NCBI GenBank assembly: GCA_015055905.1 | Contig: SVHI01000014.1 | Coordinates: forward strand, 1 to 34,193 | Source of the DNA: Clostridiales bacterium | Lineage (GTDB): Bacteria > Bacillota > Clostridia > Christensenellales > UBA1242 | Direction: 5' to 3' | DNA length: 34,193 bases | Shown: positions 1 to 34,193 of the stretch, in pieces | Numbering within the stretch: position 1 is the first letter of the stretch | How the letters are laid out: each line of letters starts with the position of its first letter | The notes under the pieces: model-generated | What the model saw: only the letters and a program-made list of their open reading frames with translations | Told to the model about the DNA's origin: nothing | The model's database searches: none | Translations under genes and position numbers: made by a program

Positions 1-651
1 AAGAGTGTAATATTCTTCAGCGCCTTTGGCTGCAGTAACCAAGTGAAATACTGCATCATAACGGTCTCTAGCATAGTTTTCCTTAAGCCCAAGTTCCCTT
101 AATAGCATCGAAAATTCTTTTGGTGTGACATAAGACTTGCAATCCATAATGCCTCGGTCATAAATTAACACGATTTTCTTTTCATCAACAAGTTTTGCAA
201 GTTCGTCATAAACCTTTTCTTTTGCGATTTCGGCAAGCATAATTGCCTTTTCAAAATCATAGTTCGATTTAAAAACATTTCTATTAACGCCTGCCAAAAT
301 TAGTTCGGTGGCGGTTTCTGGAACAAATATGGTGTGAAAACCATTTCTTGAAAGTGCTCTTTGAATCCAGCCCATAGCGGTTGTCTTTCCAGAGCAAGGT
401 CCGCCAGTTATAACAAATTTAAAAATTTGTTTTTCTTCATTTAAAGCAAGATGCTTTGTTAAGTCTTCAATCGATAAATTAAATAGTTTCGCAAATGCCA
501 AAAGTTTTTCAGTTGATGGCTTGCTTGTTCCGTTTTCCCATTTAGAAACGGCTTTGTTTGTAACGTTCAAAAACGCTGCAAGTTCCGCTTGACTCATTCC
601 AGCCTCACGCCTAACTTTGCTCAAATAGTTACCAAACTCAAAATCGTTCAT
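1..651 (-). CDS. XRE-family HTH + AAA ATPase (P-loop) protein, partial (C-terminus off window)
   Basis: Read by hand on the minus strand from ATG at 651: MNDFEFGNYLSKVRREAGMSQAELAAFLNVTNKAVSKWENGTSKPS (HTH_3-like), then FVITGGPCSGKTTAMGWIQ (Walker A). SD-like gaggtg lies upstream. Open to the window edge. Confidence 0.85.
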   Translation of the reverse strand, partial: MNDFEFGNYLSKVRREAGMSQAELAAFLNVTNKAVSKWENGTSKPSTEKLLAFAKLFNLSIEDLTKHLALNEEKQIFKFVITGGPCSGKTTAMGWIQRALSRNGFHTIFVPETATELILAGVNRNVFKSNYDFEKAIMLAEIAKEKVYDELAKLVDEKKIVLIYDRGIMDCKSYVTPKEFSMLLRELGLKENYARDRYDAVFHLVTAAKGAEEYYTL

Positions 652-756
652 ATAACACCTCTTTTTCAATTTACGAATTCATTATAGCAAACAAAAAGTC
701 TCTTTTCAATACATTTTTGTCTACTATTGGTAGATATTTTTTTATTTTGCAAAACA

Positions 757-785
757 AAAAGACCTTTTTATTTTAAGGTCTTTTA
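757..785. terminator. Rho-independent terminator hairpin (aaaagacc...ggtctttt)
   Basis: Inverted repeat with A/T tails just after the stop of the 773-1318 minus CDS. Confidence 0.55.
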
Positions 786-1318
786 AAAAGCTTAACAGCA
801 GCGTTTCCAAATGAGTTGATTTGCACTTGATTGTCAAAGTCTGGCTCAATGCCATTCAACACACATTCCATAAAAGAGCAGAGGTTGTTGTGTGAAACAA
901 TCAAAACATTCTCACGCTTTTCGTTTTCCAAAAGCCAAGCCAAAAACTCTTTCACACGCTTTAAAACATCTGGATATGGTTCCATTTTGCAAGAGACAAG
1001 TCTCTTTGCTTTCATTTCTTTTTCTTCATCGGTGAGCATTCTCCAAAGTCTTCTAGAGAATATTCCTTGGTCGATTTCAGTTATTCTTTCGTCTTTAATA
1101 ATAGGCACACCGTGATATTGATTCATTATTCTAGCGGTTTGCATTGTTCTCATCAATGGCGATGCATAAATGACATCAAACTTCACGTCTTTATATTGTT
1201 TTGCTTGGTTTTCTGCAAGTTCCAAACCCGCTTTGCTTAACTTGTTTTGTGTTCTGCCTTGAGTTCTGCCTTGTTCATTCCAATTTGTTGTGCCGTGGCG
1301 CATAATATAAATATTCAT
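773..1318 (-). CDS. Histidine phosphatase family protein (phosphoglycerate mutase-like)
   Basis: N-terminal MNIYIMRHGTTNWNEQGRTQG (RHG motif) and later VLIVSHNN; SD gaggta upstream. Confidence 0.92.
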   Translation of the reverse strand: MNIYIMRHGTTNWNEQGRTQGRTQNKLSKAGLELAENQAKQYKDVKFDVIYASPLMRTMQTARIMNQYHGVPIIKDERITEIDQGIFSRRLWRMLTDEEKEMKAKRLVSCKMEPYPDVLKRVKEFLAWLLENEKRENVLIVSHNNLCSFMECVLNGIEPDFDNQVQINSFGNAAVKLFKRP

Positions 1319-1407
1319 ATTTTACCTCAATTCAATTTTAGCATAACAGCATAATTTTGTCATTTATATTTTAACATAAGTTTTCCTTTGCTCATAACAT
1401 AAACTAT

Positions 1408-2292
1408 ATGAAAAAATGTATTTTTAAGGGCAGTGGTGTCGCATTGGTCACGCCTTTTAATAAGAACGGAGACATCAATTTTTTCGAACTAAAGCGACTA
1501 ATTGAGTTTCAAATTGTGTCAGGCACAAAGGCAATTATTGTTCTTGGAACAACAGGTGAATCACCAACAATAACTTTTGAAGAAAGAGAAAAAATTATCA
1601 AGTTTTGCGTGTCTCAAGTAAGTGGACGAGTGCCAGTGATTGTTGGAACTGGCTCAAACTCAACACAAACAGCAATCAATCTCACAAAACAAGCCGAGTC
1701 ACTTGGCGCAGACGCCGCACTCATTGTTTCACCATATTACAACAAATGCTCGCAGCGCGGTTTATTTGAACACTACAAATCAATCGCAAGGTCAAGTTCT
1801 TTGCCAATAATTTTATATAATGTTCCATCAAGAACTGGAGTTAACATCCTGCCACAAACCGCCATCAAACTCTCAAAGATAAAAAATATTGTTGGCATAA
1901 AGGAAGCCAGTGGCAACATTTCACAAATAATGGAACTTTTGCAAACAAAGCCTCTTTCTTTCAAGGTTTATTCTGGCGACGATTCACTCACATTTCCATT
2001 GATTTGTCTCGGTGCAAGCGGTGTTATTTCAGTTACTGCAAATTGCTATCCAAATGATGTTTCAAATCTTTGTGACTTTGCTTTAAAAGGTGACTTTAAA
2101 AATGCTCTTAGCCTACACAAAAAACTATATGAAATCAACAAAAACCTATTTTTAGAGTTCAACCCAATCTGCATAAAACACTATATGAATCTGCTTGGAC
2201 GAAATGTTGGTGAAACAAGACTTCCACTAACAAAACCAGCAAAAGAAACTATTCAAAAACTCATCAAAACAAAGGGGCTTTATGAAACTTAA
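1408..2292 (+). CDS. dapA: 4-hydroxy-tetrahydrodipicolinate synthase
   Basis: GSGVALVTPFNKNGDINF, GTTGESPTITFEE, YYNKCSQRGLFEHY, LYNVPSRTG, GIKEASGN motifs; 294 aa. Confidence 0.96.
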   Translation: MKKCIFKGSGVALVTPFNKNGDINFFELKRLIEFQIVSGTKAIIVLGTTGESPTITFEEREKIIKFCVSQVSGRVPVIVGTGSNSTQTAINLTKQAESLGADAALIVSPYYNKCSQRGLFEHYKSIARSSSLPIILYNVPSRTGVNILPQTAIKLSKIKNIVGIKEASGNISQIMELLQTKPLSFKVYSGDDSLTFPLICLGASGVISVTANCYPNDVSNLCDFALKGDFKNALSLHKKLYEINKNLFLEFNPICIKHYMNLLGRNVGETRLPLTKPAKETIQKLIKTKGLYET

Positions 2293-3241
2293 CATTGGCA
2301 TTATCGGCTATGGAAATCTTGGAAAATCAGTTGAGCAAATCATACTTTCAAAAAACGAATATAATCTCGTTGCAATCTTTTCAAGAAGGACAGTCAAGTC
2401 ACGCTATAACTCACTTATAGATAATTATGAAAATATAACAAAATATAAATCACATATTGATGTTATGTTGCTCTGCGGAGGTTCAAAAAATGATTTGCCA
2501 CCACAAACTGCTGAGGCCCTCAAGTTTTTTGATTGCATCAACGCATTCGATACCCACGCAAAAATTTGCGGTGAATTAACTAGACTTGGTCGCATCGCTA
2601 AAAAAACAAACCATAGACTAATTATGTGCACAGGATGGGACCCTGGCGTGTTTAGTGTTGTTCGTGGGCTTTTTTACGCAATCTCTAACCGCAAGCCAAC
2701 AACTTTTTGGGGAAAGGGCATAAGTATGGGGCACAGTGACGCAATTCGTCAGGTGGCGGGAGTCAAAGACGCTGTTCAATTCACAATACCAAACCCTAAC
2801 GCAATAAGGCTTGTTAGAAAAAATATGATTGACACAGAACTTCCACTTCACTTTAGAGATTGCTATGTGGTTTGTGACAAACCAAAACAAAAACAGATTG
2901 AGCGAACCATTAGGCAAATGCCAAACTATTTCAAAGGTCAACCAACAAGTGTGACCTATGTGTCACATAATACTATCAATAGCCTCAAAAAAAGAATGCG
3001 ACACAAAGGTCAAATTATAACATCTTTCAAAACAATTCAAGGCACAAAAACAGCTGCCGAATTTAAACTTTCAATGGAGTCAAATTCAAATCTCACCGCT
3101 GCAATTATGTGCGCATATATAAAAGCAATAGGCAACCTAAAACTCCACAAAGTCAGCGGGGCATACACTTGCTTAGATGTTCCAATCTCGTTTTTATTTT
3201 CTAAAGAAGAACGACAAAAAGTTATAAATGAACTATGCTAG
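2282..3241 (+). CDS. ddh: meso-diaminopimelate dehydrogenase
   Basis: 319 aa; Rossmann IGIIGYGNLGKSVE, CTGWDPGVFSVVR, WGKGISMGHSDAIRQVAGVKDAVQFTIP; overlaps the 3' end of dapA by 11 bp. Confidence 0.93.
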   Translation: MKLNIGIIGYGNLGKSVEQIILSKNEYNLVAIFSRRTVKSRYNSLIDNYENITKYKSHIDVMLLCGGSKNDLPPQTAEALKFFDCINAFDTHAKICGELTRLGRIAKKTNHRLIMCTGWDPGVFSVVRGLFYAISNRKPTTFWGKGISMGHSDAIRQVAGVKDAVQFTIPNPNAIRLVRKNMIDTELPLHFRDCYVVCDKPKQKQIERTIRQMPNYFKGQPTSVTYVSHNTINSLKKRMRHKGQIITSFKTIQGTKTAAEFKLSMESNSNLTAAIMCAYIKAIGNLKLHKVSGAYTCLDVPISFLFSKEERQKVINELC

Positions 3242-3323
3242 AGAGCTTTTGAACCATTAAATCTATTTACAAAAATTGCTTAGTGTGATAGAATATGAAC
3301 TAGACTATTTAGCGGAGGATTTT

Positions 3324-4118
3324 ATGACTTACGACGAGTCGGAAGAAAATATTTCTCTAGCATTAACCGAGCTAGACACAGTTAGAAACATTCTAAACAG
3401 AGAACATAAGGCAACAATGCAAATTTATGACAAGTTCAATCAAGCGTGCGAGTATTTTTCTTGCAAGGGCGAAATTGAATCAATGCCAACAAACATAGAC
3501 GAAGTTGATGGCTATTATGACTCAAGCAACTCCATTATGACAAAATATTTTATGTCAAAAGGTGACAAGTCTTGCTATAACAACTTATTCAACCTTGTGA
3601 ATTTCTTTTTAAATCACCAGGGCACAAGCGCGCAGTTTGCTGGAGCACTTTCACTTGTTTTTGCAAACGATAAAAATATTCGTGTTTTTCCTGTTAGAAT
3701 CAAGATTAAACTCAAAAATGCAGAGCAGACAGCCGATTCTTTCTGTTTTGTAAACCTTGTTCAAATCATTGATAACGACGGAACTCTCATTCACTCGTAT
3801 TATGTTGATATTTTCAACAACATTCCTGCAACCATTGAACACAGCAAACTTCTTTCAAGGCTTGCAGACAAACTTACAAACGAACACCAAGAGTGCATCT
3901 ATGCTGAAATTGACGGAATTAATTTTTATGACCCAGACATAGACATAAAAAAGAACTTCACAATATTTGAATGCTTGACAGATGCTGGCGGAGTTGACTT
4001 CAACTTTGACGGCTATAACTTTGACTACACAAACGCAGCAGTCGAAAATTGCATTGACCTAAAGAACTATATCGCAAAAAAAGATTATAAAGAACATTTG
4101 GAAAATTATTTAAAATAA
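3324..4118 (+). CDS. Hypothetical protein, possibly transglutaminase-like fold
   Basis: Track ORF 3276-4118; the likely start is ATG 3324, preceded by ggagg. The segment GTSAQFAGALSLVFANDKNIRVFPVRIK...FVNLVQIIDNDGTLIHSYYVDI loosely recalls transglutaminase-like layouts (weak). Confidence 0.7.
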   Translation: MTYDESEENISLALTELDTVRNILNREHKATMQIYDKFNQACEYFSCKGEIESMPTNIDEVDGYYDSSNSIMTKYFMSKGDKSCYNNLFNLVNFFLNHQGTSAQFAGALSLVFANDKNIRVFPVRIKIKLKNAEQTADSFCFVNLVQIIDNDGTLIHSYYVDIFNNIPATIEHSKLLSRLADKLTNEHQECIYAEIDGINFYDPDIDIKKNFTIFECLTDAGGVDFNFDGYNFDYTNAAVENCIDLKNYIAKKDYKEHLENYLK

Positions 4119-4150
4119 AAAGGTCTTAGCAAAACGCTAAGACTTTTTTT
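4116..4150. terminator. Bidirectional Rho-independent terminator
   Basis: aaaaaggtcttagcaaaacgctaagactttttt between convergent genes. Confidence 0.8.
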
Positions 4151-4382
4151 ATGCAACAACTTTTGGGTGTTTCCATACGATTGTGCAAACAAGGTCTGCC
4201 ACCCAGCAAATAACTGAGCCTGGAACAATCCACAAAATACCAACAACGAGCATAAGAGTGTTTTTCTCGGCAACAGCTTTGCAGATTCTATACACGCCCC
4301 AAGCAATGTTCAAAACAGGCAAGCATAATAAAATTTTCACAATCCAAGGCAATTTATCAAAAGCATTTACAACATCTTTCAT
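4149..4382 (-). CDS. Small two-TM membrane protein
   Basis: 77 aa with two hydrophobic segments; SD ggag upstream; divergent from the similar 4559-4783 protein. Confidence 0.7.
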   Translation of the reverse strand: MKDVVNAFDKLPWIVKILLCLPVLNIAWGVYRICKAVAEKNTLMLVVGILWIVPGSVICWVADLVCTIVWKHPKVVA

Positions 4383-4558
4383 TTATTTATCTCCTTCATA
4401 GTTCAATAATATGAACCTTCGATTGCTTTTAGAATTATTTTGTGGCAAATTTTAAAAAATTATTTATAAATTGAAAGCATTAAGCGAAATTTATTTGCCA
4501 ATGTGTCTCACTATTTGATAAAATTAAATCAGCAAATAAAACAAATGGAGGAAAAACT

Positions 4559-4783
4559 ATGGCTAAGAAAACATCTGATTACTTTGGTTTAAGCTATATC
4601 GTAAGTTTAATTCTTGCAATTATTCCTATCACTTCTGCAATCTGTGGTTGTGTTACAAGAATTAAAGAAGGCAAAATTGTTGCTGGTCTTCTTCGTATTT
4701 TACTTGGTTGGAACGTTATTTATCTTTGCGACCTTGTTCTTATGATTGTTAGCAAACACATTTTAAGACTCCTTAATGTTTAG
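4559..4783 (+). CDS. Small two-TM membrane protein, probable paralogue of 4149-4382
   Basis: 74 aa; strong SD (ggaggaaaaact-ATG); shares an IV-L...P...R...K...G...VI...DLV..IV.KH pattern with its neighbour. Confidence 0.75.
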   Translation: MAKKTSDYFGLSYIVSLILAIIPITSAICGCVTRIKEGKIVAGLLRILLGWNVIYLCDLVLMIVSKHILRLLNV

Positions 4784-4796
4784 TTATAGGAAAAAC

Positions 4797-4827
4797 GACC
4801 TCTCTAGAAATAGGGAGGTTTTTTATT
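4797..4827 (+). terminator. Rho-independent terminator
   Basis: cctctct agaaat agggagg followed by a T-run. Confidence 0.7.
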
Positions 4828-4919
4828 TTGTTTCAAATAAAATAAGGTTTTTATTGCTTTTTTCGATGCCTTATTATATAATACATAATGTATTATTATA
4901 GATAAAAAAGAGGAATATT

Positions 4920-6734
4920 ATGGTTACAGATAGACAACTTAAAGCATTATGGAAAGACTTTTTCACAAAACACGGTTTTAAACAAATCCAAAACAGTTCA
5001 CTCATTCCTGAAAATGACCCAACTGTTTTGTTCACAACAGCAGGTATGCACCCGCTTGTTCCATATCTTTTGGGCGAAAAGCACCCGTCAGGTGATAAAC
5101 TTTTTGACACACAAAGATGTATTAGAACTGGCGACATCGACAGCGTTGGTGACTTCAACCACAACACATTCTTTGAAATGCTTGGAAACTGGTTCTTGGG
5201 TTCTTGTCCAAAAGACGAAATGATTAAACTCTCTTATGAGTTCTTAACAAGCAAGGAATATCTTGGAATCGACCCAAACAAACTTTCAGTTACAGTTTTT
5301 GAAGGTGACGAAACAGCACCAAGAGACGAACTCGCTGCAAAAACTTGGGAAGAATGCGGAATCGCAAAAGACCATATTTTCTTTAACCCTAAAGAAGACA
5401 ACTGGTGGGGACTTGGAAGTGGTGTAGGACCTTGCGGACCTGACACTGAAATGTTCTATGATTCAGGCAAAGAAAAATGTTCTCCAGATTGTAAACCTGG
5501 CTGTCACTGCGGAAAATACAACGAAATCTGGAACGACGTATTTATGCAATACAGAGTTGAAAACGCTGGCGAAAAAGCTCAAGCCCTTGCAAATCCAAAC
5601 ATTGATACTGGTATGGGCGTTGAAAGAACAATCTGCGTTCTCAATAATGTAAAGAGCAGTTACGACGTTGGTATCTTCAAAGAAGTTATCGACTTTATGG
5701 ATAGCAAAGCAGAAATCAAAAACAGCGATGAAACTGTTAAGTCATACAGAATTTTGGCTGACCACTTGAGAAGCACAGTGTTTATCTTGGGCGACGAAAA
5801 GGCTATCAAGCCATCAAACGTTGGTCAAGGCTACATTCTTCGTAGATTCATTCGTAGAAGTGTTAACCACGCAAGAAAAATCGGCTTAGACACAAAGTTC
5901 TTTGCTGATGTTGCTGACCTTTACATCAATTATTATTCTTATGACTATGACATTCTCACAAAGAATGCTGAAGTTATTAAAACAGAACTTTCAATCGAGG
6001 TTGAAAAATTCGCTAAGGCAATCGACCAAGGTTTCAAAGAATTTGAAAAGGTTATAAATGGAATTGAAAGACACAAACAATTTGCTAAAGAAGGCGAAAT
6101 TGTTGAAAATATCATTTCAGGAAAAGCCGCATTTAGACTCTTTGATACATTCGGTTTCCCATATGAACTTACCGAAGAAATCGCAAAAGAAAGAGGCTAC
6201 GAAGTTGACAAGGCTGGCTATGATGAAGCATTCAAGGCTCACCAAGACCTTTCTCGTTCAGCATCTGCTGGAACTTTTAAGGGCGGTCTCGCTGACTCAT
6301 CTTATGAAACAGCAAAACTTCACACAGCAACTCACATTATGCTTGCAGGTCTTAAAAAGATGTTTGGCAACCAAGTTGAGCAAAAAGGTTCAAACATCAC
6401 ACCTGAAAGACTTCGTTTTGACTTCAACCTTGACCACAAAATGACACCTGAAGAAATCAAAGAACTTGAAGATTTCGTTAACAACGTAATTCAAAAGAAA
6501 CTTGATGTAACTTGCACTGAAATGACTCTTGAAGAGGCTAGAGCAGCAGGTGCTCACGGTGTATTCGATTCAAAATATGGCGAAAAGGTTAAAATTTACA
6601 CAATCGGTGATGTAGACAAACAAATCTGTGGCGGACCACACGCTAAAAACACAGAAGACCTTCATCACTTTACAATCAAAAAAGAAGAAAGCTCTTCTTC
6701 TGGTATTAGAAGAATCAAGGCTATTCTCGACTAA
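4920..6734 (+). CDS. alaS: Alanine--tRNA ligase, short form (catalytic + editing domains, no C-Ala/DHHA1)
   Basis: FFTKHGFKQIQNSSLIPENDPTVLFTTAGMHPLVPYLLGEKHPSGDKLFDTQRCIRTGDIDSVG; editing motifs HTATH and CGGPH; ends at SSSGIRRIKAILD, where longer AlaRS proteins continue. Confidence 0.95.
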   Translation: MVTDRQLKALWKDFFTKHGFKQIQNSSLIPENDPTVLFTTAGMHPLVPYLLGEKHPSGDKLFDTQRCIRTGDIDSVGDFNHNTFFEMLGNWFLGSCPKDEMIKLSYEFLTSKEYLGIDPNKLSVTVFEGDETAPRDELAAKTWEECGIAKDHIFFNPKEDNWWGLGSGVGPCGPDTEMFYDSGKEKCSPDCKPGCHCGKYNEIWNDVFMQYRVENAGEKAQALANPNIDTGMGVERTICVLNNVKSSYDVGIFKEVIDFMDSKAEIKNSDETVKSYRILADHLRSTVFILGDEKAIKPSNVGQGYILRRFIRRSVNHARKIGLDTKFFADVADLYINYYSYDYDILTKNAEVIKTELSIEVEKFAKAIDQGFKEFEKVINGIERHKQFAKEGEIVENIISGKAAFRLFDTFGFPYELTEEIAKERGYEVDKAGYDEAFKAHQDLSRSASAGTFKGGLADSSYETAKLHTATHIMLAGLKKMFGNQVEQKGSNITPERLRFDFNLDHKMTPEEIKELEDFVNNVIQKKLDVTCTEMTLEEARAAGAHGVFDSKYGEKVKIYTIGDVDKQICGGPHAKNTEDLHHFTIKKEESSSSGIRRIKAILD

Positions 6735-6745
6735 AGGAGAAACTT

Positions 6746-8449
6746 ATGTTACTTAGCAAATTATGCGGAGTGAGAACAAAAGATATTCCTTCAGACGCAA
6801 AAATGGTCAGCCACCAACTTATGCTTCGTGCTGGCTATATGAAACAAATGTCTAACGGAATCTATACACTTTCTGCACTCGCACAAAAAACTTGTTTAAA
6901 AATAGAAAACATCATTCGTGAAGAAATGAACAAACTCGAAGGACAAGAAGTTAAATTCCCAGTCGTTATGCCAAAAGAACTCTGGGATATGTCTGGAAGA
7001 TACACTTCAATCGGCAGCGAGATGGTTCGTTTCGAAGATAGAAACAATCACAAAATGCTTCTTGGAATGACTCACGAAGAGGCTAGTGTTCACCTTGCAA
7101 AAAACTGGGTGACATCACACTCTCAACTTCCATTTATGATTTATCAAATCCAAACAAAGTTTAGAGACGAGCCAAGAAGTCGTGGCGGACTCATTCGTGT
7201 TCGTGAATTCACAATGAAAGACGCATATTCATTCCACACATCAATGGAAGACCTTGACAAATATTATATGCGTGTTCACGAAGCATACGAAAACATCTAC
7301 AAAAGAATTGGTCTTAAGCACTTCATTTCAGTTAAATCAGACACTGGTATGATGGGCGGAAGCGTTGCTCACGAATTTATGAGCATCAACGATTCTGGTG
7401 AAGATGAACTCATTCTTTGCGACTGTGGTTATAAATCTAACCAAGAAGTTGCTGAATGTGTTGAAATGCCTGCATCAAACGAGGCAGTTAAAGGCGAAAT
7501 CAAAGAAGTTTTCACTGACGACGCAAAAGAAATCGATGCAGTTTGCAAATTGCTTGGAACTGACGCTGCTCACACTGTTAAGGCTGTGGCATACGCAATC
7601 AAAGGCGAAGACGGAATCGTTCTTGCATTTGTTCGCGGCGACAAAGAAATCAATGAAGCAAAACTTAAAAAAGTTACTAAAAAGGATATCGTTCCTTTCT
7701 CAGCAGAAAATGACTCACGTCTTTGCGCTGGAAACATCGGTCCAATCGGCTTGAAACTTGATGGCGGCTGCGTTATTGTTTATGACAACTCTTTGAAAAA
7801 TGCCGTTAATATGGTTATTGGTGCAAACAAAAAAGATTATCACCTTGACAATGTTTGCATCGCTAGAGACCTTCCAAACATTGAATTTTTCGATATTGCA
7901 AAGGTTCAAGACGGTGACACCTGTCCACTTTGCGGCAAAGGCAAAGTTCACATTGCTCACGGCATTGAAATCGGCAATATTTTCCAACTTGGAACAAAAT
8001 ACACCGATTCAATGGGTATGCGTGTTTCTGGTCCAGACAGCAAAGAAATTACTCCAATTATGGGCTGTTATGGCATTGGCGTAGGCAGAAACCTCGCTTG
8101 TGTTATTGAAGATAACCACGACGATTATGGCATTATTATGCCAAAGGAAATCGCTCCTTATCCAGTTCACATTTGTGCTCTTAGACTCGATGACGAAAGA
8201 GTTCAAGAAACCACAAATAAACTCTATAGCGACCTTGAAAAGTCTGGCATTGAATGTTTATTTGATGACAGAAACGTGTCTCCAGGCATCAAGTTTGCTG
8301 AGGCTGACCTTATTGGTATGCCAGTTAGACTTGTTGTTTCACCAAAGGGTCTTGAAGAAAACCTTGTTGAAATCAAAAACAGAGCAACTGGGGAAGTTGT
8401 TAAGGTTAATCCAGACAAAGCAGTTGAAACAATTAAATCAATGTTATAA
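6746..8449 (+). CDS. proS: Proline--tRNA ligase (bacterial type with INS editing domain)
   Basis: LMLRAGYMKQMSNGIYTL, LGMTHEEA, QTKFRDEPRSRGGLIRVREFTMKDAYSFH, GCYGIGVGR; SD aaggaga; 11-bp gap after alaS. Confidence 0.96.
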   Translation: MLLSKLCGVRTKDIPSDAKMVSHQLMLRAGYMKQMSNGIYTLSALAQKTCLKIENIIREEMNKLEGQEVKFPVVMPKELWDMSGRYTSIGSEMVRFEDRNNHKMLLGMTHEEASVHLAKNWVTSHSQLPFMIYQIQTKFRDEPRSRGGLIRVREFTMKDAYSFHTSMEDLDKYYMRVHEAYENIYKRIGLKHFISVKSDTGMMGGSVAHEFMSINDSGEDELILCDCGYKSNQEVAECVEMPASNEAVKGEIKEVFTDDAKEIDAVCKLLGTDAAHTVKAVAYAIKGEDGIVLAFVRGDKEINEAKLKKVTKKDIVPFSAENDSRLCAGNIGPIGLKLDGGCVIVYDNSLKNAVNMVIGANKKDYHLDNVCIARDLPNIEFFDIAKVQDGDTCPLCGKGKVHIAHGIEIGNIFQLGTKYTDSMGMRVSGPDSKEITPIMGCYGIGVGRNLACVIEDNHDDYGIIMPKEIAPYPVHICALRLDDERVQETTNKLYSDLEKSGIECLFDDRNVSPGIKFAEADLIGMPVRLVVSPKGLEENLVEIKNRATGEVVKVNPDKAVETIKSML

Positions 8450-8455
8450 AACAAA

Positions 8456-8486
8456 AAAGATAAGCAAATTGCTTATCTTTTTTTAT
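8456..8486. terminator. Rho-independent terminator between proS and xer-like gene
   Basis: agataagcaa/ttgcttatct stem plus T-run. Confidence 0.85.
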
Positions 8487-9535
8487 TCCGCTCTAAGCGA
8501 TACTGCATTTGATGCCTCACGACGTATTTTGTCAGACATAGCAGCATAGTGCTTCTTTGTAGTGTTAACATCACGATGTCCCAAAACATCGGCAACTATA
8601 TAAATGTCTTGTGTGGCTTGATAAAGCCTTGTGCCATAAGTTGAACGAAGTTTGTGAGGTGTGATATGTTTGAGTGGAGCAACGATTGTTGCATACTTTT
8701 TAACAAGTTTTTGAACCGCTCTTGTGGTTATACGCTTGTTTTGAAGTGAAACAAACAGAGCAGGCTCATTAACAAGTTGTGGGTTTTTGGCGCGCTCTTC
8801 AATCCAATAGAATAACGCAACTTTAACCTCATCACTGAAATACAAAATTACTTGGTTTCCACCTTTACGGGTAATTTTCATACCATTGATTTTAAAATCA
8901 ATATCTTCAACGTTTAAACCGACACATTCCGACACACGCAGACCAGTTCCAAGTAACAGCGTCATAATTGCAGTGTCACGAATTTTTGTATGCTTATGAA
9001 AGCCTTTTTCGTGGCCAGACAAGCCATAACCAGACTCAACAGTTCCCAAAAACTTATAAACTTCATCATCTTCAAACCTAATGATTGGCTTATCGTGAAG
9101 TTTTGGCATTTCAATTTTACTCGCAAGGTCAACTGAAATCATTTCTCGTCTAAAGTAATATTTAAAAAATGAACGAACAGCCGCAATTTTTCTGGCTTTT
9201 CCACGTTCGCCATTTGTCACAATCTCGCCGTCTTTTTTTTCATAAGATGTGAGATAACTCATATATCTTTCAAAGTGTGTTGAATGAAACTTTTCAAGGT
9301 CTTTAACTTCAAGTTCAAACATCGACTTTTTATCACGAAACAAGTTTGTTTCTGTTAACGCCCAGTTAAAAAATGTTCGCAGGTCATAAGCATAATTAAT
9401 TCTTGTGAGCGCGCTGGTCTTATTTTCAATTCCAGTAAAAAAATCTAACGCAAAATCAGGGAAGTCATAAAGAACTTCTCTTAGCCTTGCGGTCAGTTTT
9501 GTTCGCTGCTCATTGTAATAATCTTGCTTTTTCAT
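8483..9535 (-). CDS. Tyrosine recombinase, Xer family (single-chain, XerS-like architecture)
   Basis: 350 aa; catalytic set LGTGLRVSE (R), TRKGG (K), HKLRSTYGTRL (HxxR), LGHRDVNTTKKHY (H...Y); SAM-like N-terminal core-binding domain. Confidence 0.9.
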   Translation of the reverse strand: MKKQDYYNEQRTKLTARLREVLYDFPDFALDFFTGIENKTSALTRINYAYDLRTFFNWALTETNLFRDKKSMFELEVKDLEKFHSTHFERYMSYLTSYEKKDGEIVTNGERGKARKIAAVRSFFKYYFRREMISVDLASKIEMPKLHDKPIIRFEDDEVYKFLGTVESGYGLSGHEKGFHKHTKIRDTAIMTLLLGTGLRVSECVGLNVEDIDFKINGMKITRKGGNQVILYFSDEVKVALFYWIEERAKNPQLVNEPALFVSLQNKRITTRAVQKLVKKYATIVAPLKHITPHKLRSTYGTRLYQATQDIYIVADVLGHRDVNTTKKHYAAMSDKIRREASNAVSLRAE

Positions 9536-9541
9536 AATATA

Positions 9542-9570
9542 ATTATAAAATAGTAAATTTATTTTTGCAA
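9542..9570 (-). promoter_or_regulatory. Putative xer promoter: TTGCAA (9570-9565), N17, TATAAT (9547-9542), 6 nt to ATG
   Basis: Consensus -10, 17-bp spacer and start codon at the expected transcription start (leaderless). Confidence 0.6.
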
Positions 9571-9585
9571 ATATTTTGCGAATAG
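9563..9585 (+). repeat. Tandem 11-bp repeat ttttgcaaata-ttttgcgaata(g), overlapping the xer -35 box
   Basis: One mismatch between the two 11-mers; the second copy is the same sequence as one arm of the 11816-11845 palindrome. Confidence 0.75.
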
Positions 9586-9631
9586 TTTTATTACACTTGA
9601 CAAATTTTCTTTATAAATTTAAACTAAAACT

Positions 9632-10432
9632 ATGATTGCATTAAATGAACTAGTTAAAAATTATGACAACTTTGTTGATAGATATAAGTTAATGGGGAAG
9701 AAAGCCAAACTCGACTCTATTATTTTTCTTGAGAAAAAATTTACAAAATTGCAACTTGAAACAAACCAAGAACGTTCAAACTGCAATAAACTCTGCGGCA
9801 ATGTTGCTGAAAAACTTAGACGCGGTGAAAGCACCACGAGTTTAATTGATGAAATCAACTCGCTCGACAAAAAGATTAATTCGTCAACAGCAAAACTCAC
9901 TTCACTTTATAAAAAAATCAACAACAAACTCAAAAAACTCCCAAGTTATCCAAGAGAAGATAACGTTTTAAATATTCCAATAAAAACAACTCAAACAAAT
10001 CTTGGTGCAAAAGATTTTGTTAATGAAATCGCAAAAATTGCCGAAATTAGAGAGTTGGAAGAAACAACTCTAGACTTTCTCAAATCTCAAGAAAACTGCG
10101 TTTTTGAGGTAGAAAAACTGCCAACTATCATTGGTTTTAAAAACAAAATTTCAATTCTATCTTCAAAAGACGATGTGCTTAAAATTTATGACAAACTTAT
10201 TAATTTTTTAGAGCAAAACGCAAAACTTTTAATCAAAAAGTCAATCAAGCAAATGAAAAAAGAAAGCACAAGTGAATACAGAACTGTGCTGGCAGACAGG
10301 TCAGTGATTGACATTAGGCTAGTTGAAGAATATTATTCAAGAGAATACAGCCTAAAATATCACGACTCAAAAAAAGATATGTCTAGGTTTTTAAACCAAA
10401 TAGACATATTCATTTATTCAAAATCATTCTAA
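9632..10432 (+). CDS. Protein with seryl-tRNA synthetase N-terminal (tRNA-binding arm)-like coiled coil; no SerRS catalytic core seen
   Basis: Residues about 9-112 follow the SerRS arm pattern (L..R..LQ.E....RN..).. here LDSIIFLEKKFTKLQLETNQERSNCNKLCGNVAEKLRRGE...IDEINSLDKKINSSTAKLTSLYKKINNKLKKLPSYPREDNV; the remainder is not recognisable. Confidence 0.7.
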   Translation: MIALNELVKNYDNFVDRYKLMGKKAKLDSIIFLEKKFTKLQLETNQERSNCNKLCGNVAEKLRRGESTTSLIDEINSLDKKINSSTAKLTSLYKKINNKLKKLPSYPREDNVLNIPIKTTQTNLGAKDFVNEIAKIAEIRELEETTLDFLKSQENCVFEVEKLPTIIGFKNKISILSSKDDVLKIYDKLINFLEQNAKLLIKKSIKQMKKESTSEYRTVLADRSVIDIRLVEEYYSREYSLKYHDSKKDMSRFLNQIDIFIYSKSF

Positions 10433-10433
10433 C

Positions 10434-10458
10434 CAAACATTTTTGTTTGGTTTTTTTC
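10434..10458 (+). terminator. Rho-independent terminator
   Basis: ccaaacatttttgtttggttttttt. Confidence 0.75.
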
Positions 10459-10493
10459 TTGCAATAAAAAAACCTTAGCGGTTAGGCTAAGGC

Positions 10494-11105
10494 TTATTTC
10501 TTTGTGGTTGTTTTCTTTGCTGTTGTTTTAGCAGCTGGTTTCTTTGTAGCAGCGGCTTTTGGAGCAGCTTTTGGAGCAGCTTTTGGGGCAGCTGGTTTTT
10601 CTTCAACAATTGTTTGTTCTGTTTTGATTGTGTTTACAAAGTTTGTTGCATTTTGGAAAGCATTTGTTCCACGGTTGAATGTAGCAACTTTCTCTTCAGC
10701 GGTGAGTGTCTTCTTTTCGCCTGAAACTTCAACAAAGTTATTAATTGCTTGTTTATCAACTGCTTTTTTTGTGTGTTGTTCAACTTCGTGATTAACAATA
10801 ACAGTAGATGAGTTTAATTCATCATTAGCAGCTTTGTTAACGTCTGTGATTTGATTTACAAAGTGAAGAACTGCATTGTCATCTTCATAAACGCGAGGTT
10901 CTTCAACTGGAGCCTCTTCAGGAAGGGCAACTTCGCCATCAACTCTTTCAACTCTGTCTTCAACTCTTTGAACATCTGTGCCGGTTTTCTTTCTTCTTAA
11001 GTTATACCAAATCAATAAACCAACTACAGCCAAAATTAAAACAATGTCCAAAACGATAATAGCAATCAAACTGCCATCAACTTTACATAAAAAGTTATTT
11101 AACAT
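10494..11105 (-). CDS. Single-TM protein with a Lys/Ala/Pro-rich (histone H1-like) C-terminal tail
   Basis: N-terminal TM (SLIAIIVLDIVLILAVVGLLIWYNLRRKK), acidic middle, tail AAPKAAPKAAPKAAATKKPAAKTTAKKTTTKK; SD gaggtgg upstream. Confidence 0.8.
   Translation of the reverse strand: MLNNFLCKVDGSLIAIIVLDIVLILAVVGLLIWYNLRRKKTGTDVQRVEDRVERVDGEVALPEEAPVEEPRVYEDDNAVLHFVNQITDVNKAANDELNSSTVIVNHEVEQHTKKAVDKQAINNFVEVSGEKKTLTAEEKVATFNRGTNAFQNATNFVNTIKTEQTIVEEKPAAPKAAPKAAPKAAATKKPAAKTTAKKTTTKK
10554..10593 (+). repeat. Approximately 12-bp tandem repeat (gcttttggagca) inside the CDS, encoding the AAPK units
   Basis: agcagcttttggagcagcttttggagcagcttttggggcagctgg read directly. Confidence 0.85.
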
Positions 11106-11242
11106 AATCCACCTCTCTATATTATAACAATTTTATTATATCACATAAAAAAAATAATAAATAATAAAATTTTACACTTTTTCAAACTTTTTAAAAAATT
11201 TTTTGATTATTTAGGTGTTATTTCACACATAATTAGCAAATT

Positions 11243-11258
11243 AAAAAATCGGGTGAGT
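11243..11258 (+). repeat. Left arm of a 16-bp perfect inverted repeat (aaaaaatcgggtgagt)
   Basis: Reverse complement actcacccgatttttt at 11363-11378. Confidence 0.85.
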
Positions 11259-11314
11259 CATAATGACGATTTCTCACACAAAATTACAAAAACTTACCGC
11301 TAAATAATTTAAAG

Positions 11315-11337
11315 ATTCTGTCTCACAGCGTCTCACA
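11315..11337 (+). repeat. 23-bp direct repeat copy 1 (attctgtctcacagcgtctcaca)
   Basis: Identical to 11550-11572. Confidence 0.9.
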
Positions 11338-11362
11338 AAATCATTTCAAATTTTAAATGGAA

Positions 11363-11378
11363 ACTCACCCGATTTTTT
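11363..11378 (-). repeat. Right arm of the 16-bp perfect inverted repeat
   Basis: actcacccgatttttt, the complement of 11243-11258. Confidence 0.85.
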
Positions 11379-11549
11379 TTTCAATGATTTTTCTGGGGGA
11401 GTCACAAAAATTTCGCCCTAGTGTTATTCAGCAAATTAGAAACACTATTCAATCTCAAAATATCTCTTCAGCAAACACTATATGGAATTTTGGTTCACAC
11501 AGTTTATCGTGAAACAATTTGGTTGGATAATGGGTCAACAATTTTTTTC

Positions 11550-11572
11550 ATTCTGTCTCACAGCGTCTCACA
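11550..11572 (+). repeat. 23-bp direct repeat copy 2 (attctgtctcacagcgtctcaca)
   Basis: Identical to 11315-11337; further cacagcgt copies at 11571 and 11619. Confidence 0.9.
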
Positions 11573-11815
11573 CAGCGTCACGCAAAATAAATTCCCAGTA
11601 TCTCACATCACATAATACCACAGCGTGTCTCACAACACATAGCACCACAAACCATAAATAAAATCACACAAACGAAAATTAAAAATCAAGCCAAAGCGCG
11701 TCACAGCAAAACTACAAGCCAAATCAAAAACATTCAAATTCAAACTGGCTCACAAAACCAGATTCAAAAACCGACTGTTAATAACTGTCAACAACCCCAC
11801 TTCCACCCCTAGCAT

Positions 11816-11845
11816 CTATTCGCAAAAGCTGTGTTTTGCGAATAG
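11816..11845. promoter_or_regulatory. Candidate dif-like Xer recombination site: 12-bp perfect inverted repeat with 6-bp spacer
   Basis: ctattcgcaaaa gctgtg ttttgcgaatag; one arm is repeated upstream of the xer-like gene. Confidence 0.55.
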
Positions 11846-12298
11846 TTTGCACGAAGGTTTTTCACAATTCCCGAATTTATCAACATTCGCGGCTGTTAAT
11901 AATTTTGAATTTTTGACACTCCATTTTTCAAAAAAGACCTCTTTTTCTCTTCCACCCCACCGACAGTCTCTCTCTAGTGTTTAAAATTTTAGTCTCAAAT
12001 CGTGTTAAAATTTTTAAAAATTCAAAGTCAATTTTAATAAATCAAACACTAAAATTTAATCTAATTTTGATAATAAACTAGGCAAGTTTGATTAGGTGAG
12101 AAAATTAAATTCTATAAAAAACAGGTGAGAATTGATTTATTAAACACTTCAAATTTTTCTCAAAAATTTTTAAACTCACCCATTCACTCCCCTCAAAATT
12201 AGTTTTATACTAACCTACTAAATTTTTAAATTGACAAAATTTTAAATTGAACTATACTTATAAATTGTTAAAACTACCCTATCACTCAAGGAGCAAAA

Positions 12299-12802
12299 AT
12301 GATTAATATTGTTTTAGTTGAACCAGAGATTCCACAAAACTCTGGAAACATTGTTAGAACTTGTGCAGCCATTGGTGCAAAACTTTATATGGTTAAACCA
12401 CTTGGCTTTATTATGGACGACAAACATTTCAAACGTGCTGGAATGGACTACTTAGATTTCGCAAGCGTTTCAGTTGTTGATTCATTCCAAGAAATTTTGG
12501 ACGCAAACAAAAATGCCACCTTTTATTATGCTAGCACAAAATCTCAAAAAAATTACTGTGACGTGACATATCCAGATGGCTGTTTTATTGTTTTTGGAAA
12601 AGAAAGCTATGGGCTTAGCGAAAACATATTGAAAAACAACTATGACAAATGCGTTCGTATTCCAATGAGTTCGAAAGCAAGAAGCCTCAACCTTTCAAAC
12701 TCTGTTGCAATTATTGCCTATGAGGCAATGCGTCAACAAAATTTTGAATCTCTTCAAGAATATGGCCAACTCACTGGAAGAATTGAAAATGACAACTATT
12801 AA
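12299..12802 (+). CDS. trmL: tRNA (cytidine(34)-2'-O)-methyltransferase (SPOUT)
   Basis: NIVLVEPEIPQNSGNIVRTCAAIGAKLYMVKPLGF, FGKESYGLSE, RIPM...RSLNLSNSVAIIAYEA; SD aaggag. Confidence 0.95.
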   Translation: MINIVLVEPEIPQNSGNIVRTCAAIGAKLYMVKPLGFIMDDKHFKRAGMDYLDFASVSVVDSFQEILDANKNATFYYASTKSQKNYCDVTYPDGCFIVFGKESYGLSENILKNNYDKCVRIPMSSKARSLNLSNSVAIIAYEAMRQQNFESLQEYGQLTGRIENDNY

Positions 12803-12833
12803 AAAAAGACCTCTATCTAAAGAGGTCTTTTTT
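12801..12833. terminator. Bidirectional Rho-independent terminator
   Basis: aaaagacctct...agaggtcttttt. Confidence 0.85.
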
Positions 12834-13500
12834 CATACATTCCAAGCAAGAAACTATATTCTTTTATTTCTTTTTTCTGTTTTTCATATTCAGGCAAAAA
12901 CTTTTTCACAAGTGCCCAGAATTCTTTGCTATGATTCATTTCTTTTAAGTGACAAAGTTCGTGAACAATTATATAGTCAATAATTTTTGGCGGCAACATT
13001 ACCACACGCCAGTTCAAGTGAACCACTCCAAATGAGTTGCACGAACCCCAGCGTCCTTTGCTGTCGCTAAGTTTAAGCGATGATGACTTGAGTCTTATTC
13101 GCTCTTCAATAAATTCAAGCCTTTCACCTAAAACTTGTTTTGCTAGTTTTTTATACCAAGCTGTTAATGCTTTGATAATTTTTTCTTCTTCATATTTGAT
13201 TGGAATCAACATTTCAAACTTATTGTTTGTTTCAATAGATTTAACTTGTGATTTTATTGGTTTATACCTATTACCAAACAACAAGAAACTCTTTAAGGCG
13301 ATTACGTCCTCAAATTTCGCCTTATTTTCTTTCACAATCATAAGTTTTTCACGAATCCAACCCTGTTTTTCTTCAATAAATCGATTAATAACCTCATCTT
13401 TCATCGAAATTGGGGCTTTAACGATAATATTTCCGTCCTTCAAAACCGTAAGCGACAAAGTTTTTCGCTTAGACCTTTCAATATAATCTGGAACAATCAT
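12817..13500 (-). CDS. YgjP-like (DUF45) zinc metallopeptidase family protein
   Basis: YIIVHELCHLKEMNHSKEFWALV (HExxH variant HELCH) plus GRWGSCNSFGVVHLNWRVVMLPPKIIDY; SD aggaga. Confidence 0.92.
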   Translation of the reverse strand: MIVPDYIERSKRKTLSLTVLKDGNIIVKAPISMKDEVINRFIEEKQGWIREKLMIVKENKAKFEDVIALKSFLLFGNRYKPIKSQVKSIETNNKFEMLIPIKYEEEKIIKALTAWYKKLAKQVLGERLEFIEERIRLKSSSLKLSDSKGRWGSCNSFGVVHLNWRVVMLPPKIIDYIIVHELCHLKEMNHSKEFWALVKKFLPEYEKQKKEIKEYSFLLGMYEKRPL

Positions 13501-13649
13501 AATTTCTCCTGCCTAACTATTATACATAATTTTATGCAAAAACTAAACAAAATCAACCACGCAAAATCTTAAATCTTGTTTTATTTATAATTATATAATA
13601 ATTTATTGTCGCAAAAATACTGAATTTATTTGACTTAAGTGATTATAAA

Positions 13650-13669
13650 AGACTATTATTATATTGTCT
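13650..13669. promoter_or_regulatory. Imperfect palindrome overlapping the -10 of the PadR-fusion gene; possible operator
   Basis: agactattattatattgtct downstream of ttgact (13630-13635). Confidence 0.3.
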
Positions 13670-13716
13670 ATTACTATAAATTTTTGCACAAAATAAACTC
13701 AAAGGAATGAAACGAG

Positions 13717-16203
13717 ATGCGTAATATTGATAGTGATTTAATCCGCGGAAACATTGATACCATTATTCTCAAGACTATGCTTGAAGAAGATAAGTATGGT
13801 TTGGATATTATCAAAGAAGTTGAACAACGTTCTAGCGGAACCTATGAACTTAAACAACCAACCCTTTACAGTTGTTTAAAACGTCTTGAAAACCAAGAAC
13901 TTATCACCTCTTATTGGCTTGATAGTGACATTGGTGGCAGACGCCATTATTATAAACTTACTGAAAAGGGTCGTGAATTTTACAACAAAAAACAAGAAGA
14001 ATGGGCTAAGTCAAAATTCATTATTGACAACCTTTTAAGTAACTATGATTATGAAGAATATCGCCTTGTAAAGAAAGATGAATATGACCAAATTCAACAA
14101 GACAAAGAAATGATTGCAAGCGGTGCATACAAATCACAAAGTGCGTCAAATTCAGCATTTGAAAGTGCTATGTCTGGCAATACTCTGTCTAACATAACAC
14201 CTGAAGAAACTGACGATGAACCAGTGGAAGAATCACTTGAAGAAGCTGACGAAACAACAACCATCGACGAACTCATTGAGGAAAATAAATCAGCCTATGA
14301 CGAAGAAGACGAATATTCAAAAATCGATGAAATTGTAAGCGAAGAAGATGATGAAGACAACAACTTCTCTGTTGATGGAACTGAATTAAACTTTTCAATG
14401 GACGAACATTTTAATGATGACCACGAACACGATGAAGATTTTGAAACCACTCAGCCAGAAGATTTTGATGAAACCGAAGAAGAATTAAACACTGAACATC
14501 TTGATTTCTTTTCAAATAATGAAGAAACCGAAGAAGAAACCGATGACTCACCTGTTTATTATTCTAGCCAAGAAGTTGAGCCTGAGGAAGAAACAGAACC
14601 AACTATTAGTTATCCTCAAGCAGACCAAACAAACAATGAACTTAATATTTTGAGAAGTTTGCATAGCCAAGAAGATGAAGAAATCAACACTTATTATGGC
14701 GACAAATCTTCTTATGTTAATCATTTAAACAAAGATGTTGAAACTGAACAACAAAGTTTGCTTGATGCAAACCTCTATAACACTGTTAATGAGGTTGACA
14801 ATTCTATCAACAATTTCTCTGAAACAATCTCAAGACTCAACAATTTCAATAGCTCAAGAGTTGATGCTGAACCTGAAAACAATACAGAAGAAAGCGAAGA
14901 TGAAGACTTTGAAACCCACGAAAATTCAGACTTTAGAGATGAATTTAACCAAACAGACTCACCTGAATGGATTGAAACTGAAGAGACTGAACAACCAGAG
15001 GTTGACGAACTTGACGAACTCAAGTCTTTAAACCCACATTCTTCAACTGGTTTCTTCAAAAGTTTTGATGACACAGACTACTCAAAAACTTCAACAAAAG
15101 AAATCATTGATAGCATTAATGATGATGAACCTGACTATGACTACTTAGAAACAGACTCATCTGATGCAAGTTTTGAAAATGACAAAAAATTTGATGCATA
15201 CGAAGAATATTTATTCGGCGCAAACACCATTGAAAACGACTATAATACTGGCGATGACGAAAACGACTTCACTCCTCCAAACTATGAAGAGACTGAAGAA
15301 GAAACTGAAGAATTAACCTTCAATTTCGGCGGAAACACAACCGACAAACAAGAAGTTTGCAACATTGTTTCAAAAGAAACTTCAACTGAAAGTTTTGAAG
15401 AACGCAATCCAGATTGTTTTGTTGACTTTAGAACAAACACAGAACATAGATATGAACAAACAAACTTCGACGATATTAACGAAATAATTTCTAATAACGC
15501 AACAAACACATTTAGTTATGACGATGCAATATTTGCACCAATGGAAGTTAAACCAACTCAAAATCAAAACTACAAACAAAAACTTTCAAACCTTTCAGCA
15601 TATTCAAAGGTTTCTATCGATGATGAACCTGAAGTTAGAAACAATGAAGAGGCTCTCAAAAAAGCAAAAGATATTTCAGAACTCACAAAAGAGTTTGAAG
15701 AAGAAGGCATTGTTGTTAAACAACACTACAAAAACTCAACAGCTAGAAACTTTGACAGGTCTTACCTTCTCACCAATAAAATCAATCTTGTGAAGAGTAT
15801 GATTTTATTCTTTGGTTATATTTTCTTGCTTTCAGGCATCTACATTGTGCTCAACAACACATCATTTAGTGAATCTTATGGATTCTCAATCAAATATTTC
15901 TTATACGGATTCATTCCTTTTGCAGTTATAATGCTTTGCAGAGTTGCAATGTTCCTTATAAATCCATATAAAAAATCCCCTGCAAGATACGCCTCAAGAA
16001 TTATGATGTTTATTTCAATAATAATCACCATTCAATTACTTTTAATCACATACTGCGTTAACTTGCAACTTGGATTCTACAGTTTCTCACAACTTGGCTA
16101 CAATCACTTATACTGGATAATTCCAACAATTATCTCATTTGCGCCAATCGCTGACAACCTTATTTATATGGCTTTGTATAACTCAAAGAATTTCCACGTA
16201 TAA
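13717..16203 (+). CDS. PadR-family winged-helix domain + long acidic disordered region + C-terminal polytopic membrane domain
   Basis: N-terminal PadR (IRGNIDTIILKTMLEEDKYGLDIIKEVEQRSSGTYELKQPTLYSCLKRLENQELITSYWLDSDIGGRRHYYKLTEKG); roughly 500 aa rich in D/E/N/T/S; about 4 hydrophobic segments near the C-terminus; SD aaagga. Confidence 0.9.
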   Translation: MRNIDSDLIRGNIDTIILKTMLEEDKYGLDIIKEVEQRSSGTYELKQPTLYSCLKRLENQELITSYWLDSDIGGRRHYYKLTEKGREFYNKKQEEWAKSKFIIDNLLSNYDYEEYRLVKKDEYDQIQQDKEMIASGAYKSQSASNSAFESAMSGNTLSNITPEETDDEPVEESLEEADETTTIDELIEENKSAYDEEDEYSKIDEIVSEEDDEDNNFSVDGTELNFSMDEHFNDDHEHDEDFETTQPEDFDETEEELNTEHLDFFSNNEETEEETDDSPVYYSSQEVEPEEETEPTISYPQADQTNNELNILRSLHSQEDEEINTYYGDKSSYVNHLNKDVETEQQSLLDANLYNTVNEVDNSINNFSETISRLNNFNSSRVDAEPENNTEESEDEDFETHENSDFRDEFNQTDSPEWIETEETEQPEVDELDELKSLNPHSSTGFFKSFDDTDYSKTSTKEIIDSINDDEPDYDYLETDSSDASFENDKKFDAYEEYLFGANTIENDYNTGDDENDFTPPNYEETEEETEELTFNFGGNTTDKQEVCNIVSKETSTESFEERNPDCFVDFRTNTEHRYEQTNFDDINEIISNNATNTFSYDDAIFAPMEVKPTQNQNYKQKLSNLSAYSKVSIDDEPEVRNNEEALKKAKDISELTKEFEEEGIVVKQHYKNSTARNFDRSYLLTNKINLVKSMILFFGYIFLLSGIYIVLNNTSFSESYGFSIKYFLYGFIPFAVIMLCRVAMFLINPYKKSPARYASRIMMFISIIITIQLLLITYCVNLQLGFYSFSQLGYNHLYWIIPTIISFAPIADNLIYMALYNSKNFHV

Positions 16204-16237
16204 AAAAAGTAGGAAGACATCTTCCTACTTTTTCTTT
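16203..16237. terminator. Bidirectional Rho-independent terminator
   Basis: aaaagtaggaagacatcttcctactttttc. Confidence 0.85.
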
Positions 16238-16240
16238 TGT

Positions 16241-16696
16241 TTATATATTTGCATTTTTCGCAATCTCACCCGTTGCAAGTGCATCACAACGATTGTTGTA
16301 TTCATTGTCTGCGTGACCTTTAACCTTGATAAATGTAACATTATGCACACCAAGAAGTTTGTCTAATTCTTGCCAAAGTTCAATGTTTTTCACAGGTTTT
16401 TTGTCTGAGCCCCTCCAGCCATTTGTTTTCCAGTTTTCAAGCCAGCCCTGATTTAGAGCATTAACAACATAGGCAGAGTCTGAATAAAGTTCAACATTGC
16501 AAGGCTTTTTTAGTTTTGTTAGTGCAACAATAACAGCGGTTAACTCCATTTTGTTGTTGGTCGTTTCAGGGTCAAAACCTGAAAACTCCTTCTTTTTTCC
16601 ATCGCACATCAAAATTGCGCCCCAACCTCCAGCACCTGGATTTCCTGAGCACGCCCCGTCTGTATAAATCGTTACATTAAAAGTTTTTTCTTCCAT
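16241..16696 (-). CDS. rnhA: Ribonuclease HI
   Basis: [58 protein letters not shown]. Confidence 0.96.
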
Positions 16697-16803
16697 AATA
16701 ACTCCACATACATCTTAACACCAAAATATGCTCTTTACCAAACAAATTGCTACAAAAACATTGACAAAATTTTAAACTCTATGCTATAATCTTACTCGTA
16801 TAT

Positions 16804-16877
16804 AGGGGTGTAGTTCATCGGTAGAATAAGAGTCTCCAAAACTCCTGAGGAGGGTTCGATTCCTTCCACCCCTGCCA
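16804..16877 (+). tRNA. tRNA-Trp (anticodon CCA), 3' CCA encoded
   Basis: Acceptor AGGGGTG/CACCCCT, D-arm GTTCATCGGTAGAAT, loop CTCCAAA (CCA), T-arm GAGGGTTCGATTCCTTC, GCCA end. Confidence 0.95.
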
Positions 16878-16880
16878 ATT

Positions 16881-16902
16881 ACACCTTTAAGGTGTTTTTT
16901 TA
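16881..16902 (+). terminator. Rho-independent terminator after tRNA-Trp
   Basis: acacctttaaggtgttttttt. Confidence 0.75.
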
Positions 16903-16931
16903 TTACAAAATTTCTTTTGAGGAGTGACCCT

Positions 16932-17201
16932 ATGGAAAAGATTAAGCACGGCGACGAAAATGGAATGTGTATTCTTGACGAAACATTAAAATGTGATGAT
17001 TGTGGCGAATGTGACAGATGTGACATTGACCCTAACAAAATTTGTGACAACTGCGGTGCTTGTCTTGACGCATACAACACAAACGAAAAGGGTTTTGTTG
17101 AAATTCCTATCGACAAAATTGATGTTTCTGGCGGAGACCCAACACTTGAAGATTTCTATGAATCACTTGGTCTTAATGATGAAGACGATGACGAAGAATA
17201 A
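16932..17201 (+). CDS. Small Cys-rich, acidic-tailed protein
   Basis: Start ATG 16932 with SD gaggag (track start 16917 is TTG). CDDCGECDRCDIDPNKICDNCGAC; C-terminal NDEDDDEE. Confidence 0.8.
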   Translation: MEKIKHGDENGMCILDETLKCDDCGECDRCDIDPNKICDNCGACLDAYNTNEKGFVEIPIDKIDVSGGDPTLEDFYESLGLNDEDDDEE

Positions 17202-17234
17202 AAAGAGTTAGCAAATGCTAACTCTTTTATTTTA
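17201..17234. terminator. Bidirectional Rho-independent terminator
   Basis: aaaagagttagcaaatgctaactctttta. Confidence 0.85.
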
Positions 17235-18021
17235 TTTCTAAACTTAAACCTGAACCCACTTCCAAAACATTGAGTCCCCTGTTTTTCATTTCACATTTAA
17301 CATCAAGTGTTGTGCAGTGACAAGGATATAATTTTTCAATATTTTCATTTTTCAAAAAGTCTATTGCCCTTTGAACGCTATCATCAAGTTTCCTTAAATG
17401 GAAACCACCAATAACAAGTTTGATTTCTTTGTTAAAAATCTTTTTTGCATAGCTTAATATATTACAAATTCCGCTATGCGAACAGCCCGTTATAACATAT
17501 AACCCTTCTTCGCCGTTAAAGACGAGCGCTGTGTCGTCTTTAAGTTCGTCGATTTCGATTTTATCGTTCTTTTTAACCTTTAAGTTTGGATTTGTTTTTT
17601 CAAACTCAGTCACTCTTGGAATCTCACCAAGATAGAAAAGATTTTTCGAAATTTCGGTGCAATTATCCACTTTTATAGCGTTAAACTTCTCTTTGATTTC
17701 ATCTTCTGTGTATGGCGGATTTGCATCGGCTTTTGAGCCGATTTTATACTCAAAACAGCCCTCAACATAATATAGTTCTGGCTTGTGGTTTATGTAAACC
17801 AAACCGTTTGAGTGGTCGTCGTGACCGTGCGACAACGCAACCTTGTTAACTTTTGTAAGGTCAATTCCAAGTTTTTCCGCATTCTTTAAAAACACATTTG
17901 AATAGCCTGTGTCAAACAAGATTTTGTCGTCTTCATTTTCAATATAAACCGAAAATGCAGGCTCGCCAAGCAAATATTTATTAATATATGTGTTATTGTC
18001 ACATAAAACAGTAAGTTTCAT
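17227..18021 (-). CDS. MBL-fold metallo-hydrolase (dihydropteroate-synthase-related MBL subgroup)
   Basis: ILFDTGYSNVFLKNAEKLG, LSHGHDDHSNGL, ITGCSHSGICNIL, VIGGFHL. Confidence 0.88.
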   Translation of the reverse strand: MKLTVLCDNNTYINKYLLGEPAFSVYIENEDDKILFDTGYSNVFLKNAEKLGIDLTKVNKVALSHGHDDHSNGLVYINHKPELYYVEGCFEYKIGSKADANPPYTEDEIKEKFNAIKVDNCTEISKNLFYLGEIPRVTEFEKTNPNLKVKKNDKIEIDELKDDTALVFNGEEGLYVITGCSHSGICNILSYAKKIFNKEIKLVIGGFHLRKLDDSVQRAIDFLKNENIEKLYPCHCTTLDVKCEMKNRGLNVLEVGSGLSLEIK

Positions 18022-18064
18022 ATCTTTCCCCTAAATGAAAACACCGAACTAGTCGGTGTTTTTC

Positions 18065-19252
18065 TTATTTTTCTAATAAATCAAACTCTGCAAACACCTT
18101 TGCAATGATATCAGCAGCTTCTTCAAGTTGCTCGTTTGTGTGAGTTGTTGTATAGGTTGTTCTAACCAAACATTGTCCTGGAGGTGTTGCTGGTGGCAAT
18201 ACTGGGTTTGCATAAACACCTTCTTCAAATAATCTCTTGCAAACAAGAAGAGTTTTTTCTTGTTCATAAGTAAAGAGTGCGATGATTGGGGCTTTGCTAT
18301 CTGCAAACTTAACTCCACGTTCTCTCAAACATTTTCTCATATATTCAGCAACTTCAGTAAGGTGCGCAACTCTTTCTGGTTCTTCTTTTAAAATGTGAAG
18401 AGCCTCAAGTGTTGCAGCAAGACAACCTGGAGTGATTGACGCAGAGAAAATAAATGGTCTTGAGTTGTGACGAATATATTCAGCAACTTCGTGTGAACAA
18501 CCACAATATCCACCCATTGAAGCGAGTGATTTTGAGAATGTTCCATAAATAAGGTCAACTTCATCAACAAGCCCAAAGTGTTCAGCAGTTCCTGCACCAG
18601 TCTTTCCTAAAACACCAAATGAGTGAGCGTCGTCAACCATAAGTCTTGCGCCATATTTTTTCTTGATTTCAACAAGTCTTGGAAGGTCGCAAATATCACC
18701 AGTCATTGAGAAGATACCGTCAGTAACAATCAAAATTCCTGCATCTTTTGGAACTTCTTGAATCTTTCTTTCAAGTTCATCATAGTCTAAGTGGTTGAAA
18801 CGAACCATTGTTGCATAAGAAAGTCTGCAACCATCATAAATTGATGCGTGGTTTTCTTTATCACAGAAAATATAGTCTTTTCTGCCAGCGATTGCTGAAA
18901 TAACACCAAGGTTTGTTTGGAAACCTGTGCTCATTGTAACGCAGTCTTCTTTGCCCAAGAACTCTGCAAGTTCCTTTTCAAGTTGAATGTGAAGAGTTGT
19001 TGTTCCGTTCAAGAATCTTGAACCTGAACAGCCTGAACCATATTTTTCAGTTGCTTCAACTGCTGCCTTGATAACTCTTGGGTGGCTGGTTAAACCTTGA
19101 TAGTTGTTTGAACCAACCATAATTTTTCTTCCGCCTTCCATTTCAACAATAGTGTCTTGTTTTGACTCTAAAGTGTGGAAATATGGGTAAATTCCTGCAG
19201 CCTTAATTTCTTCTGCAAGAGTGAAATCTTTACATTTTTGAAATAAATCCAT
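18065..19252 (-). CDS. Alpha-oxoamine synthase family PLP enzyme, closest by motif memory to bacterial serine palmitoyltransferase
   Basis: YPYFHTLESKQ, YGSGCSGSRFLNGTTTLHIQLEKELAEFLGKED, DGIFSMTGDICDLP, MVDDAHSFGVLG, GTFSKSLASMGGY (PLP Lys); 395 aa. Confidence 0.85.
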   Translation of the reverse strand: MDLFQKCKDFTLAEEIKAAGIYPYFHTLESKQDTIVEMEGGRKIMVGSNNYQGLTSHPRVIKAAVEATEKYGSGCSGSRFLNGTTTLHIQLEKELAEFLGKEDCVTMSTGFQTNLGVISAIAGRKDYIFCDKENHASIYDGCRLSYATMVRFNHLDYDELERKIQEVPKDAGILIVTDGIFSMTGDICDLPRLVEIKKKYGARLMVDDAHSFGVLGKTGAGTAEHFGLVDEVDLIYGTFSKSLASMGGYCGCSHEVAEYIRHNSRPFIFSASITPGCLAATLEALHILKEEPERVAHLTEVAEYMRKCLRERGVKFADSKAPIIALFTYEQEKTLLVCKRLFEEGVYANPVLPPATPPGQCLVRTTYTTTHTNEQLEEAADIIAKVFAEFDLLEK

Positions 19253-19325
19253 AAATAGTGCTCCTTAATAAACTTAGCATTTTAATTATATAATAATTAT
19301 TTATTACAACGCAAACAAATTCGTT

Positions 19326-19353
19326 TTGATAAAACATATTTTTTGTATATAAT
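19326..19353 (+). promoter_or_regulatory. Putative promoter TTGATA-N16-TATAAT, 6 nt before ATG 19360
   Basis: TTGATA 19326-19331, TATAAT 19348-19353, no SD before the start codon. Confidence 0.6.
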
Positions 19354-19359
19354 TTAGTT

Positions 19360-20496
19360 ATGGACAAAGCTGAAAATAAAACAAAATTTATTATTGATAA
19401 AGAGTTTTTCTGTTTGCCAGAAAACAGGTTTTTAAGCAAACTCAAAACAAGGAATTTTCTTTTCGAAAATCAACAAATCGAACTAAAAACTCCTTGCTTG
19501 TTTGTGTGCTTTAATATTTCTAAATTTGACAAGTTTTTAATCAGCCAAACAATCGTTAGCAAGTTTGTGTTTTTAAACGACGAAACCAGAATTTCATTGT
19601 TTAACGGCTCGCTTTCAAAAACAAAATATTCAAAACTTTTAAATTCTATCCAAGAACTTTTCGAAAATGGATATTCAGTTGTTTTGATAAATGGTCAGTT
19701 CCCATCAATTTTTGGAAATAATCAAAAATTCACTGAGTCAACCGTTCAGTTTTTGTTTGACACAAACCTCGACATAAGGTTCTTGACTTTCCCTGGCGAA
19801 TACTTCGCTGACCCTGTTTGGTCATCAAACATAAGAAGATGCAAAACATTTTCAGTTCAACAACTGACCGTTTCTCACAGAATGATGCTTGGTTACAGCC
19901 AAAAAGAACTTTTTGACGCAATAAATGACGTTGTTCCATCAACTGCGACTATTTATTCTTATAAATATCTAACAGCGATAAGGTCAAACAGCAGAGCCAC
20001 AAACCTTGAAACTATCTTGTATTGCTGTCCAAAATGCAAATCGTTCTTCACGCTTTATTCAGAGTTTTCGTGCATAAAATGTAAAAATTGTTCTGCAGCC
20101 ATTGAACTTGCACCAGATGGGTCAATCTTGTTTTCAAAAGACATCAAAAACTTTGACCAAGTTGAATCATTTTTATATGACTGCTTAACCACAAAAGGCT
20201 TTGACACAAATCCATTAATAAGTTATGAAAAAATAATTGTTAAGAATTCGGTTAACGATAAACCAAAGTCTTGTCCTCAATCAAAAGTTGAAATTTTTGC
20301 GGACAAGTTTGTATTTGTTAACCCTGAAAACAAAAAAGAAACAACCTATCTTTTTGACGATGTTGAAAACATTAACTTAACTTTTGACAACACCCTAGTT
20401 ATTTCACTTCCTAAAAACAAAAACCTAATAATTCAGGGTGTAAACAAAGAGAATCTTTATATTATGAAAGACCTTCTCAAAATAAACAAAAACTAA
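19360..20496 (+). CDS. Divergent lysophospholipid acyltransferase-like protein with zinc-ribbon-like insert; catalytic motifs appear lost
   Basis: INGQFPSIFGNNQKFTESTVQFLFDTNLDIRFLTFPGEYFADPVWSSNIRRCK matches the FPEG...P.WS.NIRR layout of clostridial PlsC-like proteins; LYCCPKCKSFFTLYSEFSCIKCKNC zinc ribbon. Confidence 0.65.
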   Translation: MDKAENKTKFIIDKEFFCLPENRFLSKLKTRNFLFENQQIELKTPCLFVCFNISKFDKFLISQTIVSKFVFLNDETRISLFNGSLSKTKYSKLLNSIQELFENGYSVVLINGQFPSIFGNNQKFTESTVQFLFDTNLDIRFLTFPGEYFADPVWSSNIRRCKTFSVQQLTVSHRMMLGYSQKELFDAINDVVPSTATIYSYKYLTAIRSNSRATNLETILYCCPKCKSFFTLYSEFSCIKCKNCSAAIELAPDGSILFSKDIKNFDQVESFLYDCLTTKGFDTNPLISYEKIIVKNSVNDKPKSCPQSKVEIFADKFVFVNPENKKETTYLFDDVENINLTFDNTLVISLPKNKNLIIQGVNKENLYIMKDLLKINKN

Positions 20497-20537
20497 AAAA
20501 AGAACTATCAAAAATTACTTTTGATAGTTCTTTTTTA
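20494..20537. terminator. Bidirectional Rho-independent terminator
   Basis: aaaagaactatcaaaaattacttttgatagttctttttt. Confidence 0.85.
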
Positions 20538-21224
20538 ATTTTCAGCCAGCATAACTTGTCTATTGTTATTTTCTAAATAATCATAGTTTGAAATGGCTTC
20601 ATATTCCATATTTTGCGACAACGCAACACCAGATAACGAAACTTCATAAGCCACCCTTGTTTCAATATTATTTTCATCAACTTTCTTTTGATATTTTCTG
20701 CTTTGAATTCTACCTTGAACCTCAAGTTTTTCACCGATTCCAAGGTCTTTAACGAACCTAGCGTTTCTTCCCCAAGCAATGCAAGGCAAATAATCGCTCT
20801 TGTTGTATGCGCGATTAACTGCAAGCAATACATCGCAGATTTCACGACCGAATGGAGTTGTTCTATAAATTGGCTCTTTGCAGATATAACCAACAAGTGA
20901 CACTTGATTAATTTCCATAATCTCACTTGGGTCAACAAGTTCCTTAACGAAAACTGTCAGCATAAGTTTGCTCTTTTCACCGTCAAGTTTATTGTAACTG
21001 CGAAACTGCCCAACAATTCCAACAGTGTCACCAAGTTTAAAATCACCAATAAGTCTTTCAGATATTGTCACCGGCAAAACATCTGTTTCATTAGAAAGTC
21101 TTTCAACCTCAACATACATTTCAAAAAATCCCTCACCCATAACTGTATGCGAATATGCAGGGAGCTTAACTATTTTTCCTTTGACTAAAACATTATTATT
21201 GTTTTCATAAGAAGTGTTATTCAT
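20535..21224 (-). CDS. Single-stranded DNA-binding protein-like, tandem OB folds
   Basis: C-terminal half: INQVSLVGYICKEPIYRTTPFGREICDVLLAVNRAY...DYLPCIAWGRNARFVKDLGIGEKLEVQGRIQSRKYQKK; a preceding OB-like region. Confidence 0.8.
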   Translation of the reverse strand: MNNTSYENNNNVLVKGKIVKLPAYSHTVMGEGFFEMYVEVERLSNETDVLPVTISERLIGDFKLGDTVGIVGQFRSYNKLDGEKSKLMLTVFVKELVDPSEIMEINQVSLVGYICKEPIYRTTPFGREICDVLLAVNRAYNKSDYLPCIAWGRNARFVKDLGIGEKLEVQGRIQSRKYQKKVDENNIETRVAYEVSLSGVALSQNMEYEAISNYDYLENNNRQVMLAEN

Positions 21225-21240
21225 AATTTATTCCTTATTG

Positions 21241-22005
21241 TTATTTTAGTTTTTGTAATCCGTTGTTATCTATTATGTAATTGTCATCATACGCAAGCTG
21301 AGAAATTTTAACAATGCTATAACCTTCTGTTTTTAAATAAGAAATCACTAGTGGAAGAGCCTCAAGAATATGGTCGGAGTTATTGTGACACAAAATAATA
21401 GACCCGTTTTTAACGCTCGCTTTAACACGTGAGAGAATTTCGTTTGCAGAAAGCCCTTTCCAGTCAAGTGAATCAACGTCCCACTGAATGGTTTTGAGCC
21501 CCAAGGAGCCTGCAACCGTCAAAAGAGTGTCGTTATAATCGCCAAAAGGCGCGCGGAAAAATCGAACAGGTTTGCCTGTTATATTTGTTATCATATTCAT
21601 TGAAGTTTCAAGTTCTTCTTTCATCTTCGCCTGAGATAATGTGCTCATTTTTGGGTGGGTGTTTGAATGAGTCCCAATATCAAATCCAGCCTCGTCAATA
21701 GCCTTTACCTTGTCTTTGTTTTGCTCAATCCAAAACCCAACAAGAAAGAATGTGCCTTTGACGCCAGCATCTTCAAGCGTTTTAACAATTTTTAAAGTTT
21801 TATCTGAACCCCACGCAGCATCAAACGTGAGAGCAACTTTCTTTTCCCTAGTGTCTACAGAATAAATTGGCACAAGTCTCGATGCATAGCCAAAATAAAT
21901 CGTGCCAGAGTTAGTTATAAAAACCACTGTAGCCATAACAATTGCAATAAGCGATAAAGATAGCATCTTGAAAAATGTCTTCATTTTTACACACAATATC
22001 TTCAT
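21241..22005 (-). CDS. Polysaccharide deacetylase, sporulation-associated (PdaB-like)
   Basis: VALTFDAAWGSDKTLKIVKTLEDAGVKGTFFLVGFW, IGTHSNTHPKMS, FFRAPFGDYN, NGSIILCHNN; N-terminal TM. Confidence 0.88.
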   Translation of the reverse strand: MKILCVKMKTFFKMLSLSLIAIVMATVVFITNSGTIYFGYASRLVPIYSVDTREKKVALTFDAAWGSDKTLKIVKTLEDAGVKGTFFLVGFWIEQNKDKVKAIDEAGFDIGTHSNTHPKMSTLSQAKMKEELETSMNMITNITGKPVRFFRAPFGDYNDTLLTVAGSLGLKTIQWDVDSLDWKGLSANEILSRVKASVKNGSIILCHNNSDHILEALPLVISYLKTEGYSIVKISQLAYDDNYIIDNNGLQKLK

Positions 22006-22161
22006 ACAAATTACCTCTCTATTTTAATCATCTATTCGCTCAAGGAGCAATACATAAAATTTCTAATTATGTTGATTTAAATCAATTTTTGTCGCATTTT
22101 GTCAACAAAATTATTCCCCTAAGTCTTTAAAATCTTATTAATGAAAATTAAAAAATATGAC

Positions 22162-22192
22162 AAAAAGATAGAGCAATATTTCTCTATCTTAA
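22162..22192 (-). terminator. Terminator after sigF
   Basis: agatagagcaatatttctctatct. Confidence 0.6.
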
Positions 22193-22926
22193 GTCATTTT
22201 CTTTCTAAGCATTTCAATTACTTTTGATTCTATTCTTGAAATTTGAACTTGTGAAATATCCATAATTTCAGCAACTTCGCCCTGAGTTTTTCCACGAAAA
22301 TACCTCAAAAGTATAATCTTTTTTTCACGCTCAGGAAGTTTCATAATTTCATTTTTTAGTGTAAATTTTTCAATCATCTCGTCGCTTTTGTCAAACACGG
22401 CGAGTTTGTCAATAACATTTTGACTATTTGGGTCATTTTCATCAATTTTTGCTTGAATTGATATGGTTTGCTGGCACGAATCAAGAGCAACCACAACATC
22501 GCTCACATCAACCTCAAAATGGCTTGCAAGTTCGTCAATCTTTGGTGATTCACCTGTTTCATTTTTAACCTTTTCAATATATGCCTTGAGTTTAATTGCC
22601 AAGGTTTTTATTGACCTCGAAATCTTAATTATTCCATCATCACGCAAGTGTCTTTTAATTTCACCCGAAATCATTGGAACGGCATAGGTTGAAAACTTAA
22701 CACCAAGCGTTGGGTCAAAGTTCTTGATTGCTTTTAAAAACCCAACACAGCCAAGTTGATAGAGGTCGTCATATTCAACTGATTTGTTTAAATAAGACTT
22801 CACAACTGCCTTAATTAATGGGAAATTCCCCTGCACAAGTTCATCAGTTGCGTCTTTGTCGCCCGCTTTGGACATCAAAATAAGTTCATTTGTTCGCTCT
22901 GCATCTATTGGCTTATATTGTTCCAT
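22189..22926 (-). CDS. sigF: RNA polymerase sporulation sigma factor SigF
   Basis: Sigma-70 region 2 YDDLYQLGCVGFLKAIKNFDPTLGVKFSTYAVPMISGEIKRHLRDDG; immediately downstream of spoIIAB. Confidence 0.93.
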   Translation of the reverse strand: MEQYKPIDAERTNELILMSKAGDKDATDELVQGNFPLIKAVVKSYLNKSVEYDDLYQLGCVGFLKAIKNFDPTLGVKFSTYAVPMISGEIKRHLRDDGIIKISRSIKTLAIKLKAYIEKVKNETGESPKIDELASHFEVDVSDVVVALDSCQQTISIQAKIDENDPNSQNVIDKLAVFDKSDEMIEKFTLKNEIMKLPEREKKIILLRYFRGKTQGEVAEIMDISQVQISRIESKVIEMLRKKMT

Positions 22927-23348
22927 TATCCCTTAATCACCTTCTGCATATGAACAATTAAGCCGCCTTCTGGGTTTGCTTTGACTTCTAAATAATTCAT
23001 AAAAGAGTCCATTAGCGTAAAACCCATTCCAGAGTGTTCCTCTTGGGCTTTGCTAGTAAAAAATGGTTGGAGCGCCATATCAATGTCTTCAATTCCTTTT
23101 CCAAAATCAGTAACCAAAATGTCAATTTTGTTGTCAATTATCTTTGTTTCAAGCAAAACCTTGCCTTGTTTTCCGTCATAGCCGTGCACAATAGAGTTTG
23201 TAACCGCTTCACTGACTGCAGTTTTTAAATCATTAACCTCCGAAAGTGTCGGCTTTAGCCCTGCAGCAAACATTGCCACCACACCTCTTGCAAAACTCAC
23301 ATTTTCAACCTTTGCATCAAATTCAAGTTTAAAACTATTATTTTCCAT
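22926..23348 (-). CDS. spoIIAB: Anti-sigma F factor SpoIIAB
   Basis: GHKL kinase: DLKTAVSEAVTNSIVHGYDGKQG, DFGKGIEDIDMALQPFFTS, HSGMGFTLMDSFM. Confidence 0.93.
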   Translation of the reverse strand: MENNSFKLEFDAKVENVSFARGVVAMFAAGLKPTLSEVNDLKTAVSEAVTNSIVHGYDGKQGKVLLETKIIDNKIDILVTDFGKGIEDIDMALQPFFTSKAQEEHSGMGFTLMDSFMNYLEVKANPEGGLIVHMQKVIKG

Positions 23349-23359
23349 TCATTTCTCCT

Positions 23360-23671
23360 TTAACATACCTTTGGAATAATTTGATATATTCCCGTCATTT
23401 CAAAAATTCTATTCACATAAGAAGTTGGATTTTTTATATACAAGTTAATATCTAACTTAGCAAACTTGTTATATCTGCCTAAAAGCATTCCAATGCCCGT
23501 GCTATCCATAAACGAAACATTTGAAAAATCCAAGATTAATTTTTTTGCCTTGATGTTTTGCCTAAGCAAGTCATCAAGCGAAATTCTCACATATTCAGCC
23601 GAACACTCATCAAGTTCGCCAGAAAGTTCTGCGATAAATTCATAGCCTTCATTTTTGTATTTAATATCCAT
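23360..23671 (-). CDS. spoIIAA: Anti-anti-sigma factor SpoIIAA
   Basis: STAS domain: LILDFSNVSFMDSTGIGMLLGRYN. Confidence 0.93.
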   Translation of the reverse strand: MDIKYKNEGYEFIAELSGELDECSAEYVRISLDDLLRQNIKAKKLILDFSNVSFMDSTGIGMLLGRYNKFAKLDINLYIKNPTSYVNRIFEMTGIYQIIPKVC

Positions 23672-23688
23672 TGATATTCCTCCTCACA

Positions 23689-23723
23689 AAAAAATCTTAG
23701 CACTAATTCGTGTGCTAAGATTT
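23689..23723. terminator. Rho-independent terminator hairpin
   Basis: aatcttagcactaattcgtgtgctaagattt. Confidence 0.65.
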
Positions 23724-23811
23724 AGAGTTTATGTATAATCATAAGATATTTTGTCAAATTGTGAATTTTTCAGCATTTAGAAGTGTTATGTGTGACAATA
23801 TACCCCACACA

Positions 23812-25617
23812 TTAAACCACTTCAACAAACATTGAAGATGTCAAGTTTATAGTAACATCAACATCTTGAAGATTTCCTGAAACCACTCTTGAAACTTTCA
23901 AAACAATCTCATCTTCTTCAAGTGAAACATCTTTTAAGATTCTTTCAAAATCATAATTCATCAAGAAATATGTTTCAGCAACATAAGTCTCGCCGCCAAA
24001 AGTGATTGACTTAATAATGTCATCATCTCTAAGCCCTGATTGATATGCCACCCCTGTTGTGTCAACATTCTTTGCAACAACATTATAGCTTACGAGCCAT
24101 TCTTTGTTTCCGTTTGAATCTAAAACAACTTTTGACTTTGATGTTCCGTTTTCAGCGTTAAAACCAAGCGAATCTTCAGTAAGAACCGAAATTCTTGTGT
24201 TTGTGCTTGCTGGAGTCAAACCATCACATTGGCTGATAACCTGCTCAACGATTGAAACCGCGGTGTTTATTGGAATAACATATCCAATGTTGTCATAACT
24301 AGAACTAGCAATCTTTGAGTTTACAATACCAACAAGGTTTCCATAAAGGTCATAAAGACCGCCACCTGAATTACCTGAGTTAATAGCAGCCGAAACACGC
24401 ATAAGTCTCATTGTTACCGCTTTTGTTGAATCAATGATTGATTCCATTGTGTTCTCTTCACTAACAACGCTAACAACACCGTTTGTTGTAGACAAACACA
24501 AAGCCTTAATATATGCAGCCTCCGCCTCTATAATAGTTTCATTTCCTATAGTGTCAGGAATGAGTGGGTTTCCTACAGCGATAACATCTTCTCCTCCAAC
24601 AATTGTTGAACTATCACCAATGCTTGCTGGAACAAAGTAATTTGAATCAAAAAACAACTCAGCAGTTTCAGTTGAAAGATTCTTTCTTTCAATCTTTAAC
24701 ACTGCAATGTCATTATCGGCAGAACCACCCACAAAAGTCGCGTTTAGTCTTGAATCGGCTGTTTGATAACCATAGAGATAAATTCCATAGAAATCGTCGT
24801 TTTTGCCCGTTAAAAAGTGGGTTCCAATAATATCATCGTTGTTTGGAATGGTTATATCCTCTGCTAAGAAATACTCACAATCAACTGGATTGAATGGATT
24901 TGATGTATCTTGTGTTTCTTTTACATCTTCGTCTGCATATTTGCTAGCAAAGAAATACCTTCCAGTGTTCGCGTCATAATACAACACATAGTTGTCATCA
25001 TTACAATATGTTTCAATATATGCCACGTGATAGTTTGTGATAATATATGCAGTGTCAAGTTCTCCATTGGTGTCACTATCAAACATATCATAAATTACAC
25101 CAGCACCTGCAGAAAGTCCCTTTCCGTCTTTGTTATTCTCTGGATAAAGCCTATATGCTGGCTTGCTTTCTTCCCCTGGATTTCCAGATGAAACATACCC
25201 AGATGCAACATAATACATATACTCGCTGTATGTATAGCAAATATCAACTGTTGATGAATAAGCTATTTGTGTTGCGGTTTTTGCGTCATATTCTTTAACT
25301 ACTGAATAGTAATAAACTAAAAAGTCTTGATAAGAATATTCTTGTTCTGTTTTATTCACTACATCAAGATAAGCTTCATAGATATCTCTCACACCAACGT
25401 TAACAAGTGCGTTCTCGCCTCTTTCGCCTTTTAAGCTTCCAAGCCACTCCGCTTCAGTTCCACTAAAGCCGTTTTCACACGCAATCTCGTATGCTGTGAG
25501 TCCATCGTCGCCGTCAATGCCGTTTTTTACATTGTTTTTAAGCGACAACACAATTGTGAACACACACATTGCAATCATCATTATAAATGCAAATATATTA
25601 ACTTTTTTTGCTTCCAT
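23812..25617 (-). CDS. Membrane-anchored trypsin-like (HtrA/DegP-like) serine protease with PDZ-like C-terminus
   Basis: Triad: ITNYHVAY (H), GGSADNDIAVLKI (D), AAINSGNSGGGLYD (S); N-terminal TM; PDZ-like GVAYQSGLRDDDIIKSI. Confidence 0.9.
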   Translation of the reverse strand: MEAKKVNIFAFIMMIAMCVFTIVLSLKNNVKNGIDGDDGLTAYEIACENGFSGTEAEWLGSLKGERGENALVNVGVRDIYEAYLDVVNKTEQEYSYQDFLVYYYSVVKEYDAKTATQIAYSSTVDICYTYSEYMYYVASGYVSSGNPGEESKPAYRLYPENNKDGKGLSAGAGVIYDMFDSDTNGELDTAYIITNYHVAYIETYCNDDNYVLYYDANTGRYFFASKYADEDVKETQDTSNPFNPVDCEYFLAEDITIPNNDDIIGTHFLTGKNDDFYGIYLYGYQTADSRLNATFVGGSADNDIAVLKIERKNLSTETAELFFDSNYFVPASIGDSSTIVGGEDVIAVGNPLIPDTIGNETIIEAEAAYIKALCLSTTNGVVSVVSEENTMESIIDSTKAVTMRLMRVSAAINSGNSGGGLYDLYGNLVGIVNSKIASSSYDNIGYVIPINTAVSIVEQVISQCDGLTPASTNTRISVLTEDSLGFNAENGTSKSKVVLDSNGNKEWLVSYNVVAKNVDTTGVAYQSGLRDDDIIKSITFGGETYVAETYFLMNYDFERILKDVSLEEDEIVLKVSRVVSGNLQDVDVTINLTSSMFVEVV

Positions 25618-25626
25618 TATTTTCTC

Positions 25627-27306
25627 CTAAGATAAGCCAACAATAGTTCCGTCTTCAAAGATATCAATCTTGACAGCATTAGGAACCTTTGAAAGACCTG
25701 GCATAAGCATCATATCGCCAGCAATAACAACAATAAATCCGCTTCCGGTTTTAAGTTCAATATCACGAACATTAACCTTAAAGCCTGTTGGCGCGCCAAC
25801 TCTTGCTTTGTCATCTGTAAAACTAAACTGTGTTTTTGCAATTATTATTGGCAATTTATCATATTTATATTTATTGATAAACTTAATCTTTTCTTTGGCT
25901 TCGTCTGAAAGAACAATGCCGTCACCGCCATAGATTTTCTTAACAATAGCCTCGATTTTGTTTTCAACTTTATCGTTTAATTCATAAGCATATTCAAGTT
26001 TGCTATCGCCCATATTTTCAAGCACGGCGTTAGCAAGGTCCATTGTGCCGTCAGCACCTTTTGCAAAGCACTCATTAACAACGCAATCAACGCCTCTTGA
26101 TTTAAGCTCATTAATAACAAACGCAATTTCTTCATCTGTGTCACTCAAGAACTTATTAAGAGTAACGACAACATTTGTTTTATAAACATCTTTAAGGTTT
26201 GAAATGTGCTTATATAAGTTTTCCAATCCCTTTTCAATATAGCTTGTTGGGTTTTCTGTTTCATCATCTGGCATTTCACCGTGATACTTAAGACCCCTAA
26301 TTGTAGCAACCAAAACCACAACACTTGGGTCAAGCCCAGCAATTCTGCACTTTACGTCCAAGAACTTTTCAGCACCAAGGTCACTTCCAAATCCAGCCTC
26401 TGTAATAACATAGTCAGCAACTGAAAGCCCAAGTTTTGTTGCCATAATAGAGTTGCAACCGTGAGCGATATTTGCAAAAGGTCCAAGGTGAACAAACGCT
26501 GGAGTGTGGTCGATTGTTTGAACAAGGTTTGGGCAAAGAATGTTTCTAAGCAACACCGCCATACTGCCTTCAGCCTTAAGGTCTCTAGCATAAACTGGTT
26601 CGCCTTTTTTGTTAAGTGCAACCATAATATTTCCAAGTCTTGTTTTAAGGTCATCAAAACTTGTTGCCAAACAGCAAATCGCCATAACTTCACTTGCTGC
26701 AGTAATGGTTAAATGGTCTTTTCTTAAAAGATTTTGTTTGTTTCCATCTTTGTCTTTGCCAGTAATATAATAACTAATGTCACGAAGAGACCTGTCATTA
26801 ACGTCTAAACATCTATTGAACAAGATTTTTTCAACATCAATGTCAAGTTCGTTTCCACTAAAGATGTGATTATCAATCATCGCGCAAAGAAGATTGTTTG
26901 CTGAAGTGATAGCATCAAAGTCACCTGTAAAGTTTAAGTTGATGTCTTCCATAGGCAAAACTTGTGAATATCCGCCACCAGCAGCGCCGCCTTTAATTCC
27001 AAACACAGGTCCAAGTGATGGCTCACGAAGTGCCAAGCATACCTTTTTGTCAAGTTTAGCAAACGCATCAGCAAGACCGATTGAAACAGTAGTCTTTCCA
27101 ATACCAAACTTAGTTGGGCTCATAGCAGTAACCAAAATGAGTTTGCCTTGTTTTTCTGCTCTATCCAAATACTTTTGATAGTTTTTAACCTTTGCCACGG
27201 TTTCGCCATACATCAAAAGGTCGCTTTCAGCGATGTTGAGTTTAACCGCAATTTCCTTTACCGACAAAAGTTTAGTGCTTTGTGCAATTTCAATATCTGT
27301 TAACAT
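25627..27306 (-). CDS. fhs: Formate--tetrahydrofolate ligase
   Basis: TAMSPTKFGIGKTTVSIGLADAF, LREPSLGPVFGIKGGAAGGGYSQVLPMEDINLNFTGDFDAI. Confidence 0.97.
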   Translation of the reverse strand: MLTDIEIAQSTKLLSVKEIAVKLNIAESDLLMYGETVAKVKNYQKYLDRAEKQGKLILVTAMSPTKFGIGKTTVSIGLADAFAKLDKKVCLALREPSLGPVFGIKGGAAGGGYSQVLPMEDINLNFTGDFDAITSANNLLCAMIDNHIFSGNELDIDVEKILFNRCLDVNDRSLRDISYYITGKDKDGNKQNLLRKDHLTITAASEVMAICCLATSFDDLKTRLGNIMVALNKKGEPVYARDLKAEGSMAVLLRNILCPNLVQTIDHTPAFVHLGPFANIAHGCNSIMATKLGLSVADYVITEAGFGSDLGAEKFLDVKCRIAGLDPSVVVLVATIRGLKYHGEMPDDETENPTSYIEKGLENLYKHISNLKDVYKTNVVVTLNKFLSDTDEEIAFVINELKSRGVDCVVNECFAKGADGTMDLANAVLENMGDSKLEYAYELNDKVENKIEAIVKKIYGGDGIVLSDEAKEKIKFINKYKYDKLPIIIAKTQFSFTDDKARVGAPTGFKVNVRDIELKTGSGFIVVIAGDMMLMPGLSKVPNAVKIDIFEDGTIVGLS

Positions 27307-27309
27307 TTC

Positions 27310-28260
27310 TTATCCCTCCACCTTTAAAAATTCTTGAATTTCTTTTTCTACGAGTTCGATTGCTTTTTCAATAGGTTCATTAATGGCACAACCAGAGGCA
27401 TTTTTATGCCCACCGCCGCCAAACTTTGCCGCAACAACCGAACAATCATATTCAAATTTAGAGCGGAAAGAACAGTGAATTCCGTCCTCTCTTTCTTTTA
27501 ATATAACCGCAAGTTTATATCCACAATTAAGATATGTGTTTGGAAGATTGCCAATATTTTCACTTTGTGGAACACCAAACTTGTCAAAATCGTCTTTAGA
27601 AACGGTCATAATAACATACTTTAGTTCGTCATTAATCTTAGCATTTAACAGTGTGCTTGATGTGAGACGAACATTTGGAACATTGCGTTTATCAAAAAAC
27701 TCTGCATAAACTCGCCTAACTTCTGCGCCTTTTTCAAGTAAGTCCGCACAAACCTCAAATGTTTTGCTGTCAGTGTTAGAATTTCTAAACAACCCCGTGT
27801 CGCCACAAATTCCAAAATAAAGCGCAGTCGCAATGCTTGGTGTTATTTTAACCTTGAGTTTATTAATAACTTCATAAATCAAAATTGCACACGCACTATA
27901 AGTTTTAACTAGTTTCTTCTTAGAAAATTCTACACCATTTGCGTGGTGGTCAAGCTTTATTGTATTAGGAAAATTCACAAAGCTTTCTTCAAACTTGCCA
28001 AACATTGTGTTTGTTGGAACGTCAACCGAAACATAAAGGTCAAAGCCCTCTAATTCATCGGTATTATATCTGTCATAATACTCCAAAAACGCGTAATTTT
28101 CGCCATTTTCAACATCGCAGAACACACTAACTTGTTTGTTCATTGTCACCAGTGCTTCATATAAAGCAAGGGTCGAACCAATGGTGTCAGGGTCTGGATT
28201 TGAATGTGAAAACAAAGCAATCTTTTTGGAACGCTTTAAAAGTTTAATAATATCTCGCAT
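27310..28260 (-). CDS. DHH-family phosphoesterase (NrnA-like)
   Basis: LFSHSNPDPDTIGSTLALYEAL, IKLDHHANG, C-terminal GGGGHKNASGCAI. Confidence 0.92.
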   Translation of the reverse strand: MRDIIKLLKRSKKIALFSHSNPDPDTIGSTLALYEALVTMNKQVSVFCDVENGENYAFLEYYDRYNTDELEGFDLYVSVDVPTNTMFGKFEESFVNFPNTIKLDHHANGVEFSKKKLVKTYSACAILIYEVINKLKVKITPSIATALYFGICGDTGLFRNSNTDSKTFEVCADLLEKGAEVRRVYAEFFDKRNVPNVRLTSSTLLNAKINDELKYVIMTVSKDDFDKFGVPQSENIGNLPNTYLNCGYKLAVILKEREDGIHCSFRSKFEYDCSVVAAKFGGGGHKNASGCAINEPIEKAIELVEKEIQEFLKVEG

Positions 28261-28382
28261 CGCCTATTTCTCCAAGTTCTATATTATCACAAACACAAGC
28301 CCTGTGTAAACAATAATTTTTTTTGATTTACATTTTTGTTCAATATAAAAACATTTGAGACAATATTGCCCCAAATGTTTAG

Positions 28383-28988
28383 TTATGCTTCTTTTAACGC
28401 TTTTTCAAACGCCTCAGTAAAGTCAAGTGTAATATATCCTTGTTCAAGTGAACAAAGCGGACATTCTTTCCAGCCGTCAGCCTGCTGTGCAATATGCCCG
28501 CAGTTTGAGCATTTTAACAGTCTCTTTGACTTGCACTTATAGAGTGAATTTTTCTTATAGCCATTGCAGATTATTTCCAAAATATTTGCGTGTGTCTTTT
28601 CCACCTTTGCAACAAGTTCATAACTTTCTGCAATATCTTTAAACCCTTCTTCTTTTGCAATCCTTGCAAATTCAGGATAAAGCGTATCAAACTCTTCCTG
28701 TTCAATCTTCATTTCAGCACACAAACTTTTCTCGAGTGACGGCTCAACATAAGGATAATCGGCTTTAAGGTCAACCACACACTCTCCCGACTTTTCAATA
28801 ATATAATCATAAAACAACTTGGCGTGAGCCATTTCGTTTTTAGCAATCATCTTCATTGTGTCTTTGACATAAACAAGCCCCTCCATTTGCGCCTGTGTCG
28901 CCATAAACTGATATCTCGCACCCGCCTGACACTCCGCTGCAAAACTCTTTGCTAAGTTAACCTTAGTCTTACTCTCATTAAAATTCAT
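28383..28988 (-). CDS. Rubrerythrin/ferritin-like protein with rubredoxin-like C-terminal zinc/iron site
   Basis: FAAECQAGARYQFMA, KNEMAHAKLFYDYI, EKTHANILEII, CSNCGH...CPLC. Confidence 0.88.
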   Translation of the reverse strand: MNFNESKTKVNLAKSFAAECQAGARYQFMATQAQMEGLVYVKDTMKMIAKNEMAHAKLFYDYIIEKSGECVVDLKADYPYVEPSLEKSLCAEMKIEQEEFDTLYPEFARIAKEEGFKDIAESYELVAKVEKTHANILEIICNGYKKNSLYKCKSKRLLKCSNCGHIAQQADGWKECPLCSLEQGYITLDFTEAFEKALKEA

Positions 28989-29049
28989 AACTCCTCCTTG
29001 AATTTGATTATGTCCAACAAGTTTTTATTTATACAAAAAAAAGTGAGCA

Positions 29050-29874
29050 TTAGCCCACCTTTTTAAAAAACCTATTCGCATTTTCAAACAATATTTTATT
29101 TATACTCTTTTCAGTGTATCCCAGTTTCAAAAGCCTCTTTGATAGTTCAGCAGAAAGTGCCTTATATGTGCTAATTCCCCGAGGCAAATGTCTGGTTCCA
29201 TAAAAGTCAGTGCCGATAGCAAGGTTATCAATTCCAAATCTACACGCAAAATAATCAATATGACTCACAATATCGCCTATATCACACTTGTTTGTTCCGT
29301 TTATAAACATACTCACCAAACACAGCCCCACAAGCCCTCCAGAGCCAACAATCATCTTAATTTGATAATCTTTCAAGTTCCTTGATGTCTCACAAAGCCC
29401 ATAAAACGCCGTATGCGAGCAAAACATTGGCTTTGTTAGATTTTTTGCAACATCGTTGAAGCTTTCTTCATTAAGATGCGCAAGGTCAACTTTAATATTG
29501 TTTTCCTCAAGAGTCTTGACCACTTTCTTGCCAAGCGATGTTATCCCGCCACACTCGTGAGCCCCGCCCGCTAACGCGTTGCTCCTATTCCAAGTCAGCC
29601 CCGCATAAACAGGCTTTAAATCAACAAGCCTCTCAAGATTGTCTTTCCCAATAAAATGCAAGTCTTCAACTCCCAGAAAGAGTTTTTCGCTTGAATTCAC
29701 AAAGTCTCTGGCTGACTCAATCATAGAAAAGGACTCTCTTTCATTCAGTTCACTTGTCCAAACTGCTGAAATGATGTTTCCCGCTTGTTCTTGTTTGTCT
29801 ATATAACTTTTCTTTTTGATGTCACCCACAATGCTAAGAAAATAGTCATTATGTAAATCGAAAATTTTATACAT
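29050..29874 (-). CDS. Membrane dipeptidase-like (peptidase M19)
   Basis: MYKIFDLHNDYFLSIVGD, LTWNRSNALAGGAHECGG, VDLAHLNEESF, SHTAFYGLCETSRNL, IGTDFYG. The track ORF start at 30054 overlaps rny; internal M at 29874 is more plausible. Confidence 0.88.
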   Translation of the reverse strand: MYKIFDLHNDYFLSIVGDIKKKSYIDKQEQAGNIISAVWTSELNERESFSMIESARDFVNSSEKLFLGVEDLHFIGKDNLERLVDLKPVYAGLTWNRSNALAGGAHECGGITSLGKKVVKTLEENNIKVDLAHLNEESFNDVAKNLTKPMFCSHTAFYGLCETSRNLKDYQIKMIVGSGGLVGLCLVSMFINGTNKCDIGDIVSHIDYFACRFGIDNLAIGTDFYGTRHLPRGISTYKALSAELSKRLLKLGYTEKSINKILFENANRFFKKVG

Positions 29875-29934
29875 ATTATAATATATTAAATATTTTAACA
29901 AAATTATACAAAAAATTAAAAATTTAGCAAAAGA

Positions 29935-29962
29935 AAAACCAAGGCGAACCTTGGTTTTTGAT
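29935..29962 (-). terminator. Terminator after rny
   Basis: aaaaaccaaggcgaaccttggttttt. Confidence 0.8.
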
Positions 29963-31516
29963 TTATGACGCGATGTCAGTAGCCCTAACTTCACGAATAA
30001 TATTAACTTTAATTTGTCCAGGATATTCAAGTTCTGCCTCAATTTTTCTAGCAATTTCTTTTGCTAAGATAACCATTGATGCATCATCAACTTCTTCTGG
30101 CTTAACAGCGATACGGATTTCTCTACCTGCTTGAATAGCAAATGAAGAATCAACGCCTTTGAAACTATTTGCAATAGCCTCAAGTTTTTCAAGTCTCTTT
30201 ACATAAGCATCAAGTGATTCACGTCTTGCACCTGGTCTAGATGATGAAATAGCGTCAGCAACTTGAACCAAAATAGCCTCGATTGACTTAAACTCAACAC
30301 CGCCGTGGTGAGCTTCAATACAGTGAATAACCTCTGGGCTTTCTTTGAATTTTTTAGCAACGTCAACACCAATTGAAACGTGAGTTCCTTCCATTTCAAA
30401 GTCAAGAGCCTTTCCAATATCGTGGAGAAGACCTGCACGCTTTGCAAGTGCAACGTTTGCACCGAGTTCGCCAGCAAGAAGTCCTGCGATATAAGAAGTT
30501 TCTAAACTATGTTTCATAACGTTTTGACCATAGCTTGTTCTGTATTTAAGTCTTCCCAAAATTTTGATAAGTTCTGGGTGAAGATTGAATACACCTGCTT
30601 CAAAGCTAGCATTTTCACCAGCATCTTTGATTGTGTTTTCAATATCTTTCTTAACCTTTTCAACAATATCCTCAACACGTGCTGGGTGAATTCTTCCATC
30701 AGTGATGAGTTTTTCAAGAGTAAGTCTTGCAACTTCTCTTCTAATTGGATCAAATGAAGAAAGGATAACAGCGTCTGGAGTATCGTCAACAATAAGGTCA
30801 ACACCAGTTGCATTTTCAATGGCGCGGATATTTCTACCTTCACGACCAATGATTCTACCTTTAATTTCATCGCTTGGAAGTGTAACTGTTGTAACTGTAA
30901 CATCTGCAGTTTGGTCAGTTGCACATTTTTGAATAGCAAGTGTCACGATGTCACGAGCTTTCTTTTCGCCTTCTTCACGTGCTTGGTTTTCAATGTCACG
31001 CACAATGTTTCCAGCATCTTTTCTAGCCTCATCAATGATGCCATCAACAACTTGTTTCTTTGCTTCTTCACGAGTGAGTCCAGCAACTTTTTCAAGTTCT
31101 TTTTGGATACCTTCTTTTTCTTTCAAGATTTCTTGTTTTGCATCTTCAAGTTCTTGTTTTTTTGTTTCCAAATTTTGTTTTGCATCGTCAATAGATTGCA
31201 TTTTTTGGTCGAGTATATCGTTTTTTCTATCGATATTTTCTTCTTTTTCTAAGATACGAGCTTCCATTTTTTGGATTTCGTTTCTTCTTTCTCTGCATTC
31301 ATTTTCAGAATCAGTTTTGATTTTTAAAGCTTCTTCCTTGGCCTCTAAAACAGCTTCTTTTTTAATAGTAGATGCTTTTTCTTCAGCATCTTTAATCGCT
31401 TTTTCGGCAATATGCTTGGCATTACCCAATTTCTTTTCAAGCATCTTTCCAGTAATAAAGTAAGATGCAACGCCACCTACAGCCAAGGAAACAACTGCTA
31501 CAATAGCATAAATCAT
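29963..31516 (-). CDS. rny: Ribonuclease Y
   Basis: N-terminal TM, coiled coil, KH domain [35 protein letters not shown] domain [14 protein letters not shown]. Confidence 0.97.
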
Positions 31517-31660
31517 TTAATGTTTCCCCCTAAAAAAATATATATGTATAAACACAAAAGCAATGATAAACCATTACTTTCCAATTTACCATACATTAAT
31601 ATTATCATAGTGAAAAAGTTAAGTCAATTAATATAAAACATTCGCTATTATTTTAGACAT

Positions 31661-31697
31661 AAAAAAACTCAAAACTTGTCGTTTTGAGTTTTAGTTT
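31661..31697 (-). terminator. Terminator after recA
   Basis: aaactcaaaacttgtcgttttgagtttt. Confidence 0.85.
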
Positions 31698-32717
31698 TTA
31701 AGCCTCTTCAGTTGTTTCAGTTTCAGCAGATGGAATTAAAAGAGCCTTGAGTTTAGCAGAAACCTCTTCGCAAAGTTCAACATTTTCAACCAAGAGTTTT
31801 CTAACATTTTCTCTGCCTTGACCAATCTTTTCACCATTATAGCTGAACCAAGCACCACTCTTTTGAATGATGTCGTGTTCAACAGCAAGGTCCAAGATAC
31901 AAGATTCATTTGAAATACCCATACCGAAAATCATATCAAATTCAGCAACTTTGAATGGAGGTGCACACTTGTTTTTAACAACCTTAACTTTTGTTCTTGC
32001 ACCAACAGCAGTGTCGCCGTCTTTAATAATTTCACCTTTTCTAACATCAAGACGAACTGATGTATAGAACTTAAGAGCAACACCACCCGCAGTTGTTTCA
32101 GGGTTACCAAACATAACACCAATCTTTTGTCTTATTTGGTTAATGAAAATAACACAAGTTTTGGTTTTGTTTGTGATAGCAGTAAGTTTTCTTAATGCTT
32201 GTGACATAAGTCTTGCTTGAAGACCCATATGGCTCTCACCCATTTCGCCGTCAATTTCAGCCTTTGGAGTGAGCGCAGCAACAGAGTCAACAACAACAAC
32301 GTCAAGTGAACCTGAACGAACCAAGTTCTCCAAAATTTCAAGAGCTTGTTCACCATCGTCTGGTTGTGAAACATACAAGTTTTTAATGTCAACACCAAGT
32401 CTTGCAGCATAGGTTGGGTCTAATGCGTGCTCTGCATCAATAAATGCTGCAGTTCCACCCATTTTTTGTGCTTGAGCAATAATGTGAAGTGAAACTGTTG
32501 TTTTACCTGAACTTTCAGGTCCATAGATTTCAACAATTCTGCCACGTGGCACACCACCAACACCAAGAGCAAAGTCAAGTGCCATACAACCAGTTGGAAT
32601 AACTTCAATATTTTGTGCTTGATAGTCACCAAGACGCATAATAGCGCCCTTTCCAAAAGATTTCTCTATTTGAGCGATTGCTTGTTCAAGATTTTTTTCT
32701 TTATCATTAATAGCCAT
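31698..32717 (-). CDS. recA: Recombinase RecA
   Basis: [60 protein letters not shown]. Confidence 0.98.
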
Positions 32718-32728
32718 AATTTTCTCCT

Positions 32729-33361
32729 TTATTCGTCGTCCTCTTCAACAGGCGATTCCTCTACAACTTTTTGTGATTCAGTAAGTCCCTTAACAGCCTT
32801 AACTGAATAGTTTACGCAAGACATAACTGAAAGCGCAACACCAACAATCATAAGTGCAAGACCAGCATATTTAACATACTCAATGCCTTCGCAGGTGCAA
32901 ACAACAGAAAGTCCAACATAAAGCATCAAAACCATAGATGCAACATCTAAGAATAATGATTTAATTTTTCCATAAATATCTGCAGCAATAACAAAGTTTT
33001 TGTTTGCAGCAACCATTCTAATACCACTGATTAAAATGTCTCTCAACACAACAATCAAAAGCATTAAAACAGCAAGCCATTTCCAAACAATGCCTTCAAA
33101 CAACACCAAAATCATAGCGGTAGTTGTTATAAACTTATCAGCGATTTGGTCCATAAACTTTCCAAAATCTGTGATAAGGTTATATTTTCTAGCAATCTTT
33201 CCGTCCAAAAGGTCGGTAAAGCAAGCCAAGATATAAATGCCAAGAGCAACAAACTTGCCCACGCCATTTGGAATTGGCAATAAGAATAATAGAACCATAA
33301 TAGGTGTGCAGAAAATTCTTACCATTGTAAGAGCATTAGGAACATTCATTTTAAATTTCAT
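32729..33361 (-). CDS. pgsA: CDP-diacylglycerol--glycerol-3-phosphate 3-phosphatidyltransferase
   Basis: [21 protein letters not shown]-alcohol phosphotransferase motif [27 protein letters not shown]. The track start 33385 extends into rimO; M at 33361 is preferred. Confidence 0.94.
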
Positions 33362-34193
33362 CTTCAACCTCTCCTTGCAAGTCATAACCTTTAACTTTGG
33401 TTATTCTCACCTTATAAAATTTTCCAATATCAATTGGTTTTTTAGATTTAAAGAACACGAGTGTGTCAGCCTCTGGGGTTTGATACTCGCATCTTCCAAA
33501 GAATAGTTGTTTGTCATAGTCAATGCCTTCATAACAAACTTCAATAGTCTTTCCAACGAAAGACTTATTAACTTCTGCAGCAATCTTCTTTTGGATTTTA
33601 ATAAGTTTCAAAAGACGTCTTGTTTTAATATCTTCATCAACTTGACCTGGAAGTTCCGCAGCAGGTGTTCCTGGCTCTTTTGAATAAGCAAAGAATCCAA
33701 CGTGCATAAGTTTAAACTTTTGAACAAACTCGCAAAGTTCTACAAAGTCTTCTTCGGTTTCACCTGGGAAACCAGTCATAAGCGTTGTTCTAACCGCAAT
33801 GAACTTGTCTGCCTTTTTAATCTTTGTTAAAAGTGTCTCAATGTCCTTGTGTGAAGTTTTTCTGTTCATTCTCTTCAAAACATTGTCAGCAATGTGTTGA
33901 AGTGGAATATCAATATATTTGCACACCTTTGGGTTATTGATGATTTCATCTAAAAGTTCATCAGTAAGTTTTTCTGGATAGCAATACAATAATCTAATCC
34001 ACTTGAGATGCTTGATTGTTGAAAGTTTGCGAATGAGTTTAACAAGTTCACTCTTGCCAGTCTTGTCTTCACCATATCTAGAAATGTCTTGTGCAACCAA
34101 GATAAGTTCTGAAGCACCGTGTTCAACGAGACTGACAGCCTCTTCATAAAGGTTGTCAATTTCCATTGACCTGAACCTTCCACGAATGTAAGG
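33351..34193 (-). CDS. rimO: Ribosomal protein S12 methylthiotransferase, partial (N-terminus off window)
   Basis: Frame is open to the window end (PYIRGRFRSMEIDNLYEEA...SELILVAQDISRYGED, RTTLMTGFPGETEEDF, GFFAYSKEPGTPA, TRAM-like C-terminus). Confidence 0.94.
   Translation of the reverse strand, partial: PYIRGRFRSMEIDNLYEEAVSLVEHGASELILVAQDISRYGEDKTGKSELVKLIRKLSTIKHLKWIRLLYCYPEKLTDELLDEIINNPKVCKYIDIPLQHIADNVLKRMNRKTSHKDIETLLTKIKKADKFIAVRTTLMTGFPGETEEDFVELCEFVQKFKLMHVGFFAYSKEPGTPAAELPGQVDEDIKTRRLLKLIKIQKKIAAEVNKSFVGKTIEVCYEGIDYDKQLFFGRCEYQTPEADTLVFFKSKKPIDIGKFYKVRITKVKGYDLQGEVEDEI

Follow-up and report, generated by a model that had tools for sequence, protein, structure and literature searches.

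The stretch of DNA analysed here (the window) comprises 34,193 nucleotides and carries on its minus strand, at 8483-9535, the gene xer, which encodes a 350-aa tyrosine recombinase of the XerS/XerH type (PF00589, E 7e-32). The best NCBIfam match of the protein is XerS (NF003462), at 187.5 bits and below the curated cut-off of 267. A structure model of modest quality (pLDDT 76, pTM 0.48), used for fold class only, matches XerH (5JJV/5JK0) at 18-19% identity, and the catalytic residues R200, K224, H294, R297, H320 and Y330 are invariant in ten relatives. PF00589 finds only one match in the 93% complete assembly, which indicates that this is the single Xer detected in the genome. Of 60 related genomes, 58 contain matches, and relatives occur in many named Clostridia loci, including those of Christensenellaceae and Lachnospiraceae.

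Divergent from xer, on the plus strand at 9632-10432, lies a gene for a 266-aa coiled-coil protein that resembles the N-terminal domain of seryl-tRNA synthetase (PF02403, E 1.5e-10). This arrangement is kept in all eight genomes of the genus, where the coiled-coil protein shows 31-36% identity versus 78-83% for Xer and is fast-evolving. A predicted promoter, TTGACA-17-TAAACT (9597-9625), faces away from xer and would serve the coiled-coil gene; promoter scanning places its -35 box at 9597-9602 and its -10 box at 9620-9625, and the reverse complement of the -35 box, TGTCAA, is retained in eight of eight genus members.

The xer promoter reads TTGCAA (9570-9565), 17 bp, TATAAT (9547-9542) on the minus strand. 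It had been proposed in an earlier, sequence-only reading of the window and is recovered by our consensus scan, with the -35 box (9565-9570) and the -10 box (9542-9547) also supported by the genus alignment. Separated from the -35 box by a gap of 3 bp is the 15-mer TTTTGCGAATAGTTT at 9574-9588, which recurs at 11834-11848; both positions had been given previously and are exact on recheck. No third place is found with up to one mismatch in a scan of the whole 1.19 Mb assembly, and the double occurrence exceeds chance by far. The 11834-11848 copy forms the right arm of a dif-like palindrome, TCTATTCGCAAAA-GCTGTG-TTTTGCGAATAGT (11815-11846), which consists of near-perfect inverted repeats of 12-13 bp placed 6 bp apart, is situated 2.3 kb upstream of xer and has counterparts throughout the order. 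The copy at the xer promoter is a solitary dif half-site (ACTATTCGCAAAA, 9574-9586, minus strand), which we propose as a candidate Xer operator from its presence in eight of eight genus genomes, its near-uniqueness in each genome and its positional enrichment. An 11-bp tandem near-copy at 9563-9573 (TTTTGCAAATA; TATTTGCAAAA as a minus-strand feature) agrees with the half-site at 10 of 11 positions, as had been noticed before. The accompanying claim that the repeats cover the -35 box is correct for this near-copy, which overlaps the box, but not for the conserved copy at 9574-9588, which only abuts it.

Comparison within the genus separates these two copies. The solitary half-site TATTCGCAAAA precedes the xer -35 box by 3-4 bp in all eight genomes, and in the alignment of xer upstream regions the half-site block is on average about 96% identical, against 37-43% for its flanks. 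The few conserved blocks in the intergenic alignment are the divergent -35 box (TGTCAA), the block AACTATTCGCAAAAT around the half-site (9573-9587), and the -35 and -10 boxes of xer. Six members of the genus each contain a single copy of the 13-mer CTATTCGCAAAAT, located at the xer promoter; G005 has one extra exact copy (G005:C2:195658-195670) about 20 kb from xer, and G006 carries the one-base variant GTATTCGCAAAAT instead. In G007, an inverted copy lies 8 bp from the half-site and forms a palindrome with it. The sequence-only reading had staked its proposal on conservation of the half-site upstream of xer orthologues, and conservation is what we observe. The tandem pair, which bore much of the same argument, is by contrast specific to the window genome: in the other seven genus members the place of the 9563-9573 copy is occupied by TATTTGACA or similar sequences with 4-8 of 11 matches, because this is where their TTGAC -35 box lies (TTGACA or TTGACT in full). 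We therefore reject the pair as a functional unit.

A dif is recognised, within the DNA examined, in 97 of 130 non-redundant related genomes, and it lies upstream of xer in 96 of these 97. Its distance from xer is 30-370 bp in several families of the order and 1.9-4.6 kb in the genus of the window, where found. The dif pattern has one exact match in the window genome. Around it gene orientation shifts from plus to minus, with mostly plus-strand genes to the left of dif and mostly minus-strand genes to the right of 16 kb, as expected close to the replication terminus; GC skew, in a chromosome that is only partly assembled, is weakly supportive of this placement.

Half-sites related to dif are concentrated at xer promoters outside the genus as well. 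We searched the DNA within 8 kb, divided into 100-bp bins and with the dif itself masked, using the dif arm of the respective genome as query. An exact own-arm 11-mer falls within the final 100 bp ahead of the xer ATG in 22 of the 97 dif-bearing genomes, compared with 14 of 13,784 among all other bins. At a threshold of at least 10 of 11 matches, 34 of 97 xer promoters contain a half-site versus 2 of 647 other promoters, a null set that excludes the divergent gene's side of the xer intergenic region (Fisher p 1e-30, a value that overstates independence since the genomes are related). When a fixed set of arms is added to the own dif arms, a half-site is found within 100 bp of xer in 64 of 125 genomes, as a solitary copy in 50 and as an arm of dif in 14; in the other 61, no half-site is recognised in the 100 bp before xer.

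These half-sites fall mostly on the core promoter, either by the -35 box, in the spacer between the -35 and -10 boxes, or downstream of the -10 box, where promoters are consensus predictions of which several may be mis-assigned, such as that of G007, whose half-site is placed on the -10 box. Solitary half-sites beside the -35 box are separated from it by 0-4 bp in most genomes and by up to 22 bp or more in some. Others lie inside the 17-bp spacer (for example in G014, L127, L133, L135, L137, L142 and L149) or downstream of the -10 box (G020, L136 and L154), some overlap the -35 or -10 box, and both orientations occur. Where dif is located at the promoter, one of its arms often abuts the -35 box (G039, G046, G050, G056 and G058). 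On a FastTree tree of 125 Xer proteins, in which 42 of 122 inner branches are poorly supported, absence of the half-site requires at least 18 changes, and the class of minus-orientation spacer half-sites at least five, as judged from the starred branches. The first 49 genomes had suggested that the promoter half-site is a stand-in only where dif has moved away. We reject this reading because, after the addition of named loci, a solitary half-site coexists with a near dif (110-500 bp) in 10 of 30 genomes.

The promoter half-site also follows the dif of its own genome. Agreement between the two averages 10.4 of 11 positions, against 9.8 in shuffled pairings (permutation p 2e-4, kinship ignored), and several variants are matched in both places, namely ATGCGTAAAA in G008 and L160, TTTGCGTAAAA in G018, TTTTCGCAAAA in G051 and ATTTCGCAAAA in L147. 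Counter-examples to this coupling are L153, L164, L170 and L196, which agree at 9 of 11 positions.

These observations suggest, with a probability that we put at roughly 75%, that Xer represses its own gene through a dif half-site at its promoter. A free Xer monomer would bind one dif half-site on the xer core promoter and hinder RNA polymerase, such that rising free Xer would be followed by falling xer transcription, and recombination would proceed at the separate palindrome at 11815-11846 rather than at the promoter half-site. Passages of one study describe the binding of half-sites by single Xer proteins (PMC5357621), and binding to a single half-site may be weak. In the genus, the putative operator at 9574-9586 would abut the xer -35 box, with the -35 box of the divergent coiled-coil gene on its other side, and both genes may be under its control. 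The presence, conservation and position of the half-site, its coupling to the dif of its own genome and the lack of a partner half-site are direct observations, from which we infer both the binding of Xer to the promoter half-site and an effect that is repressive rather than activating. A half-site just upstream of the -35 box could serve activation too; its repeated and varied placement on the core promoter, in both orientations, fits occlusion by a repressor better than a fixed activator contact. The autorepression suggested in the sequence-only reading is in this respect well supported by comparison, as half-sites occupy several positions on the xer promoter or directly beside it.

If the half-site instead marked an activator site, Xer bound upstream of the -35 box would recruit RNA polymerase and create positive feedback. 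The centre of the site in the genus lies about 12 bp upstream of the centre of the -35 box, where class II activators bind, but other lineages carry the half-site in the spacer or downstream of the -10 box and in both orientations, and within the genus the promoters come close to the consensus (TTGACA/TATAAT), such that an activator would be unneeded; we consider this reading unlikely. A remnant of an older promoter-side dif, now non-functional, would agree with the several families in which a complete dif lies 30-370 bp upstream of xer, some with an arm by the -35 box. Such a remnant would be expected to decay, yet the site remains about 96% identical while its flanks are at about 40%; moreover, the half-site tracks the dif variant of its own genome, and L169, L171, L173 and L193 have it in addition to a dif that lies about 100-350 bp upstream of xer. 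We regard this origin as quite improbable.

The sequence-only reading had also raised the possibility of a second recombination site near xer, to which an accessory architectural site for dif recombination may be added, with the accessory motifs of TnpI/IRS as a likeness. Several genomes have the half-site about 60-130 bp from dif, and the inverted copy in G007 would fit a paired site. Among the 50 genomes with a solitary half-site, however, the top-scoring inverted partner within a distance of 4-12 bp reaches 5.8 of 11 matches compared with 5.5 in shuffles, and at the 6-bp spacing of dif 3.1 compared with 3.4. The half-site keeps its promoter location, whereas dif can be anywhere from about 0.1 to 4.6 kb away. 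With no inverted partner beyond chance, we reject the promoter half-site as a second recombination site, and hold the broader reading, accessory role included, to be very improbable. Unloading of SMC near the terminus, as at the XerD binding sites (XDS) of B. subtilis, is the least probable of these explanations. Xer-bound terminus sites do unload SMC in that organism, according to a statement cited in PMC10945525, but such a function would not need a promoter position, and within 8 kb solitary copies of the own half-site are almost confined to the xer promoter.

Autorepression by Xer would have several parallels among known systems. The XerS/difSL system of streptococci and lactococci, like the window, has one recombinase of about 350 aa and a dif linked to xer. 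It differs in that the window Xer scores 187 bits where the curated XerS score is 267, in that difSL spans 31 bp, with unequal arms on either side of an 11-bp centre (the centre as given in passages of PMC5357621) whereas the arms in the window are near-perfect and 6 bp apart, and in that difSL lies immediately by xer whereas the window dif is 2.3 kb away with a solitary half-site left in the promoter; in several other families, dif is adjacent to xer. The analogy with XerS/difSL drawn in the sequence-only reading is apt in one respect: the right arm of difSL in L200, the only genome of this set to carry that site, contains the likely -35 box of xerS (TTGAAA, 17 bp before TATACT), and difSL itself may thus act as an operator. 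It is less apt for the genus, where dif has moved 1.9-4.6 kb away and the half-site has stayed. Among the other XerS relatives over the cut-off, a simple scan yields candidate dif-like palindromes in L201 and no convincing one next to the gene in L202-L207.

XerH/difH of Helicobacter and Campylobacter also relies on a single recombinase and provides the fold match, at 18-19% identity only; a promoter half-site goes unmentioned in the passages found on this system. In H. pylori, an excess or a shortage of XerH appeared deleterious, and a segregation defect follows its loss as well as its overexpression (PMC3325230). The XDS of B. subtilis, as a citing paper describes them, resemble our proposal in that DNA-bound Xer has a role beyond dimer resolution, and differ in that this role is SMC unloading and that placement at a xer promoter is not known. 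More generally, autorepressed DNA-binding proteins and site-specific recombinases have an operator in their own core promoter. The proposed operator differs from these in being half of a recombination site of a housekeeping enzyme of chromosome dimer resolution. No report of Xer autoregulation, or of dif in Christensenellales, was found in the literature searched, which is not proof of novelty, and the passages found in reviews and papers on the linkage of dif to single xer genes and on half-site binding contain no mention of autoregulation.

Control of the level of the dimer resolution recombinase seems little studied, and a self-operator derived from half of dif, if real, would constitute a simple homeostatic circuit. 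We regard it as evenly balanced whether this extends to single-Xer systems across Clostridia, and perhaps to streptococcal XerS, with a recombinase that would also repress by reading its own dif arm and would thereby link the amount of recombinase to the occupancy of dif and possibly to a partner gene. The promoter half-site also offers a route to dif in draft genomes, and the survey reveals a recombinase of the single-Xer type together with its dif in many uncultured gut Clostridia.

We further observe that no ORF is listed for about 1.1 kb around the window dif (11150-12300), and that this stretch is strongly C-rich on the plus strand (GC skew -0.36 at 11-12 kb). This region contains repeats of TCTCACAGCGTCTCACA and a perfect 16-nt inverted repeat, AAAAAATCGGGTGAGT (11243-11258 and 11363-11378), and its repeats are possibly polar terminus motifs. 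In a separate case, dif-like palindromes recur on contigs C5-C8 of G037, with TTCCGCAAAATCAGGATTTTGCGGAT and TTTCGTGAAAG...CTTTCACGAAT as examples, and the 15 dif-pattern hits in this genome likely include the true dif.

Follow-up and report, generated by a model that had tools for sequence, protein, structure and literature searches.

Does a perfect 30-bp palindrome in a gene-free part of a Clostridiales genome act as the chromosome dimer resolution site (dif) of its host, and if so, with which recombinase? The palindrome is located in the window, by which we mean the whole analysed stretch of 34,193 nucleotides. A preliminary description had proposed two perfect 12-bp arms around a 6-bp spacer, GCTGTG, in an ORF-poor island; the arms and the spacer were present exactly as described, and the surrounding ORF-free stretch measured approximately 1.19 kb (Table 1). 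What was computed here is the sequence, its copy number and conservation, its position relative to the terminus in related genomes, the gene content, the joint change of the arms and the enrichment of half-sites in promoters. On this basis the palindrome is very probably a dif site, acted on by a single 350-aa recombinase according to the mechanism proposed below.

Table 1. Features of the window with their positions and strands.
Feature	Position	Strand	Description
Xer-type tyrosine recombinase gene (single)	8483..9535	-	350 aa; Phage_integrase 110.9 bits (PF00589); catalytic R200, K224, H294, R297, H320, Y330
Predicted xer promoter	9542..9571	-	TTGCAA or TTTGCA, 17-18 nt, TATAAT; consensus scan only
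Lone half-site	9574..9585	+	TTTTGCGAATAG; probable autoregulatory operator next to the -35 box of xer
Predicted divergent promoter of neighbouring gene	9597..9625	+	TTGACA, 17 nt, TAAACT; consensus scan only
ORF-free island with putative dif	11106..12298		Position constant within the genus, sequence variable
Putative dif site	11816..11845		Arms 11816-11827 (CTATTCGCAAAA) and 11834-11845 (TTTTGCGAATAG); asymmetric 6-bp centre GCTGTG, 11828-11833

The palindrome and its setting

As a bare palindrome the 30-mer is unremarkable and proves little alone, since similar perfect inverted repeats are not rare in the AT-rich window, where about seven (arms of at least 12 bp, within 50 bp) were counted. 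Its conservation, its single-copy status and its location are far beyond chance. The 30-mer was detected once in the 1.19-Mb draft genome, even when three mismatches were allowed. Gene orientations, which had been described as converging on the region, do so on the larger scale only; the adjacent genes at 10494-11105 (-) and 12299-12802 (+) are divergent from the site.

A perfect intergenic inverted repeat might also encode an RNA hairpin, for example a bidirectional intrinsic terminator. The palindrome is, however, followed by a T-run on neither strand and is not among the hits of the terminator scan. The Rfam scan gave no match at the palindrome, and elsewhere only weak matches below the gathering scores, except for a tRNA.

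Two further repeats were observed in the island. The sequence CTGTCTCACAGCGTCTCACA, at 11318-11337 and 11553-11572, occurs in exactly two copies genome-wide, both in the island and on the same side of the putative dif, and a perfect 16-bp inverted repeat, AAAAAATCGGGTGAGT, with arms separated by 104 bp, lies to its left at 11243-11378 of the window. The motif TCTCAC was not enriched in the islands of the genus relatives examined.

Conservation across the order and the phylum

Genomes were searched with a 12-N6-12 pattern allowing up to three mismatches, and the reversed pattern served as control. When the order was sampled evenly, the site was present, nearly always as a single copy, in 181 of 297 genomes and 83 of 126 genera; the reversed pattern matched in none of the 297 genomes. 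Among 299 other genomes, drawn evenly from the phylum, none contained the site at this threshold. By these matches the site is a marker of the order, because 181 of 297 order genomes carry it versus 0 of 299 others in the phylum, and diverged forms are seen in Lachnospiraceae. Several members of the order without a site at three mismatches or fewer have diverged sites as well.

When the 1.19-kb island was used as a DNA query against 60 relatives, many genera returned just the approximately 34 bp around the palindrome, and the remaining matches were scattered and AT-rich. Conservation at the flanks of the site stops beyond two bases. In the loci fetched from relatives the arms were often perfect, and the 6-bp centre differed both in sequence and in direction. 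The prediction that the site would be conserved and its flanks not was in this way borne out across genera and families.

Location at the replication terminus

In four relatives from four families, the distance between the site and the cumulative GC-skew maximum was 334, 1,380, 2,938 and 8,377 bp, on contig stretches of 340-800 kb that were picked for length, non-randomly, and of which only the one from G005 belongs to the genus of the window. The sign of the skew switches at the maximum. A location near the GC-skew minimum or terminus had been expected; the site lay at the skew switch point in four of four long contigs, and the extremum is a maximum, not a minimum. The location is derived from relatives only because the contig of the window spans just 34 kb, the right side of which has minus-strand genes and negative skew, as expected of one replichore, and the left side of which is weakly skewed. 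KOPS-like oriented heptamers and octamers were also searched for; the search returned A/G-rich words only, inseparable from ordinary strand bias.

The Xer-type recombinase

The Xer-like recombinase claimed to be encoded about 2.3 kb away was confirmed, with a gene start 2,281 bp from the site. The 350-aa recombinase is the sole PF00589 match in its own genome. A second xer gene, the presence of which had been left to be checked, was not found there; the assembly is a draft of 41 contigs and approximately 93% complete, so that such a gene could be absent from it. In the relatives G008, G017 and G026, with genomes estimated to be 99-100% complete, one Xer-type gene each was detectable. A canonical dif was also sought, in this genome as well as on two long contigs, and the matches were no better than those of the reversed control. 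The genome encodes an FtsK gamma domain (94 bits).

Relatives of the recombinase were detected in 58 of the 60 genomes searched, with two matches weak or partial, and the catalytic R/K/H/R/H/Y residues were invariant in 111 relatives. The named relatives included Christensenella-type and Lachnospiraceae records, such as Blautia wexlerae, and XerD, XerA and XerH were among the PDB sequence matches. The best NCBIfam match was XerS (NF003462) at 187.5 bits, which is under the curated cut-off of 267 bits. In a quick tree, the recombinases of Christensenellales and Lachnospiraceae formed one clade of 34 rows with a support of 100, and three XerS proteins scoring over the cut-off (branch of 2.78) and the other Xer proteins of the phylum fell outside it; the support is SH-aLRT only, with no bootstrap, and the tree was made without streptococcal XerS, XerH and XerL.

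Two other genes of the window may be mentioned. The one at 9632-10432 (+), divergent from xer, encodes the N-terminal domain of seryl-tRNA synthetase only, and a similar gene adjoins xer in G001. The one at 13717-16203 (+) encodes an unusual 828-aa fusion protein, which starts with a PadR regulator domain, continues with an extended acidic part and has hydrophobic segments at its C-terminus.

Co-change of the arms

The two arms of the site change together. Over 137 distinct sites, which were gathered by similarity to the arms of the window (up to six mismatches, a limit on the divergence among them), the arm-arm mismatches totalled 176, against 268 +/- 7 when right arms were shuffled between species, a comparison that gives no p-value, the related genomes not being independent. 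The pairing of CTATGCGTAAAA with TTTTACGCATAG is one example. In these sites the A/T bases at the three innermost positions of either arm are essentially invariant, and the spacer is variable and self-complementary in none of the 137. One enzyme on both arms is indicated because the arms co-change while the centre varies and is never self-complementary. Together with the lone, catalytically complete recombinase, the co-change suggests that one protein fits both arms, in keeping with the earlier proposal of a single recombinase acting on a symmetric site.

Compensatory arm changes are also what an RNA hairpin would produce. The arm sequence itself, however, is kept across families beyond what pairing alone would demand, and one-sided changes that break the pairing exist, such as an A opposite A at position 5. 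Lone arms, which are unable to pair, recur in xer promoters (see below), and a hairpin would leave the location at the skew switch without explanation. We regard the hairpin as exceedingly improbable.

A lone arm in the xer promoter

A half-site precedes the -35 box of the predicted xer promoter by 2-3 bp and lies between two divergent predicted promoters (Table 1). All eight genus members examined had a half-site in the xer promoter, between about -50 and -57 relative to the start, exact in seven of them and with one mismatch in the eighth. The 400-kb stretch of G005 contained four half-sites, namely two in the putative dif, one in the xer promoter and one elsewhere.

The putative dif was upstream of xer in 96 of 96 loci with both on the same stretch, and in 38 of 102 loci having both features the distance was 160 bp or less. 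Among the 64 remaining loci, 23 had an arm (up to one mismatch) within 130 bp upstream of xer, compared with 0.14 expected from base shuffles; this count is slightly low, as the promoter half-site of G001 (no mismatches) falls outside it. Several promoter arms matched the arm variant of their own species (CTATGCGCAAAA in L066, CTATGCGTAAAA in L049 and TTATTCGCAAAA in L058). A full-size second site was found upstream of xer in five family f20 genomes, 0.3-1.9 kb from the putative dif; its centre is TATTTG throughout, and one inner base is altered (CTTT). This second site may most simply be read as an operator, bound without recombination.

The recombinase likely regulates its own expression through the lone arm, as this arm adjoins the xer -35 box. 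A narrow literature search found no report of Xer autoregulation. The lone arms in the xer promoter resemble operator use, and in many relatives the palindrome itself is 30-160 bp upstream of xer; it could accordingly be asked if the palindrome is nothing else than the operator of a transcription regulator, possibly of the recombinase as a repressor only, with no role in recombination. Against this, the full site is found at the terminus, in an ORF-free island and up to approximately 3 kb from any xer promoter, and its centre, a fixed and non-palindromic 6 bp bordered by invariant AAA/TTT, is what a tyrosine recombinase crossover site typically shows. The only Xer-type gene would also be left without a dif. 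A role of the palindrome as an operator alone is very unlikely.

Phages and mobile elements

Viral contigs were scanned for one arm plus N6-TTTT, which gave 63 stretches. The other arm was present with up to two mismatches in 28 of them, several of the contigs being near-duplicates, and approximately 0.3 would be expected (eight free positions, estimated with uniform base use). A gene for the terminase large subunit lies close to many of the viral sites (viral contigs L294-L355), at distances between 0.1 kb and a few kb. By analogy with other elements known to use dif, phages may employ the host recombinase for integration or for the resolution of phage dimers.

In G001:C178 (L286, 3886 onward), the syntenic dif position keeps one arm in the hybrid CTATTCGCAAAA-GCGGTG-TTTTTGTGCAAATTG. 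The hybrid site is adjoined by non-syntenic, membrane-protein-rich DNA, and the other junction is absent from the assembly. This arrangement is suggestive of an element or phage inserted into dif. The proteins of the putative insert had no informative match, and its 358-aa protein had no relatives in the viral contigs.

The matching sites on viral contigs and the hybrid site of G001 beside non-syntenic DNA could also be expected if the palindrome served a mobile element for attachment and the recombinase were the integrase of that element. Yet both gene and site are found across the order, the gene tree broadly follows the host lineage, and the window has no element around either the gene or the site. 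The site tracks the terminus, and the recombinase is the only Xer-type protein found in the genome. An attachment site is therefore a most improbable reading.

Comparison with known Xer/dif systems

With two inverted 12-bp arms around 6 bp, the site falls within the layout of chromosomal Xer/dif sites in general, in which arms of about 11-12 bp enclose 6-8 bp. Single-recombinase systems are known as XerS/difSL (PMC5357621), XerH/difH (PMC5241119, PMC2731167) and XerL/dif (PMC9765430), and also as XerA/dif. In the XerL/dif system of Legionellales the arms of 10 or 12 bp are perfectly symmetric, and in Legionella xerL is more than 400 kb from dif (PMC9765430). The present system shares with it the single recombinase, the perfectly symmetric arms, the terminus location and the mobile elements using the site, but it belongs to another phylum and its gene is usually within a few kb, downstream of the site.

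The XerS/difSL system of streptococci and lactococci resembles the present one in its single recombinase (356 aa versus 350 aa here, with XerS as best NCBIfam match), in the adjacency of gene and site and in the terminus location (PMC5357621). The recombinase differs from XerS by its score under the cut-off and its separate clade, and the symmetric 12-6-12 site differs from difSL, which has 31 bp, unequal arms and an 11-bp central region (PMC5357621). XerH of Campylobacter and Helicobacter (354-362 aa) is likewise a single recombinase, often gene-linked to a site with a hexanucleotide centre, and acts as a homotetramer on the nearly symmetric difH; the left arm of difH has an inserted base pair, and differences between its arms determine the order of cleavage (PMC5241119, PMC2731167). 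The similarity to XerH is weak, however (phmmer E 1.6e-8, catalytic domain), and the outer arms differ. With the XerCD/dif system of B. subtilis and E. coli (PMC3025954) are shared the site at the terminus, the inverted arms, the 6-bp centre and the FtsK gamma domain, whereas that system has two recombinases and unequal arms, and here neither a second gene nor a canonical dif was found.

Proposed mechanism and significance

The function of the palindrome may be depicted as follows: the 350-aa recombinase would bind both identical arms as a dimer, and two sites on a dimeric chromosome would pair to form a homotetramer. The recombinase would then cut at the borders between arms and centre and exchange strands, giving two monomers, with FtsK as the likely activator. 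The non-palindromic 6-bp centre would make the site directional and thereby steer the reaction towards resolution. In this way chromosomes that have become joined by accident would be separated ahead of cell division. By binding the lone arm next to the -35 box of its own gene as well, the recombinase would control its own expression.

A wider evolutionary reading is about evenly balanced between true and false: the single-Xer proteins of Christensenellales and Lachnospiraceae would form one distinct clade that has a dif of its own, and where dif has left xer, a lone or degenerate arm would have stayed behind in the promoter to serve as operator. One protein would then resolve dimers and repress or tune itself from the relic of a recombination site, and diverse phages would exploit the site.

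The symmetry of dif itself is not new, as the perfectly symmetric arms in Legionellales show. No version from Clostridia, Lachnospiraceae or Christensenellales was found in the open literature, subscription papers and preprints being outside the search. The general kind of single-Xer system is thus known, and the version in this large group of gut Clostridia appears to be undescribed. If true, the finding would show, for a group of bacteria that is common in the gut, at which site dimers are resolved and by which enzyme. A symmetric site with one enzyme raises the question of how strand exchange is ordered when the arms, unlike those of difH, are equal. The site may further serve as a landmark of the terminus in draft genomes, and it is a likely point of entry for phages.
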